Positions 1 to 64,000 of a DNA stretch of 64,000 bases are shown here, piece after piece. The position numbers and the translations under genes are program-made. Position 1 is the first letter of the stretch; each line of letters opens with the position of its first letter. Origin of the DNA: Synechococcus sp. CC9616 (GTDB lineage: Bacteria; Cyanobacteriota; Cyanobacteriia; PCC-6307; Cyanobiaceae); contig NZ_KI911558.1 of NCBI RefSeq assembly GCF_000515235.1, positions 64,554-128,553 of the forward strand, written 5' to 3'. The notes under the pieces are model-generated. The model was not told the DNA's origin. It did no database searches and was given only the letters and a program-made list of their open reading frames with translations.

Positions 1-1356
1 TCCGTTCAGGCCCAGCCAGTGCTGGGGGCCGAAGCAGAGGTTGAAGCCAATGAATGTGAGTGCGAAATGAAGACGTCCAAGATCCTCATTGAGCATCCGC
101 CCTGTGAACTTCGGATACCAGTGGTAGATCGAGGCGAAGATCACGAACACCGAACCGCCGAAGACGATGTAGTGAAAGTGGGCAACCACGAAGTAGGTGT
201 CGTGAACATGAATGTCGAATGGCACCTGAGCAAGAGCAACTCCGGTGATCCCGCCGAGGACGAAGTTCACGATGAATCCGCATGAGAACAGCACGGCACT
301 GTTGAGGCTGATTCGACCTCCCCAGAGTGTTGCCAGCCAGTTGAAGAATTTGATGCCGGTTGGAACGGCGATAAATGCTGTGGCAATCGTGAAGAACAGG
401 CGCATCCAGGGAGGCGTACCACTGGTGAACATGTGGTGTGCCCAGACGATCAGGCCCAGAACAACAATCGCCATGATCGAATAAACCATGGTGGTGTAAC
501 CGAACAAAGGCTTCCTGGCGTGAATGGGCAGGATTTCACTGACCAGCCCGAAAGCCGGCAGAACCATGATGTAAACGGCTGGGTGCGAATAGAACCAGAA
601 CAGATGCTGATAAACAACGACATTGCCGCCGAGAGTGGGATTGAAAAAGCCTGTGTGCGCAACGATGTCGAAGCTGAGCAGAACGAGTGTGCCAGCCAGA
701 ACCGGCGTCGACAGCACCACCAAAATGCTGGTGCCAAGCATGGCCCAGCAATACATCGGCAGTTGCATCAGCTTTAAACCTGGACGTCGCAGTTTCAGGA
801 TCGTTGCGATGAAATTGATGCCGCCGAAGATGGAACTTCCACCCAGAAGCAAAACACTCAGAATCCAGAGAACCTGCCCTGTCGCTGGCGTTGTGATGCT
901 CAATGGGGGATAGGCCGTCCAGCCTGATTGAGCAGCTCCAGTAATGAAATAACTGCTGATCAACAACAGTCCTGCCGGAGGAATCAACCAAAATGCAACC
1001 GCGTTCAACCGAGGGAATGCCATGTCCCTGGCTCCCACATAGAAGGGAATCAGGTAATTCCCGAAAGCGCCGTTCACAACAGGAACGATCCAGAGAAAAA
1101 TCATCACCGTGCCATGCAGGGTGAGCACCTGGTTGTAAACATCACGCGCCATGAAGTCCGCGACAGGGCTGGCTAGCTCCGTTCGGATTGCACCTGCCAA
1201 GGCTCCGCCGATCAAATAAAAGAGAAAGCCACAGACCAGATACTGCAGGCCAATCACTTTGTGATCGACGCTGAAGCTGAAATACCTCAGCCAACCCGTT
1301 GGCTGAAGTCTCCGAGGACGTTCGGTTCCTGTGTCTGGAAGGAGAGTGACAGTCAT
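1..1356 (-). CDS. ctaD: Cytochrome c oxidase subunit I, C-terminus cut off by the window edge
   Basis: This is the catalytic subunit of the aa3-type terminal oxidase, which reduces O2 at a heme a3-CuB centre in the membrane. The 452 codons present include the low-spin heme region (LHGTVMIFLW), the CuB/His-Tyr segment YSHPAVY, the HH pair in AHHMFTS and the HDTYFVVAHFHY heme ligands. The frame is open to base 1, so only the last part is missing. HPAVY replaces the HPEVY of classical A1 oxidases, as in A2-type enzymes. The ATG lies one base after the ctaC stop, so the two are cotranscribed and probably translationally coupled. ctaE probably follows outside the window. Confidence 0.96.
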   Translation of the reverse strand, partial: MTVTLLPDTGTERPRRLQPTGWLRYFSFSVDHKVIGLQYLVCGFLFYLIGGALAGAIRTELASPVADFMARDVYNQVLTLHGTVMIFLWIVPVVNGAFGNYLIPFYVGARDMAFPRLNAVAFWLIPPAGLLLISSYFITGAAQSGWTAYPPLSITTPATGQVLWILSVLLLGGSSIFGGINFIATILKLRRPGLKLMQLPMYCWAMLGTSILVVLSTPVLAGTLVLLSFDIVAHTGFFNPTLGGNVVVYQHLFWFYSHPAVYIMVLPAFGLVSEILPIHARKPLFGYTTMVYSIMAIVVLGLIVWAHHMFTSGTPPWMRLFFTIATAFIAVPTGIKFFNWLATLWGGRISLNSAVLFSCGFIVNFVLGGITGVALAQVPFDIHVHDTYFVVAHFHYIVFGGSVFVIFASIYHWYPKFTGRMLNEDLGRLHFALTFIGFNLCFGPQHWLGLNG

Positions 1357-1357
1357 C

Positions 1358-2182
1358 TCAGGTGTTGGTTGAAGCTGTTTCGCTGGTCGGATCTGGTTTG
1401 GCGTTACCGCTGAACCAGGTGTCCCAGGCTTCTGGTTCATCGACAACCACGGTGGATCTCATGCCGCCGTGATAAGGACCGCAGAGCTCAGCGCAGACGA
1501 TCGGGTAACGACCTGGTCGGGTTGGCGTGAAACTCAGTTGCGTTGGCTGACCGGGAATGACGTCCTGCTTCAGACGAAATTCCGGAACCCAGAATGCATG
1601 GATCACATCCTTGGCTTCCAGTCGCAGCGTGACCGGGCGACCAGCAGGCACGTGCAGCTCTCCGGCTGTGATGTCACCGTCGGGGTAGTGGAACAGGAAT
1701 GCGAACTGCATCGCCGTGACGTCGATGGGCAGGGCATCAACAATTCCGGATTCGACCGTCCCGGAACTGATTCCTCCCCAAATCCTCTGCTCGGCCATCC
1801 CCGCGGAATGGTCATGGGCGAGGGGAACCATGCCGCCCATTCGGTCGTAGATGTCGTAGCTGTAGAGGCCCACAAAGAGCACAACAACAGCTGGAACCGC
1901 TGTCCAAAAAATCTCCAGGGGGAGATTGCCTTCTATGGCGATGCCATCACCGAGCTGGCCTGGTCGCCGTCTGAAGCGCACCAGGCTGAAAACCAGCAAT
2001 CCGATGATGCCGATAAAAAGAATGGTTCCAATCGTGAACAAAACCTGAAAAAGTTCGTCGTAGATCGGCGCATTCACGCTGGCATCAATCGGCAAAAGAT
2101 TGATGTTCTGGCCAATCCACATCCCTCCCAGGACAAGGACCATCCCAATCACAAGAGTGATGATTGCTGAAGGGATCTGCAT
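1358..2182 (-). CDS. ctaC: Cytochrome c oxidase subunit II
   Basis: This 274-residue subunit accepts electrons from cytochrome c or plastocyanin and passes them to subunit I. An N-terminal hydrophobic segment (about residues 5-25) and two transmembrane helices (about 45-67 and 88-106) precede a cupredoxin domain. The dinuclear CuA site is visible as CAELCGPYHGGM (Cys-x3-Cys-x3-His-x2-Met), with the upstream ligand in DVIHAFWVPEF. It leads the ctaC-ctaD operon and diverges from ctaA-ctaB, which supply the heme A cofactor of the complex. Confidence 0.96.
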   Translation of the reverse strand: MQIPSAIITLVIGMVLVLGGMWIGQNINLLPIDASVNAPIYDELFQVLFTIGTILFIGIIGLLVFSLVRFRRRPGQLGDGIAIEGNLPLEIFWTAVPAVVVLFVGLYSYDIYDRMGGMVPLAHDHSAGMAEQRIWGGISSGTVESGIVDALPIDVTAMQFAFLFHYPDGDITAGELHVPAGRPVTLRLEAKDVIHAFWVPEFRLKQDVIPGQPTQLSFTPTRPGRYPIVCAELCGPYHGGMRSTVVVDEPEAWDTWFSGNAKPDPTSETASTNT

Positions 2183-2428
2183 TCCATGAATCCCTGAGTA
2201 CGTTCAGCCTATGGAGCCTGCTTGTGAACTCCATGCTGTGATTGTTAAGGCCGCCTAAAAATCGTTTGATTTGCTCCATTTTCGCTTGATTTGGCTGAAC
2301 ACATGTCAGCAAAAGTGGATTAATTCTCTTTTCAGGATGTTGCAGTCGTCCATACAACGTGCCGCTTAGGAGGCGATCGCTACGGTCCTAATAACGCTCC
2401 GGGAATCACCCCGGGCGGAGATGCCTCG
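2183..2428. promoter_or_regulatory. Divergent ctaC / ctaA intergenic region
   Basis: The 246 bases between the divergent oxidase and heme A synthesis operons must hold both promoters. The half next to ctaC is AT-richer (around 2240-2340) than the half next to ctaA. A GCGATCGC octamer lies at 2373-2380. No clear operator palindrome or riboswitch was seen. The regulatory role is inferred from gene orientation only. Confidence 0.4.
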
Positions 2429-3355
2429 ATGACTGTTTCATCCACGTCTCCTCTTCGGCGGCGTCTTGCTCTTCTTGCCGCTCATCTCGTCGTTGCCCTG
2501 ATTGCCCTTGTGGTGATTGGGGGTGCCACCCGCGTCATGGAAGCAGGTCTGGCTTGTCCGGACTGGCCACTTTGTTACGGCACCCTGTTGCCGGGACGGC
2601 AGATGAACATCCAGGTGTTTCTGGAGTGGTTCCATCGGCTGGATGCCTTCGTGGTCGGTGTCGCCTTGCTCGTCATGGCTGTTGCATCGTTTGTCTGGAG
2701 GCGTCTTCTGCCTGGATGGCTCCCATGGCTCTGCACCGTTCTGGTGTTTCTCGTGGCATTGCAGGGAGGTCTTGGGGCCCTCACCGTCCTGCAGTTGTTG
2801 CCATCCGGCATCGTGACGGCTCATCTGGCCTTGGCTCTCACCCTTGTGGTGCTGATGAGCGGATTGACTCAGCGTTTGCTTCAACCTTCCGCTGATGCAT
2901 CTCCTCTCTGGTGGCGACTGTTGTCCGGCTTTGCCCTGCTTGGTGTCGTCAGTCAGAGCCTGCTGGGTGCGCGGATGGCGACCTCCTGGGCGGCTCAGAG
3001 TTGTCTTCTCGGCGGTGAAAACTGTCGCTGGTTGCTCTTGCATCGCTCGATGGCGACTCCTGTCGCTTCAGTGGTGCTGTTGTTCGTTGTTACGGCACTG
3101 ATCGCTGGGGGCTGGAGTCGCCGTCAGTGGCCATTTCTGCTGGGCCTCTGCGTCCTTGTCGGTGCCCAGGTGGCGTTGGGTGTGTTGACCCTGCGCCTGG
3201 GTCTGTCTCAACCCGGCGTCACCGTCGCCCATCAGCTGGTTGCCGCTCTTCTGGTGGCCCTGCTCGCTGCCCTTGTGGCCAGGCGTCCAGAGACGTCTCC
3301 TACCCCTCTCCCCGTCGTCCTCGACGACACCTCCATGGAGCCTTGTCATGGCTAG
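2429..3355 (+). CDS. ctaA: Heme A synthase (COX15/CtaA family)
   Basis: This integral membrane enzyme oxidises the C8 methyl of heme O to the formyl group of heme A. The 308-residue protein has about eight transmembrane helices. The conserved first-loop cysteine pair is at C43 and C49 (ACPDWPLC), followed by the EWFHR heme-ligand motif (H69). Further ligand-type histidines occur in [14 protein letters not shown] and VAHQLVA. The order ctaA-ctaB opposite ctaC-ctaD is usual in cyanobacteria. Its stop overlaps the ctaB start by 8 bases. Confidence 0.95.
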
Positions 3356-4331
3356 TTCGGTCTCTGCTTCTGTCGCGCCCACCCGTGAAGAGGTCGTCCC
3401 ATCACGCAAAAGGGTCAAGCTGCCCCCCTGGCTTGAGGTCGCCAAACCCCGCCTGATTCCCCTGTTGCTTGCTACAACACTCGGAGGAATGGCGCTGACT
3501 GAGGGATGGCCCCTGTCCTCACCTCGACTCGTCTGCACTCTCGGCGGTGGTGCGCTGGCTTCGGCTGCTGCCGGTGTTCTCAATTGCTTGTGGGAGCAGG
3601 ATCTTGATGCCCGCATGGCGAGGACAAGCGGTCGGGCTCTGCCCTCGGGTCGGCTCTCTCCGACCAGTGCCTTTATCGGTGCGATCGCCTGCACCCTGAC
3701 GGCGGCAATGCTGCTGGTGAGTGGGGTGAACTGCCTTGCGGCCGGACTCTCCCTGCTTGGACTCTGCAGCTACGTCCTTCTCTACACAGCACTGCTCAAG
3801 CCCCGCACACCCCAGAACATTGTGATTGGCGGTGTGGCAGGAGCCATTCCCCCCCTGGTCGGTGCTGCTGCTGCCACGGGGCATATCGGCCTTGGCGGCT
3901 GGTGGCTCTTCGCTCTTGTGATGGTCTGGACCCCCGCCCATTTCTGGGCTCTGGCCCTGCTGCTCAGGGAGGACTATCGATCCGTCGGAATCCCGATGCT
4001 TCCCGTTGTCAAAGGACCGGTTGTCACGGCACGGGCTATCCATCGCTATGGATGGGCCACGGTCTGTCTCAGCACCTTCGGGATCTGGGCTTTACCCACG
4101 GGAGGCATTTTCTACGGCTTGATGCTGCTTCCGTTCAACGGTCGCCTTCTGCAGATGGTGAATCGACTGGGATCAGATCCAGACAGCCTGCCAGGGGCCA
4201 AGGGCCTGTTTCGCTGGTCGATTCTCTATTTGTTCGGGATCTGTCTGTTGCTGGTGCTCAGTCGCACCTCCCAGGCCAGCCTCTTCGACGAACAGGTCTG
4301 GTCGCTTTTGACTCAGCTGCAGACAAGCTGA
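3348..4331 (+). CDS. ctaB: Protoheme IX farnesyltransferase (heme O synthase)
   Basis: This UbiA-superfamily membrane enzyme farnesylates protoheme to heme O, the substrate of CtaA. The first Asp-rich motif is in the stretch [15 protein letters not shown], followed by [12 protein letters not shown]. About eight transmembrane helices are evident in 327 residues. The start at ATG 3348 gives an 8-base overlap with ctaA and a normal N-terminus; an upstream in-frame ATG at 3240 lies deep inside ctaA and is not preferred. Cotranslation with ctaA is likely. Confidence 0.94.
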
Positions 4332-4382
4332 GTCTTCTTAAAGTCGGGTACCCAGCCAGAATCACCAGACGGCGACATCGCA

Positions 4383-5396
4383 ATGGCGTTGATTGAACTG
4401 CGTCAGATCCACAAGTCCTATGGCGCTGTCATTGCTCTTCGGGATCTGTCTTTAAACGTTCCCGAAGGTTGCCTGTTTGGTCTGCTCGGTCCCAATGGGG
4501 CTGGCAAGACCACAATGCTCAGAATTCTGGCCACCCTGCTTGCTCCCGACAGCGGAGAGGTTCTGGTTGCTGGGCTCGATGCTCTTGATCAACCTCGAGC
4601 CGTCAGGCAGTTGCTTGGCTATGTGGCGCAGGAAGTGGCGATTGACAAAATCCTTACGGGCCGGGAGCTGCTTCAGCTGCAGGGCGACCTCTACCACCTG
4701 AGGGCCGTTGTCCGGGATGCCCGCATTGCGGATCTCGTTGATCGTCTTGATATGGGTGACTGGATCGATCGACGGTGCGGTACGTATTCAGGAGGGATGC
4801 GCAGGCGCCTGGATCTGGCAGCCGGACTACTTCATCGGCCCAAACTCCTGATTCTTGACGAGCCCACCGTCGGTCTTGATATCGAAAGCCGGGCTGCCAT
4901 CTGGGAGCTGCTGCAACGTCTTGTCTCCGAGGGCACCAGTGTGCTTTTGAGCAGTCATTACCTCGAGGAGGTTGAGGCCCTGGCCGATCGCATGGCCATC
5001 ATCGATAACGGCTCCGTGATTGCCGAAGGTGCGCCCGATGAGCTCAAACAGCAGCTGGGCGGTGACCGTGTCACCTTGCGCGTCAGGGAGTTCAGCGACT
5101 TACAAGAGGCTTCTCTGGTACGGGGATTGCTTGAGCAGGTTGAGGGCGTCCGCCAGGTTGTGATCAACCGCGCCCAGGGATACTCCCTCAACCTGGTGAT
5201 CGAGGACGACCCGGTGATTGCGCGCTTGCGTGATCGTCTGGCCCATGAAGGGCTTCCGGTGTTTGCTCTCGCCCAGAGCCGCCCCAGCCTTGACGATGTT
5301 TACCTGCAGGCCACAGGCCGCACCCTGATGGATGCGGAACTTGCGACAGCAGGACAGCGCGACGTCAAGCAGGAACGGCGCCAGTCGATGCGCTGA
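4383..5396 (+). CDS. ABC-2 type transporter ATP-binding protein
   Basis: This nucleotide-binding subunit belongs to a DrrA/CcmA/NodI-like exporter. Walker A is GPNGAGKT (residues 36-43), the ABC signature is YSGGMRRR (around 135-142), Walker B is LLILDEP (155-161) and a switch histidine follows in LLSSHYLEE. The roughly 100-residue C-terminal extension is typical of this subfamily. It is followed 41 bases later by its permease and preceded by ctaAB, so one transcript may carry all four. The substrate cannot be read from sequence; drug, lipid or polysaccharide export are all possible. Confidence 0.9.
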   Translation: MALIELRQIHKSYGAVIALRDLSLNVPEGCLFGLLGPNGAGKTTMLRILATLLAPDSGEVLVAGLDALDQPRAVRQLLGYVAQEVAIDKILTGRELLQLQGDLYHLRAVVRDARIADLVDRLDMGDWIDRRCGTYSGGMRRRLDLAAGLLHRPKLLILDEPTVGLDIESRAAIWELLQRLVSEGTSVLLSSHYLEEVEALADRMAIIDNGSVIAEGAPDELKQQLGGDRVTLRVREFSDLQEASLVRGLLEQVEGVRQVVINRAQGYSLNLVIEDDPVIARLRDRLAHEGLPVFALAQSRPSLDDVYLQATGRTLMDAELATAGQRDVKQERRQSMR

Positions 5397-5437
5397 TGAC
5401 GTTGTTTGCTCACCTTTTGTTTCAGGATTCCTGATCG

Positions 5438-6292
5438 ATGAACACTCCGAGCCTCCAAGCCCCTTTCGTTCCCGAGTCACCCAGTGCCTTCGAGGAACTC
5501 AGTCAGGAAACCCTGGCCCTCACCCGCCGTCTGTTCCTGCAGCTTGCCCGTCGCCCGTCCTCATTGGTGGCTGGAATCCTGCAGCCATTGATCTGGCTGA
5601 TTCTGTTCGGAGCTCTGTTCGCCAAGGCGCCGGAGGGTTTGTTGCCAGGCGGAATGAGTTACGGCCGTTTTCTGGGAGCTGGAGTGATTGTCTTCACGGC
5701 ATTCAGCGGAGCTCTCAATGCTGGGCTGCCGGTGATGTTCGACCGTGAGTTTGGTTTTCTCAACCGATTGCTTGTGGCACCTCTTCGGAGCCGCAGCTCG
5801 ATTGTGCTCGCCTCGGTGATCTACATCACGGTGATCAGCCTGCTGCAAAGTCTGGCGATCATGGGCACAGCGGCGATCCTCGGTTACGGCTGGCCAGGGT
5901 TCGGTGGCCTCGTCCTGGTGGTCTTCAGCCTGTTGCTTTTGGTGTTCGCAGTCACCGCACTCAGCCTTGGCCTGGCCTTTGCCTTGCCGGGTCATATCGA
6001 GCTCATCGCGGTCATCTTTGTGGCCAACCTGCCGTTGTTATTCGCCAGCACGGCATTGGCACCTCTGTCCTTCATGCCGTCCTGGCTGGGCTGGCTTGCA
6101 TCACTGAATCCACTTACCTTCGCGATAGAACCCATTCGGGCTGCCTACAGCGGTCCAGTCGATCTTTCCTCAGTACTGCTGGATGCTCCTTACGGACAGC
6201 TCACCGGCTTTCACTGTTTGACGATCTTGATGGTGCTCACGGTCGGACTGTTTTTACTGATCCGTCCTCTGCTCAACCGAAAGCTCTCCTGA
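5438..6292 (+). CDS. ABC-2 type transporter permease
   Basis: This membrane subunit partners the ATPase just upstream. The 284-residue protein has a cytoplasmic N-terminus of about 40 residues and six predicted helices, with the ABC-2 family core from GILQPLIWLILFG through the region FDREFGFLNRLLVAP. It ends four bases before the next gene. A DrrB-like drug exporter or NodJ-like permease would look alike; the substrate is unknown. Confidence 0.88.
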   Translation: MNTPSLQAPFVPESPSAFEELSQETLALTRRLFLQLARRPSSLVAGILQPLIWLILFGALFAKAPEGLLPGGMSYGRFLGAGVIVFTAFSGALNAGLPVMFDREFGFLNRLLVAPLRSRSSIVLASVIYITVISLLQSLAIMGTAAILGYGWPGFGGLVLVVFSLLLLVFAVTALSLGLAFALPGHIELIAVIFVANLPLLFASTALAPLSFMPSWLGWLASLNPLTFAIEPIRAAYSGPVDLSSVLLDAPYGQLTGFHCLTILMVLTVGLFLLIRPLLNRKLS

Positions 6293-6296
6293 ATCC

Positions 6297-6914
6297 GTGC
6301 CGACCTCCCCTTTTCAGCAACCATCGTTTCGACGGAATGCTTTGGCCAGCCTGATTGAAGAGGCTGATCAACGTGGCGACACTCGGGAGTTGCTCCTTCT
6401 GAAAAGTCAGTGGGTTCATCGCTACGGCGTTGATTCGATGCCCACGTCATCGATGGTGTCGGAACCGATCGCTGATTGGCTGGGCAAAGAGCCTCTGACC
6501 ACTGATGTGCCTGAGTCTGATCAGGTCGAAATCGATTCATCCGCCATCGAAGCAGCCGAGATCGAAGCAGCCGAGATCGATGCAGCCGAGATCGATGAGC
6601 CGATGCCAGATGAGCTCACAATCGATAATCTCAACTCCGACAATCTCAAACAGGACGAGCCAGAGCCCGAGGACTTCGTCGCTGCGACCCAAGACCCTGT
6701 TTCAGATCAGCCCCCTGTTTCAGAACACTCCCCCCTTTCAGAACAGCCTTCTTCAGGCGATCCGTCTGCAGTTGATTCCGCGCCGTCGCGTCCCCTGACT
6801 GCGGTTCGCTCGATTCCTGCAGTGGCTTCCATCCCTGCCCCACCGATCAGCACACCCCGGTCGCTTCGTCGCTGGCTGCCAGGAGCTGATGATCAGCTCC
6901 CCAAGGCGTCCTGA
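6297..6914 (+). CDS. Hypothetical acidic repeat-containing protein
   Basis: I do not recognise a family. The GTG start lies four bases after the permease stop. The N-terminal 80 or so residues look ordered (SLIEEADQRGDTRELLLLKSQ). The middle is acidic, with AAEI repeats and then PVSDQP-like repeats. The C-terminus is rich in Pro, Ser and Ala and ends in a short basic/tryptophan stretch (SLRRWLPG). No signal peptide or membrane segment is visible. The low-complexity linker suggests a flexible protein. It appears to belong to the ctaA-to-nanE gene string. Confidence 0.72.
   Translation: MPTSPFQQPSFRRNALASLIEEADQRGDTRELLLLKSQWVHRYGVDSMPTSSMVSEPIADWLGKEPLTTDVPESDQVEIDSSAIEAAEIEAAEIDAAEIDEPMPDELTIDNLNSDNLKQDEPEPEDFVAATQDPVSDQPPVSEHSPLSEQPSSGDPSAVDSAPSRPLTAVRSIPAVASIPAPPISTPRSLRRWLPGADDQLPKAS
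6549..6593 (+). repeat. 15-bp in-frame tandem repeat, three copies
   Basis: Three copies of a 15-base unit close to GAAGCAGCCGAGATC code for the AAEI/AAEID repeats of the surrounding gene. A second, more degenerate 18-base triplicate follows at 6696-6749 and codes for PVSDQP, PVSEHS and PLSEQP. Both keep the reading frame, so slippage would change linker length without breaking the gene. Confidence 0.85.
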
Positions 6915-6920
6915 ACAACG

Positions 6921-7610
6921 ATGCTGATGAAAGCTGAAGCCTTGGATGGAGGTCTGATCGTCTCCGTGCAAGCTCCTCCCGGTTCACCCATGCGTGATCC
7001 TGAGGTCATCGCAGCGATGGCGGAGGCGTCGCTGCGCAATGGTGCAGTGGGTGTTCGTCTTGAGAGTCCGGAGCACATCGGAGCTGTACGCCGCCGCTGC
7101 CCCGAGGCTTTGATCATCGGGCTGTGGAAGCGCACCTTTCCCGACAGCTCCGTGTACATCACCCCAGGTTGGCGAGAGATTCAAGCCGTCTGGTCTGCTG
7201 GTGCCGATGTTGTGGCCATTGACGCGACGTCCCGTTTTCGGCCGGATGGTCAGCGTCTCGATGATCTGATCGAGCGAAGCCGCGATGAACTGCGAGCTCC
7301 ATTAATGGCTGATGTCGACAGCGTCGAGAATGGTTTGCAGGCAGCAGAACTGGGCTGTGAGTGGGTTGGCACCACTCTGTTCGGCTACACAGATGAAACG
7401 TCAGGATCCAGGCCGCCGGCGCTCTCGTTGCTGCCGGCTCTTCGGCATGAGCTCAAGACATCCGTCCGTCTGATCTGTGAAGGCGGCATTGCATCCCCGG
7501 AGGAAGCCCGCTCAGCCCTTGAGGCTGGAGCGGACAACGTTGTTGTGGGCACTGCAATCACCGGAGTGGATCTGCAGGTGGCTGCCTACTGCCGGGGCAT
7601 GGCTGGCTGA
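6921..7610 (+). CDS. nanE: Putative N-acetylmannosamine-6-phosphate 2-epimerase
   Basis: This (beta/alpha)8-barrel protein of 229 residues would interconvert ManNAc-6-P and GlcNAc-6-P. Family landmarks are the N-terminal SVQAPPGSPM, the IGLWKR strand, ITPGWREIQAVWSAGADVVAIDAT, MADVDS, the GTTLFGYT segment, ICEGGIASPEEA and the phosphate-binding DNVVVGTAIT near the end. No other sialic-acid genes are nearby, so in this organism it may serve amino-sugar recycling or surface-glycan synthesis. Its stop codon directly abuts the stop of groEL2 on the other strand. Confidence 0.88.
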   Translation: MLMKAEALDGGLIVSVQAPPGSPMRDPEVIAAMAEASLRNGAVGVRLESPEHIGAVRRRCPEALIIGLWKRTFPDSSVYITPGWREIQAVWSAGADVVAIDATSRFRPDGQRLDDLIERSRDELRAPLMADVDSVENGLQAAELGCEWVGTTLFGYTDETSGSRPPALSLLPALRHELKTSVRLICEGGIASPEEARSALEAGADNVVVGTAITGVDLQVAAYCRGMAG

Positions 7611-9383
<1,773 letters not shown>

Positions 9384-9456
9384 TCAATGGTGGGGAAAGC
9401 CGAATGGTCCTGGTCTTGGTGATGCCGGGCCAGCACTGGCTGATTAACGTCCGGGC

Positions 9457-9633
9457 ATGGCCGACTCCGGTGCGCTGTTCTTTGTCTTGATGGCAGGCCT
9501 GGCGGCATCGATGGCGCTCGTCTACGTCCCTCTCCGGATTTTTCTGACGGCTACGGCGAGAAGCCGCAGGTTGAGGTTGCTGCAGCGCATCCGCCGTCTT
9601 CGCGATGAGTTGGCTCAGCCGCTTGAGTTGTAG
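9457..9633 (+). CDS. Small single-pass membrane protein
   Basis: A 58-residue ORF runs from ATG to TAG, with one hydrophobic helix (about residues 5-30, FFVLMAGLAASMALVYVPL) and an Arg-rich C-terminal half (RSRRLRLLQRIRRLRDEL). It fills the space between groEL2 and fabG with no overlap and uses normal codons for the window. The hydrophobic-then-basic layout supports a real small membrane protein. The function is unknown. Confidence 0.6.
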   Translation: MADSGALFFVLMAGLAASMALVYVPLRIFLTATARSRRLRLLQRIRRLRDELAQPLEL

Positions 9634-9636
9634 AGC

Positions 9637-10389
9637 TCAGGCCATCACCATTCCGCCATCCACCTGCAACACCTGGCCAGTGATGTAACCCGCGGCTGGA
9701 TCAGCGGCCAGAAAACGCACTGCTCCAGCAACCTGTTCCTGCGTTCCGAAGGTTCCCAGGGGAATGTCGCGAAGAATGGCATCGGCATCCAGACCCTTGG
9801 TCATGTCGGTCGCGATGAAACCAGGGGCCACCGCATTCACCGTGATGCCACGGCTGGCCAGCTCCTTCGCCGTGCTTCGGGTTAGTCCAACAACCCCCGC
9901 CTTGGCTGCTGCGTAGTTCGCCTGGCCGGCATTCCCCATCAGGCCCACCACCGAGGTGATGTTGATGATCCGACCACTTTTCTGTTTCAGCATCGGACGT
10001 GCAACGGCACGACTGCACAGGAACACGCCGGTGAGATTGAGATCAATCACCGCTTGCCAGTCGCTGGTCTTCATGCGCATCAGCAGGCCATCGCGCGTGA
10101 TGCCGGCGTTGTTCACCAGCACGTCCAGTCGGCCGCTGCGCTCCAGCACCGTTTTGAACAGGGTCTCCACGTCGTCTTCGATCGACACATTCGCCTGAAG
10201 CGCGTAAGCCTTGCCACCGCCATCCTTGATCGCGCTCACGACCTCCTCAGCGGCTTGCGCGGAACTTGAGTAGTTCACCACCACTTCTGCACCTGCTTCC
10301 GCCAAAGAAAGCGCGACGGCGCGGCCGATGCCCCGTCCGCCTCCCGTCACCAGCGCGGTCTGACCGGCGATCGAAGCAGGGGTGGTCAT
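9637..10389 (-). CDS. fabG: 3-oxoacyl-[acyl-carrier-protein] reductase
   Basis: This NADPH-dependent short-chain dehydrogenase reduces the beta-keto group in fatty acid elongation. The 250 residues show the TGGGRGIG cofactor loop (around 16-23), NNAG (around 91-94), the catalytic Ser in NITSVVG, and Tyr and Lys in YAAAKAG, with the FabG-like C-terminus ITGQVLQVDGGMVM. Length and motifs fit the family closely. No other fab genes are adjacent. Confidence 0.93.
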   Translation of the reverse strand: MTTPASIAGQTALVTGGGRGIGRAVALSLAEAGAEVVVNYSSSAQAAEEVVSAIKDGGGKAYALQANVSIEDDVETLFKTVLERSGRLDVLVNNAGITRDGLLMRMKTSDWQAVIDLNLTGVFLCSRAVARPMLKQKSGRIINITSVVGLMGNAGQANYAAAKAGVVGLTRSTAKELASRGITVNAVAPGFIATDMTKGLDADAILRDIPLGTFGTQEQVAGAVRFLAADPAAGYITGQVLQVDGGMVMA

Positions 10390-10446
10390 GAAGAGCTCGG
10401 AGCTCGCAGGATCGTAGAGATCCGCAGTTCCATCCTCAAAGATCGC

Positions 10447-11526
10447 TCAGGCAGGCATGTTGTCGACGGTGATCACCGCTTCGCCCAGCAATCCCTGGAA
10501 CACGGCGAGTTGCTCTTTGCTTCCCAGAACAATCAGGAGTTGTCCTGGACCGAGCTGAACATCACTGCTGGGATTGGCGATCAAGCGTTCACCATCCCTG
10601 ATGGCCAGCACCATGGCGCCACTGCGACGCCCCAATTCCAGTTCCTGAAGCGATCGGCGATGAACAGTCGCCAACTGGCGTGGATCGCTGCTGAGCTGGA
10701 ATTCCTCGATTTCATAGTCGGAGCCCGCCAGGAGTTCCATGAAATTCACGGCCAGCGGACGCAGCGCAGACGCGGCCATCACCCGTCCTCCGGCCACATA
10801 GGGGCTGACCACAACGCTGGCACCGGCCAACCGCAGTTTTGAAGACGCCTCGACGGTGTTGGCTCTGGCGATTAGCCGACAGTCCGGACGCAGATCTCTG
10901 GCACTGAGAATCACATAAAGGTTGGAGGCATCACCTGGCAGTGCCACCACGAGGCTGCGGCAATGCTCCAGACCAGCATCCAGCAAGGTGTCATCCATGG
11001 TGGCGTCGGCATGCACCACGTTCAAACCCCTGGCCTCAGCGACATCTCTTCGGTCGGGATCGGTTTCGATCACGACCAGTGGAATCGACTCCTTCTGGAG
11101 CTGAGCGGAGATCTCCTGGCCCATGCGGCCATACCCGCAGAGGATGACGTGATCACGCATACGCATCAGCGTTCGCTGGAAACGAAGTTCCCTCAGCCGA
11201 CGGAAGTACCCCGATTCTGTCAGCCCCAGAACGCGCTGGATCGATAGCTGCACCACCAGCAGTCCTCCGATCACGATCAGCACCGTGACCAGCCGTCCTT
11301 GCGGAGAGAGCGGTTCGATCTCGCCGTAACCGATGGTGCTGATCGTGATCAGCACCATCCAGAGGCAGTCCCCCCAGTCCCATCCTTCCGTGATCCGGTA
11401 TCCCGCTGCGCCAGCCAGAATCACGGTTGACAAGGCGGCAATGGGTCCACGCCATGGCGCCGTCAGGGTCTGGAACTGTCGCCGGGTCTGATTTCTCCGC
11501 CATGACCGCGACATCGGCGGACTCAA
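10447..11526 (-). CDS. Potassium channel-like protein with RCK (TrkA-N/TrkA-C) domains
   Basis: Two transmembrane helices (about 27-45 and 80-97) flank a pore loop with the selectivity sequence TIGYGE (64-69). An RCK domain follows with the nucleotide loop GYGRMG (131-136), and a TrkA-C domain occupies about residues 270-340. This is the layout of MthK-type channels gated by cytosolic ligands. Length is 359 residues. It overlaps the upstream glycosyltransferase-like gene by four bases, so the two are cotranscribed. A role in K+ homeostasis is inferred from the family. Confidence 0.88.
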   Translation of the reverse strand: MSPPMSRSWRRNQTRRQFQTLTAPWRGPIAALSTVILAGAAGYRITEGWDWGDCLWMVLITISTIGYGEIEPLSPQGRLVTVLIVIGGLLVVQLSIQRVLGLTESGYFRRLRELRFQRTLMRMRDHVILCGYGRMGQEISAQLQKESIPLVVIETDPDRRDVAEARGLNVVHADATMDDTLLDAGLEHCRSLVVALPGDASNLYVILSARDLRPDCRLIARANTVEASSKLRLAGASVVVSPYVAGGRVMAASALRPLAVNFMELLAGSDYEIEEFQLSSDPRQLATVHRRSLQELELGRRSGAMVLAIRDGERLIANPSSDVQLGPGQLLIVLGSKEQLAVFQGLLGEAVITVDNMPA

Positions 11527-12356
11527 AAACCGAGGGCTTTGAGCACCTCATCCTCTTGAAGTGACCTCAGCTCAGACACAGTGCCGAGACAGCGAAGATC
11601 GCTTCTCTCAGGCAGAAGTCCTGGCTCTGCACCGAGGGCGACAAGCGGTGTCCCGCTGAACACCGCTAGCAGCTGGGTGATTGGACAACTGGTCAGCACG
11701 ACATCTGCACACGCCACGGCTGCGGCTTTGCGGTTCAGGGACACATCCGCCGAGAGGCTGTCACAGCGCAGGTTGGCGAGGCGCGTTTGGATTACGGCGG
11801 GCAGAGCGTTCCAATGCGCTTCTGGCCAGTCGGTGTTATCGCCTTTTGGAGCCATGAGCAGCAGGGGACCGTCTCCTTCGGGATGGTCCGAACGGATCTG
11901 ATCCAGTGTTGCCTGGGGAATTGTGAGTCTGAACGCATCGGCATCCAGGGATACCCCAAGCGGTTTCAGCCAAGGGGCTAAGCGTTGGGCCGACCAGCCA
12001 GGACCATCGTCCACAAGCTCGGTACAGGAAAAGCCCGTGCGGCCGATCCTGGTCATGATGCGGCTCATCGAGAGCATCAGGTTTACCTGGCGTCCTTCGA
12101 CGAAATTCAGGCAGATCTGGAAATCGGGTTCTCGGATCGATCCCAGCAGGTTGGCCCAGTCGGAGAGGGCTGGATCGTTTTCGAAGTCGATCGGAATCAG
12201 CTTGTCCAGGGCCGGAACCAGCATCCAGGCTGCACGGCTGGTTGGGTCGCAGGCCACCTGGAGGCTGGCGCCCAGCGTGCGGCAGAGGCTTGCCAGGGCT
12301 GGCATCCGAACCAGTTGATCCTTCAGCGGCCCCGGGCTGAGGGCAAGAACTCGCAT
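11523..12356 (-). CDS. GT9-like (ADP-heptose:LPS heptosyltransferase-related) protein
   Basis: The 277-residue protein resembles the glycosyltransferase family 9 fold. It has an N-terminal Rossmann half (MRVLALSPGPLKDQLVRMPAL) and a C-terminal half with the motif LLLMAPKGDNTDWP, a position where GT9 enzymes have PGA, and CADVVLTSCPITQLLAVFSGTPLVALG. It is shorter than typical heptosyltransferases (about 320-350), so its substrate and even its activity are uncertain. It starts a two-gene operon with the channel gene, overlapping it by four bases. Confidence 0.75.
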   Translation of the reverse strand: MRVLALSPGPLKDQLVRMPALASLCRTLGASLQVACDPTSRAAWMLVPALDKLIPIDFENDPALSDWANLLGSIREPDFQICLNFVEGRQVNLMLSMSRIMTRIGRTGFSCTELVDDGPGWSAQRLAPWLKPLGVSLDADAFRLTIPQATLDQIRSDHPEGDGPLLLMAPKGDNTDWPEAHWNALPAVIQTRLANLRCDSLSADVSLNRKAAAVACADVVLTSCPITQLLAVFSGTPLVALGAEPGLLPERSDLRCLGTVSELRSLQEDEVLKALGF

Positions 12357-12428
12357 CAGACCGCCCCCAGAAGCGTTTGAACTGATTTTATGGAGGTCCT
12401 ATCCGCCTGCTTGCGGCAGGAGTCGCTT

Positions 12429-13109
12429 GTGCATCTGTTGATCGCCGCCGCCGGCAGCGGTCGGCGTATGGGGGCGGATCGCAACAAACTGCTGCTCCCG
12501 CTTGCTGGTCGTCCGCTGATCGCCTGGACGCTTGACGCGGCAATGGAGGCGGAACAGATCTCTTGGATCGGCCTGGTCGGCCAGGAGGTGGACCGGGACG
12601 AGATTGTCTCGCTGCTCGACAACGTCCAGAAACCCGTTGTGTGGATTCAGGGGGGAAGCACCCGCCAGGAATCTGTGCTGCGTGGTCTTGATGCTCTGCC
12701 TGCGCAGGCCAACCATGTTCTGATCCATGACGGAGCCCGTTGCCTGGCAGAGCCCGACCTGTTTGATCGCTGTGCTGTGGCTCTTGAACAGGGTGGAGCC
12801 CTCATCGCGGCTACGCCTGTCACCGACACGATTAAAAAGGTGAATGGTGACGGCCAGATTCTGGAGACGCCTCTGCGTGCCGAGCTGTGGGCCGCTCAGA
12901 CCCCGCAGGGTTTCGCGGTGGATCAACTGCGACAGGGACATGCCGAGGCGCTGAAAAAGGGCTGGACTGTCACCGACGACGCCTCGCTCTACGAACGACT
13001 CGGATGGCCGGTTCGCGTGCTCGATGCGGGACCGTCCAACATCAAAGTGACAACACCGTTCGATCTGACGGTTGCGAAAGCGGTGCTGGCCCTCAGGCGA
13101 TTAGGCTGA
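12429..13109 (+). CDS. ispD: 2-C-methyl-D-erythritol 4-phosphate cytidylyltransferase
   Basis: This enzyme of the MEP isoprenoid pathway transfers CMP to MEP. The N-terminal nucleotide-binding loop is [17 protein letters not shown], followed by [10 protein letters not shown] and DTIKKV, and near the C-terminus TDDASLYE. The GTG at 12429 gives the usual [11 protein letters not shown] start and has AGGAG six bases upstream; an in-frame ATG at 12390 lacks a ribosome site. The gene overlaps the opposite-strand peptidase by 17 bases at the 3' end. Confidence 0.92.
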
Positions 13110-13980
13110 GAAGCCCCTTGTCGCCGTCGAGCCGGGCAAGCCGGCCCATCGGCAGGGCCGCATTGCCAGGACGGTGGCCAATGGGGAGATTCAAAACCCT
13201 GGGAATGCCAAGGTCCCCTGTGCGTTCCTTCAGCACGTCGTCGAGGCTGAAGCACCAGTCCCGCGGACGGTCGTCGTCAAAGCAGTCCTGGAAATGTCCA
13301 AACCCGATTCCGGCCAGACCGTTCAGTGCTCCACAGAGGCGCCACTGCGTGAGCATGCGATCAATGCGATAAGGCGCCTCGCCAACATCTTCAAAGATGA
13401 GGAGAGCTCCCCTGAGATCGGGCATGTGATCCGATCCCAAAAGATGGGTGGCCACCGTGAGATTGGCGACCACGAGAGGACCGGTTGCCTGCCCACCGCC
13501 GAGCCCAACCCCGTTGAGATCACTGGCGGGTTCGCCGAACAACAATTGACGCAGACGTTCCTGGCTCCAGCCTGGCTCCTCCGCCAGGGTCGTGAGCAGA
13601 GGTCCATGAATGCCACCGTCGTAGCCAGCGGCCAGGCGGCTCCAAAGCAGGGCCGTGACATCGGAGAAACCCAGTAACCAGCCTGGGCGCCAGGGAAGTT
13701 CCGATTCCAGAAGACGAGCTGCTCCCCAGCCCCCCCTGGCACAGGCCAGAAGCGAGACGGACTCTGGTGTCAGAAAGTCGCCACGCCGCTCCTGATCGGT
13801 GCCTGCGAGATAGCCCCAGTGACGCCCGACGATCTCAGGACGCAGGCAGTTCAAGCCCCAGCTCTCCAGCACAGCCACTCCCTGAAGGAGTCGTTCCTCA
13901 TCGGGAATGGCTGAACTGGCTGCCACGGTGGCCACGATGGCGCCGGCAGTCAGCGGTGCAGCTGGGACAAGGGGCTTCAT
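13093..13980 (-). CDS. S66-family LD-carboxypeptidase
   Basis: This peptidase family trims the terminal D-alanine of murein tetrapeptides during cell-wall recycling. Family signs are the N-terminal [29 protein letters not shown], the nucleophile context [11 protein letters not shown], the middle [22 protein letters not shown] and the C-terminal [15 protein letters not shown]. The ATG at 13980 overlaps the upstream ubiA stop by one base (TGATG), so they form an operon. Longer readings would run into ubiA. Confidence 0.87.
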
Positions 13981-14846
13981 CAGGCGAGGCGACCCAAGAC
14001 AAAGCCGAGAAGAAGCAGGCTGCCGAGCTGCACCTGTCGCATGAAATGTCGCCCAAAGGTGGCCATCGAGGCTTCCTCTCGTTCCAAGGGTGTGCAGCTG
14101 AGCTGCATCAGCACGCTGGCCGCCAGCCAGAACGGCCAGACACTCCAGTGCATGCCGGCGTCGAGGGCTGCGATGCCGAGCAGCACACTCACGGCTCCAT
14201 AACAAAGCCTCACCGTTGCCACAGCGGCACGTCCCAGGGTGAGGGCACTGCTTCTGAGACCCAGAGCGGCGTCATCGCGCCGATCCGCCATCGCGTAGAC
14301 GGTGTCGAAGCCAAAGGTCCACAGCAACGTGGCGAGCCAGGTGCTGAACAGACTCCAACTGAAGCTGATCTGTGTTTCCGCAGCTGCCCAGGGGATCAGG
14401 ACGGCGAAACCCCAGCAGAGGGCAAGCACGGCCTGTGGGAATGGGAACCAGCGTTTTGCTGATGGGTAAAGCAGGACCGGTGGCAGTGCCATGACCGCCA
14501 GAACAAGACACAGCTTCAGGCTTTCTGTGGGAAGACTCAGCACCACCAGCAGGCTGATCACCAGCAAGGCGACAAGCATTTTGAGGGCTGTGCGGATCTG
14601 GATGGCGCCCCTGGCCAAGGGACGCATCTTGGTGCGTTCAACGCGGCCATCGATGCGTCGATCCCAGAGGTCGTTGGCGATGCAGCCGGCGCCACTGACC
14701 GCCAGACCACCCACCATGATCTGCAGCAGCAGAAGCAGTGCGGGAGGTGCCGAAGGGCTCAGCCACAAGGCCCAGCCCGCCGGAATCAGCAGAATCAGCC
14801 GACCTGTGGGCTTATTCCAGCGCAGCAGCTCAACCCATGGCCCCAT
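13980..14846 (-). CDS. 4-hydroxybenzoate polyprenyltransferase (plastoquinone pathway)
   Basis: This UbiA-family membrane enzyme prenylates an aromatic acid; in cyanobacteria that step leads to plastoquinone. The first Asp motif is in IANDLWDRRIDGRVERTKMRPLA and the second in DTVYAMADRRDD. About eight helices are visible in 288 residues. The ATG at 14846 (MGPWVELLRWNKPTG) starts at the conserved N-terminus. An in-frame start at 14981 would add 45 residues without family character and would overlap the ppx start region. Confidence 0.88.
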   Translation of the reverse strand: MGPWVELLRWNKPTGRLILLIPAGWALWLSPSAPPALLLLLQIMVGGLAVSGAGCIANDLWDRRIDGRVERTKMRPLARGAIQIRTALKMLVALLVISLLVVLSLPTESLKLCLVLAVMALPPVLLYPSAKRWFPFPQAVLALCWGFAVLIPWAAAETQISFSWSLFSTWLATLLWTFGFDTVYAMADRRDDAALGLRSSALTLGRAAVATVRLCYGAVSVLLGIAALDAGMHWSVWPFWLAASVLMQLSCTPLEREEASMATFGRHFMRQVQLGSLLLLGFVLGRLA

Positions 14847-14961
14847 GGCCTGCCGGCGAATAGGACGGGTCACATCGACAAAGGTTTGAAGAACCCTAGT
14901 CCTGGCCGCCCAGCTCCGGATGCGGGTGTCAGAGTGGCTCGACCATGGCCCGGGGCTGTCC

Positions 14962-16623
14962 ATGCTGGATGCGGAGACCACAGCGCAGGCCCCTGACCCT
15001 GCCCGTTCAGCTCGGCCATCTGCGGACTTGAGCGCAGAGGAGGTGAAAGGCGATCAGCTGCGTCGGATCGCTGCCATCGACATCGGCACAAATTCAACCC
15101 ATCTGCTGGTGGCATCGGTCGACACGACCCTGAGGACGTTTCGGATCATTCAGGCAGAAAAGTCCACCACGCGCCTCGGGGAACGAGACCCCGAAACGGG
15201 AGAACTCACGGAGGCTGCGATGCAGCGCGGCTATGACACGCTCCGGCGGTTCAGGGATCTGGCGACCAGTCATCAGGTTGAGCAACTCGTTACAGCCGCC
15301 ACCAGTGCTGTTCGTGAAGCGTCCAACGGACGCGACTATCTGCAGCGGATCAAGGATGGCCTTGGAATCGAGGTCGATCTTGTCAGCGGTCCCGAGGAAG
15401 CACGTCTGATCTATCTGGGTGTGCTCTCGGGTATGCCCTTCGGCAATCGTCCCCACCTTCTGCTGGACATCGGTGGCGGCTCCACCGAACTGATCCTGGC
15501 GGACGGCCGCGATGCAAGAGCGCTGACGAGTACACGGGTTGGCGCTGTGCGCTTGCAGCGCGACTTCGTTACGGATGACCCGATTCCACTCCAGGGACGG
15601 GCCTTCCTGAAGGCCTTCATCCAGGGATCCCTGGAACCTGCTGTCGACAAGGTGAATCGTCGGATCCAGCCGGGAGAAGTTCCGGTGCTGGTTGCAACCA
15701 GTGGAACGGCCATGGCGATCGGCGCATTGGCAGCCAGTGAGGACGATCGCCCTCCCCTCAAGTTGCACGGCTACCGCATGACCCGTCAGCGGCTTGATCG
15801 CGTGGTTGAGAGGTTGGTGTCGATGTCACCGGAGCAGCGCCGACAACTCGCTCCGATCAACGATCGCCGGGCTGAGATCATCGTGCCCGGGGCATTGATT
15901 CTGCAGACCACGATGCAGATGCTGGGTGTCGACGAGCTGGTTCTCAGCGAACGGGCACTCCGGGAGGGGTTGATTGTCGACTGGATGTTGCGCCATGGCT
16001 TTCTGGAGGACCGCTTCAGCTTCCAGAGCAGCATTCGTCAACGCACCGTGATTCATCAGGTTCAGCGCTTCGCGGTTAACCAGAACCGTGCTGAGCGTGT
16101 GGCAACCCATGCCCTGAGCCTGTACGACCAAACTAGTGGGGTGCTGCATCAGGACGCAGGTCAGGGGCGTGAGCTGCTCTGGGCCGCGGCGATGCTGCAT
16201 GCCTGCGGTCAGCACATCAACCTCAGCGCTTACCACAAGCATTCCTGGTATCTGATCCGCCATGGGGAGTTGCTGGGTTATTCAGAAGCTGAGCACCTGA
16301 TGGTTGCGGCCATTGCCCGATACCACCGCCGGAGCCTTCCCAAGAAACGTCATGACTCCTGGCAGGCACTGGACACCCGCGAACACCGGCGCATCGTCAA
16401 CGAGATGGCGCTTCTGCTGAGACTGGCCGCAGCGATGGATCGTCGCCCCGAACCCGTCGTTGCGTCGATACGCGTCGCGACCTCATCGACGGAGCTACGC
16501 CTCGAGCTTGTACCTGAGCGACTGAATCAGAACCTCAGCCTTGAGCAGTGGAGTCTCGAAAACTGCTCTGAAGTCATCCGGGAAGCGTTAGGGGTGAAGT
16601 TGGTTGTCAGCGTTCAGGGATGA
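14962..16623 (+). CDS. ppx: Ppx/GppA family exopolyphosphatase
   Basis: This protein removes phosphate from polyphosphate or pppGpp ends. It has the actin-like nucleotide fold (IAAIDIGTNSTHLLVA, LLDIGGGSTELILA), AATSAVREASNG, SGPEEARLIYLGV, and a C-terminal HD-like region with LHACGQHINLSAYHKHSWYLI and a YHRR segment. The start is uncertain: ATG at 14962 is used, and an in-frame ATG at 14920 would add 14 residues. It diverges from ubiA and overlaps the next convergent gene by 17 bases. Confidence 0.9.
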   Translation: MLDAETTAQAPDPARSARPSADLSAEEVKGDQLRRIAAIDIGTNSTHLLVASVDTTLRTFRIIQAEKSTTRLGERDPETGELTEAAMQRGYDTLRRFRDLATSHQVEQLVTAATSAVREASNGRDYLQRIKDGLGIEVDLVSGPEEARLIYLGVLSGMPFGNRPHLLLDIGGGSTELILADGRDARALTSTRVGAVRLQRDFVTDDPIPLQGRAFLKAFIQGSLEPAVDKVNRRIQPGEVPVLVATSGTAMAIGALAASEDDRPPLKLHGYRMTRQRLDRVVERLVSMSPEQRRQLAPINDRRAEIIVPGALILQTTMQMLGVDELVLSERALREGLIVDWMLRHGFLEDRFSFQSSIRQRTVIHQVQRFAVNQNRAERVATHALSLYDQTSGVLHQDAGQGRELLWAAAMLHACGQHINLSAYHKHSWYLIRHGELLGYSEAEHLMVAAIARYHRRSLPKKRHDSWQALDTREHRRIVNEMALLLRLAAAMDRRPEPVVASIRVATSSTELRLELVPERLNQNLSLEQWSLENCSEVIREALGVKLVVSVQG

Positions 16624-17392
16624 GTTCTTGCCAGCGCACATCGTTGATGGTGCTAAGGCGTCTTGGTTCCTGGTCAGAAACGTTAATGATGACCAAATCC
16701 GGCCGACCTGCGTAGATCTCAACGTTCTCGGGGTCTTCGATCTTGATTGGTTCGTCGAGGGTTCCCTGAAATTCCAGATTTCCGCCGCGACGAAGTGCAA
16801 TCCAGCTGGGTTCTGCGCTGCTGATCTCAAGGATGATTGCCTCATTTGAGGCTGAGGGCTGTTGATCAGCCGGCTGCGAGGCTGCTGTGTCTTGGACAAC
16901 AGCTTTGCTGTTTGGGGCCTCTGTTGGAGGTGATGGTTGATCGCTGTCGCTGAGTTTGACCTGCCAGAGGGTGTACCCAGCTCCACCGCCGAGAAGCAGC
17001 AGAACGGGGACCAACAACAGCACTGTGCGTCGCGGTTGCGGGGGATTCGCCGCTGGTTTTGGCCAAGGCGCTGCCGTTGTCAGGGCTTTGATTGGGCGAG
17101 GGTTCGAGACTGTTGGCCCAAGCATCTCGACGAGTTCGTCGGCATTCATCCGCAGATGGCTTGCCAGTCTGCGCACCATCGCCTTGATGAATACTGGCTC
17201 AGGCAGGCGATCCTCATCCCCGAGCTCCAACGCCGTCAGCTGCTCGACCCCCATGTGCATGGTGGCCGCGAGTTGATCTGCGGATAGACCTCGTGCTTGA
17301 CGCTGAGTGCGAATACGTTGTCCAACCTGGACAAGGCCGCCGTCAGCGGGAAGCGTCGTTCCAGGATCCTCTGAATCGTTCTGGGGGGCCAT
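16607..17392 (-). CDS. RodZ-like helix-turn-helix membrane protein
   Basis: An N-terminal Xre-type helix-turn-helix (about residues 25-90, with LSADQLAATMHMGVEQLTALE) is followed by a linker, one transmembrane helix (about 120-140, VLLLVPVLLLLGGGAGY) and a C-terminal beta-rich domain like DUF4115 (SWIALRRGGNLEFQGTL). This is the RodZ layout, which links MreB to the envelope and helps set cell shape. At 261 residues it is shorter than E. coli RodZ. The role is inferred from architecture; no mre genes are nearby. Confidence 0.78.
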   Translation of the reverse strand: MAPQNDSEDPGTTLPADGGLVQVGQRIRTQRQARGLSADQLAATMHMGVEQLTALELGDEDRLPEPVFIKAMVRRLASHLRMNADELVEMLGPTVSNPRPIKALTTAAPWPKPAANPPQPRRTVLLLVPVLLLLGGGAGYTLWQVKLSDSDQPSPPTEAPNSKAVVQDTAASQPADQQPSASNEAIILEISSAEPSWIALRRGGNLEFQGTLDEPIKIEDPENVEIYAGRPDLVIINVSDQEPRRLSTINDVRWQELIPER

Positions 17393-17510
17393 GAACGCCT
17401 TTGGTTCGCAGGAGCGTGATTGCGCTGAAAATAACGGTTTTTCTGGCTATTGACAGAAAATAAATCCAGCCAAGTGGCTCGGACGATCTCCCTCAGGGAG
17501 AACCTCTAGA

Positions 17511-17582
<72 letters not shown>

Positions 17583-17610
17583 GCACAGCCGGACTTTAAA
17601 CCACGCCATC

Positions 17611-18369
17611 TCAGCGGCCTGGTCGAAACAGATGATCGTGATCCGGTGAATACAGGCGAGACCGCTGGGGACCATGTTCCAGCGCAGGACTGATGATGTA
17701 GAGGGTCGTGCGGATGAGGTCACGGTCACGGCTTGTCTGAGCCATCTCCTTCAGCGGCACGATCGCCAGCCATTCGTTCGGCCAGCTCACACGATGCCCA
17801 ATTGCAACTGGAGTGTCCTCGGGATAGTGCTGCAGAAGGGTCTGCTGGACCTCTTCAACATGTCGTGCGCTGAGATATAGGCAGAGGCTGGCTCCGAGGG
17901 ATGCCAACCGCTCCAGTTGCTCTCGCTCCGGCACACCGGTGCGACCACCAGCTCGACTCAGCACGATGGTCTGAACCACGCCTGGAACAGTGAGCTCCCG
18001 CTCAAGGGATGCAGCAGCTGCTTGATAAGCGCTGACTCCTGGCACCACCTCCACCGGGATGCCTGCGTCATTGAGAGTGCAGATCTGCTCGTTGATGGCG
18101 CTGTAGAGGGCTGTGTCGCCATCGTGCAGCCGCACGACACGAAGGCCGGCTCTGTGCCCCTCGATAAGCAGTGGGAGCACGTCTTCCAGAGTGAGGTGAC
18201 TGGTCTTGATCCGTTCACAAGTGGCTGGAACGAGTTCAGCGATGGCTGGGCAGACGAGTGAATCGGTCCAGATCAGCCGATCAGCATGTCGGAGTCGATC
18301 AGCTGCGCGCAGGGTCAGCAGATCAGGTGCTCCTGGGCCTGCTCCAACGAAAGCAACAGGTCTGTTCAA
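17611..18369 (-). CDS. cobM: Precorrin-4 C11-methyltransferase
   Basis: This SAM-dependent enzyme of corrin ring synthesis for B12-type cobamides belongs to the tetrapyrrole methylase fold. The N-terminal loop is [18 protein letters not shown], followed by [32 protein letters not shown] and, near the end, [18 protein letters not shown]. The length of 252 residues fits. It overlaps lgt by four bases and is likely translated together with it. No other cob genes are nearby; marine picocyanobacteria make pseudocobalamin from scattered cob genes. Confidence 0.92.
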
Positions 18370-19205
18370 CGGACCTCAGCTGGATCAGGTAGTGCCTGGT
18401 GGCGTGCATAAAGCCAGAACAGACCTGCTGCTCCTGCAAGCATCAGCAGCCCGCTCACAAGCTGGGCAATGCGAAGGCCCCCCTCACAGGCTGGGGGTAG
18501 TGCTCCAAGACAGAGCGGATCAATCCGCAACCCCTCGATCCAAATTCGCCCAAGGCTGTATCCCAGCAGGTAGGTGCAGGCGAGTGCTCCGGACGGGAGC
18601 GTCATTTTTCCCTGCTCTCCCCTGCGGAACAACACAATCAACAGCAAAAACAGAACCAGGTTCCAGATGGATTCGTAGAGAAAGGTCGGGTGGAAAAACT
18701 GTGCATCTGCATAGACCACAGGCCTGTTCTGATATGGAATGAACAACTTCCAGGGGAGATCCGTTGGAACACCGAAGGCTTCCGAGTTGAAGAAATTTCC
18801 CCAGCGACCAATCGCCTGCCCCAGGGCCAGAGAGGGCACCAGAACATCGAGAAGATCCCAGAAGGACTGACGACGCCAGCGACAGAACAGGATCAGGGTG
18901 AGTGTGCCTGCAATCAGAGCGCCGTGAATGGCGATGCCTCCCTCCCAAATGGCCAGGGCCTTAATCCAGTTGTCGGAATAGTTTCGCCATTCAAAGGCGA
19001 CGTAATAGGCCCGTGCACCAAGGACTGATGCGAGCACCAGAAGGGGGAGCAGGTCGCTGATCAGGCCGTTGTCAAGGTCCCGGCTGCGCGCGAGGCGACT
19101 TGAGAGGTTGAGTCCAATCAGCACTGCTGCTGCAATAAGCAGTCCATACCAGCGCAACGTGAAGGGCCCGAGCTGAATCAGCTCCGGGCCCGGGGAGGTG
19201 AACAT
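18366..19205 (-). CDS. lgt: Prolipoprotein diacylglyceryl transferase
   Basis: This membrane enzyme attaches diacylglycerol to the lipobox cysteine of prolipoproteins. The 279 residues carry about seven helices, the N-terminal [20 protein letters not shown], the gatekeeper stretch [10 protein letters not shown] and the family signature [13 protein letters not shown]. It starts four bases after the petA stop, so petC-petA-lgt-cobM may be read on one transcript. Confidence 0.94.
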
Positions 19206-19209
19206 TGCC

Positions 19210-20142
19210 TCAGAAACCCTCGGCTGCCTGAACTTTTTCGATCTGTCTCTTCTTCAGAACCAACATGATCTGAGCCAGTGCCACAGCGGCAAAGAAGGCC
19301 AACAAACCGTAAATCCTCACGGGATTCTGAAGAACCACTTCGGCATCAACCTGGCCGAAACCACCAACATTTGGATCGTCGGTGATTGGTGAGCCAGCTT
19401 CGATGCTGTCGCCAATGTTGACGAGCAGAGCAGGGCCGATGGGAATGGTTTCTGTTGTGCTGTCGCCCTCAGTGGTGTTGATGGTGACCAGCTTGGCGCC
19501 GTTCTCGCCGTCCTCAATCGAGGCAATGGTGCCGCTGGCAGGTGCTGTGAAGATGGTGTTGTTGCTTTTTTCACCCGTTGGGTACACCTGGCCGCGGCCG
19601 CGGTTGCCGCCGACGTGAATCTGATATTTGCCGAAGTGAATACTGCTATCGGTGGCGGGATCAGGCGAGAGGACAGGAAACACGATCTCCTGGTGCTGAT
19701 CTCCAGGGATCGGACCCACCAGAAGGATGTTCGGTTGGTCGTCGCTGTACTGGCTGAAGTAGACACCTTCTGTCTCTTCGCGGATCTCGTCAGTCCAGCG
19801 GTCCTGTGGGGCAAGGGTGAACCCATCCGGAAGCATCACCACAGCACCAACCTGAAGAGGAACGTCACTGCCATCAGCTCCGATCTCTTGGAGACCGTCT
19901 TCATAGGGGATCTTGACGCTTGCTTTGAAGACACTGTCTGGAAGCACCGCTTGCGGGACTTCTGCCTGGGTGAGCTTCTGAGCCAGATGGCAGTTCGCAC
20001 AGACGATCTTGCCTGTGGCCTCGCGGGGACTCTCATAGTTCTGCTGAGCCCAGAAGGGATAAGCCCAGCTGGCTGAAGGGGCAATCAGAACAGCTAGGCC
20101 GAGAACCAGAGATCCGAGCAGGAGGGAAAGTTGACGACGCAT
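19210..20142 (-). CDS. petA: Cytochrome f
   Basis: This is the c-type cytochrome of the b6f complex that passes electrons from the Rieske protein to plastocyanin or cytochrome c6. A Sec signal peptide (about residues 1-27) ends before the mature N-terminus [12 protein letters not shown], whose tyrosine amine ligates heme. The heme site is CANCH. A lumenal beta domain follows, and one C-terminal helix ([21 protein letters not shown]) anchors it. Length is 310 residues. It lies 37 bases after petC, the standard petCA operon. Confidence 0.97.
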
Positions 20143-20179
20143 GGAATGGGGGATGAGGGAATCAGACGTGGAAAAAAGA

Positions 20180-20716
20180 TCAGACCCACCAGGGTTTGTC
20201 GCCGGTGCGGAAGTCGGTTTCCGACCACTGGCTGACGAAGACGTTGTCGTTTTCGACGCTCACATTGGCCAGAGCCAGGGACAGAGGTGCTGGTCCGCGG
20301 ACCACCTTTCCGGTGGCGTCGTACTGACTGCCGTGACAGGGGCACATGAATTTGTTGGCTCCGCTGTTCCAGGGAACGACACAGCCAAGGTGCGTGCAGA
20401 TGGCGTTGATCCCGTAACTGCCGATGGCGTCATCACCTTCGACGATCAGATAGGTGGGATCACCTTTGAGGCCCTGAACCAAGCTGCGGTCGCCGTCGGC
20501 ATGATTGGAGAGCCACCCGCTTGCCGTGACGGGGTTGCCGAGCTCGTCTTTTGCACTGGTACCGCCACCCGATCCAGCTGCCTTAGGAGGGATGAAGTAA
20601 TTCACAACTGGATAAAGAGCCCCCAGGGCGACTCCAGTCACCGATCCGAAGGTCAGCAGGTTCATGAACTGCCGACGACCCATTCCGGGCACATCGCTCG
20701 AGGAAAGTTGGGTCAT
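20180..20716 (-). CDS. petC: Cytochrome b6f Rieske iron-sulfur subunit
   Basis: This subunit carries the 2Fe-2S cluster that oxidises plastoquinol. The N-terminus has a twin-Arg-like [16 protein letters not shown] leading into the single membrane anchor, as expected for a Tat-dependent Rieske protein. Cluster-binding boxes are CTHLGC and CPCHGS. The 178-residue length is normal. It leads the petC-petA operon; tatC, which encodes the translocase it needs, is encoded about 0.4 kb away on the same strand. Confidence 0.97.
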
Positions 20717-20819
20717 TGCGGACGGTCATCCAGCACGTTTCGGCGACCATTATGGACGCTTAAGTGCCTGTCACGCTTTGCAACGACTGGCGTTTTGCTG
20801 GTCCTGCTCCTTCAAATCT

Positions 20820-21179
20820 GTGCTTGTAAATTCAACTGACCAGGCAGACCAACCCCTCTCCGTTGAGGAGGTGATCAATTGTCTAAGACAGCGCTGGAAG
20901 GCGACTTACGACCTCCAGCTGGTGGTTCGACGCCAGCGCGTTTACCTGCAGGTGATGTGGGCTTATTTGGAGCAACAGTCGTTCCCGATGGACGAAAACG
21001 CTTATCGGGAACATTTGGCCGAAGTGCTGGATGTTGTGAATCGTCTTGGTTTGGCGACGGATGTGCGTCATTGGCTCGTCTCAACAAGGGACAAGCCACG
21101 GCTTGGGAAAGCTTTGAGTCTGCATTTGCAGGCCCAGGGCCCAGAAGCGCAAGCGCTTCTCAAGGAGTTTCTGGTCTGA
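20820..21179 (+). CDS. DUF3067 family protein
   Basis: This cyanobacterial/plastid conserved protein of unknown function is about 119 residues long. The family block is visible as RQRWKATYDLQLVVRRQRVYLQVMWAYLEQQSFP, listed here only as its key words WKATYDLQLVV and MWAYLEQQSFP. GTG at 20820 is taken as start because upstream in-frame codons overlap petC and lack family character. It overlaps tatC by 20 bases at the 3' ends. Confidence 0.8.
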   Translation: MLVNSTDQADQPLSVEEVINCLRQRWKATYDLQLVVRRQRVYLQVMWAYLEQQSFPMDENAYREHLAEVLDVVNRLGLATDVRHWLVSTRDKPRLGKALSLHLQAQGPEAQALLKEFLV

Positions 21180-21957
21180 CGCTTTCAGCCAGCGCCACGA
21201 GTCCGACACCAATCAGAAAAAGGGCGGTGATGGCGCCAGCCAGCAGGAGCATGGTGATTGGGTCGGTGGAGGGTGTCAGCACGGCCCCGGCCAGGGCTGA
21301 GCTGAGGATTACCCAGCGCCAGGCGCCCAGCATGGTGCGCCAGCGCACCAGACCCAGAACCCCCAACAGCAATTGCAGAACAGGCAGCTGAAAAGCCAGG
21401 CCGGTGGCCAGCATCAACAGCAGCACGAAATCCAGATAGCGCTCTATCGACCACAACGGTTCCACAACATCGGCGCCGTAACTGACCAGAAATCCCAGCG
21501 CTGCTGGCACGAGAGCCCACCAGGCAAAGGCAAGGCCAACGAAAAAAAGAATCGCTGATCCTGCGACAGCAGGCGCAATCAGCCGCCCCTCCCGTCGGGT
21601 CAGGCCCGGCAGCACGAAGGCGAGGGCCTGAAACAGCACGTATGGCAGAGCAAGGGTGAGTCCGGCGTAACCGGCCACTTTCAGAGAAACAAAAAGGAAT
21701 TCGCCTGGTGCCAGCTGCAGAAAATGGATGCCGCTGGCTGGAGCTTCCAGCAGCCGAACCAGGGGCTTCACCGCCAGAAGGCACAGCAGGGCGCTGACCA
21801 CAACCGCCAGCAGGCTGCTGAGAACGCGCTGACGCAGTTCTTCCAGATGATCCACCAGAGGCATTTCCACCTCGTTGGGCAGATCTCTGCCCCCGTCCAC
21901 TCCGATACGGATCGGAGCAGGAGGTTTCAGGACAGGGCCGTCGGGCTGGTCGGACAC
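21160..21957 (-). CDS. tatC: Sec-independent (Tat) translocase subunit TatC
   Basis: This core subunit recognises twin-arginine signal peptides. The 265 residues contain the N-terminal conserved MPLVDHLEELRQRV and six helices, with LYVLFQ-type loop (PYVLFQALAFVLPGLTRREGR) and the second loop FGV-region replaced by FQLPVLQLLLGVLG. It neighbours petC, a typical Tat client in cyanobacteria. The coding end overlaps the DUF3067 gene. Confidence 0.93.
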   Translation of the reverse strand: MSDQPDGPVLKPPAPIRIGVDGGRDLPNEVEMPLVDHLEELRQRVLSSLLAVVVSALLCLLAVKPLVRLLEAPASGIHFLQLAPGEFLFVSLKVAGYAGLTLALPYVLFQALAFVLPGLTRREGRLIAPAVAGSAILFFVGLAFAWWALVPAALGFLVSYGADVVEPLWSIERYLDFVLLLMLATGLAFQLPVLQLLLGVLGLVRWRTMLGAWRWVILSSALAGAVLTPSTDPITMLLLAGAITALFLIGVGLVALAESVRPETP

Positions 21958-21997
21958 GGACGAGAAAGCCGGGCTGGTGTGAGATCCATCCCAACCT

Positions 21998-23722
21998 TCA
22001 GGCTAGGAGTTTCCTGGCAGATAAACGCTCTTCGGCTCTGCCGGGCTCACCCCAGCGGATCGTGCCACCACGGTGTCGAACCGTCCCTGGAGCAGCACCG
22101 GGAATTCTCTGAAGCCGGTCGGTGGGCACCATCACCACAGGGACACGGCGATTGCCGCGAGCGCGGCTGAAGTGGGCTGCAAGATCGCTTGCCAACTGCA
22201 GATCGGCCTCCTCCGGCAGTCCGCTGGAGGCCTTCAGCACCACGTGGCTCCCAGGGCATTCCTGCGCATGGAACCAGAGGTCGCCGCTCCGAGCCTGGCG
22301 CAGGCTGATCCAGTCGTTCTGGCGGTGGTTGCGTCCAACCTGAAGCAGCAACCCACCTGGACCGGTGAGTTCCAGGGGCTGTGGGACAGCGGATTGTTTT
22401 TTTCGCGCATCCTGCCGTCTTGACCGGGGATTGAGCAGGTCGTCCAATTCGTTGCAGAGATCCTCCAACGCAAGCAGCCGGGGGGGCAGATCTTCCCAGT
22501 GCGATGTGGCCAGATCGTCGATGAAGACCTCGCTGGCTTCGATGAGCTGGAGTCGTTGTTCGTGGTGCTGGATCCGTTCATTCAGAACGGCGACGGATCG
22601 CCGCAGCTTGCGGGCCCGTTGGTACAGCTTCTGAGCCTCCTGCACCTGATCTCGGCTGGGAGCCTGAAGGCAGAGCAGCGCATCTGCTTTTTCTTGAAGA
22701 GCGGCGCTGTCGGCGGTCCCGGCCAAGCGCGATTGCTGCTCTTCAAGGGCAGTCCGCTCTTTGCGGCTCCAACGCGTCAGCCGCTGCTCCACATCCTTGC
22801 GGCGTTGAATCAGGGACTTCTGCTCAAGCCGTTCTCGATACCAGGCACCCAGTGCGAGCGCCAGATTCGGGTGATCGACAGGCTGTTGATTGAGGGGCTG
22901 TTGATTGAGGGGCTGTTGATCGTCTGGTTGTCCCCAGACCCTGTAGCGGTTGTTCGGTTCGATCTGCAGCGCAAAGGCGTTGTCTCTTAGGCACCGCAGC
23001 CAACTCGTCCAGCGCTGATGCAGCTGCTGCCACTGGTCCGTGGAGATCTCCTGCACCGGTTCCCGGCCAAGCGGTCCGGCCAGCTGCTCCACCAGCGGGG
23101 GGCTGATTCCCTGATAACACTGCTGCAAAGCGGTCTTGAGAGAGACCGGCACAAGGGTGAGCCGGCGACGCCAACCATCCAGGGATTCCTCGTTGTGAGG
23201 TGGAAGGCCCTGCAACGGCGGAGGCGGAACGTAGGCATCACCGGTGCCGATGGGTCGGATGCGTGACTGGTGATCACGCACCTGTCGTCCGATCGTGACC
23301 ACTCGCCGTTGGTCATCGAGAAGCATCACGTTGCTATGGCGTCCCATCAGCTCAAGAACGAGGGACCGCTGAATGGACTCTCCCGGTCGCGCGCTGAACT
23401 GAAAGTCCACCACCCGTTCGAACCCGCCCTGCTCGATCCCCACCAGAGCCATTTGGCGCAGGCTGTGCTGCAGCTGCTGCGCCAGGGTGCTGCCGGAACC
23501 CAGACGAGCCGGTGGCCGGATCTGAACCAGTCGTGGTGCATCGGCCTGCCAACTCAGCTCCAGCCAGACCATCCCCTGCAGGGTTCGGAACCCGAGTTGA
23601 AGTGTCAGTGGGTCAGGCTGCTGGGCTTTTTCAAAGCGACCCGGCAGCAGGGAAGGCCTCAGGTCACTCAGCACAGCCCTGAGTGTGGTGAGATCCATCA
23701 TCTGAAGCGTTGCTGAGGTCAT
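21998..23722 (-). CDS. RqcH/Rqc2-type NFACT protein
   Basis: This 574-residue protein has the full NFACT layout: NFACT-N domain (about 8-130, with [15 protein letters not shown]), helix-hairpin-helix region, central coiled coil (about 290-420) and NFACT-R domain (about 450-560, with [17 protein letters not shown]). Bacterial homologues bind 60S/50S subunits with stalled peptidyl-tRNA and add C-terminal alanine tails. The position of the N-terminal DR pair needed for tailing reads E102-R103 here (GGFERVVDF). It diverges from gmk. Older names are fibronectin-binding protein or FbpA. Confidence 0.88.
22881..22925 (-). repeat. 15-bp in-frame tandem repeat inside the NFACT gene
   Basis: Two perfect copies and one partial copy of GGCTGTTGATTGAGG (forward strand) encode [15 protein letters not shown] in the segment just before the coiled coil. 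The frame is kept, so copy number can vary without inactivating the gene. Confidence 0.85.
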
Positions 23723-23786
23723 CTCTGCGTCGCTCAGACCCCAAGGCAGTCACCTTCCTACTCTGCGGTCCCCAACTCAAGCCTCG

Positions 23787-24347
23787 ATGGCTGCCAACAG
23801 CGGACGCCTCACCGTGATCACCGGTCCCAGCGGCGTCGGCAAGGGAACCCTTGTGAAGCAGCTTCTAGAGCGGCATCCAAACATCTGGCTTTCGGTGTCA
23901 GCAACCACCCGTGCCCCCCGCGAGGGGGAGATGGAGGGGCAAAGTTATTTCTTCCACAGCCGGGAGCAGTTCGATCAGCTGGTGAAGTCGGGGGGACTTC
24001 TTGAATGGGCTGAATTCGCCGGAAACAGCTACGGCACTCCCCGCCAGCCCGTTGAGGAGCATCTCCGCTATGGCAGCCCGGTGCTGCTGGAAATTGAGCT
24101 GGAGGGCGCCCGGCAGGTGCGCCGCAGTTTTGCAAATGGCTTCCAGATCTTTCTGGCCCCGCCAAGTTTCGAGGAACTGGAGCGTCGAATTCGTGGACGC
24201 GGCACCGATGCGGAGGAGGCCATTCAGCGGAGGCTTCAGCGGGCTGAGCTGGAACTTCAGGCCAAGGAAGAATTCGATGCTGTCGTGATGAATGACAGTC
24301 TCGAGCGAGCGCTTGCTGAACTCGAAGAGCTCATGGGTCTGGCCTGA
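23787..24347 (+). CDS. gmk: Guanylate kinase
   Basis: This enzyme phosphorylates GMP to GDP. The 186 residues show the P-loop [12 protein letters not shown] (around 11-22), the GMP-binding [11 protein letters not shown] and YFFHSREQF, the EWAEF and [10 protein letters not shown] segments and [12 protein letters not shown]. Length and motifs are standard. It is transcribed away from the NFACT gene and ends before a terminator shared with psaFJ. Confidence 0.95.
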
Positions 24348-24368
24348 ATCGGAACAGGTTCGGCGCAA

Positions 24369-24390
24369 TAAAAAAGCCCCTCTCGGGGCC
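24369..24390 (-). terminator. Intrinsic terminator of psaF-psaJ
   Basis: On the reverse strand the hairpin GCCCC-GAGA-GGGGC is followed by TTTTTTA, 20 bases past the psaJ stop. The A-run on the forward side is weak support for use by gmk too, as the forward strand lacks a T-run. Confidence 0.8.
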
Positions 24391-24410
24391 AGGAAGTCTT
24401 TGAGGTTTGT

Positions 24411-24530
24411 TCAGCCCAGCGGGTGAAACAGCAGATCGGGGAAGAAACGATTCCACTCGATCATGATTCCAGCGGTAACGGTGAACCAGATTGCGGCAAC
24501 GACGGGTGCCGTGGTGAGAAATTTCTTCAT
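24411..24530 (-). CDS. psaJ: Photosystem I subunit IX (PsaJ)
   Basis: This 39-residue single-helix thylakoid protein begins [20 protein letters not shown], followed by [19 protein letters not shown], closely matching PsaJ including the ETNRFFPD-like segment. It binds near PsaF and stabilises the plastocyanin/cytochrome c6 docking side. It lies 37 bases after psaF as the second gene of the operon and is followed by a terminator. Confidence 0.95.
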
Positions 24531-24567
24531 GATTAAAGGGAATTAGGGAAGAAGCAGAACTGACTGT

Positions 24568-25044
24568 TCAGCGGGGAGAAACCGTCACTTTGTCGTCGCT
24601 TTCCACAAGCTTGCCGCTGGTGAATTCTCCGAATGCTGCCAGGGGCCATGTGGCGGAGGCGAGGACGCTTTTCAGGGCGATCGATGTATCGATCTGGATC
24701 TCATTCATTGCGGCGTTCTTGCCACGGGTTGCCTTCAGGTATTCCCTGCCGGCCCAGCCGATGCAACCTGCCACGTACAGGAACATGATGCCTGGCAAAA
24801 CGAAGTCGCCGGCATGGCTCCAGCGGCCGTCAACGATCAGATGGGGCAGGCCATCATCACCACAGGATGCCTGGCTGTACATCTCGAAACGGGCTTTGGC
24901 CTGAGGCGTGTTGGCTGCAGCGGCTCGCTGTTGGAAGCGGGCGCTTTCAGAGCAGGGCGTCAGACCAGCCACATCCGCCTTGGCGATGGGGGCAAAGCCG
25001 AACACCAGCAGGGCCGAAAGCGCAATGGCGAAAAGACGACGCAT
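24568..25044 (-). CDS. psaF: Photosystem I subunit III (PsaF)
   Basis: This lumen-exposed subunit is involved in donor docking. A signal peptide (about residues 1-23, ending AKA) precedes the mature start DVAGLTPCSES. The two conserved cysteines are in TPC and ASCGDDGLPHLIVDGR, and the membrane segment is around LPGIMFLYVAGCIGWAGREYL. Length is 158 residues. It lacks the Lys-rich N-terminal helix of plant and algal PsaF, as usual in cyanobacteria. Confidence 0.97.
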   Translation of the reverse strand: MRRLFAIALSALLVFGFAPIAKADVAGLTPCSESARFQQRAAAANTPQAKARFEMYSQASCGDDGLPHLIVDGRWSHAGDFVLPGIMFLYVAGCIGWAGREYLKATRGKNAAMNEIQIDTSIALKSVLASATWPLAAFGEFTSGKLVESDDKVTVSPR

Positions 25045-25122
25045 CGGATCAATTCCTGTTGAAAAGTGCCCTGGGAGGGCAGGATGTCCACTGTCGGACA
25101 GTAGGGGAGGGTCCTGACCACG

Positions 25123-26193
25123 ATGGCGTTGGTGCTGGCCCTCGAAACAAGTTGTGACGAGTCCGCCGCTGCCGTTGTGACGTCTCGGGCCGGTCGGTGG
25201 CAGGTTCTCTCCTCACGGATTGCCTCTCAAGTTGAGGAGCACGCCCGCTGGGGAGGTGTGGTGCCGGAGATCGCGTCCCGTCGCCATGTGGAGGCCTTGC
25301 CAGCGTTGGTGGAAACGGTGCTGGATGAGAGCGGAGTCTCCGTTGGTGAACTTGATGCCGTGGCTGCCACGGTGGCCCCTGGTTTGGCGGGGGCACTCAT
25401 GGTGGCTTCCGTGACCGGACGCAGTCTTGCGGCTTTGCATGGACGACCGTTCATCGGCGTCCATCACCTCGAGGGTCATCTGGCCTCAGTCCAGCTGGCA
25501 GATCGATCTCCAGAGCCTCCTTATCTCGTCCTTCTCGTCAGCGGTGGACATACGGAACTCATCCGGGTGGATCGTTCCGGGGACATGCTGAGGCTCGGGC
25601 GCAGCCACGACGATGCTGCCGGAGAAGCCTTTGACAAGGTTGCACGCTTGTTGGGACTGGGTTATCCCGGCGGTCCAGCGATTCAGCAGGTGGCTGAATC
25701 AGGGGATCCGCAACGCTTTTCATTGCCCAAAGGGAGAGTGTCCCGGCCAGGGGGTGGCTTCCATCCCTACGACTTCTCCTTCAGCGGACTCAAGACCGCC
25801 ATGCTGAGAACGGTTGAGAAGCTCCGTGCTGAACAATCCGAGCTGCCATTAGCTGATTTGGCAGCCAGTTTTGAGCAGGTGGTCGCTGATGTGCTGGTCC
25901 AGCGCGCCCTTCGTTGCGCGCTCGACCATGGCCTTGATCAGCTCGTGATGGTGGGCGGTGTTGCGGCGAACAGACGCCTGCGCTCTCAGATGACGGCCCA
26001 GGCTGAGGCGCGCAAGGTGGGCGTCACGATTGCTCCTTTGGCGTTCTGCACCGACAACGCGGCCATGATCGGGGCTGCGGCGCTCGCACGATTGGCCAGA
26101 ACGGTCACCGATAGCTCACTGGAGATCGGGGTGGCACCACGTTGGCCACTCGATCGGGCCAGTGAGTTGTACAAAACGCCACCTCCGTTCTGA
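25123..26193 (+). CDS. tsaD: tRNA N6-threonylcarbamoyladenosine transferase
   Basis: TsaD transfers the threonylcarbamoyl group to A37 of ANN-decoding tRNAs, with TsaB, TsaE and TsaC elsewhere. The 356 residues show [15 protein letters not shown], the metal-binding [21 protein letters not shown] and the ATPase-like ending [11 protein letters not shown]. It diverges from psaF. Confidence 0.95.
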
Positions 26194-26226
26194 AGTTTGC
26201 TGCGTAAGGTGACGCGCATTCACGGC

Positions 26227-26421
26227 ATGTCCACCGCAATGGCTGAGCCTTCCGGACACTCAGAAACCAATCTCGTCGAGCCCGTCGGTTCAGAGGAACT
26301 CAATTCCTGGAAACGGGGCTTCACCCCTCAGGCGGAGATCTGGAATGGACGTCTCGCCATGATCGGCTTGTCGGTCGGTCTGGCTGTTGTGCTCCTGGTG
26401 AGAGTGTTCAGCGGCAGCTGA
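26227..26421 (+). CDS. hli: High-light-inducible (Hli/Scp) chlorophyll-binding protein
   Basis: This 64-residue single-helix protein protects photosystems and binds chlorophyll during assembly or stress. The chlorophyll-binding helix starts AEIWNGRLAMIG (E37, N40, R42 as family ligands). The N-terminal 30 residues are polar. ATG at 26227 is used; a second in-frame ATG follows four codons later. It sits 33 bases after tsaD. Confidence 0.93.
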   Translation: MSTAMAEPSGHSETNLVEPVGSEELNSWKRGFTPQAEIWNGRLAMIGLSVGLAVVLLVRVFSGS

Positions 26422-26425
26422 TCAC

Positions 26426-27640
26426 TCAGCTACGACCACGTAAGGCCTGCGCCAGCTCGTTTGGCTTGAGGCTTGCGGCGACAGCTTTTTCCGCATCCAC
26501 GCGACCAGCTTCAACAAGCGTTTGCAGTGACTGGTTGCTGGTGACCATGCCATCGAAACTGCTCCGCTCCATGATTTCCTCAACCTCATCAAGGGCTCCA
26601 CGCTGGATGTAGTCCTTGCAGGCGTCGGTGTTGATCAAGATGTCGTGGAAGGCAGCACGCTTGCCATCTGTGGTGCGGATCAGCCCCTGCGCGATCACGC
26701 CCAGCAGAGATTCGGACAACGAGCGCCGCACACTGTCCTGCTCTTCGGGAGGGAACATGCCAAGCACCCTTTCAACGGTTTTCACAGCGGAATTGGTGTG
26801 CAGGGTGCCGAAGACGAGGTGACCCGTCTGGGCGGCTTCAAGAGCAGTTGACAGGGTTTCCTGATCACGGATTTCTCCGACCAGAATCACGTCCGGGTCC
26901 TCGCGCAGAGCAGCGCGGAGGGCGTTGTGAAATTTCAGGGTGTGCATCCCCACCTCCCGATGTCTGATCAGGGAGTTCTTGCTCTCGTGAACGAACTCAA
27001 CAGGGTCCTCAATCGTGAGGATGTGGCGGGTTTCATTGCGGTTGATCCAATCGATCATGGCCGCCAAGGTGGTGCTCTTGCCGGATCCGGTGGGGCCGGT
27101 GACCAGAATCAACCCCTTGGGGCGTGCCGCCAGCTCCCTGAGCACCTCAGGAAGCTTCAGCTGTTCCATCGTCAGGATCGTCTGGGGGATGAGCCGCAGC
27201 ACCATCGCCGGCCCCCGCAGTGAATCCAGCAGATTGATTCGGATGCGTACAAACGGGAAGGCATGGGAGCCATCGAACTCCTTCTCCCGAAAAAACTCAT
27301 CAATCTGCTGTGGAGAAAGAATTTCCCCGAGCCAGCCCTGGAAGGTGGTCTGATCGGTGATGGGCCATTCGGTTCTCAGCATCTCCCCTCTGGCCCGATA
27401 ACGAGGGATTTCGCCAACTCCCAGATGCACATCGGAATGGCCCTCGTCATGGGCGAGGCGCACGATCTGTTCAAGGCTTGGGGACGACGCATCGCTCGGC
27501 GCCGCCGCTGATCCTGCAGCTGATCCCGCAGGTGGTGTCTGCCGGGCTGTCTGAGGCTGTGATGGGGCAGACGTTTTTGCAGGACCGGAGGGAGCCGCCG
27601 GTCGAGGCGGGAAGCTTGGTGGGAAGACCGGTTGGGCCAA
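26426..27640 (-). CDS. pilT: Type IV pilus retraction ATPase PilT
   Basis: This hexameric motor depolymerises type IV pili for twitching or DNA uptake. The protein has 404 residues. A Pro/Ala-rich extension of about 55 residues precedes the conserved N-domain (DVHLGVG). Walker A is GPTGSGKST (182-190), the Asp box includes LTIEDPVEFVH, Walker B is DPDVILVGEIRD, and the His box follows (TGHLVFGTLHT). No other pil genes are adjacent. It diverges from wecB. Confidence 0.93.
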   Translation of the reverse strand: MAQPVFPPSFPPRPAAPSGPAKTSAPSQPQTARQTPPAGSAAGSAAAPSDASSPSLEQIVRLAHDEGHSDVHLGVGEIPRYRARGEMLRTEWPITDQTTFQGWLGEILSPQQIDEFFREKEFDGSHAFPFVRIRINLLDSLRGPAMVLRLIPQTILTMEQLKLPEVLRELAARPKGLILVTGPTGSGKSTTLAAMIDWINRNETRHILTIEDPVEFVHESKNSLIRHREVGMHTLKFHNALRAALREDPDVILVGEIRDQETLSTALEAAQTGHLVFGTLHTNSAVKTVERVLGMFPPEEQDSVRRSLSESLLGVIAQGLIRTTDGKRAAFHDILINTDACKDYIQRGALDEVEEIMERSSFDGMVTSNQSLQTLVEAGRVDAEKAVAASLKPNELAQALRGRS

Positions 27641-27710
27641 GGCGAGACAGAGTCCGATGTCTTCAGGATGCCTGAAAACGCCCGTAAGATCCGGTTATTC
27701 CAGCTTCGTC

Positions 27711-28823
27711 ATGGCCGATCAGCCGCGCGTCACGATCGTTCTAGGAACACGACCTGAGGCGATCAAGCTGGCCCCCGTGATCCGCACCTTTCAGGCCTGC
27801 CAAGCGTTGCGGACACGTGTTGTGCTGACAGGGCAACACCAGGAAATGGTGGCTCAGGTGATGGACCTGTTCCAACTCAAGGCCGATCGCGATCTCGGTC
27901 TCATGGCGCCGCGTCAGACCCTCACCCATGTGACCTGTGCCGCATTGAACGGTTTACGGGAAGACTTCCAGGCCTACCCGCCGCAACTGGTTCTGGTGCA
28001 AGGCGACACCACAACGGCTTTTGCAGCGGGGTTAGCGGCTTTTTACGAGCAGATTCCCGTCGGTCATGTGGAGGCTGGCCTGCGCACCGACAACCTGCTC
28101 GACCCATTCCCTGAGGAAGCCAATCGACGACTGATCTCTCAGATCGCAACCCTTCATTTCGCTCCCACAACCAAGGCTGAGACCAACCTCCATTCCTCCG
28201 GTGTGGTGGGGCAGGTGTCAGTCACGGGCAACACGGTGATCGATGCCCTGCTGTTGATGGCGGAAAGCGCTCCGGAGATCCACTTTGAAGGTCTCGACTG
28301 GCAGACGCAGCGGGTGATTCTGGCCACAGTGCATCGTCGTGAGAACTGGGGGGATCGCCTCAAGGACATCGCCGACGGCATCTTGCGGGTGCTTGATCGT
28401 TTCCCCGACACCGCTTTGTTGCTACCGCTGCATCGGAATCCGACGGTGCGCGAACCGCTGCAGGCCCTCCTTGGCGACCATCCACGTGTGGTGCTCACCG
28501 AACCCCTGGATTACGACCGTCTTGTGGCGGCGATGAAGGGTTGCTCACTGCTGCTCACCGATTCCGGCGGTTTGCAAGAGGAGGCCCCTGCTCTCGGCAA
28601 ACCGGTTCTTGTGCTCCGACGCACCACAGAACGCCCTGAAGCCGTGGAGGCTGGGACAGCACGTCTGGTGGGGACCGATCCCGCCGAGATCTTTTCCGAG
28701 GCCTCGCGATTACTCGATGATGCTGAGGCCTATTCGGCAATGTCCCGTGCCATCAATCCGTTCGGAGATGGGCAGGCCAGCAGCAGAATCCTCGACCTCT
28801 CCCGCCGGCATCTCGGTGTCTGA
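27711..28823 (+). CDS. wecB: UDP-N-acetylglucosamine 2-epimerase (non-hydrolysing)
   Basis: This enzyme converts UDP-GlcNAc to UDP-ManNAc for surface polysaccharides. The 370 residues show the N-terminal VLGTRPEAIKLAPV, VQGDTTTAFA, VGHVEAGLRT, FPEEANRRL, TVHRRENWG and TDSGGLQEEAP. The ATG at 27711 (MADQPRV) fits the family; a longer reading begins inside the promoter region. It begins a chain of overlapping genes, with the next one starting eight bases before its stop. Confidence 0.93.
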   Translation: MADQPRVTIVLGTRPEAIKLAPVIRTFQACQALRTRVVLTGQHQEMVAQVMDLFQLKADRDLGLMAPRQTLTHVTCAALNGLREDFQAYPPQLVLVQGDTTTAFAAGLAAFYEQIPVGHVEAGLRTDNLLDPFPEEANRRLISQIATLHFAPTTKAETNLHSSGVVGQVSVTGNTVIDALLLMAESAPEIHFEGLDWQTQRVILATVHRRENWGDRLKDIADGILRVLDRFPDTALLLPLHRNPTVREPLQALLGDHPRVVLTEPLDYDRLVAAMKGCSLLLTDSGGLQEEAPALGKPVLVLRRTTERPEAVEAGTARLVGTDPAEIFSEASRLLDDAEAYSAMSRAINPFGDGQASSRILDLSRRHLGV

Positions 28824-29406
28824 TCCGCCGTCTGATGCTGGATTCAGCTCAGATGGCCATTACCGCTGGTGGCTCCGTCGACATTGGTCGGGAGGCACAG
28901 GCACGTTGGTTTTTATCGGTCTCAATCCCTCCGCAGCCGATGGTCGACGTGACGACCCGACCCTGCGCCGGCTGATCGGATTTAGCCGCCGCTGGGGATA
29001 CAACGAGTTGCTGGTGCTGAACCTGTTCGCCCGTATTTCTGCCTCTCCAGCTCTTCTTCGACGTGTTCAGGACCCGATCGGAGCGTCCAATGATCGCGAG
29101 CTGAAAAGCTGGTGCGGCCGCTGGGCGAGTCAGTCCTCGATCGATCTTTGGTGCGGCTGGGGTGGATCAGGTGCCTGCCGGGACCGCGATCAACAGATCC
29201 TGGCTTGGTTGGATTGTTTTTGGGAACAGCGTCAGCGCCGCCATCCCAGTGCTTCACCACCGTTCTGCATCGGTCTCACCAGGACCGGTCAGCCGCGGCA
29301 CCCCCTTTATGCATCAGCTGACCTCACGCTTCGCCCCTTCATTTGGGCAGGAGCTGAATCCATCGGTCATCCTGAGGGGACGCCAAAGGCTCTCCTGCAA
29401 CGCTGA
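28816..29406 (+). CDS. DUF1643 domain protein
   Basis: The 196-residue protein has the DUF1643 core: YRWWLRRHW, LVFIGLNPSAADGRRDDPTLRRLIGF as key words GLNPSAAD and DPTLRR, and WGYNELLVLNLFA. The function of the family is unknown. The GTG at 28816 creates a GTG...TGA overlap of eight bases with wecB. Its own stop overlaps the next start by one base. A start farther upstream would lie deep inside wecB. Confidence 0.8.
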   Translation: MSDPPSDAGFSSDGHYRWWLRRHWSGGTGTLVFIGLNPSAADGRRDDPTLRRLIGFSRRWGYNELLVLNLFARISASPALLRRVQDPIGASNDRELKSWCGRWASQSSIDLWCGWGGSGACRDRDQQILAWLDCFWEQRQRRHPSASPPFCIGLTRTGQPRHPLYASADLTLRPFIWAGAESIGHPEGTPKALLQR

Positions 29407-29651
29407 TGCCACGCACACCACGCCGCTACGCGGTGCATCTTCACCTTGTCGGGGGGCAGACCGAGCAGGTTCACTTCCCGAAACTGGAGATGTTTCAGGA
29501 GTGGTACCAGGGGATCGTCAACGCTGAGGGACAAGGCGGCTTTGTGAATGTGCCGATCAGCGATCTCGAGGGTGAGTACCTGGTTGTCCGTCCCGAGGCG
29601 GTGATCGGCGTGCGTGTGGAACCTCAGTTTTCATCCGTCGATGACGCCTGA
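29406..29651 (+). CDS. Small conserved-looking hypothetical protein
   Basis: This 81-residue soluble protein carries VHLHLVGGQTEQVHFPKLEMFQEWYQ and SDLEGEYLVVRPEAVIGVRVEPQF in short key stretches. The mix of beta-strand patches suggests a compact fold. The start overlaps the previous stop (TGATG) and its end overlaps the antiporter start by 11 bases, so it is embedded in an operon. I do not recognise a named family. Confidence 0.7.
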   Translation: MPRTPRRYAVHLHLVGGQTEQVHFPKLEMFQEWYQGIVNAEGQGGFVNVPISDLEGEYLVVRPEAVIGVRVEPQFSSVDDA

Positions 29652-30909
29652 GCGGCTGGGTCTGCTCTGGGGTGTGACCGTTTTTGCCGGAGCGTCCGCT
29701 CGGCTGTTGGCGGCCGTCTCAAGTCTGCCGGGGGTCGTGCTGCTGCTGCTTTCCGGGCTTCTGATCGGCCGCTCAGGGCTTGGGCTGGTCGAGCCCCTGG
29801 ATCTTGGTTCCGGCCTCGGGACGGTGGTGGGTCTGCTGGTCAGTCTGGTTCTGTTTGACGGCGGGCTGAACCTTCGCCTGCCCGGAGACACGATCAAAAC
29901 CACGGTCCAGCGGATTGCCATCCTGCGACTGTTGCTGTCGCTCGGGGCAGGATTGCTGGCTGCGCACTGGTTGGCCGGCCTGAACTGGTCGGTCGCAGCG
30001 GTTTACAGCGCCATCGTGCTGGCCACTGGCCCAACGGTGGTGACACCTCTGGTGCGACAGATCCGGCTCGCTCCCCCTTTGGGTGATGTGCTCGAGGCCG
30101 AAGGCTTGGTGCTGGAGCCGGTGGGAGCTGTGCTGGCCCTGCTCCTGTTGGAGCTGGTGCTGGGCGATCTGCATGGTTGGAGAGAGCTCGCCTTTGGACT
30201 GTTGTCGCGTCTGGGGGGCGGCACCCTGATCGGCGCAAGCGTCGGCTGGTTGTTGTCGGAGCTTTTGCGGCGATTGGAGTCCGATCAGGCCGCCAGCGGC
30301 TTACCGCTGCAGCTCAGCCTCGGCATGTTGTTTCTGATGTATGGAATCAGTGAATGGCTTCTGCCGGAATCAGCGCTTCCAGCATCCGTGGCAGCAGGTC
30401 TTGTGGTGGGACGTCGACGCAATCAGCACACGGCTGATCTCGATGGCCTGATTCAGGAGTTGGCCCAGTTGGCAATCACGATGCTGTTTCCGCTCCTTGC
30501 GGCGGATGTGTCCTGGGCTGAACTCAGCCCCCTGGGTTGGGGGGGGATCAGTTGCGTCCTCGCTCTGATGTTGCTGGTGCGACCGATTGCCGTCGGCCTC
30601 GCCACAACGGGACTTCCGCTTGATCTGCGCCAGCGTGTGTTCATGGGATGGCTCGCCCCACGCGGAATTGTCACCGCCTCGGTGGCATCGCTCTTTTCGA
30701 TCCGTTTGGAGCAAGCCGGAATCCTCGGTGCCGGCCGGCTTCAGGGTCTCGTGTTTCTGACGATTTTGATGACGGTCGGGTTGCAAGGGCTGACGGCCCA
30801 ACCGCTTGCAAAAGCTCTGGGTTTGATCGAGTCGCCGGAAGAACCCGGTCCATCCTCAGATGAGGCAGCGGCGCAGCCTGGGCAGGTCCTCCCCGATCCG
30901 AGCCAGTAA
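29641..30909 (+). CDS. CPA1-type sodium/proton antiporter
   Basis: This 422-residue membrane protein has about twelve helices and CPA1/NhaP signatures: [42 protein letters not shown] and [18 protein letters not shown]-type ([13 protein letters not shown]). The conserved acidic ion-binding position in the ND motif is replaced by EP in LVLEPVG. It exports Na+ or K+ in exchange for protons, useful in seawater. The start overlaps the upstream small gene; the end overlaps gltX on the other strand by 54 bases. Confidence 0.88.
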
Positions 30910-32289
30910 CCCCCAGGTGGTGAGCAGATCGGGGCCCTGCATCCGACCCAGCAGAGCAGCTCGCAGGGATTTCATGATCATCCCTTTCTTCACCCGAGCT
31001 GTCTTTGCCGCATCGCTGAGAAGCTGCTGGGCCCGCTCCTTGTCCTGTCCGTCCCATGGCTCTGGTTCAAGCGCTTTTGCCAGGGCTTGGATGGCTGGTT
31101 TGGCTCCCTCGAGGTTCAGTTGCTTGATGCCGTCCTCCTCAAGCGGCGGCAGCTCGAAAAAGGGACTCGCCTGCTCGACACCGTCCTTCAGGAGCGTGAG
31201 CGATGGTCCCAGTAAGGCGCAGACCTCAAGACTCCAGCCGTCCAGATCCGGCGGGATCCAGTCGTTGGCCCGCCAGAGCGGCAGAAGTCGATCCAGCAGT
31301 TGCTCCGGTGTCAGGTCATGGAGCACCTGACTATTGAGCCAGTTGAGCTTGTCCCAGTCGAAGCGGGCACCGGCTTTGTTGACGCGATCAAAGCTGAAGA
31401 CCTCGGCGGCTTCCCCCAGGCTGAAGCGTTCGTTCATGCCCTCAGGCACAGACCAGCCCAGCAGCGTCATGTAGTTGGCGATGGCTGCTGCCGTGTATCC
31501 CATTTCACGGAAGTCGTTGATGGAGGTCACTCCATCACGCTTCGACAGCTTGCGGCCCTCGCCATTGAGGATCAACGGTGCATGGGCGAATTCCGGTTTC
31601 GGCAGGCCAAGCGCGTCGTACAGCAGCAGTTGCTTTGCCGTGTTGGCGATGTGGTCCTCGCCCCGGATCACATGGCTGATCGCCATGGCGGCATCGTCCA
31701 CGACGACAACAAGGTTGTAGAGCGGGTCTCCGATCTGATCAGCCGGAGCCCGTCGTGCGATCACCATGTCGCCACCGAGGTCGGCCCCCCGCCACGACAT
31801 CGGTCCACGGACCAGGTCGTTCCAGCGGATATCGGCATCGTCAGCGATCCGAAAGCGGACGACTGCCTGGCGACCCTCCGCCTGAAAAGCAGCTTCCTGC
31901 TCTGAGCTGAGCTGCCGGTGACGATTGTCGTATCGAGGAGCTTGGTTGGCAGCCTTCTGGCTGTTCCGCATCGCTTCGAGCTCCTCTTCGCTGGCATAAC
32001 AGCGATAGGCCAGGCCGCTTTCAAGAAGACCCTGAATGGCAGCCTGATGCTGCTTCAGGCGTTCGCTCTGAATGACGGGATCTTCATCCCAGTCGATGCC
32101 TAACCATTGAAGACCTTCGAGGATGTTTTGGGTGTATTCCGGTTTGGAGCGCTCTTTGTCTGTGTCCTCGATGCGCAGCAGGAACGAGCCCTTTTGATGG
32201 CGGGCGAACAGCCAATTGAAGACGGCCGTTCGAGCTGTGCCGATATGCAACGTGCCCGTTGGGCTGGGGGCCAGACGAACACGCACCAT
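30856..32289 (-). CDS. gltX: Glutamyl-tRNA synthetase
   Basis: This class I enzyme charges tRNA-Glu for translation and, in cyanobacteria, for the C5 pathway to 5-aminolevulinate. The 477 residues start [18 protein letters not shown], with HIGT as the HIGH-type motif (15-18); KLSKRDG is the second signature. The ATG at 32289 is chosen because the longer in-frame reading runs through tRNA-Asp. hemL, a later step of the same pathway, is at 45-46 kb. Confidence 0.96.
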
Positions 32290-32311
32290 GGCGGTGATTG
32301 AAGGGTGAGAA

Positions 32312-32385
32312 CGGGACCGACGGGGTTCGAACCCGCAACTTCCGCCGTGACAGGGCGGTGCTCTAACCAATTGAACTACGGTCCC
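32312..32385 (-). tRNA. tRNA-Asp(GTC)
   Basis: The reverse strand forms a 74-base tRNA. Acceptor strands are GGGACCG and CGGTCCC. The anticodon stem CCGCC/GGCGG holds the loop CTGTCAC with anticodon GTC, and the T-arm is GCGGGTTCGAACCCCGT. CCA is not encoded. It lies 22 bases upstream of gltX on the same strand. Confidence 0.96.
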
Positions 32386-32529
32386 AGACTGACTTCGTTA
32401 ACGGGACTCGCCCGGTGAAGTCGTTCTGTGTCGCGGGTGCGACAGAGGCAGTATCGACTCTCGCCGGGCCCCCCGTCAACCAATCAATCGGACTGGCCAG
32501 TTATGCCAATCCTGCTTTCAGCAAGGCGG

Positions 32530-32556
32530 AAAATCCCGCCGACAGTGTCGACGGGA
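32530..32556 (-). terminator. Probable intrinsic terminator after the PSHCP gene
   Basis: On the reverse strand an 11-bp stem with one mismatch (TCCCGTCGACA / TGTCGGCGGGA, three-base loop) is followed directly by TTTT, about 32 bases past the stop of the hyper-conserved small protein. This would separate its transcript from tRNA-Asp and gltX. Confidence 0.7.
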
Positions 32557-32588
32557 CGAAGACTGAAATGGTGTTAATTACTGCTTTG

Positions 32589-32777
32589 TCAGGGACGGAA
32601 CCCGGCGGGTTCAATCAGGCGCACCTGATTGCCGCGGGCGGTGAATTCCCGACCTTGATCGCTTTGGACGACCACACGACCTCCTGATTTGACGCGGATG
32701 ACGCGGGCACGGACCCAGCCGAGGGCGGCTGACTCCAGCACCTTCACGACATCACCAGGTTGAAGATCCAACTCCAT
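32589..32777 (-). CDS. PSHCP, the Prochlorococcus/Synechococcus hyper-conserved protein
   Basis: This 62-residue basic protein begins MELDLQPGDVVKVLESAALG and ends QVRLIEPAGFRP. I recognise it as PSHCP, reported to be essentially invariant across Prochlorococcus and marine Synechococcus and absent elsewhere; published work found it with ribosomal protein L2 and later described a Tudor/SH3-like fold and tRNA binding. The pattern PGDVVKV...WVRARVIRV...RVVVQS...TARGNQVRLIEP fits a small beta barrel. It lies between tRNA-Trp and tRNA-Asp and near rplS and gltX, consistent with a translation role. A 22-residue longer reading exists from 32843 but overlaps the tRNA. Confidence 0.92.
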   Translation of the reverse strand: MELDLQPGDVVKVLESAALGWVRARVIRVKSGGRVVVQSDQGREFTARGNQVRLIEPAGFRP

Positions 32778-32813
32778 GCTGAGAACCGGGAAACTGCACA
32801 AGGGTTCATCGGA

Positions 32814-32886
32814 CGCGCCGTGGAGGACTTGAACCCCCGACATCAGGTTTTGGAGACCTGCGTTCTACCAACTGAACTAACGGCGC
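32814..32886 (-). tRNA. tRNA-Trp(CCA)
   Basis: The reverse strand forms a 73-base tRNA with acceptor GCGCCGT/ACGGCGC, anticodon stem CAGGT/ACCTG and loop CTCCAAA containing anticodon CCA, and T-arm GGGGGTTCAAGTCCTC. It lies between rplS and the PSHCP gene on the same strand. Confidence 0.96.
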
Positions 32887-32947
32887 AAGGCGATGAACCC
32901 AACCATCACAAATCGTGATGGCAACTGGATTGAACGAGGTCGAAACC

Positions 32948-33403
32948 TCAGCGATCGAAGCGCTGCTTCACGCGGGTGGCCTTGCCCACCCGTTCCCGCA
33001 GATAAAAAAGCTTCGCCCTTCGCACTTTACCTCGCCGCTCAACTTTGATCGATGCCACCTGAGGGCTGTGGAGCATGAACACACGCTCCACGCCGATGCC
33101 CTGGAAAATCCGGCGCACGGTGATGGTTTCGTTCAGGCCTCCGTGGCGCTTTGAAATCACCACGCCTTCGTAGGGCTGAACCCGCTCCTTGTTGCCTTCA
33201 CTAATCCGGACACCCACCCGAACGGTGTCTCCCACGTAAATCTCCGGCAACTCGCTCTTGAGCTGCTCCGCTTCGAATCCCTTGATCAGCTCCTCTGCTG
33301 AGAGCTTTTTCACCGAGACCGTTGCCGTTGCAGCCGCCGAGGTTTCAGGTTGTTGCTCCGCGGTGTCTGTCGTCACCGTCGTGTCCGTGGGGTCGGCCGC
33401 CAT
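32948..33403 (-). CDS. rplS: 50S ribosomal protein L19
   Basis: L19 sits at the interface of the 30S and 50S subunits. The family part (about residues 45-151) shows [29 protein letters not shown] in short form [10 protein letters not shown] and [10 protein letters not shown], then [18 protein letters not shown] and the basic C-terminus [21 protein letters not shown]. The N-terminal 45 residues are Thr/Ala/Gln-rich and extra compared with E. coli L19 (115 residues), as seen in other cyanobacteria. Confidence 0.95.
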
Positions 33404-33431
33404 CCCAGCTCCGCGTTGTATCGCCAAACAA

Positions 33432-33716
33432 TCATTGTACCCGCCGACGCCAACGCTGGATCAGCAGTGTTGCTCCAGTGAACAGCATCCAGAGCAATCC
33501 GATCGCATTGAGCAAAACAACGGTTGGCTCCAGCGTTCTTCCGAGCCACTCTCCCTCGTGAACCACCATGAGCCAGTGGACCTGATCTTTGCTGAAGCCG
33601 AACCAGTCCCTGGCGAGCCGATAGCTCACTCCGGTGCACACGGTCACCAGCAGGGGCAGCACAACAAGTGGGGCGATGCGCCAGTGCAGCTCGCGTGCCT
33701 TCGCAAACAAAGACAT
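33432..33716 (-). CDS. Small PepSY-associated-type membrane protein
   Basis: This 94-residue protein has two hydrophobic helices (about 13-32 and 65-86). [28 protein letters not shown] resembles the first helix of PepSY_TM proteins in outline (HWRIAPL, TGVSYR), and [27 protein letters not shown] continues with the HEG-type loop. The full PepSY_TM proteins have four helices and PepSY domains; this is a reduced version. Some relatives take part in iron or heme uptake. The role is unknown. Confidence 0.7.
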
Positions 33717-33770
33717 TGGGCGACATCGTTATTAGTGAACTTGATAGCTTGAGCACATAAGGAGTGGCGA

Positions 33771-34610
33771 ATGAATCTGTTCTCTGATCTGCTGGCCACA
33801 ACAAAAGCGTCCCAGGCCACGGCCACAGGCCCAAGGATTCAGAAACGCCGCGGCGTCGAGATCAAGTCGGCTCGTGAAATCAAGATCATGCGGCAGGCCA
33901 GCGCGATTGTCGCCACCGTGCTGCGCGAGGTCATCTCCATGGTCGAGCCGGGCCACACCACGGGTGAGCTTGATGCCTTCGCTGAACGCCGCATCCGCGA
34001 AATGGGTGCCACACCAAGCTTCAAGGGTTATCACGGCTTCCCCGCCAGCATCTGCGCCAGCATCAACCACGAAGTTGTTCATGGAATCCCCAGCAAAAAG
34101 CGGGTGATTCATAAGGGAGACCTTTTGAAGGTCGATACCGGCGCCTATTTCGAGGGTTATCACGGCGACAGCTGCGTCACCATCTGCGTCGGAGAGACGA
34201 GTGACGTGGCACAAACGCTCAGTCGTGTGGCCCGCGAATCACTGATGGCTGGCCTGGCTCAGGTGAAAGCCGGCAACACCTTGCTCGATATCGCTGGTGC
34301 TGTTGAAGATCACGTCAAAGCCAACGGTTTCAGTGTGGTTGAGGACTACACCGGTCATGGCGTCGGTCGAAATCTCCATGAGGAGCCTTCGGTCTTCAAC
34401 TTCCGCACCGATGACCTTCCGAACATCACGCTGCGCCCGGGGATGACCCTGGCCATCGAGCCAATTCTCAATGCCGGCAGCAAGGCATGTCGAACCCTGA
34501 ATGACCGCTGGACTGTGGTGACCCGCGATGGTGCTCTTTCTGCTCAGTGGGAACACACGGTGCTGGTGACAAGCGACGGATGCGAAATCCTCACGGATCG
34601 CGGCGATTGA
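33771..34610 (+). CDS. map: Methionine aminopeptidase, type I
   Basis: This enzyme removes the initiator methionine from nascent proteins. The pita-bread fold is complete: [12 protein letters not shown], the metal ligands Asp in [18 protein letters not shown] (shown as [12 protein letters not shown]), His in [14 protein letters not shown], Glu in MTLAIEPI and Glu in QWEHTVLVT. The N-terminal 30 or so residues are an extension. A strong AAGGAG lies six bases upstream of the ATG. It overlaps the convergent SDR gene by 20 bases. Confidence 0.94.
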
Positions 34611-35346
34611 GTGCCTTGTTGTAGGTCCAGCGGCCGAGTTCATTGAGAGGCATCAGGAGATAAGTCAGCGGGTTCGGCGTGACGATGATCAATGAGAGGT
34701 TCAGCTGGGCTTGAACCAAAATTTGCTTGGCGACGAACCCTGCAGTCATCACTCCGATCGGATTGAGTTCGGATCGAAACGGTCCGAGCACCAGCTTGCG
34801 AAGTCGCAGCCTGCGTCGCTGCTCCGTCGACAGATTGGCGCCGCGCAAACTCACGAGTTGACCGATCAGTCGTTTGCTGAGCTCGTAAACCGGGCTGATC
34901 GCCGGTTGGATCTCAGCCTCTGAGGTATTGACCCAGAGCTCTCGGGGTCTGTCACCGGATGCTTGGCAGGCGAGGCGTTCAAAACGCTGCATGAGCCGCC
35001 AACTGCTTAAGGCATTGATCTCCAGAGCCCGATCAACATCCTCTGGTTTCTGCGCACCTTGCGGATTAATGCCGTGATTGATCACCAGGATGTCCAGCTC
35101 TGCCAGACAGGCATCCAGTCGCGCTTCTTCACCGCAGGACCAGAGCACCCAGCGATCAGGACCATCAAGACCACTGTTTGCCGGGGGTGCGCTGTGGGTT
35201 AGGCCGGTTACATCGGCCCCTTGCTGACGCAATGCCTGGCTCAGTGCTCGACCGAGGCTGCCGCGAGCGCCCGTGATGCCGATGCGTCTGCCGCTCCAGG
35301 GGCCAGGGGAGAAAGGGGTCTGGGCCATGGCTTCAGCTTGGGGCAT
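34591..35346 (-). CDS. Short-chain dehydrogenase/reductase
   Basis: A Rossmann protein with the N-terminal loop [13 protein letters not shown], a central NHGIN (an NNAG equivalent) and the catalytic YELSK. The C-terminal part ([24 protein letters not shown]) resembles the SDR half of cyanobacterial proteins annotated as bifunctional sterol desaturase/short-chain dehydrogenase, but no desaturase part is encoded here. An alternative start (MAQTPF) lies six codons downstream. The substrate is unknown. Confidence 0.78.
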
Positions 35347-35371
35347 CCTTGGGGCCCAACGCTCTTAGGCG

Positions 35372-35746
35372 GTGCCACCTCTCTCAGAAGCAGCACTTCG
35401 GGCACTGTTCGCGCCCTATTGCGGGGGCGTTGCCCGCGAGGCTGAGCTTCTGGCTGCATTGCAGCTGCTGAATCAGCAAGAGATTCAGGGGTTTCGTTCG
35501 GTGGAGGGAGGGCTTGGCCACCCCTACATCCTGAGCTGGGTCGCCGTGCGCTCTCCACTGGAGGCCACTACTTGCCGTCTGCGCTTCCCCGAGCGTTCAG
35601 ACCTGCTCTACGACTTTGAGCTGGTGACCTATCAGCTTGTGAGTTGGCTGATGGACTGCCGAGAAGAGGAGCACGGCAGCGTTGATCTCCCGGATGCGTT
35701 CTGGCAATGGCTGCTTCTTGGTGCGGATCCGGCCGTTGAGGGATGA
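35372..35746 (+). CDS. Conserved-looking hypothetical protein
   Basis: This 124-residue soluble protein starts at GTG. It has an N-terminal helical part (LSEAALRALFAPY, AELLAALQLLNQQEIQGFRSVE), then a beta-rich part with YILSWVAVRSP and a C-terminal LPDAFWQWLLLGAD. It has no signal peptide, membrane helix or catalytic motif that I know. It ends 57 bases before the phosphotransacetylase-like gene and may share its transcript. Confidence 0.65.
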   Translation: MPPLSEAALRALFAPYCGGVAREAELLAALQLLNQQEIQGFRSVEGGLGHPYILSWVAVRSPLEATTCRLRFPERSDLLYDFELVTYQLVSWLMDCREEEHGSVDLPDAFWQWLLLGADPAVEG

Positions 35747-35803
35747 ACGAAGTGACTTCCGACCACTAGATTCCCCCACTAAGGACCAACCCACTGGCTG
35801 TTC

Positions 35804-36901
35804 ATGGGAACGACCCTGCTGATCGGATCCTGCGAGCCCTTCAGTGGCAAATCCGCACTGGTTCTTGGCATCGCACAGCAACTGATCCAATCAGGTTTGC
35901 CGTTTCGTTTCGGAAAGCCTCTGGCAACCAGCCTGGAGTGGGATCCCAACAAGGGACCTTTGCCTCAGCCCCTCATCGATGACGACGTTCGGTTTGTGGG
36001 CGAGACCCTTGGGTTGGCTGCAGATCATCTGATCCCATCCCTGCACTTGCTCTCGCCCACAACGGCGACACAGCGTCTGGGGCATGGCCAACTGGACGCC
36101 GGAGAGGGTTTTGATCGGCTCAGTGCTGAGGTTTCCGGGTCTGATGGCCTAACCCTGCTGGAGTGCGCGGGCAGCCTTCAGGAAGGTCTGCTGTTTGGTC
36201 TCAGCCTGCCGCAACTGGCGGACGGACTTGATGCCAAGGTCGTGCTGGTGCATTTGTGGCAGGACAGCTGCAGTGTCGATGCCTTGCTCTCCGCCAAGCA
36301 GATTCTGGGCGAACGTCTGGTGGGGGTGGTGCTGAATGCGGTGACCCCTGATGAGGTGGAAAGCCTCGAACGTCAGGTGGTTCCTGCTCTTGAGAATCTC
36401 GGACTCAAGGTGTTCGGTGTGATGCCGCGATCACCTCTTCTGCGCAGCGTCACCGTTGGGGAGTTGGTGAGGCGTCTGGATGCGCGGGTGATCTGCTGCG
36501 CGGATCGGGAGGAGTTGCTGGTGGAGACGTTGAGCATCGGAGCGATGAATGTGAATTCCGCCATGGAGTTTTTCCGGCGTCGCCGCAACATGGCTGTGGT
36601 GACTGGAGCCGATCGCACCGATATCCAACTGGCCGCTCTCGAGGCCTCCACCCAGTGCCTGATCCTGACGGGAGCCGGTGAGCCGTTGCCTCAGCTGATC
36701 AGTCGTGCCGAAGAGCTTGATGTCCCTTTGCTGAAGGTGGAACACGACACGCTGGCCACCGTTGAGGTGATCGAGCAGGCCTTCGGTCACGTTCGCCTGC
36801 ATGAAGCGGTGAAGGCCACCTATGCCTTCCGGCTTGTGGAAGAGCACTGCCACTTGGACCGCTTGTTTGAAGCCCTCAACCTCACGGTTCATTCCGGTTA
36901 A
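35804..36901 (+). CDS. Phosphotransacetylase-family protein with DRTGG domain
   Basis: The N-terminal half is a dethiobiotin-synthetase/CobQ-like P-loop domain (LLIGSCEPFSGKSALVLGIA). The C-terminal half carries a DRTGG-like domain (TVGELVRRLDARVICC, VVTGADRTDIQLAAL). This pairing occurs in the N-terminal part of long phosphotransacetylases; the catalytic PTA_PTB domain is absent in the 365 residues. It may have a regulatory or nucleotide-sensing role. The next gene is 37 bases downstream. Confidence 0.82.
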   Translation: MGTTLLIGSCEPFSGKSALVLGIAQQLIQSGLPFRFGKPLATSLEWDPNKGPLPQPLIDDDVRFVGETLGLAADHLIPSLHLLSPTTATQRLGHGQLDAGEGFDRLSAEVSGSDGLTLLECAGSLQEGLLFGLSLPQLADGLDAKVVLVHLWQDSCSVDALLSAKQILGERLVGVVLNAVTPDEVESLERQVVPALENLGLKVFGVMPRSPLLRSVTVGELVRRLDARVICCADREELLVETLSIGAMNVNSAMEFFRRRRNMAVVTGADRTDIQLAALEASTQCLILTGAGEPLPQLISRAEELDVPLLKVEHDTLATVEVIEQAFGHVRLHEAVKATYAFRLVEEHCHLDRLFEALNLTVHSG

Positions 36902-36938
36902 GCGCTGCTAGCTTCCTGTCAAGGCAGATGGGTAGTGC

Positions 36939-37451
36939 TTGGGTCAGTCACTGGATCTCCCAGCCCTTGATCGGGTCGATACGCTCGCGCAAGAGCTGGC
37001 CTTGCTGCAGGACAAGGGACAGCGACGGATCGCGATTCTTGGTAGCCGTCACGTACCCGTCGTCGCGATTCATCTGATCGAGCTGGTGGCTCGTTCCCTG
37101 GTGCAGGAAGGCCATTCCATCGTTACCTCGGGCTCGCAGGGCGTGAATGCCGCGGTGATCCGCGGCGTGCTTGAGGTGGACCCCTCCAAGCTCACGGTGT
37201 TGCTTCCTCAGAGCCTTGATCGTCAACCGAGTGAGATCAGAGACCTGCTTGAGAGGGTGCTTCACCTGATCGATAAACCTGAACAGGATGATCTGCCATT
37301 GCCGATGGCGAGCAGCCTCTGCAATCAGGAGATCATCAACCGCTGCGATCAACTGATTTGCCTGGTGTTTCACGACAGTGAAACGTTGTTGGCCAGCGCG
37401 CGAACAGCCGAAGACATGGGCAAAGTTGTGAGTTTGCTGTATTTCGACTGA
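36939..37451 (+). CDS. DprA/LOG-like Rossmann protein
   Basis: This 170-residue protein resembles cyanobacterial proteins annotated as DNA recombination-mediator A-like. It has RRIAILGSRHVPVV, a GSQGVNAAVIRG loop (equivalent to the nucleotide loop of DprA and LOG proteins), NQEIINRCDQLICLVF and a C-terminal TAEDMGKVVSLLYFD. The frame opens only after a TAG at 36933, so the start must be the TTG at 36939 or later. It lacks the SAM and winged-helix parts of true DprA. The function is unproved. Confidence 0.7.
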   Translation: MGQSLDLPALDRVDTLAQELALLQDKGQRRIAILGSRHVPVVAIHLIELVARSLVQEGHSIVTSGSQGVNAAVIRGVLEVDPSKLTVLLPQSLDRQPSEIRDLLERVLHLIDKPEQDDLPLPMASSLCNQEIINRCDQLICLVFHDSETLLASARTAEDMGKVVSLLYFD

Positions 37452-37680
37452 GCAGCCTGCATCGCGGCTTGGATTACGAATGCAGTGTTGGCTTGATGGC
37501 GATCATGTTGGTCATCCACCGCTAGTCAACAAAGTGGAAGCACTGAGATGATCGGGTTATGTGTTGGGTATTTAGATCAAATAATTTGTGATGCGCTCAG
37601 GGGCGGCGAGCGATTAAATCGCCTAATCAGTGGATGTTATTCGGCGAACAACTCTATCGGCCCCTCGAATTTGGATTGCC

Positions 37681-38859
37681 TTAATAAGGCCAATTGTCTT
37701 CTGTATTGATTAATTTAAGGCTGTCCTTGATGAAAGCGTACTGCGGAATGTTTGTCGTCAGCCAGGGGTTCGGCCCTTTGTTGATTAAGAACACAGCCCC
37801 GTGATTTCCATCAAGGCTGATGATGGAAAGGCTGACGGCGCCGTTGCCCGTTCCTGAGTGGAACAGGTACCCGCCCCTTGCTTTGGCGTCTGCGTCGCGG
37901 TTGCCGAGTTCAAATCCCAGGCTGCGGTTCGCTGTGGAACTGGGGATGCTGAGCTGAACGGCTAAAGGTTGATCGATCAACGGGTGGCCGGAGTTCAGCG
38001 CTTTCGTGAAGGCGAGCTTGAAGCGGGCCAGATCGCTTGCTGTGCTCCACATCAAACCGGTGGAGAGGATGGGATGCCGCATCGGTGCTCGCCCGTGGGG
38101 CTTCCCATCAACGTCGTAGGGGATGGCGATCGTGCTGGTGTCGTTGAGAAAAAAGCTGTTGTCAAAGCTGGTGTTATCCATGCCGGCCGGTGTGAACACC
38201 AACTCCTGCATCAAGCTGGGGAAGGTTTGTTGGCTGATGTATTCCAAGGCGGGCTGCAGCACCGTGTAGCAGCCGTTGCAGTAGTTGAAGCGTGTCCCAG
38301 GGACTCGCTCAACGGTGAGCGGTTGGTTGTTGGCAGGTGGCATTCCGCGCAACACCTGCTGCAGGGTCGGCAGTGGTTCCCCAGGCCCGCAGCAGCCGTC
38401 GGGGTAGGGATTGCTCAAACCGCCGGTGTGGTTCAGCAGCATGCGGAAACTCACCGGCACCTTTTTGGTGTAGTTGTTCTCGGGAATGGTCCAACCCGTC
38501 AGATAACGGTTGACGGGTTCATCCAGAGCAATCTCCTCGGCGGCAAGTAGCTTCACCGTGGCAAGTGATGTGAGGGTTTTGGTGATCGACTGGGCTTGAA
38601 ACAGGGTGTCGGCTGTGACCAGTCGACCACTGGCCAGGTCCGCCAGGCCAAAGCCCCGCGCCCAGGCAATCCGGCCGTTTTCGATCACGGCGATGGACGC
38701 ACCGGGAATGTCGTGCTCCTTGCGCAGCGTTTCGATCTGCTGTTGAAGCGGAGTGAAAGGTGCGACCGATGCCTGCGACGCCCCTGCCAGCACCATCGAG
38801 ACGTTGAACGCTGTAAAGGCGATGAGCCACCGCAGCCTGCCTCGATGCTTGCGAGTCAT
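37681..38859 (-). CDS. Secreted beta-lactamase-fold serine hydrolase
   Basis: This 392-residue protein has an N-terminal signal sequence (about 1-31) and the class C beta-lactamase/D-peptidase fold. The catalytic S91-x-x-K94 is in AQSITKTL, Y193-x-N195 in NYCN and the HSG triad at 334-336 in LFHSGTGNG. Relatives act as esterases, D-aminopeptidases or penicillin-recognising enzymes, so the substrate cannot be assigned. It is followed by a MAPEG gene and stands at the edge of a gene-poor stretch. Confidence 0.85.
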   Translation of the reverse strand: MTRKHRGRLRWLIAFTAFNVSMVLAGASQASVAPFTPLQQQIETLRKEHDIPGASIAVIENGRIAWARGFGLADLASGRLVTADTLFQAQSITKTLTSLATVKLLAAEEIALDEPVNRYLTGWTIPENNYTKKVPVSFRMLLNHTGGLSNPYPDGCCGPGEPLPTLQQVLRGMPPANNQPLTVERVPGTRFNYCNGCYTVLQPALEYISQQTFPSLMQELVFTPAGMDNTSFDNSFFLNDTSTIAIPYDVDGKPHGRAPMRHPILSTGLMWSTASDLARFKLAFTKALNSGHPLIDQPLAVQLSIPSSTANRSLGFELGNRDADAKARGGYLFHSGTGNGAVSLSIISLDGNHGAVFLINKGPNPWLTTNIPQYAFIKDSLKLINTEDNWPY

Positions 38860-38905
38860 CCCGTTGCGAAAGCGCTGATTTCAAACCTAGTGATGGGTTG
38901 CTGGT

Positions 38906-39358
38906 TCAGCTGCCAAGCAGCGCTTTCAGGCCTTCTGAATACAGAATGCCGCTGCAAAGGAGCCCTGTGGCCCAACACAGCCCCCGGGCTGGAGGCACAT
39001 TGCCGACGTAGGCGGCGATATAGGCAAGCCGCAGCACGGGATGGGCAAAAGCTGCGACAACGGCCGTGGCGGGCAACGGACCGGTTTGCAGCGCAGCGAT
39101 CAGAGCCAGTAATGCCGCTGGAGCCTGCAGAGTGAAGGCCTCGAAGCTGTTCTGATGGGCCCAGCTGGCCCGTTTCCCCCAGGCCGGAAAGCGTTCGAAC
39201 ATCGCGCGGGGTGCCGCCATGTCCTTCATTTCAAAGTTGGCAGCCGAGCGTGCGGCGCCGAGGGGAATGATGCTGGCGATCACTGTTCCGCCAGACAACA
39301 CCAGTGACCAGGCGAAAGGAGCGGCATCCGTGGCTGTGAACAGCTGCAACAGCGACAT
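38906..39358 (-). CDS. MAPEG family membrane protein
   Basis: A 150-residue four-helix membrane protein of the glutathione/eicosanoid metabolism superfamily. Visible features are RSAANFEMKDMAAPR, the conserved ASWAHQNSFEAFTLQAP (bacterial MAPEG motif with NxxE) and HPVLRLAYIAAYVGN. Bacterial members may have glutathione transferase or peroxidase activity; the role here is unknown. It lies 47 bases upstream of the serine hydrolase on the same strand. Confidence 0.85.
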   Translation of the reverse strand: MSLLQLFTATDAAPFAWSLVLSGGTVIASIIPLGAARSAANFEMKDMAAPRAMFERFPAWGKRASWAHQNSFEAFTLQAPAALLALIAALQTGPLPATAVVAAFAHPVLRLAYIAAYVGNVPPARGLCWATGLLCSGILYSEGLKALLGS

Positions 39359-39841
39359 GGCGAGGGCTTGAAGCGGCGTCTTTCTAAGCCGAACCAGCGC
39401 ACAACGCGAGCGATGGCAAGCACCTCAATCTTGGTTGGCCCTTGATGGGTCCGGAACATTCCGATCAACGCTTGAGGCAGCCCTGGGAATCTGTGGCTCG
39501 CAATGTTGTTAACGGTGACGCCATGCACGGATCTTGTCTTTTAACGCAATCCACTGATCTGATACGACAAACCAAACGACAAATCCTCAGAGACCAACGA
39601 ACGCAACAATCGCCAACACCACTCCCCCTGTGCCAATGAGTTGATCTCGAGTGCATGAATCGAAACCTGTTCCCGGGTTGCAAACGGGCTCGCTGTCTCG
39701 AAATCCACGATTGCCTGCACTTTGGCCCAAGCCACCAACAAGACCTGTTGGAACGTTCATCAGCAGAGCTTCATCAAGGATTCGTCAACTGTGACAAAAC
39801 TGTCCGAAGGCGCCAAAGTGGCAACCTTGTAAGGCATTGCG
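39359..39841. other. Intergenic stretch with no convincing gene
   Basis: These 483 bases separate the MAPEG and Nif11-type genes. The longest reverse reading frame with protein-like composition is 66 codons (39541-39741), without a ribosome site or recognised motif, so it is not called. No RNA gene or clear repeat was seen. It may hold the promoter of the Nif11 gene. Confidence 0.5.
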
Positions 39842-40057
39842 ATGGCTCTCGATCAACTCAAGGCGTTCATCCTCAAAATGCAACAGGACGACGAACTCAA
39901 GCAAGCCGTATTGGCAGCATCGACTGCTGATGACGTTGCCAAGATTGCTGCCAGACAAGGATTCGAGTTCAGTGGAGACGAGCTTTTGAGATTTAATGGT
40001 AAGAAAGTGGGACAAGTCACGGTGGTGAAGCCGGATCATCCAGGTGAATATCACTGA
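39842..40057 (+). CDS. Nif11-domain protein without a recognisable core peptide
   Basis: This 71-residue protein starts MALDQLKAFILKMQQDDELK and continues with ADDVAKIAARQGFEFSGDEL, the classical Nif11 pattern (QLKAF...KI A...GF.FS..EL) used as leader in RiPP precursors such as prochlorosins. After the helix region it ends GKKVGQVTVVKPDHPGEYH with no GG cleavage site and no cysteine, so a modified core peptide is not evident. No LanM or transporter is nearby. AAGG lies seven or so bases upstream. Confidence 0.82.
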   Translation: MALDQLKAFILKMQQDDELKQAVLAASTADDVAKIAARQGFEFSGDELLRFNGKKVGQVTVVKPDHPGEYH

Positions 40058-40745
40058 TACCCAAAATACGTTTGCTGACCAATGATTAAGTGGTACGTAC
40101 AAGTTGTATGGACTTGGGATAGTCGCTACAATTTCGATACTGATGTGATTCTCAGGCTGTAGATATAGAGTCGATGCAATGAGGAAGTCATGATATTGAA
40201 GGGAATGGCTATTCGTATTCGGGTGTCGTTTTTATGGATGTTTCAATTCTTATACACAAGAGCTGAGGTTGGTAAATGGAAAGAATCTATTGGAGGCAGT
40301 GGTTGTCTCGGTAGGGCTGGGTTGGCCACAGGATTTAGAACATGAATCTTTGAACGTTGTTTCCATTCGGCTCGTCGTTGCTATCAATTGGGTGGTGAAT
40401 AATGCGTTGTTGTTATTCTCTGTTGTTGTTCTATTCGTTGTGTGGATCTGCTGTGAAGCGCCTGGTTTGATTGGGTTTGTTGGTGATTGTCTCTTTGATC
40501 TCAACATTGCTTCAATGGATCGGCGCATAGACATCACAGCCGCTTGCGCGAGATGTGATGTCTATGCGCATCTTTGTTTTGGGCTGTCTTCTGTTTTTGT
40601 CCTGATCAAACAATCTCAGCCGTCTTGGGGATGGTTTGTCTGGCTGGCCTGCAAAGTCGGTTGATGGCTGTGGCCTGCTGCAAGTTCTGGCATCCCAGGG
40701 CTGCCTGGGTAGGTTGGATGCAGGAAACCCTGAGAGGAGCAAGGC
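40058..40745. other. Long AT-rich intergenic region
   Basis: These 688 bases lie between the Nif11-type gene and yajQ. A 131-codon forward frame exists (40269-40664) but has a Trp/Val/Cys-rich composition, no family and no ribosome site, so it is not called. The only structured element is the perfect inverted repeat at 40523-40569. AT content is higher than in the flanking genes. Confidence 0.5.
40523..40569. repeat. Perfect 16-bp inverted repeat with 15-base loop
   Basis: GCGCATAGACATCACA (40523-40538) is matched exactly by its complement TGTGATGTCTATGCGC (40554-40569) around a 15-base GC-rich loop. The sequence downstream (ATCTTTGTTTTGGG) has a broken T-stretch, so it could act as a terminator or small RNA end, or be a relic of a mobile element. 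Confidence 0.9.
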
Positions 40746-41246
40746 TTGGCTTCAAATACGTCCTCATTCGATGTTGTCTCCGATTTCGATCGACAGGAGC
40801 TGGTCAATACCCTTGATCAGGTGCGTCGAGACGTTGGCAACCGATATGACCTCAAGGACTCCAACACACAGTTGGATCTTGAGGAAACCGAACTTGTGAT
40901 CACCACCGCCAGCGATATGACTCTTCAGGCTGTGGTGGATGTGTTGAGAACCAAAGCGACCAAGCGCAATCTTTCACTGAAGATTTTTGATTTTCAGGAT
41001 CCTGAGAGTGTTGGTGGTAACCGTGTAAAGCAGGTTGTGAAGTTGCGCAAGGGGCTCAGTCAGGAGATTGCCAAGAAGCTCAGCAAACTCGTTCGTGATG
41101 AGCTGAAGAAAGTGACCGTGGCGATTCAGGGTGAAAGTGTACGGATCACAGGCAAGAGCAAGGATGATCTGCAGGCTGCTATTCAGTTGGTGAAAAGTAA
41201 GGAAGATGAATTGGATGTGCCGTTGCAGTTTGAAAATTATCGCTAA
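40746..41246 (+). CDS. yajQ: YajQ family nucleotide-binding protein
   Basis: This small soluble protein (166 residues) with two ferredoxin-like lobes has homologues that bind cyclic di-GMP or nucleic acid. Motifs are SSFDVVSDFDRQELVNTLDQ in short form FDVVSDFDRQE, RYDLKDSNT, KIFDFQ and RKGLSQEIAKKLSKLVRDE, with the ending LDVPLQFENYR. The TTG start is preceded by GAGGAG about six bases upstream, which supports it. No signalling genes are adjacent. Confidence 0.9.
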   Translation: MASNTSSFDVVSDFDRQELVNTLDQVRRDVGNRYDLKDSNTQLDLEETELVITTASDMTLQAVVDVLRTKATKRNLSLKIFDFQDPESVGGNRVKQVVKLRKGLSQEIAKKLSKLVRDELKKVTVAIQGESVRITGKSKDDLQAAIQLVKSKEDELDVPLQFENYR

Positions 41247-41341
41247 TCAAGAGGGTCACTTGTTGCTATTTGATTCAGTGATTGGTGCCTGCTCATAGTA
41301 GTCTATAAGTTCGGATTTGCTATTTAGTCGATCTGAAAGGT

Positions 41342-41572
41342 CTAGTCTTTATTTGTATCATCGTAAGTTAATGTGCATTTGTAGCGGCTTTCAAATCCCA
41401 CATCAATGCTGGTGCAGCTCGTGTCGGTGATCGTTGCGCCCTTGGGGACAAGACGCATCGCCTGGGCAGTGGCAAACTCCTCGGTTGGCCCCTGTGCGCT
41501 TACTTTGCCTTGATGAGCGAAGGCACTGGGTGCGAAGAGAGCAAGTGCTGCCAGAAATGCTGTTAAGCGCAT
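41342..41572 (-). CDS. Small secreted protein with two cysteines
   Basis: The 76-residue protein has a clear signal peptide (MRLTAFLAALALFAPSAFA, residues 1-19) and a mature part of about 57 residues with two cysteines (TSCTS, YKCTL), probably forming one disulfide. The mature part is Thr/Ser-rich, with PKGATITDTSCTSIDVGFES in short form. No family is recognised; periplasmic or exported location is inferred. Confidence 0.7.
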   Translation of the reverse strand: MRLTAFLAALALFAPSAFAHQGKVSAQGPTEEFATAQAMRLVPKGATITDTSCTSIDVGFESRYKCTLTYDDTNKD

Positions 41573-41769
41573 GTGATAGTCATGGTCTTTGTTCAGTTCT
41601 AGTCATCCCTGTTGCCTGGGGCCGCTGAAAAAGGATGCGTTCCGCCGATGGATGGCCCGAAAAGAGCGCACAAAACTAGATGAAGTTAGGTGTTGGAGTG
41701 GCAAGATTTATGTTTTCTCGAAGGAAAAAACTTTTTTGCCCGTAAGTTTTCGTACCTCTTCAAGATGCT

Positions 41770-41895
41770 ATGCGATCTTATTCAGAACGGAAAAGGCACA
41801 ACGATGTAGCGATCGGGCTCTCTTTTGTTGCGGTTGCCCTGCTTGTGTTGGGTTTCATGGGTATGGCACAACATCTTGAAATTATGCCCCTTTGA
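41770..41895 (+). CDS. Possible 41-residue single-pass membrane protein
   Basis: An ATG-to-TGA reading of 42 codons has a charged N-terminus (MRSYSERKRHND), a hydrophobic helix (VAIGLSFVAVALLVLGFMGM) and a short tail (AQHLEIMPL), the layout of a small membrane protein with positive-inside orientation. The ribosome site is weak. It lies in a gene-poor stretch and has no recognised family, so it could be chance. Confidence 0.45.
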   Translation: MRSYSERKRHNDVAIGLSFVAVALLVLGFMGMAQHLEIMPL

Positions 41896-41961
41896 GTGTG
41901 CTGAATTGACAGTTGTCAACTTGACACCACCCCATAATAGATCAATAGATATTTGTTTTCG

Positions 41962-42225
41962 ATGCGTACGGCAACTTTTTTATTTCTGAAAACCGGGCTC
42001 AATCTCTTCAAGCCAGGGGTCGATTTCGGTGATGCCCTGGCAGAGGCTCCATCAACCGACGCCAGCGTCATCCAGTTGTCAGAACGTTCGCGTTCCGAGA
42101 AAGATGAGGCGGCTGGTCGAGGGTTGTTAAAGGTTGTTGATTTTGAAGCGATCCATATAGGGCCGCGTGGAGGGCGCTATCGATTGGATGAAGCCGGCCG
42201 AAAAATCTATCTCAAGGCGGCTTGA
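41962..42225 (+). CDS. Hypothetical protein with GPRGGRY...GRKIYL tail
   Basis: The 87-residue protein starts MRTATFLFLKTGLNLFKPG and ends with IGPRGGRYRLDEAGRKIYLKA in short form GPRGGRY and GRKIYL. That tail resembles a short basic motif found at the ends of various cyanobacterial and viral proteins. The middle is Ser/Glu-rich. A TTG three codons earlier is an alternative start. The function is unknown. Confidence 0.6.
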   Translation: MRTATFLFLKTGLNLFKPGVDFGDALAEAPSTDASVIQLSERSRSEKDEAAGRGLLKVVDFEAIHIGPRGGRYRLDEAGRKIYLKAA

Positions 42226-42283
42226 TTTAAGAGCGCTTGTGGTTAGTTAAGACTGCGTGATTGTCTGCTCCCGCGTTGGTCGA

Positions 42284-42559
42284 CTAGGACCCAGCGCTGC
42301 GGCGACGATCGATGATCCTGGCCAGCTCCAGGACGTAGCCAGCTGTGCACCAGCGACCGTGACTGCGGGATCGGTTCTCCGGGTCGGAGCGAATTTCAGC
42401 TGTTTCGGCCATCAGAAGATCGAGATCACCCTGGGGGAGCTCGTAGAGATCCTGCAGCTCCAGTTCGCGTCCGAGCAGATGGCTGCGGAACCACTTGCGC
42501 AGCTGTTCCTGAGGGGGAATGTCTGCAGGCATCCGATAACTTCCGGGTGGATCTGCCAT
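42284..42559 (-). CDS. Hypothetical small helical protein
   Basis: This 91-residue protein from ATG 42559 reads as a soluble helical protein (QEQLRKWFRSHLLGRELELQDLY, ETAEIRSDPENRSRSHGRW, CTAGYVLELARIIDRRR in parts). GGAG sits just before the start. The opposite-strand reading that extends over it belongs to the upstream part of the PRTase frame and looks less protein-like. Its start is only nine bases from the start of the PRTase on the other strand. Confidence 0.65.
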   Translation of the reverse strand: MADPPGSYRMPADIPPQEQLRKWFRSHLLGRELELQDLYELPQGDLDLLMAETAEIRSDPENRSRSHGRWCTAGYVLELARIIDRRRSAGS

Positions 42560-42568
42560 TCTCCGGCC

Positions 42569-42964
42569 ATGAGGGAGCTCACCTGGCAGCAGTTTGATCT
42601 GGCCGTCTCCGCGTTGGCGGAACGCTTTCAAGATCGCTCAATTCCTGGCATCTATGGCGTGCCTCGCGGTGGTTTGTGCCTCGCTGTGGCTCTGAGTCAT
42701 GTCCTGGAGTTGCCCCTGCTGATGGCTCCAGAATCCAGGTGTCTGATCGTTGATGAGGTGTTCGAAACGGGGCAGACCCTCGCGGCCCTGCGTCAGCAGT
42801 GGCCCGATGCAGCCTTTGCGGTTTGGGTCAGCAAGATCTCCCCAGCCTGGTGGGAGGCTGTTGACGTCACCAACAGTCAGGAGTGGCTGGTGTTCCCCTG
42901 GGAAAACCTTCAGAGAGCCCGTGCCGATGAACGGCTGTTTCGTGCCTCTCGCGGGCTGGACTGA
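42569..42964 (+). CDS. Phosphoribosyltransferase-like protein
   Basis: This 131-residue protein has a PRTase core: YGVPRGGLCLAVALSHVL (pyrophosphate loop) and CLIVDEVFETGQTLAAL, where VDEVFETGQT is the PRPP-binding loop (one D of the usual DD replaced by E). No hood domain is evident. ATG 42569 gives an N-terminus of MRELTWQQFDLA. Its stop overlaps the start of the deoxyribosyltransferase gene by one base, so the two are coexpressed; nucleotide salvage is likely. Confidence 0.78.
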   Translation: MRELTWQQFDLAVSALAERFQDRSIPGIYGVPRGGLCLAVALSHVLELPLLMAPESRCLIVDEVFETGQTLAALRQQWPDAAFAVWVSKISPAWWEAVDVTNSQEWLVFPWENLQRARADERLFRASRGLD

Positions 42965-43428
42965 TGGCGCGTTCAACGATCTATCTCGCATCGCCTTACG
43001 GTTTCTCCGAGCAGTGGAAACGCTTGCTGCTGCCCGAGTTCATCGCTGCACTTGAGGGCCTAGGGCTTGAGGTGTGGGAACCATTCGCTCGCAACGGCCA
43101 GGTGGATCTGGCCCAGCCCGGTTGGGCCTACGCGGTGGCACAGCGCGACATGCAGGACGTTCGCGACGCCGATGCTCTTCTCGCCATCGTGAACGGGACG
43201 CCGCCGGATGAGGGGGTGATGGTGGAACTGGGGGCGGCGATCGCCCTGGGTAAACCCACCTTTCTGTTTCGCGACGACTTCCGCCGCTGCACCGATTCCG
43301 AGCAGTACCCGCTGAACCTGATGCTGTTTGCCGGTCTGCCGGCTGAGGGCTGGCAGGACTTCTTCTACGACAGCATCAAAGCCCTATCAGATCCTGGAAA
43401 AGCCCTGGCCCTCTGGGCAAAGGGCTAG
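42964..43428 (+). CDS. Nucleoside 2-deoxyribosyltransferase family protein
   Basis: A 154-residue Rossmann-like enzyme with the family N-terminus TIYLASPYGFSEQWK, the nucleotide-binding REMQD-like (QRDMQDVRDADALLAIVNGTPPDEGVMVELGAAIALGKP in short form DEGVMVELGAAIALGKP with the catalytic Glu). It would exchange bases on deoxyribonucleosides or hydrolyse deoxynucleotides. It is translationally coupled with the PRTase gene, and cdd is about 0.7 kb away, suggesting a nucleotide salvage group. Confidence 0.85.
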   Translation: MARSTIYLASPYGFSEQWKRLLLPEFIAALEGLGLEVWEPFARNGQVDLAQPGWAYAVAQRDMQDVRDADALLAIVNGTPPDEGVMVELGAAIALGKPTFLFRDDFRRCTDSEQYPLNLMLFAGLPAEGWQDFFYDSIKALSDPGKALALWAKG

Positions 43429-43459
43429 ATCCGCCAAACCCTGTTCAGGTGCTGAGCAC

Positions 43460-44059
43460 TCAGGTGTCCTCATCCATGTCGAATGGCTTGGGCACGCTGT
43501 CGATGATTGGGCAGTAGCGATCGGCCACGGCCTGGGCCGTTGGGTCTTCACCCACGGACATCCAGCCTTTGTTGCCGAATCCGCTGTAATCGCCCTTTCT
43601 GTCGAAGGTGAGATCCTTGCAGTCCAGCTGGTAGCGGAAGCTGCGTCGTTCAATGCCGCCCGGTGTCGCGGGGGTGTAGCTCGGCGCTATGTAGCCCTCT
43701 TGTTTGCAGGTTGTGGTCTTGTACAGCCCATTGGGTGTGGTGTTGGTGGTACAAACCCTGCGTCCCGGTGATCCAGGGTTGTATCTGGCAGGTGAGCCGG
43801 CGTACTCATTCAGGGTTGTGCCCGTGAAGGCCAGGTAGCGCCCGTAGCGTCCCCGCACCTTCTGTTGGCGTACGGAGCCCGGCCTGTAGTTGTGATCGCT
43901 GGGTGCTGAGACGTCAACCTTGCCCTGAACGGGGCCACCTGAGTGGTACTCCTTACAGCCCTTGTAATCGGCCGCTTGCAGGCATGGGTCGGTCTCCGTC
44001 TGTGCCAGACAAGGGGAGGTGGCTAGCACGAGCATCCCGGGCCACAGTCGCCAGTTCAT
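43460..44059 (-). CDS. Secreted cysteine-containing hypothetical protein
   Basis: The 199-residue protein has a signal peptide (residues 1-19, ending CLA) and a mature domain with six cysteines (DPC, GC, VC, TTC, DC, YC), consistent with three disulfides. It is rich in Tyr, Gly, Ser and Pro. No family is recognised. Periplasmic or exported location is inferred. It ends before cdd on the same strand. Confidence 0.68.
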   Translation of the reverse strand: MNWRLWPGMLVLATSPCLAQTETDPCLQAADYKGCKEYHSGGPVQGKVDVSAPSDHNYRPGSVRQQKVRGRYGRYLAFTGTTLNEYAGSPARYNPGSPGRRVCTTNTTPNGLYKTTTCKQEGYIAPSYTPATPGGIERRSFRYQLDCKDLTFDRKGDYSGFGNKGWMSVGEDPTAQAVADRYCPIIDSVPKPFDMDEDT

Positions 44060-44086
44060 CAGCTGCCTGAAACTCCTGGTCCGACG

Positions 44087-44497
44087 TTATTGGCGATCGT
44101 CGTCCGCCACCAGCGAAAACGCATCTGGTAGCAACTCGGCCAATCGGCGTGAACCAACCCCGTCGATGTGAACCGTTGCCTCACCAGGCATGAGTTCCAG
44201 CATCACCTGACGACAGGCCCCGCAGGGCATCCGCAGCCCGTCAGGACCAACGGAAGGGGCATCCAGGCAACTCACGGCGAGTTCTTTTGGCTGCAACCCC
44301 CGGGCCACGGCGCTGAAGAGGGCGACACGCTCGGCGCAGATGCTCAGTCCGTAACTGGCATTTTCCACATTGCAACCCTCAACGATCTCTCCGTTTGAGC
44401 AGCGCACCGCTGCACCGACGCGGAAGTGCGAGTATGGCGCATGGGCTTTCAGGGCGGCCCGCCTGGCCGCGGGCATCAAGGGTTCAGGGCTGCTCAT
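44087..44497 (-). CDS. cdd: Cytidine deaminase
   Basis: This enzyme deaminates cytidine and deoxycytidine to uridine forms. Zinc-site motifs are NASYGLSICAERVALFSA (CAE with catalytic Glu) and MPCGACRQVM (PCxxC). The 136-residue length fits the homotetrameric type. ATG 44497 (MSSPEPL) overlaps the upstream gene by 14 bases; a start at 44521 would add eight residues. Confidence 0.92.
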   Translation of the reverse strand: MSSPEPLMPAARRAALKAHAPYSHFRVGAAVRCSNGEIVEGCNVENASYGLSICAERVALFSAVARGLQPKELAVSCLDAPSVGPDGLRMPCGACRQVMLELMPGEATVHIDGVGSRRLAELLPDAFSLVADDDRQ

Positions 44498-44948
44498 CGC
44501 ACCGGCCGGAAGCCTCTTCACGCAAGCGCGTTAGAACCCCCTCACCGTTTTGAGCGCTGATGGTGGAGAGATTCATAAGGGTGAATCGTTTGTCCGACTG
44601 GATGGTCAGGTGTCCCTCAATGGAGGCCAGTGATTCTTGGATTGTGACGGGGTCGCTTGGAGCCTTGGCGATGGCACCGAGGGGCGCATCAAAAGCCCAG
44701 CGGTAGTTGATGCTGCCATCCGCTTGCTGGGACACAACAGGCGGCTGTTGTTCTTCAGCCAGCAGCGTCAAGCGGCTGTCGATCACATAACGGGGTTCCA
44801 CCTCGATCGGAGGACCAGGGTTCAAGTTGAACTGCATGCCCTCGAGAACCCGAATCGAACGAATCGGTTTGGATTGCCAGCGGCTCTCCACCGTTTCAAT
44901 CGTGCAGATCAGCGGTGGTGGTGTCGATGCAGCAGCCAGCAGCAACAT
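44484..44948 (-). CDS. Hypothetical protein, possibly exported
   Basis: The 154-residue protein has a short hydrophobic N-terminus (MLLLAAASTPPPL), perhaps a weak signal peptide, and then a beta-rich part (SRWQSKPIRSIRVLEGMQFN, SINYRWAFDAP, RFTLMNLSTISAQNGEG in pieces). It lies seven bases after hemL and overlaps cdd by 14 bases, so it is likely part of a hemL-cdd transcript. No family is recognised. Confidence 0.65.
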   Translation of the reverse strand: MLLLAAASTPPPLICTIETVESRWQSKPIRSIRVLEGMQFNLNPGPPIEVEPRYVIDSRLTLLAEEQQPPVVSQQADGSINYRWAFDAPLGAIAKAPSDPVTIQESLASIEGHLTIQSDKRFTLMNLSTISAQNGEGVLTRLREEASGRCDEQP

Positions 44949-44955
44949 GCCGTCC

Positions 44956-46257
44956 TCAGGCGATTGCAGCGAAGCTTTCGCGGAATGCGTTCAGCGTTGT
45001 TTCGATATCCGCTTCCGAGTGGGCCAGGGAGGTAAAGCCTGCTTCAAAAGCGCTGGGCGCCAGGTACACGCCTCGCTCCAACATGGCGCGGTGGAGTTTG
45101 CCGAATCGTTCGGCATCAGTGGACTTGGCCTCCTCGAAGTTGCGGACCGGGCCCTCGCACAGGAAGAAGCCGAACATGGCGCTCACGCTGCCGCCCGTGA
45201 TGGGAAGCCCCGCTTCGCGACCGATCTCGAGAATGCCGTTGAGCAGCGTTTCGGTGGTGGCAGCCAACTTCTCGTAGGTGCCGGGTTGCTTCAGCAGTTC
45301 AAGCGTCTTGATTCCCGCGGTCATCGCTAGGGGGTTACCGCTCAACGTCCCCGCCTGATACATCGGGCCTGCGGGGGCCACCATCTCCATGATGTCTCGG
45401 CGGCCTCCATAGGCTCCAACCGGGAGTCCGCCGCCGATCACTTTGCCCATCGTGGTGAGATCGGGGGTGACACCGAAATGGGCCTGTGCGCCGCCATAAC
45501 TGATGCGGAAGCCCGTCATCACTTCGTCGAACACCAGGAGAGCGCCGTTCTCTTTGGTGAGTTCCCTCAGCCCTTCTAGGAAACCAGGCTCAGGCGTGAT
45601 GAACCCCGCATTGCCGACAATTGGCTCAAGGATGACGCCAGAGATGGCCCCGGGGTTTTCAGCGAACAGCTGCTTCACCGCCTCGAGGTCGTTATAGGGG
45701 GCTGTCAGCGTGTTGGCGGTGGTGCTGCGGGGAACACCGGGTGAGTCCGGCAGCCCGAGGGTGGCCACACCAGAGCCGGCCTTCACCAGGAACATGTCGG
45801 CATGGCCGTGGTAGCAGCCTTCAAACTTGATCACCTTGTCGCGACCCGTGAAAGCGCGCATCAAGCGCAGCACCGCCATGCAGGCTTCGGTTCCGCTGTT
45901 GACGAAACGCACCATTTCCACGCTGGGAACGGCGTCGATCACCATTTCAGCCAGGGTGTTCTCCAACCCACAGGGCGCTCCGAAGCTTGTGCCCTTCTCG
46001 ATCGCTTCCTGAAGCGCGCTGGTGACCTCAGGGTGGGCATGGCCGCAGATGGCCGGTCCCCAGCTGCCGATGTAGTCGATGTATTTGTTGCCGTCGACGT
46101 CCCAGGCGTAGGGCCCTTTCACCCGGTCGAACACGATCGGCTGGCCTCCAACCGACTTGAAAGCCCGTACTGGAGAGCTGACGCCACCGGGCATTAGGGC
46201 CTGGGCGGCACTGAAGATGGCCTCAGAGCGGCTGGTGTTCAACGCGGGACTTGTCAC
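44956..46257 (-). CDS. hemL: Glutamate-1-semialdehyde 2,1-aminomutase
   Basis: This PLP enzyme makes 5-aminolevulinate, the first committed precursor of heme, chlorophyll and bilins. Motifs are [34 protein letters not shown]-type ([16 protein letters not shown]), [12 protein letters not shown] and [18 protein letters not shown] with the PLP lysine. GTG 46257 gives [11 protein letters not shown] and 433 residues; TTG 46272 would add five residues. With gltX it belongs to the C5 pathway. Confidence 0.95.
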
Positions 46258-46362
46258 GGTGACCGACGCCAAAGGGCAGTTGCAAACCGTGCAACATCCT
46301 GACCCAAGAATGCCCCGATGCGCCTGAAGTGTGTCTCAAGGTCCCCGGTCACTCCTTAGCGT

Positions 46363-47835
46363 GTGCCGAAGAAGCAATCCCGCGTGTCCCACGACTGGTC
46401 AGCTCTGGAAAGGGATTTGCGCCGTCAGCTGCCCGCCAAATCGGTCCTCTCAAGGCGCCAGGAGTTGTTCAGTTACGACTGTGACGGATTGACCTTGGAG
46501 CGCCATTGCCCGCCGCTGGCGGTGTTGCCCGAGACAACAGAACAGGTGTCGGCCGCTCTCCGTCTCTGCCACCAGCACAACGTCCCCTTTGTTGCGCGCG
46601 GCAGTGGCACCGGACTGTCCGGAGGGGCTTTGGTGGACCAGCAGGCCTTGTTGGTGGTCACCAGTCGGATGCGGCGGGTGCTGAAGGTTGATCTCGATAA
46701 CCATTGCGTCACGGTGCAACCAGGCGTGATCAACAGCTGGGTGACCCGTGCCGTCGCCGGCGAGGGGTTTTATTACGCTCCGGATCCCTCCAGTCAGGTG
46801 GTTTGCAGCATCGGTGGCAACGTCGCTGAGAACTCCGGCGGAGTGCACTGCCTCAAGTACGGAGTCACCAGTAACCACGTTCTCGGCCTTGAGGTGGTTC
46901 TGCCTGATGGGACCGTCACCTCATTGGCAGGCCCCCTCGCGGAAACGCCGGAACTCGACCTTCGAGGGGCATTCATTGGCAGTGAAGGAACGCTTGGGAT
47001 TGCCACGGCCATCACGCTTCGGCTGCTCAGAGCACCGGACTGCGTGAATGTTCTCCTGGCCGACTTTTCCACGATGGAGGCTGCCGGCGAAGCGGTACGG
47101 GCGGTAACGGCTGCCGGTCTGTTGCCGTCCGGGATGGAAATCATGGACAACGTGACCATCAATGCAGTCGATGATTTCTTTGGATACGACGAATACCCCC
47201 GGGATGCAGCAGCGGTACTTCTGATTGAGCTAGATGGCCAGGAGGCGGAAGTTCAGGCTTCAGCGGTTCAGGCTGAGAAGTTGTGCCACGAGGCCGGGGC
47301 GAGGGGGCTGCGGCGCGCGGAGGATCCCACCGAATGTGCGGTCCTTTGGAAAGGACGTAAGTCCGCCTTCTCCGCAGTTGGGAAGATCACACCCACGTAC
47401 TACGTGCAGGACGGGGTGGTGCCGAGAAGCAGCCTCCCAACAGTTCTGACGGCCATTGAACGGCTCAGCCGCGAACACGGCCTGCCCGTGGCCAACGTGT
47501 TCCACGCAGGCGACGGCAACCTCCATCCACTGATTCTCTACTCAGCAACTGAACCGAAGGCGGAGAGCCGCGTTAAGGCGCTCGGGGCTGCCATCCTCAA
47601 GGAGTGCCTTGCCGTTGGCGGCAGCATCAGTGGAGAGCACGGCATCGGGGCCGATAAGCGCTGCTACCTCGATTGGATGTTTGCTCCAGACGACCTCGAA
47701 ACCATGGCCTTGCTGCGTCGGGCCTTCGACCCGGATCAACGGGCGAATCCTGGCAAGGTGCTGCCGACGCCGAAAACCTGTGGGGAATCAGCCAGGCGAT
47801 CGGTCACCCTGCCGACCGGGGTGGATCTGTTCTGA
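46363..47835 (+). CDS. glcD: Glycolate oxidase-type FAD-binding protein (GlcD)
   Basis: This FAD-linked oxidase oxidises glycolate, the photorespiratory product, or D-lactate. The 490 residues show the FAD-binding part VARGSGTGLSGGAL, GVINSWVTRAV, CSIGGNVAENSGGVHCLKYG (in short GGNVAENSGG), IGSEGTLGIAT, and C-terminal HAGDGNLHPLI and SGEHGIGADKR. It starts at GTG. glcE and glcF are not adjacent; the enzyme may act with partners elsewhere. Confidence 0.92.
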   Translation: MPKKQSRVSHDWSALERDLRRQLPAKSVLSRRQELFSYDCDGLTLERHCPPLAVLPETTEQVSAALRLCHQHNVPFVARGSGTGLSGGALVDQQALLVVTSRMRRVLKVDLDNHCVTVQPGVINSWVTRAVAGEGFYYAPDPSSQVVCSIGGNVAENSGGVHCLKYGVTSNHVLGLEVVLPDGTVTSLAGPLAETPELDLRGAFIGSEGTLGIATAITLRLLRAPDCVNVLLADFSTMEAAGEAVRAVTAAGLLPSGMEIMDNVTINAVDDFFGYDEYPRDAAAVLLIELDGQEAEVQASAVQAEKLCHEAGARGLRRAEDPTECAVLWKGRKSAFSAVGKITPTYYVQDGVVPRSSLPTVLTAIERLSREHGLPVANVFHAGDGNLHPLILYSATEPKAESRVKALGAAILKECLAVGGSISGEHGIGADKRCYLDWMFAPDDLETMALLRRAFDPDQRANPGKVLPTPKTCGESARRSVTLPTGVDLF

Positions 47836-47852
47836 GACGAGCGAAGGGGCAT

Positions 47853-48686
47853 TCAGAACAGCGATTCATCGTCCAGGTCATCCTCAGCTGGTGGCCAGTC
47901 CAGATCGACGCTCACCGGGGCATGGTCGCTGGGCTGGTTCAAGCCTCGTTCAGCCTTGTGGATCGAGCAGCTTCGAGCGCGGTTAAGCAACTCGTCGCAC
48001 AGATAAATGTGGTCGATGCGCCAGCCTTGATCGCGATCCCAGGCTCCGGTGCGGTAGTCCCACCAGCTCCAGTGACCTGTCTCGGATTCAAATAACCGGA
48101 AGACGTCATGGAGTCGGCCATCCATGGCACGGAGCAGGGCCGTGCGTTCGTCTTCCGTCGCCATGATTCCCCCCATCAGACGCTCGGGGTCGTGGATGTC
48201 TTTGGCCTCGGGAGCGATGTTGAAGTCCCCCACCATGCAGAGCGGCTCATCCCGTGCCGACAGCGCCTTGAGGTACCGCTGCAGACATCTGAGCCACTCG
48301 AGCTTGTAGCGGTATTTCTCTGACCCCACGGATGATCCGTTGGGCACGTAAAGGTTGAGCACCCTCACGCCATCGAGAAGAGCGCTGATCACCCGCTTTT
48401 GCTCCCCAAGGCGATCGGCTTCCGCATCATCCGGCAGCTCGCTGAGGAATCCGCAGCGAACGTCCTCCAGCGGTGTTCGGCTCACCAGAGCCACACCGTT
48501 GTAGGCCTTCTGTCCATGAACGCTGACATGCCAACCCTGCTGCTCGAACCGCTCCAGCGGAAAGATCGGATCATCCACCTTGGTTTCCTGCAGGCAGAGC
48601 AGATCGGGTTGCTCGGCTGCCAGCCAAGTCAGCACATGCTCCAGGCGGGTCCGCACCGAGTTCACATTCCACGAGGCAATCCGCAT
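47853..48686 (-). CDS. xth: Exodeoxyribonuclease III
   Basis: This AP endonuclease/3'-5' exonuclease works in base excision repair. The EEP fold is complete in 277 residues: ASWNVNSVRTRL, LCLQETKVDD (catalytic Glu), YVPNGSSVGSEK, MVGDFNIAPEAKD, and DHAPVSVDLDW at the C-terminus with WRIDHIYLC. A short acidic tail follows. It ends 17 bases from the glcD stop on the other strand. Confidence 0.95.
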   Translation of the reverse strand: MRIASWNVNSVRTRLEHVLTWLAAEQPDLLCLQETKVDDPIFPLERFEQQGWHVSVHGQKAYNGVALVSRTPLEDVRCGFLSELPDDAEADRLGEQKRVISALLDGVRVLNLYVPNGSSVGSEKYRYKLEWLRCLQRYLKALSARDEPLCMVGDFNIAPEAKDIHDPERLMGGIMATEDERTALLRAMDGRLHDVFRLFESETGHWSWWDYRTGAWDRDQGWRIDHIYLCDELLNRARSCSIHKAERGLNQPSDHAPVSVDLDWPPAEDDLDDESLF

Positions 48687-48742
48687 GGACTTAACCGATC
48701 AGCAAATGACGCTTAGCATTCGGCATCTTTCTGAGCAGGTCG

Positions 48743-49027
48743 ATGTTCTGCCGTCTGGCGTGGTCCACCCTTGCCGCAGTGATCTTGACTCCAGGCTTGG
48801 CTACCGGCGTGGCAGCACAAGTTGAGACCCCGTTCCAGAACCGCGAGGAACGTGCGATTTACGGCGGTGGAGAGAGCTCAGACGTTCTCGATGCCACCAA
48901 CCCCATGGATCTGATCAATCGTCTGCGTCAGTCGGGAATGATGGATGACGCAACGCCGCCATCGGATGCGGTTGATGCTGCCCTCAAGGCGTTTGAGGCG
49001 TCCCCTGGCGCGGTCCAAGCACCTTGA
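48743..49027 (+). CDS. Small secreted hypothetical protein
   Basis: This 94-residue protein has a signal peptide (about residues 1-25, TLAAVILTPGLATGVAAQ) and a mature part with the pattern EERAIYGGGESSDVLDATNPMDLINRLRQ in pieces. No cysteines remain in the mature part. The C-terminus overlaps the TPR gene on the other strand by 44 bases. The function is unknown. Confidence 0.7.
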   Translation: MFCRLAWSTLAAVILTPGLATGVAAQVETPFQNREERAIYGGGESSDVLDATNPMDLINRLRQSGMMDDATPPSDAVDAALKAFEASPGAVQAP

Positions 49028-49772
49028 GTCGAGTGGCGGAAATCCCCCATCCGGCTGCCAGTTCATCAATGCGATCTGTGGAACGGCCAGCGGCTTCGTC
49101 CCGCCGTCGTGCCTCTGCCAACAACGCCATCAGCAGATTGTGGTCTCCAGCTTCTTGAGTGAGGAGTGCGTGGGCGATGAGAGGGCGTGTGTCCTGCGGA
49201 TCGGTTTTGGCGAGCGTTTGGTAGGTCGCCTCAGCTGACGCCGGCTTCCCGCTTCTGAGCTGCGCATCTGCCAGAAGCAATCCAAGCTCGATTCGCTGAG
49301 CTGCAGCTGCGCTTTTAAAACGTTGTTCCATCGCTTTCAGAGCCACCTCTGGAGACTCCTTCTGCAGGTTCAACAGGGCCTGCAGAAGGAGGACATCCGG
49401 GTCGGCTGGATGCAGGCGCTGCAATTGGTTCAGTCCCCTTGATGCGGCCTGAACGTCGCCGTTGCGGAGCTGGAGATCGATGAGCAGCAGTCGCTCCCGA
49501 CGTGAACGTGGCGCTCCAATTGAGTCTTCCAGAAGCTGTTGAGCCTCCTGTCGCTGACCGGCTGCCAGCAACTGTTCAAGCAGTTCCTGTCGATCTGCAG
49601 CGCCAAGATCATCAATGTTTCCCTGACGGATCAGATCTGAGACCCGGTGGTCGCCGATGGTTCGCTTGCTCTGTCCTGAGATGCCCGGAAGCCACCAGGA
49701 CAGTGAAAGAGACGCCAGGAGCCCTGCTCCTGCTGCCACCAGGGAGATCACGGCCACGCGTCGACCAGGCAT
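48984..49772 (-). CDS. TPR-containing membrane-anchored protein
   Basis: The 262-residue protein has one N-terminal transmembrane helix (about 7-28) and then helical repeats like TPRs (LLEDSIGAPRSRRERLLLIDLQL, GLNQLQRLHPADPDVLLLQAL, ATYQTLAKTDPQDTRPLIAHALL in pieces). TPRs suggest protein-protein binding, probably facing the periplasm or thylakoid lumen. No catalytic domain is present. Confidence 0.75.
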   Translation of the reverse strand: MPGRRVAVISLVAAGAGLLASLSLSWWLPGISGQSKRTIGDHRVSDLIRQGNIDDLGAADRQELLEQLLAAGQRQEAQQLLEDSIGAPRSRRERLLLIDLQLRNGDVQAASRGLNQLQRLHPADPDVLLLQALLNLQKESPEVALKAMEQRFKSAAAAQRIELGLLLADAQLRSGKPASAEATYQTLAKTDPQDTRPLIAHALLTQEAGDHNLLMALLAEARRRDEAAGRSTDRIDELAAGWGISATRLKVLGPRQGTPQTP

Positions 49773-49859
49773 CGCTGCTGAAAGCTCGCGGCCCAGTCTG
49801 TAGTGACTGCTTCGCCCCGGCTAGGGTGTTGCCGCGGCTATTTCACCGCTCAGTTTTCA

Positions 49860-50510
49860 ATGCGAGACCATCCAATCCCCCCGGTCACCGAGCCGTTGCA
49901 ATATCGGGCGATTGGTGTCGTACGGGGCGTTTACAAGTCCAAGGAAGACGACCAGCCCACCCGGGGCATGCTCATTGATGCCAATGGCAACGAGCTGGAG
50001 ACCGTTGTGCTGGGACGGGTGCTCACCCTGATGAAGCGCCATCTGGCCATGGATGAAGCCCACCTCTGGGTTGTTTATCCGCGTTGCCGAGAAAGTGAGC
50101 ATCTCCACCTTCAGATTGCTGGGATCTGGGAGCCCAGCACGCTCTCGCCCGATCAAGACGGCGCTGAAGATCGACTGGCGGAAGGAGATGACTTCTTCTC
50201 AGTTCGAGGCGAGTTGATCTACACGAAGCCTGAAACAGGTGAACTGGTGGTCAAGATTCGCCAGCAACCCAGAGCAGACGGCAGCCGTCCGCTCCCCTTC
50301 AAGATTCAGGTGAAGGGGGATATTCCCCTTGAGCACCTGCGTCACTTCGTCAGCCTTGCGCTTCGCCGTCAGGGTCAGTCTCTGCATTTGGAAGGATTTG
50401 ATGTGATTGCTCCAATGCCGACGCGCGGGGGCAAATCCAAGGGCGGTCGAGGCCGTCAGGCCACTGGTCGTGGACCATCCATCCAACGAAGCGGTCGCGC
50501 CGGCGTCTGA
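49860..50510 (+). CDS. Conserved-looking cyanobacterial hypothetical protein
   Basis: The 216-residue protein has a compact N-terminal domain of about 165 residues (YRAIGVVRGVYKSKEDDQPTRGML in pieces, LGRVLTLMKRHL, HLWVVYPR, FSVRGELIY, LPFKIQVKG) and a basic, glycine-rich tail (GGKSKGGRGRQATGRGP) that may bind RNA. ATG 49860 is preferred over a frame start in the promoter region. Its stop overlaps the peptidase start (TGATG). No named family is recalled with certainty. Confidence 0.72.
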   Translation: MRDHPIPPVTEPLQYRAIGVVRGVYKSKEDDQPTRGMLIDANGNELETVVLGRVLTLMKRHLAMDEAHLWVVYPRCRESEHLHLQIAGIWEPSTLSPDQDGAEDRLAEGDDFFSVRGELIYTKPETGELVVKIRQQPRADGSRPLPFKIQVKGDIPLEHLRHFVSLALRRQGQSLHLEGFDVIAPMPTRGGKSKGGRGRQATGRGPSIQRSGRAGV

Positions 50511-51154
50511 TGGAGGAGGGGCAGGGCTCCACAGGGGCGCTCAGAGCGGGTGTCGCCGTCGCGCTGATCACTTGTTTGGGAGCCTTCGGGCCGGCGATTG
50601 GGATCTCTCCCGCCTGGATTGTGATTTTTGTCGGTGGCGGATTGGTTGCCTTGAGTGTCGATGCAGCCACCTGGCAGGGCATGGGTGGTCACGTTCTGGC
50701 TGAAGCGCTCCCCGGTGGTGAGGCGAGGCTGCGCAGAATCGCCGTGCATGAAGCCGGCCATCTCCTGATTGCTGAGAATGAGCAGCTTCCTGTCCAGCGG
50801 GTGATGGTGGGCACCCTGGCCTGCCTTCAGGCAGGTTTGCGCAGCAGCGGAGCAACTGAATTCAGCGTTCCAGAGAGCGTTCGCATGCCCCTTGAAGATC
50901 TTCGGCGCTGGAGCCGGGTGCTGCAGGCTGGCATCGCAGCCGAAACGGTCGTATATGGCGTGGCCCGCGGCGGCGCTGATGACCGAGCTCTGCTTGGACG
51001 TCTCTGGGGGCTTTCCGGTCACGATGTGGGCACCGCTCAGAGAGAACAGCGTCGCGCCCGTCGCGAGATTGAGCAGCAGCTCAGACGCCGTCTCCAGGAT
51101 CTTGAGATCAAGGCCGGAGATCTGCTCAGCCTCGCGCCACGCTTAATGCGATGA
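50510..51154 (+). CDS. Stand-alone M41-type (FtsH-like) peptidase without AAA domain
   Basis: The 214-residue protein has two hydrophobic N-terminal segments (about 14-50) and the zinc motif HEAGH (80-84, in IAVHEAGHLLIAEN), as in the FtsH protease domain. The rest is helical (GIAAETVVYGVARGGADDR; VGTAQREQRRARREIEQQL), like the C-terminal helices of FtsH. There is no AAA ATPase domain, so it may be a membrane peptidase of its own or an FtsH partner. It ends with the ATGA overlap described for the 14-bp repeat. Confidence 0.8.
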   Translation: MEEGQGSTGALRAGVAVALITCLGAFGPAIGISPAWIVIFVGGGLVALSVDAATWQGMGGHVLAEALPGGEARLRRIAVHEAGHLLIAENEQLPVQRVMVGTLACLQAGLRSSGATEFSVPESVRMPLEDLRRWSRVLQAGIAAETVVYGVARGGADDRALLGRLWGLSGHDVGTAQREQRRARREIEQQLRRRLQDLEIKAGDLLSLAPRLMR

Positions 51155-51206
51155 CAGAGGGCCTGTGACAGTGAACTCGTGACAGACAACTTGTGACAGT
51201 GGACCT
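51151..51206 (+). repeat. Four-copy 14-bp tandem repeat forming a chain of mini-ORFs before larC
   Basis: Four consecutive 14-base units each begin with ATGACAG or GTGACAG. The first overlaps the peptidase stop as ATGA, and units 1-3 each encode a five-codon ORF (MTEGL, MTVNS, MTDNL if the GTG is read as Met) that ends at a TGA overlapping the next unit's GTG (GTGA). The fourth unit is the larC start. The 14-base step moves the frame, so the three duplications total 42 bases. Confidence 0.9.
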
Positions 51207-52407
51207 GCACGTTGATTGCCCAACGGGCCTCGCCGGGGACATGCTCCTGGCAGGCCTCATCGATCTGGGCGTTCCCTTAGATGTGATCGAGAGCCCATTG
51301 GCTGCGCTTGGACTTAGCGGCCGGTTTCGGCTTGAGGTTCTCGAGGCGCGCAGCGGTGGCCTGAGGGGGCGGCGGGTTGCAGTGCAGAGCCTGGAGCCGG
51401 ATCCGCCGCACAGGCACTGGGCTGAGATTCGTGATCTGATCCAGAACGCGTCACTGGATCGGGACCTGCAGACGCAGGTGTTGAAGGTGTTCAGCGCTCT
51501 GGCCGAAGCCGAGGCCGCAGTTCATGGCTGTGAGGCGGACGCCGTGCATTTTCATGAAGTCGGCGCCATCGATGCTCTGGTGGATGTGGTGGGTGTGTGT
51601 GCTGCCGTGCGACACATGCAGCCGGATGTAGTCAGCTGCACCCCTCCACCAACGGGCCATGGATCGGTGCGGACAGCCCATGGTGTTCTGCCGGTGCCGG
51701 CTCCCGCCGTCCTGGAACTCGCTCGCCGCCATGCCATCCCGCTCAAGCATTCCGAAGGGTTTCCCCCCGGAGAGCTGACAACACCAACCGGTCTGGCATT
51801 GATGGCGACCCTGGCTGAGCGTTTCACGCCTCCTTCGCTCTTTGTGCCGGTTGCGGTCGGCGTTGGCCTCGGACACCGGCAACTCGACCGCCCGAACCTG
51901 TTGCGGATCTCGCGCCTGCAGGTCGATGCGGATGTGTCCTCCGGACTGCGTTGGCAACCTCTTGTGGTCCAGGAAGCCTGGATCGATGACGCCTCACCAG
52001 AGGATCTGGCTTGGTTGCTGACGCGGTTGCGGGATGCTGGAGCGGTGGATGCCGCGGTGGCTCCCCTGCAGATGAAGAAGGGACGGGCCGCCCATGCGGT
52101 GACAGCGTTGGTCAGCCCTGAACAGGCGGATTCGCTTCGTCAGGTCTGGTTGACGACGGGCTCAAGTCTTGGCCTGCGCGAACGGCAGCAGGGGCGCTGG
52201 GTTTTGCCTCGCCGCTCTGGAACCCTCACGACGGCCTGGGGCCCCCTGCGCGCCAAGCAGATGCGTCGACCGGATGGCCGCTGCAGTGTCAAGCCTGAAG
52301 CGGATGATCTTCAGCGCTTGAGCCGAACGAGTGGCCGTTCCATTGAAGAGTTGCGTCTGGCTGCTGCTTCGGTTCCCTTTGAATCCGAGGAACCATGGGA
52401 TTGGTAG
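51193..52407 (+). CDS. larC: LarC-type nickel pincer cofactor protein
   Basis: LarC inserts nickel into the pincer cofactor of lactate racemase and related enzymes. The 404-residue protein starts MTVDLHVDCPTGLAGDMLLAGLID in pieces (LHVDCPTGLAGDM), with HFHEVGAIDALVDVVG, the central HGVLPVPAPAVLEL, PPGELTTPTGLALMATL and a C-terminal PLQMKKGRAAHAVT. larA, larB and larE are not nearby. The start is the GTG at 51193; upstream in-frame codons run into a TGA at 51166. It overlaps the next gene by 13 bases. Confidence 0.92.
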   Translation: MTVDLHVDCPTGLAGDMLLAGLIDLGVPLDVIESPLAALGLSGRFRLEVLEARSGGLRGRRVAVQSLEPDPPHRHWAEIRDLIQNASLDRDLQTQVLKVFSALAEAEAAVHGCEADAVHFHEVGAIDALVDVVGVCAAVRHMQPDVVSCTPPPTGHGSVRTAHGVLPVPAPAVLELARRHAIPLKHSEGFPPGELTTPTGLALMATLAERFTPPSLFVPVAVGVGLGHRQLDRPNLLRISRLQVDADVSSGLRWQPLVVQEAWIDDASPEDLAWLLTRLRDAGAVDAAVAPLQMKKGRAAHAVTALVSPEQADSLRQVWLTTGSSLGLRERQQGRWVLPRRSGTLTTAWGPLRAKQMRRPDGRCSVKPEADDLQRLSRTSGRSIEELRLAAASVPFESEEPWDW

Positions 52408-53324
52408 CGCGCTGGCTGCGCCAGCCAAAGCTTTGGATCACCCTGGCCAGCCTTGTGCTGATCGGTGTCGCCCTGGTGCAGCAGGGCGGACAACTCCAAG
52501 AGCAGACCCTGGACGCCCGGGGTTGGTGGTGGCTGGTGCTGGGACTCGGCCTCAGCTGGATCAGCATTCTTGTGAACGCAGCGGCCTGGCGACTGTTGCT
52601 TGGTTGGCTTGGCCATCTCCCGCCGCAGCTGGAGGTGATTCAGCTGTTCGTCCGAAGCAATCTGCTCAAGTACCTCCCCGGAGGGATCTGGCATCTTGTT
52701 GAGCGGTTGCGGGTCCTGCGACACGAGATTGGTGCAGGGCCGGCGCTGGCTGCGGTGATCCTGGACCCTCTCCTGATTGCGGCAGCGTCGGTTCTGATGA
52801 TCGTGGTCGGGGGCTGGCAGAACGGATTGCTGTTGATCGCTCCGCTCCCAGCTCTCCTGATGGTGCCGCGCTGGCGTGAACCGATCCTGCAGCGCCTCGA
52901 GCGCCTCAAGGCCCGCCAGTTCGAGAGCAGCGGCGAAAGACGCCTTGAAATCGAGAACTACGGCAGTGGTCGTGGGGGCTACCCATGGACGCCAATGGTC
53001 TGGCAGTTGGGTTTCGTGGCCTGCCGTTTCCTCGGTTTTTATTGCTGTGTGTTTGCGTTCAAATTGCCGGATCCAGCCTGGTTCCACTGGCTGGCCTCCT
53101 TTTCGCTGGCCTATGCCGTTGGCCTGGTGGTTCCAGGTGCCCCGGGCGGTCTTGGGGTGTTTGAGGCCACGCTTTTGTTGCGGCTTGGCAGTTCGGTGGC
53201 CGAAGCACCTTTGCTCGCAGTGGTGCTCAGCTACCGGGTGATCTCGACGTTGGCGGATCTATTGGCCAGTGGAGCGTTGGTTGTTGATGGGGCCTTGTTG
53301 AAGGGGATCAGCCGCCGGTCATGA
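52395..53324 (+). CDS. LPG-synthase-type integral membrane protein
   Basis: This 309-residue membrane protein has the N-terminal transmembrane part of lysylphosphatidylglycerol synthases (UPF0104/PF03706 type), seen in SNLLKYLPGGIWHLVERL, VVPGAPGGLGVFEATLLL and about seven helices. The soluble transferase half of MprF is absent, so it would act as a flippase-like or unknown membrane protein. It overlaps larC by 13 bases and ends before a convergent gene. Confidence 0.85.
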   Translation: MGLVARWLRQPKLWITLASLVLIGVALVQQGGQLQEQTLDARGWWWLVLGLGLSWISILVNAAAWRLLLGWLGHLPPQLEVIQLFVRSNLLKYLPGGIWHLVERLRVLRHEIGAGPALAAVILDPLLIAAASVLMIVVGGWQNGLLLIAPLPALLMVPRWREPILQRLERLKARQFESSGERRLEIENYGSGRGGYPWTPMVWQLGFVACRFLGFYCCVFAFKLPDPAWFHWLASFSLAYAVGLVVPGAPGGLGVFEATLLLRLGSSVAEAPLLAVVLSYRVISTLADLLASGALVVDGALLKGISRRS

Positions 53325-53366
53325 CGCTCTTGTTGCTTAAACACTGTTCAGTGCATTGCAAAAGAC

Positions 53367-54368
53367 TTAAACGGTTTGTTGCGGGCTTGATTGTTTGGCT
53401 CTAAGTGATGAAATCGGCAGATCCAGGAAGAGATAAACAACGTGAATGAAAACCCCTGTAGCGAAAAGGAATTCGGCGATTTCCTGCTCGCGAGTATGAA
53501 AATAAACCAAATCAATCCCCTGTTTTTCAAGCACGACGCCCCAATACATCACTGCGGCAATTGCGAAATAACTTGCAGTGCAACCGATCGGTAGCAGGAG
53601 GTCGGCAACGGATCCAAGACGCAGCGTTCCGTTTCTGCGCAACAAGAATCCGATGAGTGAAGCGATAAAAAGCAGGGTGAAAACAGACGCTGCAATGGTC
53701 CAGGTGTGGTAGTGCAGAAAAGAGAGATTGTGGAGGTTTGTCTCTTGCTGCATGTTGTGTTGATCCATGATTGCCGGTGAGTTCCAGTTGAAAATCATCT
53801 GGCCCCAGCTCATTTCCTCCATGGCCAACAGAAACAGCCCCAGTCCGCCAACACGGGTCAGAAACCTAACAATAGGGCCGCGGACTTCTGAGGCTACTTT
53901 CAACAGCAGGAAACTGGAGCCAAGAAAAAGAACGAAACCCAGCCATTCCACAAGACTCCCTTCAGAAATTCGTCTGAGATAACTTTTGAAATCTGATAGT
54001 TGTACTCTGTAGATCAAAAAGATTGGCCATATCAGAAGTGGAATTAAAAAAATGCGTAGTCTTCCAGACTTCGCTGTGTCGATCGATGAAACGAGCTTGG
54101 CAATGCTCCCTGTCAAGGCACTCGCCAGAAGCAGAGCGCCTAAGAGACCCTGCATCAGCTGAACCCAGGATGTATCCCCCAATCCTGTCTGGAAAATGGT
54201 CAGAAGATTGGTAAGAAAAATGATGATTAAGGCGCTTCCGACCAATCCTGTGATCCACGCTGCCAGGATCCCAATGAAGGCAATTCGCTCTTGTCTTAAA
54301 TGCGAGGCAATGGCTAGTTGGTCGTTTTCTTGTGTGGAATCTTCAGGCCGATCGTGAATCGAAGCCAA
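53367..54368 (-). CDS. Multi-pass membrane protein of unknown family with EEMSWGQ motif
   Basis: This 333-residue protein has about eight hydrophobic helices. The key signature is AMEEMSWGQMIFNW followed by MDQHNMQQETNLHNLSF, a Glu/Trp/Gln and Asn/His-rich block seen in other bacterial unknown membrane proteins of this shape. The start is a TTG and codons are AT-richer than in neighbours. A catalytic or metal role for the block is a guess. A 54314-54562 reverse reading overlaps its start and is not called. Confidence 0.7.
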   Translation of the reverse strand: MASIHDRPEDSTQENDQLAIASHLRQERIAFIGILAAWITGLVGSALIIIFLTNLLTIFQTGLGDTSWVQLMQGLLGALLLASALTGSIAKLVSSIDTAKSGRLRIFLIPLLIWPIFLIYRVQLSDFKSYLRRISEGSLVEWLGFVLFLGSSFLLLKVASEVRGPIVRFLTRVGGLGLFLLAMEEMSWGQMIFNWNSPAIMDQHNMQQETNLHNLSFLHYHTWTIAASVFTLLFIASLIGFLLRRNGTLRLGSVADLLLPIGCTASYFAIAAVMYWGVVLEKQGIDLVYFHTREQEIAEFLFATGVFIHVVYLFLDLPISSLRAKQSSPQQTV

Positions 54369-54767
54369 GTGCGCAACTCATTATCTTTAACTAGATTTAA
54401 CCATGTCTGGCATCGTTGCGGGCATCGTTTTACACGCTCTGAAAAGCATCTGATTCCCCACAGCCTTGCTTGGGGATGATTCGCCTGAATCGCAGGATTG
54501 AAGTTTCCGCTCAGGCTGATGTCTGCGGTGAATCTGCAGTCGATAACGTTTGTCTCGGACACAAAGATTTGGTGATTACGGTTTTCAAACCGCCTTCTGT
54601 TTTTGGAGTTCAGATCGGTTTTGAATTCTGAGCGCAGACTGTCCCAGAGCCTTTTTTCATGTGCTGACGCTGATGGGGTTTCCTCTCCCCAGTCCTGTGG
54701 CGATTCACCGTGGCAGCGGACGATCGATTCTGCGAACGTCTACAACGCAGGCTCAAGGCATGAACGG
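54369..54767. other. Intergenic region between the membrane protein and FutB
   Basis: These 399 bases lie upstream of the AT-rich membrane gene and downstream of futB on the same strand. The reverse reading of 82 codons at 54314-54562 (GTG start) overlaps the start of the membrane protein gene and has no family, so it is not called. No RNA gene or strong hairpin was seen. Confidence 0.45.
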
Positions 54768-56303
54768 TCAGCTCTGGCGAGGGCGTTGATCCAGGCTCGG
54801 AACAAGCGCCATCGATGCAGCCAGACCCAAGACCAGGATCATCAGAGCTGGCAACAGTGCTTCAGCAAGGCGTTCATCACCGGCGTACTGATACACCCTC
54901 ACGGACAGGGTGTCGAAATCGAAGGGACGCAGCGCGAATGTGAGTGGCAGTTCCTTCACCGTGTCGACGAACACCAACAGCAGGCCAACCGTCATTGGAC
55001 CGCGCAGCAGGGGAAAGTGCACTTTTTGGAGAACCTGCAGCCAGTTCAACCCCATGCCCGTTGCCGCCTCATCCAGTGAAGGGTTGATGCGCTCCAGTGC
55101 GGCATCAAGCCCCCCTTTGGAAACGGCCAGGAAACGATCGCTGTACCCCCAAAGCAGAAGGATGATCGGACTGAACTGCCAGGGCGTGTTGGCGAATAAA
55201 AGAGCCAGGGCGAGCACGGTTCCTGGAATGGCGTAGCCCATCCCGGCCAGGAAGGTGAGGCCTTTCAGCCAGCCAGCCTCGATCCAGCGTTTCGCCAGGG
55301 CGAGGATGAGGGATGCCAGGACGGCAAGCACGGCTGCGGCTAGCCCGAGCAGGAAGGTGCGTAAGACCATTGCAAGGAGATCTTCACTCTGTGGCTGGTT
55401 CAGCTGATCGAGGTTCAGAACACCCCAGCAGAGAGGGATTCCAAGACTCAGGGCGGGTGGCAGCAGGCCGAGAATCTGCGCCGCCAAGGCTCGAGAGCCT
55501 TTCAGTTCCCAGGCCGTGGCATCACCTCCGGCAACACCATCGCTCCACCGACGGCTGCGTTGACGCAACTGACGCTCAGCCGCAACGAGGCTGAGAACGA
55601 TCACCAGTGTGACCAGCGCGAGAGCGATGGCCCCTGCGGGATTGCCCTCCGCCTGCCATGCCTCGAGGATGCCGGCGGAAAGACTTGGAATTCCCAACAG
55701 TTCCACCGCTCCCAGTTCGTTCACGATCTCCATTCCCATCAGGGCAACACCTGCCCCGATGGCCGGCAGGGCAATGGGTAGTGCAACACGACGGAAGGCT
55801 TGCCATGGCCCAACACCGAGGCTTCGGCAAGCTTCAAGCTGCCGTCGACCGCTCACCGAGAAGCTTTCGGTGCTTAACAGGAAAACGTAGGGGTAGGTGC
55901 TGAGTGCCATGACGGCAATTCCCCAGCCGATGCCATTGATCAGGATTCCGTTGCGGCTTCCGAGGTCGATCAACGTGGCAGACAGCAAATAGGCAGGCGT
56001 TGCCAGGGGAATGAGCTGGGCAATGCGAAGCCAGCGCCGGCCTGTGAAGCGACAGTTGCTGAGCAGCCAGCCGTTGGCAGCTCCGATCACCGTTCCGAAG
56101 AATGCGCTGCCGATCAGAAGTTGGAAGGTGCCAAGAATCTGTTCACCGCCGTCAGCGCTCAGTTGGAGAAAATTACCTTCTGAGGCTTGAATTGCTTCGT
56201 TAAGTAAACTGATCAGTGGCCAAATTGCCAACAGGGCAATTGACGCAGAAAGAACGATAAGAACAGATCGGTTGCCTGAACGTATTAATGGTGTTATCGC
56301 CAT
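54768..56303 (-). CDS. futB: Iron(III) ABC transporter permease
   Basis: This 511-residue fused permease has about twelve helices in two homologous halves, as in FbpB/SfuB/FutB. It carries the conserved EAA loops (EACRSLGVGPWQAFRRVALPIALPAI in pieces EACRSLG; LDEAATGMGLNWLQVLQKVHFPLL in pieces LDEAATGMG). It forms the channel for ferric iron. The ATPase lies divergent and the periplasmic binding protein is not in the window. Ferritin is encoded close by. Confidence 0.9.
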   Translation of the reverse strand: MAITPLIRSGNRSVLIVLSASIALLAIWPLISLLNEAIQASEGNFLQLSADGGEQILGTFQLLIGSAFFGTVIGAANGWLLSNCRFTGRRWLRIAQLIPLATPAYLLSATLIDLGSRNGILINGIGWGIAVMALSTYPYVFLLSTESFSVSGRRQLEACRSLGVGPWQAFRRVALPIALPAIGAGVALMGMEIVNELGAVELLGIPSLSAGILEAWQAEGNPAGAIALALVTLVIVLSLVAAERQLRQRSRRWSDGVAGGDATAWELKGSRALAAQILGLLPPALSLGIPLCWGVLNLDQLNQPQSEDLLAMVLRTFLLGLAAAVLAVLASLILALAKRWIEAGWLKGLTFLAGMGYAIPGTVLALALLFANTPWQFSPIILLLWGYSDRFLAVSKGGLDAALERINPSLDEAATGMGLNWLQVLQKVHFPLLRGPMTVGLLLVFVDTVKELPLTFALRPFDFDTLSVRVYQYAGDERLAEALLPALMILVLGLAASMALVPSLDQRPRQS

Positions 56304-56884
56304 TCTGGCTGGTCAATCAATTGATTCGTTGAGTCTATACAGCAGTTCATGGGGTGGCAAACAGCATCTGAATTGTTGTGATGTGGCTTGATTAAATGCA
56401 TCCTTATGGCCGGTCACGCATCGATCACGGGCCTATGCATGCCTGGTGAAACTGTTTTTACCCATGCGTATCTATGTGGGCACCTGAAGCGTCTTGATGG
56501 AATGTCTGTTCAAATGATTTGTCTGAGGATTTGGCAGGTATGTCCCTGATAGGCCTTTCCAAGGAAAAGGTTTGCCGGAATATTTGTCGAGATTGTTTTG
56601 CCTGCGACTCGTGCTCGGCATACACCTTGCTTAGCTGCGGCAGAGGTTGATGATTGCTATGGGATGCTCCTGAATGACTACAGGTCTCGGCATTTAGGGT
56701 CGTGTTCAATCTCACTTAGGCCTTCAACTTTCTTGAGGTGGTACGGGATAAACACCCTTTAATGAAGGCCATGCATCAAGCCAAGGTCAAGGTTTAAATC
56801 GCACACCTTGCGTCCTCAATTGATGCAGCCGTCCGGGACGTCTCTTTTCATGATTCGACTTAATCACTCAATCAATCGCGCATA
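56304..56884. promoter_or_regulatory. Divergent futB / futC intergenic region
   Basis: These 581 bases hold the promoters of the two transport genes and are long for this genome. A near-palindrome CCTTTCC-AA-GGAAAAGG lies at about 56557-56573. No good match to the 19-bp Fur box was found by eye. A reverse ORF of 85 codons (56458-56715) is not convincing. Control by iron is expected from the gene content but not shown. Confidence 0.45.
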
Positions 56885-57964
56885 GTGGCGAACCCTGTTT
56901 CTCTCCAGTCGATCTGGCACCGGTATCCAGGGTCCGGCGATGGCTGGTCGCTCAGGGGCATTGATATAGATATCGCAGAGGGAGAGCTGCTGGGGCTTCT
57001 GGGTCCATCTGGTTGCGGAAAAACCACTCTGCTGCGCTGCATCGCTGGCTTTGAAAATCCCGCCAAGGGCACCATTTTCATGCGAGGGGATCCGGTGGGT
57101 GGCTCGGGGCGACTGGTTCCTCCTGAACGTCGTGGCGTTGGCATGGTGTTTCAGGACTATGCCCTCTTCCCACACCTAACGGCCTGGAAGAACGCATGTT
57201 TCGGTCTGATGAGGGGCGCTGACACCAGTCGTGTGTCCTGGTTGTTTGAACTGCTTGGGATTCAGGGGCTCGAGAAGCGCTTTCCCCATCAGCTGTCCGG
57301 TGGGCAGCGCCAACGCTTGGCCCTCGCCAGGGCTTTGGCGCCCTCGCCCAAGGTTGTTTTGCTGGATGAACCTTTTTCGAGCCTGGATGTCGAGGTTCGT
57401 TTACGCCTTCGCGGCGAACTGAGTGGGGTGTTGCAAGCCTGTGGCGCGAGTGGCGTCATCGTGACCCACGATCCAGGTGAAGCTTTGGCGATCTGTGATC
57501 GTGTGGCGGTGATGAGAGACGGTTTGCTTCACCAATGCTCGTCCCCTCAGGAGATCGTGCGTGATCCCGCAACAGCTTTTGTTGGATCGTTTGTGTTGCA
57601 GAGCAATGTCATTCCAGTGCAGCAACCCAAGCATGGGGAGTTGTCTTGCGCTCTTGGCAGTTTCAGGAACCGTGTGCAGCTCGAGGATCTTCAGCAGGAC
57701 TGGCCGGATGAAGCATGTGTGCTGGTTGATCCGCAATCCATTGGTTTAGTGGCTGATGCAGGTGCCCAGGCCAGTGTGCTTGGCCGGGAGTTTCTTGGTG
57801 ACCTCTGGGAATACAGAATCAGACTTGGTGACTTGCTTTTGCGTGCCAGATGTCCACTGGAACAGAATTATCTGCCCCATGCTCGCTGTCGCGTGGCTCT
57901 GAAAGAGGATGCTTCCGTCAAGCTGTTGCCCCAAAGAATTGATCTGACAAAGATTGCTGCTTGA
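56885..57964 (+). CDS. futC: Iron(III) ABC transporter ATP-binding protein
   Basis: This 359-residue ATPase drives the FutB permease. Walker A is GPSGCGKT (40-47), the Q-loop is in VFQDYALFPHLT, the signature is LSGGQRQR (137-144), Walker B is VVLLDEPFSSLD and the switch His is in VTHDPGEAL. A C-terminal regulatory domain (about 240-359) resembles TOBE. It starts at GTG. It lies upstream of ferritin, linking uptake and storage. Confidence 0.92.
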   Translation: MANPVSLQSIWHRYPGSGDGWSLRGIDIDIAEGELLGLLGPSGCGKTTLLRCIAGFENPAKGTIFMRGDPVGGSGRLVPPERRGVGMVFQDYALFPHLTAWKNACFGLMRGADTSRVSWLFELLGIQGLEKRFPHQLSGGQRQRLALARALAPSPKVVLLDEPFSSLDVEVRLRLRGELSGVLQACGASGVIVTHDPGEALAICDRVAVMRDGLLHQCSSPQEIVRDPATAFVGSFVLQSNVIPVQQPKHGELSCALGSFRNRVQLEDLQQDWPDEACVLVDPQSIGLVADAGAQASVLGREFLGDLWEYRIRLGDLLLRARCPLEQNYLPHARCRVALKEDASVKLLPQRIDLTKIAA

Positions 57965-58012
57965 TCGCTTCAGGGTTTTAAATTATCCAAACATTATTTC
58001 TCTTTTTTATTA

Positions 58013-58546
58013 ATGAAAGATCTCACCCGTGCAATCAACGATCACTTGGCCTCTGAATTTCAGGCCAGCCATACCTATCTCGCGATGTCGATTTGGTTGC
58101 GTGAAAATGATCTTGTTGGTTTTTCAACTTATATGTTGAATAAAAGCAATGAAGAGCGTGGTCATGCGTATCGAATGATCGCCTTCCTTGTCGATAGTGA
58201 TCAACAAGTTGAGCTGCCCACCGTTGACGCACCGGAACGCAGCTGGCCCTCTGTGAAGGATCTGTTTGATGTTGTTGCCAGCCTGGAAAAAGGCGTCACA
58301 GCCTCTATCGACAGGCTGTACAGCCTTGCTGAACAGTTGAACGAACGCAGCGCAACAGCCATGCTCGATTGGTTTGTCGAGGAACAGGTGCAGGAGGAAG
58401 CAGAGGCTCGGTTTGTTTGCAAGCGTCTGCGTCTTGCCGGCTCCAATACGGCTGCACTGCTGCTGTTGGATCAGCAATTCCTCGACGGCACAGCTCTGGC
58501 GTCTGTGAAGGGAGGATCTGGATTCGGAGCAGTTGCAGTGAACTGA
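58013..58546 (+). CDS. Non-heme ferritin
   Basis: This 177-residue four-helix bundle stores iron as ferric mineral. Ferroxidase residues by alignment to bacterial FtnA are E15, E48 and H51 (NEERGHAYR), E92 (ASLEKGV) and Q125 with E128 (FVEEQVQEEAE). It lies 48 bases after futC in an AT-rich leader (TTTTTTATTAATG) without a clear ribosome site. Being next to the iron importer genes suggests joint iron control. It ends before a strong terminator. Confidence 0.92.
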   Translation: MKDLTRAINDHLASEFQASHTYLAMSIWLRENDLVGFSTYMLNKSNEERGHAYRMIAFLVDSDQQVELPTVDAPERSWPSVKDLFDVVASLEKGVTASIDRLYSLAEQLNERSATAMLDWFVEEQVQEEAEARFVCKRLRLAGSNTAALLLLDQQFLDGTALASVKGGSGFGAVAVN

Positions 58547-58581
58547 GCAGGGCTGCTGTCAGAGCGCCTGTGTCTCTGACC

Positions 58582-58621
58582 CATCAAAAAGCCCCCTGCA
58601 GATGCAGGGGGCCTTTTGATG
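58582..58621. terminator. Bidirectional intrinsic terminator
   Basis: A long near-perfect inverted repeat reads CATCAAAAAGCCCCCTGCA, then GATGCAGGGGGCCTTTTGATG, giving a GC stem (GCCCCCTGCA / TGCAGGGGGC) with A- and T-runs on each side. It stops the ferritin transcript on the plus strand and the small membrane gene on the minus strand. Confidence 0.9.
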
Positions 58622-58656
58622 CCTTGCACCAACCCGAACAAATCCTGCAGGGACCG

Positions 58657-58806
58657 TCAGCGTCGAGGCTCATTTCGCACAGGAATCGGGATCAGCACGG
58701 GTTCACGAAGTCCGCCGCCGGAATTGTCGTCGTCGGAATCTTCAAGGAGCCAGATCAACAGGCTGGCGGCCATCACCAGAGCGAGGAGGGCGAGAGTTTC
58801 AGCCAT
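58657..58806 (-). CDS. Small single-pass membrane protein
   Basis: The 49-residue protein from ATG 58806 has one helix (LALLALVMAASLLIWLLED), an acidic DSDDDNSGGG linker and a tail LREPVLIPIPVRNEPRR. An in-frame ATG five codons upstream (MVIGSMAET) is an alternative start. It sits between ferritin and the CobW gene and ends near a terminator. No family is recognised. Confidence 0.6.
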   Translation of the reverse strand: MAETLALLALVMAASLLIWLLEDSDDDNSGGGLREPVLIPIPVRNEPRR

Positions 58807-58834
58807 GGAACCGATCACCATCGCATCAACATAG

Positions 58835-59947
58835 TCAGCTTGTCGGGGCAACGCAGGCCTGAAGCTGCTGGCGCAGGGTGTCGTGTTCAAGGTCACGACC
58901 GATCAGCACAAGCTGGTTTTTTCTCTCCCCGGTCCAATCGCTGTCGTCAATGGAGAAGCGCTTGCCAGCCAGATGGAACACATGGCGTCGTTCGCTTTCC
59001 TCGAACCAAAGAATTCCTTTGGCTCGAAACACCTCTGCCGGCAGCTCATTGTCCAGAAAATTCTGAAATCGCCTCAGTCCAAAGGGCCCCTCGCTGCTGA
59101 AGGAGAGGGAGGTGAAACCATCCACGGCCAGATGGTCACTGTGTTGGTGATCGTGGTCATGTCCATGCTCATGTCCGTGATCGTGTCCGTGGGCATGCCC
59201 GTGATCTTGTCCGTGGTGTCCATGGTCATGACTGTGTTCATGGCCGTGGTCATGGTCGTGACCGTCGGAATGGTCGTGGTCGTGGTCGTGGGAATGGTCG
59301 TGGCCATGGGACGGTTCAGCCACCTTGTCCGATTCGAACAATCCAACGCTCAGCAGCAGTGGCAGGGGAACCTCTCCTTTCACAGAGTGAAGAATTCGAG
59401 CGTCGTTCTTCACCTCTCGCAGCTGCTCCTCCACGTCCTTGAGGCGTTCAGGGGAGACAAGGTCCACCTTGTTCAGCAACAAAATGTCCCCATAAATCAC
59501 CTGAGCTCGACCCACTTGCGTCTCCAGCACTGCCTGATCGAAGTTCTCTGCATCAACAAGAGTGATGATCGAATCGAGCCGTGTCTGCTCCCGCAGTTCA
59601 CTGCCGAGAAAGGTCATGGCCACCGGCAGGGGATCAGCGAGCCCGGTGGTTTCAACCACGATGTAGTCGAGTTCTCCAGGACGTGAGATCACACGATCCA
59701 CCGTTTCCATCAGCTCGTCGTTGATCGAGCAGCAGATGCAACCGTTGCTTAATTCCACCATGTCCTGTCCGGTGCTCACCACGAGATCGTTATCAATGCC
59801 GATCTCACCGAATTCATTCACCAGCACTGCAGTCTTGACGCCGTTCTGATTGCTGAGGATGTGGTTCAGAAGGGTGGTCTTTCCAGCCCCAAGAAAACCA
59901 GTGAGGATGGTGACGGGTACACCGGCTGGTGCGGTGGCTGAGGTCAT
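58835..59947 (-). CDS. CobW/COG0523 family GTPase with His-rich metal-binding loop
   Basis: This 370-residue G3E GTPase has P-loop GFLGAGKTTL (17-26), the CxCC metal motif CICCSI (70-75), ETTGLADP, NKVD (159-162) and a C-terminal CobW_C domain (GILWFEESERRHVFHLAGKR in pieces). Residues about 214-272 hold 28 histidines (HDHDHGHEH type). Such proteins act as metal chaperones, often for zinc. It lies 19 bases after the pterin dehydratase gene. The ATG 59947 start is preferred to 60013. Confidence 0.92.
   Translation of the reverse strand: MTSATAPAGVPVTILTGFLGAGKTTLLNHILSNQNGVKTAVLVNEFGEIGIDNDLVVSTGQDMVELSNGCICCSINDELMETVDRVISRPGELDYIVVETTGLADPLPVAMTFLGSELREQTRLDSIITLVDAENFDQAVLETQVGRAQVIYGDILLLNKVDLVSPERLKDVEEQLREVKNDARILHSVKGEVPLPLLLSVGLFESDKVAEPSHGHDHSHDHDHDHSDGHDHDHGHEHSHDHGHHGQDHGHAHGHDHGHEHGHDHDHQHSDHLAVDGFTSLSFSSEGPFGLRRFQNFLDNELPAEVFRAKGILWFEESERRHVFHLAGKRFSIDDSDWTGERKNQLVLIGRDLEHDTLRQQLQACVAPTS
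59132..59308 (-). repeat. His/Asp/Gly codon-rich repeat region
   Basis: This coding low-complexity region has CATGAC/CATGGC-type codons coding for the histidine-rich loop of the CobW GTPase. The forward strand reads as CCGTGGTCATG/TGGTCGTGG repeats. It can expand or contract in steps of six bases and also produces a long Val/Met/Gly shadow frame on the plus strand. Confidence 0.85.
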
Positions 59948-59966
59948 AACAGTGGTCCCACTCATC

Positions 59967-60254
59967 TCATGCTGGCAGCAAGGCATCGATGGCGGCAGCC
60001 AGATCGACATCAAGATCGCTGAGTCCTCCCAGGTCGTGTGTGGTGAGCTCGATCGAAACGCGGTTGTAGACGTTGCTCCAGTTGGGATGGTGTCCGCGTG
60101 ATTCCGCCAGAAGAGCCACCTGGCTCATGAACCCAAAAGCTTCAACAAAATCGCTGAACTGAAGGTCGCGTCTCAGTCGATCCGCAGTCAGCGTCCAGCA
60201 CGGCAGTGTGGTGCCGAGCTGTTGTCTCTGATCGCTTGTGAGCAGGGAGGCCAT
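59967..60254 (-). CDS. Pterin-4-alpha-carbinolamine dehydratase-like protein
   Basis: This 95-residue protein shows the family motif [21 protein letters not shown] in pieces ([14 protein letters not shown]), with [17 protein letters not shown]. It would dehydrate 4a-hydroxytetrahydropterin or serve molybdopterin/folate recycling; bacterial homologues are often multi-purpose. ATG 60254 (MASLL) is preferred to the 60278 start. It is likely cotranscribed with the CobW gene. Confidence 0.88.
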
Positions 60255-60306
60255 AGGACCTTGAAAGGCAGCACGCATCCCATTGTGTTGCCATCACTCT
60301 GGGAAG

Positions 60307-62667
60307 ATGTGGCCAATTCTCAGGCCTCAGACGGTGACAACAGCACTGCGTCGCTTTCTTTGCTTTTGTACCGCTTGTCTGCTCAGTATTGTTTTCACGC
60401 TGGCCATCCCAATCGATGGCAGTGCTCAGGATCAACCTAGTGAAGAGAAGGCTGATCTTGTTCAAGAGGAATCGGACGGGATCGATCAGAGCGTGCCGAA
60501 CGCCATTGATACATTTGAAACCCCTGAAGTTGAAAAATCAACAATTGTTGGTATCGAAGGAGAGGTTTTAAAACCAATCATCAAAATTGATGACCAACCC
60601 TTTTATGGAGAGCTTCAACGTCTGGCGCTTTTTTGGGACGACTCACCAATTGGTCATGTCGAGGATCGTGCTCCAAAAGAGACCCTGCTGAATTTTTACG
60701 CCGTAATGGCGAGTATCGGTAGTGAAATCGAGGCGATCCGCAGGGACGCCAAACAAGACCCAGGCTTCGGTTGGACGCCGGAGATGAAGACGCGGATTCA
60801 CAATGTTGATGTTTTATTTGGACTTGCAATCAAAGCATTGAATGGTTCGGATTTTCCTGAAAGTGTTAGAAGTGATTTGGTTGATGAAGCGGCGATTCAA
60901 TTGAAATTGGTGTTGGATTATGTGTTTTCTAATAGCCGCCGACCGATTGAGATACCTGATGAAGAAGGTGTGCGATTGATGAATCAAGGCCTTGTCAAAC
61001 GTGATGTGTTGTCGTGGCGCCTTCCGAGTACGGGAATCGTGTTGGCAAGTGATGCTGAACAGGAAGGAAATGACTGGTATTTCAGCCCTTCAACAGTTGC
61101 AAATGCGGCAAGAATGTACAAGGAAATTGAGTCTCATGCTGAAAAGTTGCAAGGAGTTCCTTTCGCAACCCCAGATTTTTATCGTAATTTTATTCGAACA
61201 CCATGGCACCTGGTGCCGCCTAAATGGTATCTAAATCTGCCTAGCTGGATTCACGAGTTTATCGAGGTTGATGTTTTTGCGGGTCAAACTGCATTTCAGA
61301 TTTTGTTTGCGACCCTGGCATTCGTTCTTTACGTTGTTTTCGTGTTCGCGATGATCTCCAGATTGATCACAAGTCATGTAGATCGTGTCACGATGTTAAC
61401 AACTAGTTCTGCTCAGGAGAGGCTTGACGGCGTTTGGAATGAAGACGAGGTTGCCTGGAGGCGTGTGTTGTTTGTTTTCCCGATTCTTCCTTTGACGACG
61501 ATCTCCAAGGTTTTTGTTGATGACTATTTGAATTTTACTGGTACGCCTTTGGTGTTTACCACGTACTTCTTTTATGTAGCTTGGTGCCTTTCAGCATGCC
61601 TTCTAGCGTTTTACTTTTTTGAGGCCCTGGGTAAATCAGGTGCTGAAACGTTGTTGCGAGTCCGTGGTAGTAATTCGTCGATTAAGTTAAAGCGCTGGGG
61701 TAGTCGAGTTCAGCCAATTTGTCGAGCTTTTTCAGGAATTGTTGCACTTTTTCTTGTTTACCGAATGTTGATTCAGCTGGGCCTTCCTGGCAGCCTGGTG
61801 CTTGCTTTGTCCTCTGTTCCTGGCTTGGCGATTGCGCTTGGTGCTTCCAAGCTGCTCAGTAATCTTTTTGCAGGATTTTCCATTCAGACGGATCGTCCTT
61901 TAAGGGTTGGTGAGTTCTGCAGAATTGGTGAGTATCTGGGATATGTCACCAAGATTGGATTGCGTTCCATTGAGATTCAAACTGTTACAAGTACGGTCGC
62001 CATCCCTAATTCTGTCGCGGATGATTCGATCATCGTCAACTTCTCTGATCGTCAATTGTTGACAGGTAATGAGCACCGTCAGGGGGTTGAAATCCGTGTT
62101 CCGATCAGTGTGTCGCTGACATCGGCCCAGGTGAATCAGCTGTTATTTTTCATCAACCGATATCTGGAGAGCTCTGATGAGTTGGATAATACGCGCGTCA
62201 ATGTTGAGCAGGTCAAAGTGGATGAATTAACAATTATCGGCTTTGGATATGGTGATTTTTTAACCTGGGAAGCCTATTTAGAGACGCGCAAGAAAATTTT
62301 TGTGCGCTTTAAGCAGATTATCGCTCAGATACTGATGTCGAGAATTGTTTTGCGAGTGGCGTACCAAACTCCAGAAACTGTGCGACGCAGGATTCCTGAT
62401 CAGCTCAAAGAGATTGTTTGCCTTGATGAGCAGATCACCTTTGGTAGTTGCGAGCTTCTGAAAATTTCTGATTACAGCTATGACTTTATATTTGATTTCC
62501 GTGCTTTTCACCCGACCTATAGTCTGTTTCTGAAGGCTGTTGATCGAATTAATCATGATCTTCTCTCCTATGTTGAAAGAGAAAACATCGTGATGCCATT
62601 CCCAACCTCGATTTTCATCCAGAAGCCTGCTGAGCTTATGGATCTGCGGGGAGTGAATCCGATGTGA
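60307..62667 (+). CDS. Large MscS-type mechanosensitive channel protein
   Basis: The 786-residue protein has a signal or anchor helix (about 17-37), a long periplasmic domain (about 40-310), several helices (about 320-510) and the MscS core: GLAIALGASKLLSNLFAGFSIQ in pieces (GASKLLSNLFAGF), RVGEFCRIGEYLGYVTKIGLRS and TVAIPNSVADDSIIVNFS. It is close in layout to YbdG/MscM-like channels of cyanobacteria, used on osmotic down-shock. The codons are AT-richer than in flanking genes. ATG 60307 is preferred to a GTG eight codons earlier. Confidence 0.82.
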   Translation: MWPILRPQTVTTALRRFLCFCTACLLSIVFTLAIPIDGSAQDQPSEEKADLVQEESDGIDQSVPNAIDTFETPEVEKSTIVGIEGEVLKPIIKIDDQPFYGELQRLALFWDDSPIGHVEDRAPKETLLNFYAVMASIGSEIEAIRRDAKQDPGFGWTPEMKTRIHNVDVLFGLAIKALNGSDFPESVRSDLVDEAAIQLKLVLDYVFSNSRRPIEIPDEEGVRLMNQGLVKRDVLSWRLPSTGIVLASDAEQEGNDWYFSPSTVANAARMYKEIESHAEKLQGVPFATPDFYRNFIRTPWHLVPPKWYLNLPSWIHEFIEVDVFAGQTAFQILFATLAFVLYVVFVFAMISRLITSHVDRVTMLTTSSAQERLDGVWNEDEVAWRRVLFVFPILPLTTISKVFVDDYLNFTGTPLVFTTYFFYVAWCLSACLLAFYFFEALGKSGAETLLRVRGSNSSIKLKRWGSRVQPICRAFSGIVALFLVYRMLIQLGLPGSLVLALSSVPGLAIALGASKLLSNLFAGFSIQTDRPLRVGEFCRIGEYLGYVTKIGLRSIEIQTVTSTVAIPNSVADDSIIVNFSDRQLLTGNEHRQGVEIRVPISVSLTSAQVNQLLFFINRYLESSDELDNTRVNVEQVKVDELTIIGFGYGDFLTWEAYLETRKKIFVRFKQIIAQILMSRIVLRVAYQTPETVRRRIPDQLKEIVCLDEQITFGSCELLKISDYSYDFIFDFRAFHPTYSLFLKAVDRINHDLLSYVERENIVMPFPTSIFIQKPAELMDLRGVNPM

Positions 62668-63205
62668 TGTCGTGCAAGCGATCCACCATTAGATCAACGT
62701 CGGTGTCCAACCCCCCATCGCGGGCCCAGGCATCCGGATCATGGCGCTGCAGGATGTCCTGATTCAGCTTGGTTGCTCGTTGAGCGGCTGAGTCCTGTTC
62801 TCCGATCAGCTGACAGGCAATCCGGCGTTGGTGAGCTGCATCGCGGTGCTCCCACAGATAAACAGCCTGCCAAGTTCCGAGCCATAACCGTCCCTTGGCA
62901 AGACTCAATGTCATGGTCTGGGCTGTTAAAGCAGTGCGTATGTGCGCTGGCATGTCGTCCGGTCCTTCATCGTCATGACGGTATGGATGGTTCCGGGGGA
63001 CAACCCGATCCATCCAGCTCGCCAAATCGTCCAAGACCCGCGGATCAGCATTTTCGTTGATTGTGAGGCTGGCACTGGTGTGCAGGCAGGTGAGATGCAG
63101 AGCCCCGTTGCTGATACCTGTTGTGGCCAGCCATCGGTTGATGATTGGGTCGAGACGCGTGAACCCGCTGCCGCGCGTCGGAACATCCAGCTCGTGCTGA
63201 ATCAT
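62636..63205 (-). CDS. YjbQ (UPF0047) family protein with C-terminal extension
   Basis: This small enzyme-like protein has the family motifs CLHTSASLTINENAD and GRLWLGTWQAVYLWEHRD with catalytic-site His residues. E. coli YjbQ has weak thiamine phosphate synthase activity. Here about 45 residues are added at the C-terminus (NQDILQRHDPDAWARDGGLDTDVDLMVDRL in pieces), making 189 residues. ATG 63205 (MIQHELD) is preferred to GTG 63223. It overlaps the convergent channel gene by 32 bases. Confidence 0.85.
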   Translation of the reverse strand: MIQHELDVPTRGSGFTRLDPIINRWLATTGISNGALHLTCLHTSASLTINENADPRVLDDLASWMDRVVPRNHPYRHDDEGPDDMPAHIRTALTAQTMTLSLAKGRLWLGTWQAVYLWEHRDAAHQRRIACQLIGEQDSAAQRATKLNQDILQRHDPDAWARDGGLDTDVDLMVDRLHDITSDSLPADP

Positions 63206-63257
63206 TGCCAGTTGATTAGCCACAGTTCCAGGCTCGACTCCATCAACCTAGGGAGCG

Positions 63258-63710
63258 ATGTTGATGATGATTTCGAGCCTGATGGCTTCACCAGATCTCA
63301 CCTTGCTGTACGACGGCGCCTGCCCGCTTTGCATGCGGGAGGTCCGCTTCCTTCAGACACGTGATCGGCATCAGCGTCTCGCCTTCGTGGATATCGATGC
63401 CTCGGATTACGACCCTTCAGCTTTTGGCGGTATTGGTTATCGGCAAGCCATGGGCAGCATCCATGCAATCGATGGCTCCGGCACTGTCCTGCGGGACGTT
63501 GCCGTTTTTCGTGAGGCCTATCGATTGATTGGGCTCGGCTGGGTTTATCGCCCCACGCGCCTGCCCCTGATTGCACCGCTGGTTGATGCGTTGTACGGCG
63601 TCTGGGCCGCCCGCAGACTTCAAATCACTGGTCGCCCGGATCTCGACTCCTTGTGCCGGGATCGCGAGCGTTGCAACACCTCCGGGAGCGGTTGCGCAAC
63701 CAGCAGTTGA
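63258..63710 (+). CDS. DCC family thiol-disulfide protein (DUF393)
   Basis: The 150-residue protein carries the DCC motif YDGACPLCMREVRFL near the N-terminus, with the C-x-x-C active site, and AFVDIDASDYDP, then a C-terminal part (LPLIAPLVDALYGVWAARRL). Members are thought to have thioredoxin-like thiol activity. GGGAG precedes the ATG at 63258; in-frame ATGs a few codons later also fit. It is followed by a small uncertain ORF. Confidence 0.82.
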   Translation: MLMMISSLMASPDLTLLYDGACPLCMREVRFLQTRDRHQRLAFVDIDASDYDPSAFGGIGYRQAMGSIHAIDGSGTVLRDVAVFREAYRLIGLGWVYRPTRLPLIAPLVDALYGVWAARRLQITGRPDLDSLCRDRERCNTSGSGCATSS

Positions 63711-63759
63711 TTCAAACGGTCTGTGTGTCCACACTGGTGAGGAGACATCCGTCTTAGCC

Positions 63760-63936
63760 GTGCGAGACCAATCCCATCCTCCTTTCGAAGGATTTTCCGA
63801 GCGAGTCACCGATGGGACCGATCAGGAACGGACTGTGGCCTACAGCCGTTGGCTTAAGCGTCTCAGGGACAACCAGGACAATCCGCAGGATTCCGTTGTG
63901 AGAGAGGAGGATTCTGCTGAGCATGCTTCTCGTTAA
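63760..63936 (+). CDS. Possible small hydrophilic protein
   Basis: A 58-residue reading from GTG has strongly polar, acidic and basic composition (RDQSHPPFEGF, AYSRWLKRLRDNQDNPQDS, REEDSAEHASR). Composition and position after the DCC gene suggest it is real, but there is no family and no clear ribosome site. A longer frame exists upstream and overlaps the DCC gene. Confidence 0.45.
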   Translation: MRDQSHPPFEGFSERVTDGTDQERTVAYSRWLKRLRDNQDNPQDSVVREEDSAEHASR

Positions 63937-63960
63937 CGTTTGGGGATTGGATTGAACAGA

Positions 63961-64000
63961 TGAAAGCCGTTGCTTCGGCTTGGGACCGATTGGGGTCGTA
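63961..64000 (+). CDS. Possible start of a further gene at the window edge
   Basis: An ATG at 63961 opens a frame (MKAVASAWDRLGS) to the window end. Only 13 codons are visible, so no product can be named, and the call rests on the open frame and lack of other features. Confidence 0.25.

Follow-up and report, generated by a model that had tools for sequence, protein, structure and literature searches.

The larC gene of Synechococcus sp. CC9616 (G000) begins at the end of a ladder of three five-codon mini-ORFs, in which each stop codon overlaps the next start codon. We propose, with moderate confidence, that this ladder is a relay which preserves translational coupling, passing ribosomes from an upstream peptidase-like gene to larC. 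The anatomy of the ladder is read directly from the DNA, its copy number varies between sister genomes, the same architecture recurs at other gene starts in the family, and such arrays follow a statistical frame rule.

Results

Anatomy of the larC start ladder

The features of the junction are collected in Table 1; the window is the whole stretch of 64,000 nucleotides that was analysed.

Table 1. Features of the peptidase-larC junction in Synechococcus sp. CC9616 (window coordinates)
Feature	Coordinates	Strand	Remark
Upstream gene, peptidase-like, 214 aa, HEAGH motif	50510..51154	+	TGA overlaps mini-ORF 1 start
Mini-ORF 1, ATG ACA GAG GGC CTG TGA	51151..51168	+	unit 1 = 51151-51164
Mini-ORF 2, GTG ACA GTG AAC TCG TGA	51165..51182	+	unit 2 = 51165-51178
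Mini-ORF 3, GTG ACA GAC AAC TTG TGA	51179..51196	+	unit 3 = 51179-51192
larC (nickel pincer cofactor biosynthesis)	51193..52407	+	GTG 51193 = unit 4
38-nt gap from peptidase stop to larC start, spanned by mini-ORFs	51155..51192	+	

The TGA of the upstream gene (51152-51154) overlaps the ATG at 51151 to form an ATGA (51151-51154). Each mini-ORF has five codons and a TGA overlapping the next GTG, and the fourth GTG (51193) is the start of larC, which opens GTG ACA GTG GAC CTG CAC. From start to start the distance is 14 nt exactly, in all three steps, and the co-directed ORFs meet in four NTGA junctions in series, each a -4 nt stop/start overlap. The coupling overlap and the three linked mini-ORFs ending at the larC start, both described in the earlier note, are thus read directly; its description of the 14-base units as exact does not hold, as half of the columns (7 of 14) are invariant, whole units match each other at 57-79% when counted by eye, and TRF reports 78% matches over 2.6 copies. 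Six of the invariant columns form one run, TGACAG, within the shared head A/GTGACAG; the probability of this run is 0.029, the run having been picked after it was noticed, and the tails have diverged. Unit 2 contains a second in-frame GTGA, which confounds automatic chain counting, and the junction was therefore classed by hand from the sequence. An in-frame GTG at 51199 is an alternative larC start; the comparison of junctions lists in-frame starts at -12 and -6 here.

The ladder is not a chance pattern. The motif GTGACAG-N7-GTGACAG has two occurrences in the whole genome (2.65 Mb), each of them in this ladder (reversed control, 0), and four RTGA at 14-nt spacing occur once in the genome, again here (controls, 0). 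Judged by eye, most rungs are without a Shine-Dalgarno sequence. The fold z-score of 0.66 gave no sign of RNA structure at the junction, no Rfam family reached its gathering score there (one sub-threshold match lies elsewhere, at 50673-50805), and no promoter, terminator or terminator-like site was found at the junction.

The identity of larC is given by PF01969 in Pfam (E 9.4e-117) and by TIGR00299 and NF052512 in NCBIfam. For the upstream protein, no Pfam or NCBIfam match was found at E<=0.001; the label peptidase is used because of its HEAGH motif and the naming in the earlier note. Open-access literature on a LarC frameshift yielded no paper that is drawn on here. Elsewhere in the window there are two further tandem repeats: a 15-nt repeat GGCTGTTGATTGAGG at 22881-22920 (2.7 copies, 100% matches), and overlapping 6- to 33-nt repeats of the CATGGTCATGACC type at 59152-59311, possibly a His-rich coding stretch.

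The junction in relatives

The relatives belong to Synechococcus and Prochlorococcus. Among 34 genus genomes searched, larC was found in 32, with no match in G013 and G019; loci were available for 30, and all 30 junctions were read. At 27 of them an ATGA is present with larC in frame from the overlap, while G018 has TTGA, G005 two units and G000 four. The junction comparison proposed in the earlier note gave extra 14-nt units to count in two genomes (one in G005, three in G000), the other 28 having none. Since 27 of these 28 are plain ATGA, its view that an original overlap was expanded by 14-nt tandem units is supported. G005 is the nearest genome, with LarC 88-89% identical, and its two 14-nt units, headed NTGACG, make one mini-ORF. 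G018 shows a different step of 17 nt: a TTG-started six-codon mini-ORF runs from the TTGA and ends on the ATGA of larC; this bridge requires a TTG start, and G018 also carries an in-frame TTG at +4.

A wider survey covered 109 larC loci, one per genome (30 from the genus, 40 of which two are also in the genus, and 39), drawn from the upper part of the matches listed with some skipped; 400 genomes were searched and 365 had larC. In this non-random sample of distinct genomes, the peptidase lies directly upstream of larC at 99 of 109 loci. Despite this frequent position next to larC, the HEAGH protein (50510-51154 in the window) has no Pfam or NCBIfam match. Stop-to-start spacing at the 99 junctions is the -4 overlap in 69, and a further 26 have an in-frame start between -8 and +8 nt. 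Only four are wider than 8 nt, namely G000 (+38), G005 (+10), G115 (+10) and G018 (+13 to its ATG), and all four are spanned by mini-ORFs that overlap both the preceding stop and the following start, with the reservation for G018 of its TTG at +4. In G115, a genome of another genus, the upstream protein shares 66% identity with the peptidase across 116 aa, and the 14-nt unit has no sequence relation to that of G000. The same ladder architecture has therefore probably evolved here repeatedly. A ladder script allowing ATG and GTG rungs flagged none in a set of 80 loci, partly from the same genomes.

Frame arithmetic and the mod-3 control

When a duplication of 3k+2 nt begins at NTGA, the TGA of the next copy falls in frame with the start of the previous copy. 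A 3k-nt duplication gives an in-frame extension of the protein, and one of 3k+1 nt gives an out-of-frame start reading into the gene. Because 14 = 3x4+2, the stop/start links at larC follow automatically from a 14-nt duplication of an NTGA start. The links are therefore not independent evidence of design, and, as the whole chain follows from duplications, selection link by link is not required.

The effect of period was examined with a four-unit search in 151 genomes at periods 11, 13, 14, 15, 16 and 17, scoring whether an ORF of 150 codons or more begins at the last RTG. Arrays of 2 mod 3 did so in 14 of 44 cases (period 11, 0/9; period 14, 11/26; period 17, 3/9) and arrays of 1 mod 3 in 1 of 22 (period 13, 1/11; period 16, 0/11, the period-16 arrays coming largely from one genome, G079, with one listed match left out). 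The difference has a Fisher p of 0.013, or 0.025 without larC and locus L270; the background was 88/1938 RTGA sites with an in-frame stop at most 45 nt upstream (4.5%). The period-14 subset consists of 28 arrays minus L276, a nearly exact 7-nt repeat, and minus the second reading of L270. Period 11 adds nothing, and period 14 may therefore be favoured for other reasons. Pfam gave a family for one of the three downstream ORFs at period 17. Period 15 (0 mod 3), where 7/33 arrays open at least 150 codons in a part of its matches (30 of the matches listed had loci), was set aside because in-frame repeats inside genes can give the same result.

Two smaller scans were underpowered, and the rule was seen in neither: TRF on 1.2 Mb gave 4 start-spanning arrays of 2 mod 3, 1 of 1 mod 3 and 15 of 0 mod 3, and a local scan for similar RTGA pairs at gene starts gave three of period 10 (1 mod 3), one of period 8 and one of period 14, which is larC itself. 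On several contigs of G079 (L298, L306, L309, L315) there are related 16-nt repeats of the GTGATGC...CGTGCC type, resembling a dispersed repeat family.

Start ladders across the family

Four RTGA at 14-nt spacing were found in 40 of 300 family genomes, against 13 of 300 in the reversed control (hand count). Array contexts were read for the matches listed, and those with a shorter exact period were dropped (5/52 at period 14, 6/17 at period 16). The last RTG of the period-14 arrays opens at least 150 codons in 18/47 (two being overlapping readings of one array, L270; 19/48 in another count) and at least 250 codons in 15/47. By comparison, 150 codons are reached at 9/191 RTGA sites that have a stop in frame at -27, giving a Fisher p of 4e-9 for 19/48 and 1.5e-7 for 16/45 (without larC and L270); this background comes from 464 kb of one genome, G000, and other genomes may hold more spurious long ORFs. 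Arrays of 1 mod 3 remain at the background rate. Thirteen period-14 arrays are flanked on both sides, the first rung coinciding with the end of an ORF of 100 codons or more, including the 7-nt repeat L276 and counting L125 and L126, which are one ladder in two species. A phylum-wide count at period 14 (79/292 genomes) was left unused as it is swamped by 7-nt repeats, which make up most period-14 hits outside the family among the matches listed.

Most of the ORFs tested on either side matched a Pfam family. Apart from larC, Pfam named 13 of the 15 tested downstream ORFs of period-14 arrays: an AMP-binding enzyme, a creatininase, three glycosyltransferases, a metallophosphoesterase, CoaE, an M20 peptidase, an alpha/beta hydrolase, CemA, an FAD oxidoreductase, an S24 peptidase and the large subunit of a NiFe hydrogenase; those of L274 and L117 matched no Pfam family. 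All ten upstream ORFs tested had a Pfam match (8/8 at period 14, 2/2 at period 17; the larC peptidase not counted), the partners including ribosome recycling factor and proteins of diacylglycerol-kinase type, thioester-reductase type and with a TPM domain, and an oxidoreductase small-subunit-type protein precedes the hydrogenase ladder. At L141 (G172) the ladder begins exactly at the stop codon of the gene for ribosome recycling factor, itself a factor in the fate of post-termination ribosomes. From locus to locus the units share only RTGA, which the search pattern imposes, and are otherwise unrelated; the genes behind the ladders have no evident common theme.

Copy number at other loci

Copy number also differs between sisters at coaE (L350 and L351), where G278 has seven 14-nt units before the start and G348 four. 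Together with the four versus two units at larC, this supports the expectation in the earlier note that copy number would change; slippage or another duplication process could bring the change about. In both coaE arrays the upstream gene ends in TAG just ahead of the array, and some units lack NTGA. The ATGA of coaE is reached in G278, where the frames were read by hand, by the last of three five-codon mini-ORFs that follow a 19-codon one, and in G348 directly by a 19-codon ORF. In three other sister pairs the unit number does not differ; their ladders are 95-100% identical and the flanks 93-99%. A second ladder in the CC9616 genome consists of three ATGA units of 17 nt and ends where an RNA methyltransferase gene begins (rsmE-like; L186:3694-3744, contig 1 ~563694). 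Perfect 17-nt copies of GTGATCGACCGGGTTGG lie on contig 1 at 1753282-1753336 (L206) behind an open stretch of 152 codons, and their last GTG opens 24 codons.

Discussion

We propose the following for the larC ladder. The peptidase gene and larC would originally have been coupled through a single stop/start overlap. The 14-nt start region, apparently the gene's own, would then have been duplicated in tandem to give three extra copies, each copy headed by NTGA becoming a mini-ORF of five codons that ends in a TGA shared in part with the start after it. A ribosome finishing the peptidase could reinitiate at once, translate five codons, terminate, and repeat this for three rounds in steps of -4 nt until it arrives at larC. 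The relay would spare ribosomes from crossing 38 untranslated nt. We infer that ribosomes translate the mini-ORFs and are passed on to larC in this manner, and that selection against lost coupling acted as a filter on insertions.

Published reporters give a measure of what is at stake. In one study, an intergenic spacing of +38 nt cut coupling by 80-90% in two E. coli gene pairs and abolished it in a third (PMC10666635), and the gap at larC is 38 nt. In the same study, the final 15 nt of the upstream gene were enough for termination-reinitiation in two pairs (PMC10666635); with its 15 coding nt, a mini-ORF may be a rung just sufficient to terminate and restart a ribosome. Coupling studies disagree, and a review cites some in which spacing up to +25 nt has no effect, or in which coupling extends across greater distances (PMC12548453); a bridge may therefore not be needed in cyanobacteria. 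As to the phylum, the available portion of a genome survey reports fewer overlapping pairs in cyanobacteria than in most phyla, with a Shine-Dalgarno sequence before about 40% of downstream starts in such pairs (PMC6728339).

Other explanations of the ladder are less likely. First, it may be a neutral residue of 14-nt duplications and frame arithmetic, with larC initiating on its own and the mini-ORFs having no consequence. We consider this unlikely, though not negligible. Duplicating an NTGA start by any 3k+2 nt would create the links, extra 14-nt units are present in only 2 of 30 genus genomes, the junction has no detected RNA structure (z 0.66), ladder and flank have diverged alike in three sister pairs, and the accessible part of the review mentions little coupling loss over +25 nt in some reporter studies (PMC12548453). 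Against it stand the bridges at junctions with gaps above 8 nt (three clear cases and G018) and the occurrence of 1 mod 3 arrays at gene starts only at the background rate; the invariance of TGACAG beside diverged tails also speaks against it, with a run probability of 0.029 for a run chosen post hoc.

Second, the earlier note suggested that the ladder lowers or tunes LarC synthesis, every reinitiation step shedding ribosomes so that copy number sets the LarC level and changes by slippage. Such tuning is possible, and the copy-number differences at larC (four versus two) and coaE (seven versus four) are what it would lead one to expect; in the accessible text on axe-txe, minigenes can alter the expression of the next gene (PMC8708949). 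As an account of the ladder it is nevertheless doubtful. Because the units have diverged to 57-79% identity by eye, the array has the look of an old one and not of one that slipped recently, and no theme uniting the genes is evident. Subject to the caveat on G018, the comparative data fit kept coupling at least as well as a lowering or tuning of LarC.

Third, GTGACAG could be a protein-binding site on DNA or RNA, with the frame pattern incidental. Conservation of the 7-nt head at a regular 14-nt spacing, with the tails not conserved, would suit such a site; the NTGACG heads of G005, the unrelated unit of G115 and the other ladders, which share just RTGA, make it highly improbable. An assembly artefact is scarcely credible: a duplication error is unlikely because the units are non-identical, the genome is one contig and 99.96% complete, and G005 and G115 show the same architecture with other sequences.

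The relay reading can be set beside known systems. STRRs are heptamer tandem repeats of cyanobacteria. The larC array resembles them as a short cyanobacterial tandem repeat, 14 being twice 7, and differs in its period of 14, with a self-match of 31% at a 7-nt shift that speaks against a 7-nt unit. Mycobacterial interspersed repetitive units (MIRUs) have units of several tens of bp and vary in tandem copy number. A 2025 review, in its accessible part, describes MIRUs as dispersed, apparently mobile repeats that insert at start codons, with an internal ORF coupled to the gene at -4 nt and likely minimal impact on expression (PMC12548453). They are the closest known kind: the larC ladder also has a small ORF overlapping the gene start at -4 nt and would work like a MIRU. 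It is not a member because it has no dispersed family, GTGACAG-N7-GTGACAG being confined to this locus, its unit is 14 nt, and its copies come apparently from the gene's own start; MIRU units are larger and mycobacterial, whereas the relatives here are Synechococcus and Prochlorococcus.

Termination-reinitiation pairs (ATGA, TGATG) have the same -4 nt junction. The accessible texts of PMC6728339 and PMC10666635 treat one junction per pair, whereas larC has four in series, joined by five-codon relays. The axe-txe minigene is likewise a very short upstream ORF, one that acts in cis on translation of the gene; unlike the larC ladder, it has two codons and, in the accessible text, no overlap-linked tandem array (PMC8708949). 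A leader-peptide attenuator or regulatory uORF would be marked by RNA structure, and the larC junction showed none (z 0.66; no Rfam family; no terminator-like site). Among the best-ranked open-access titles and abstract openings, no serial start-codon relay was found.

A broader idea, which we put forward only as a speculation, is that relays of serial minicistrons form a general class that has evolved again and again, in which (3k+2)-nt start minisatellites serve unrelated genes as a heritable translational rheostat set by copy number. Its members would be larC, coaE, the rsmE-like gene, the gene behind ribosome recycling factor and the gene for the hydrogenase large subunit, an assignment that is just as tentative. 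If true, there would be a frame rule for the insertions that overlapping gene pairs survive: 3k nt lengthens the protein and 3k+2 nt with NTGA makes a relay; arrays of 3k+1 were not conspicuous at gene starts. For annotation, start regions built of short repeats may hide chains of very short cistrons. Natural junctions with one, two and four units at one gene pair would allow a direct test of how ribosomes get from termination to the start that follows.
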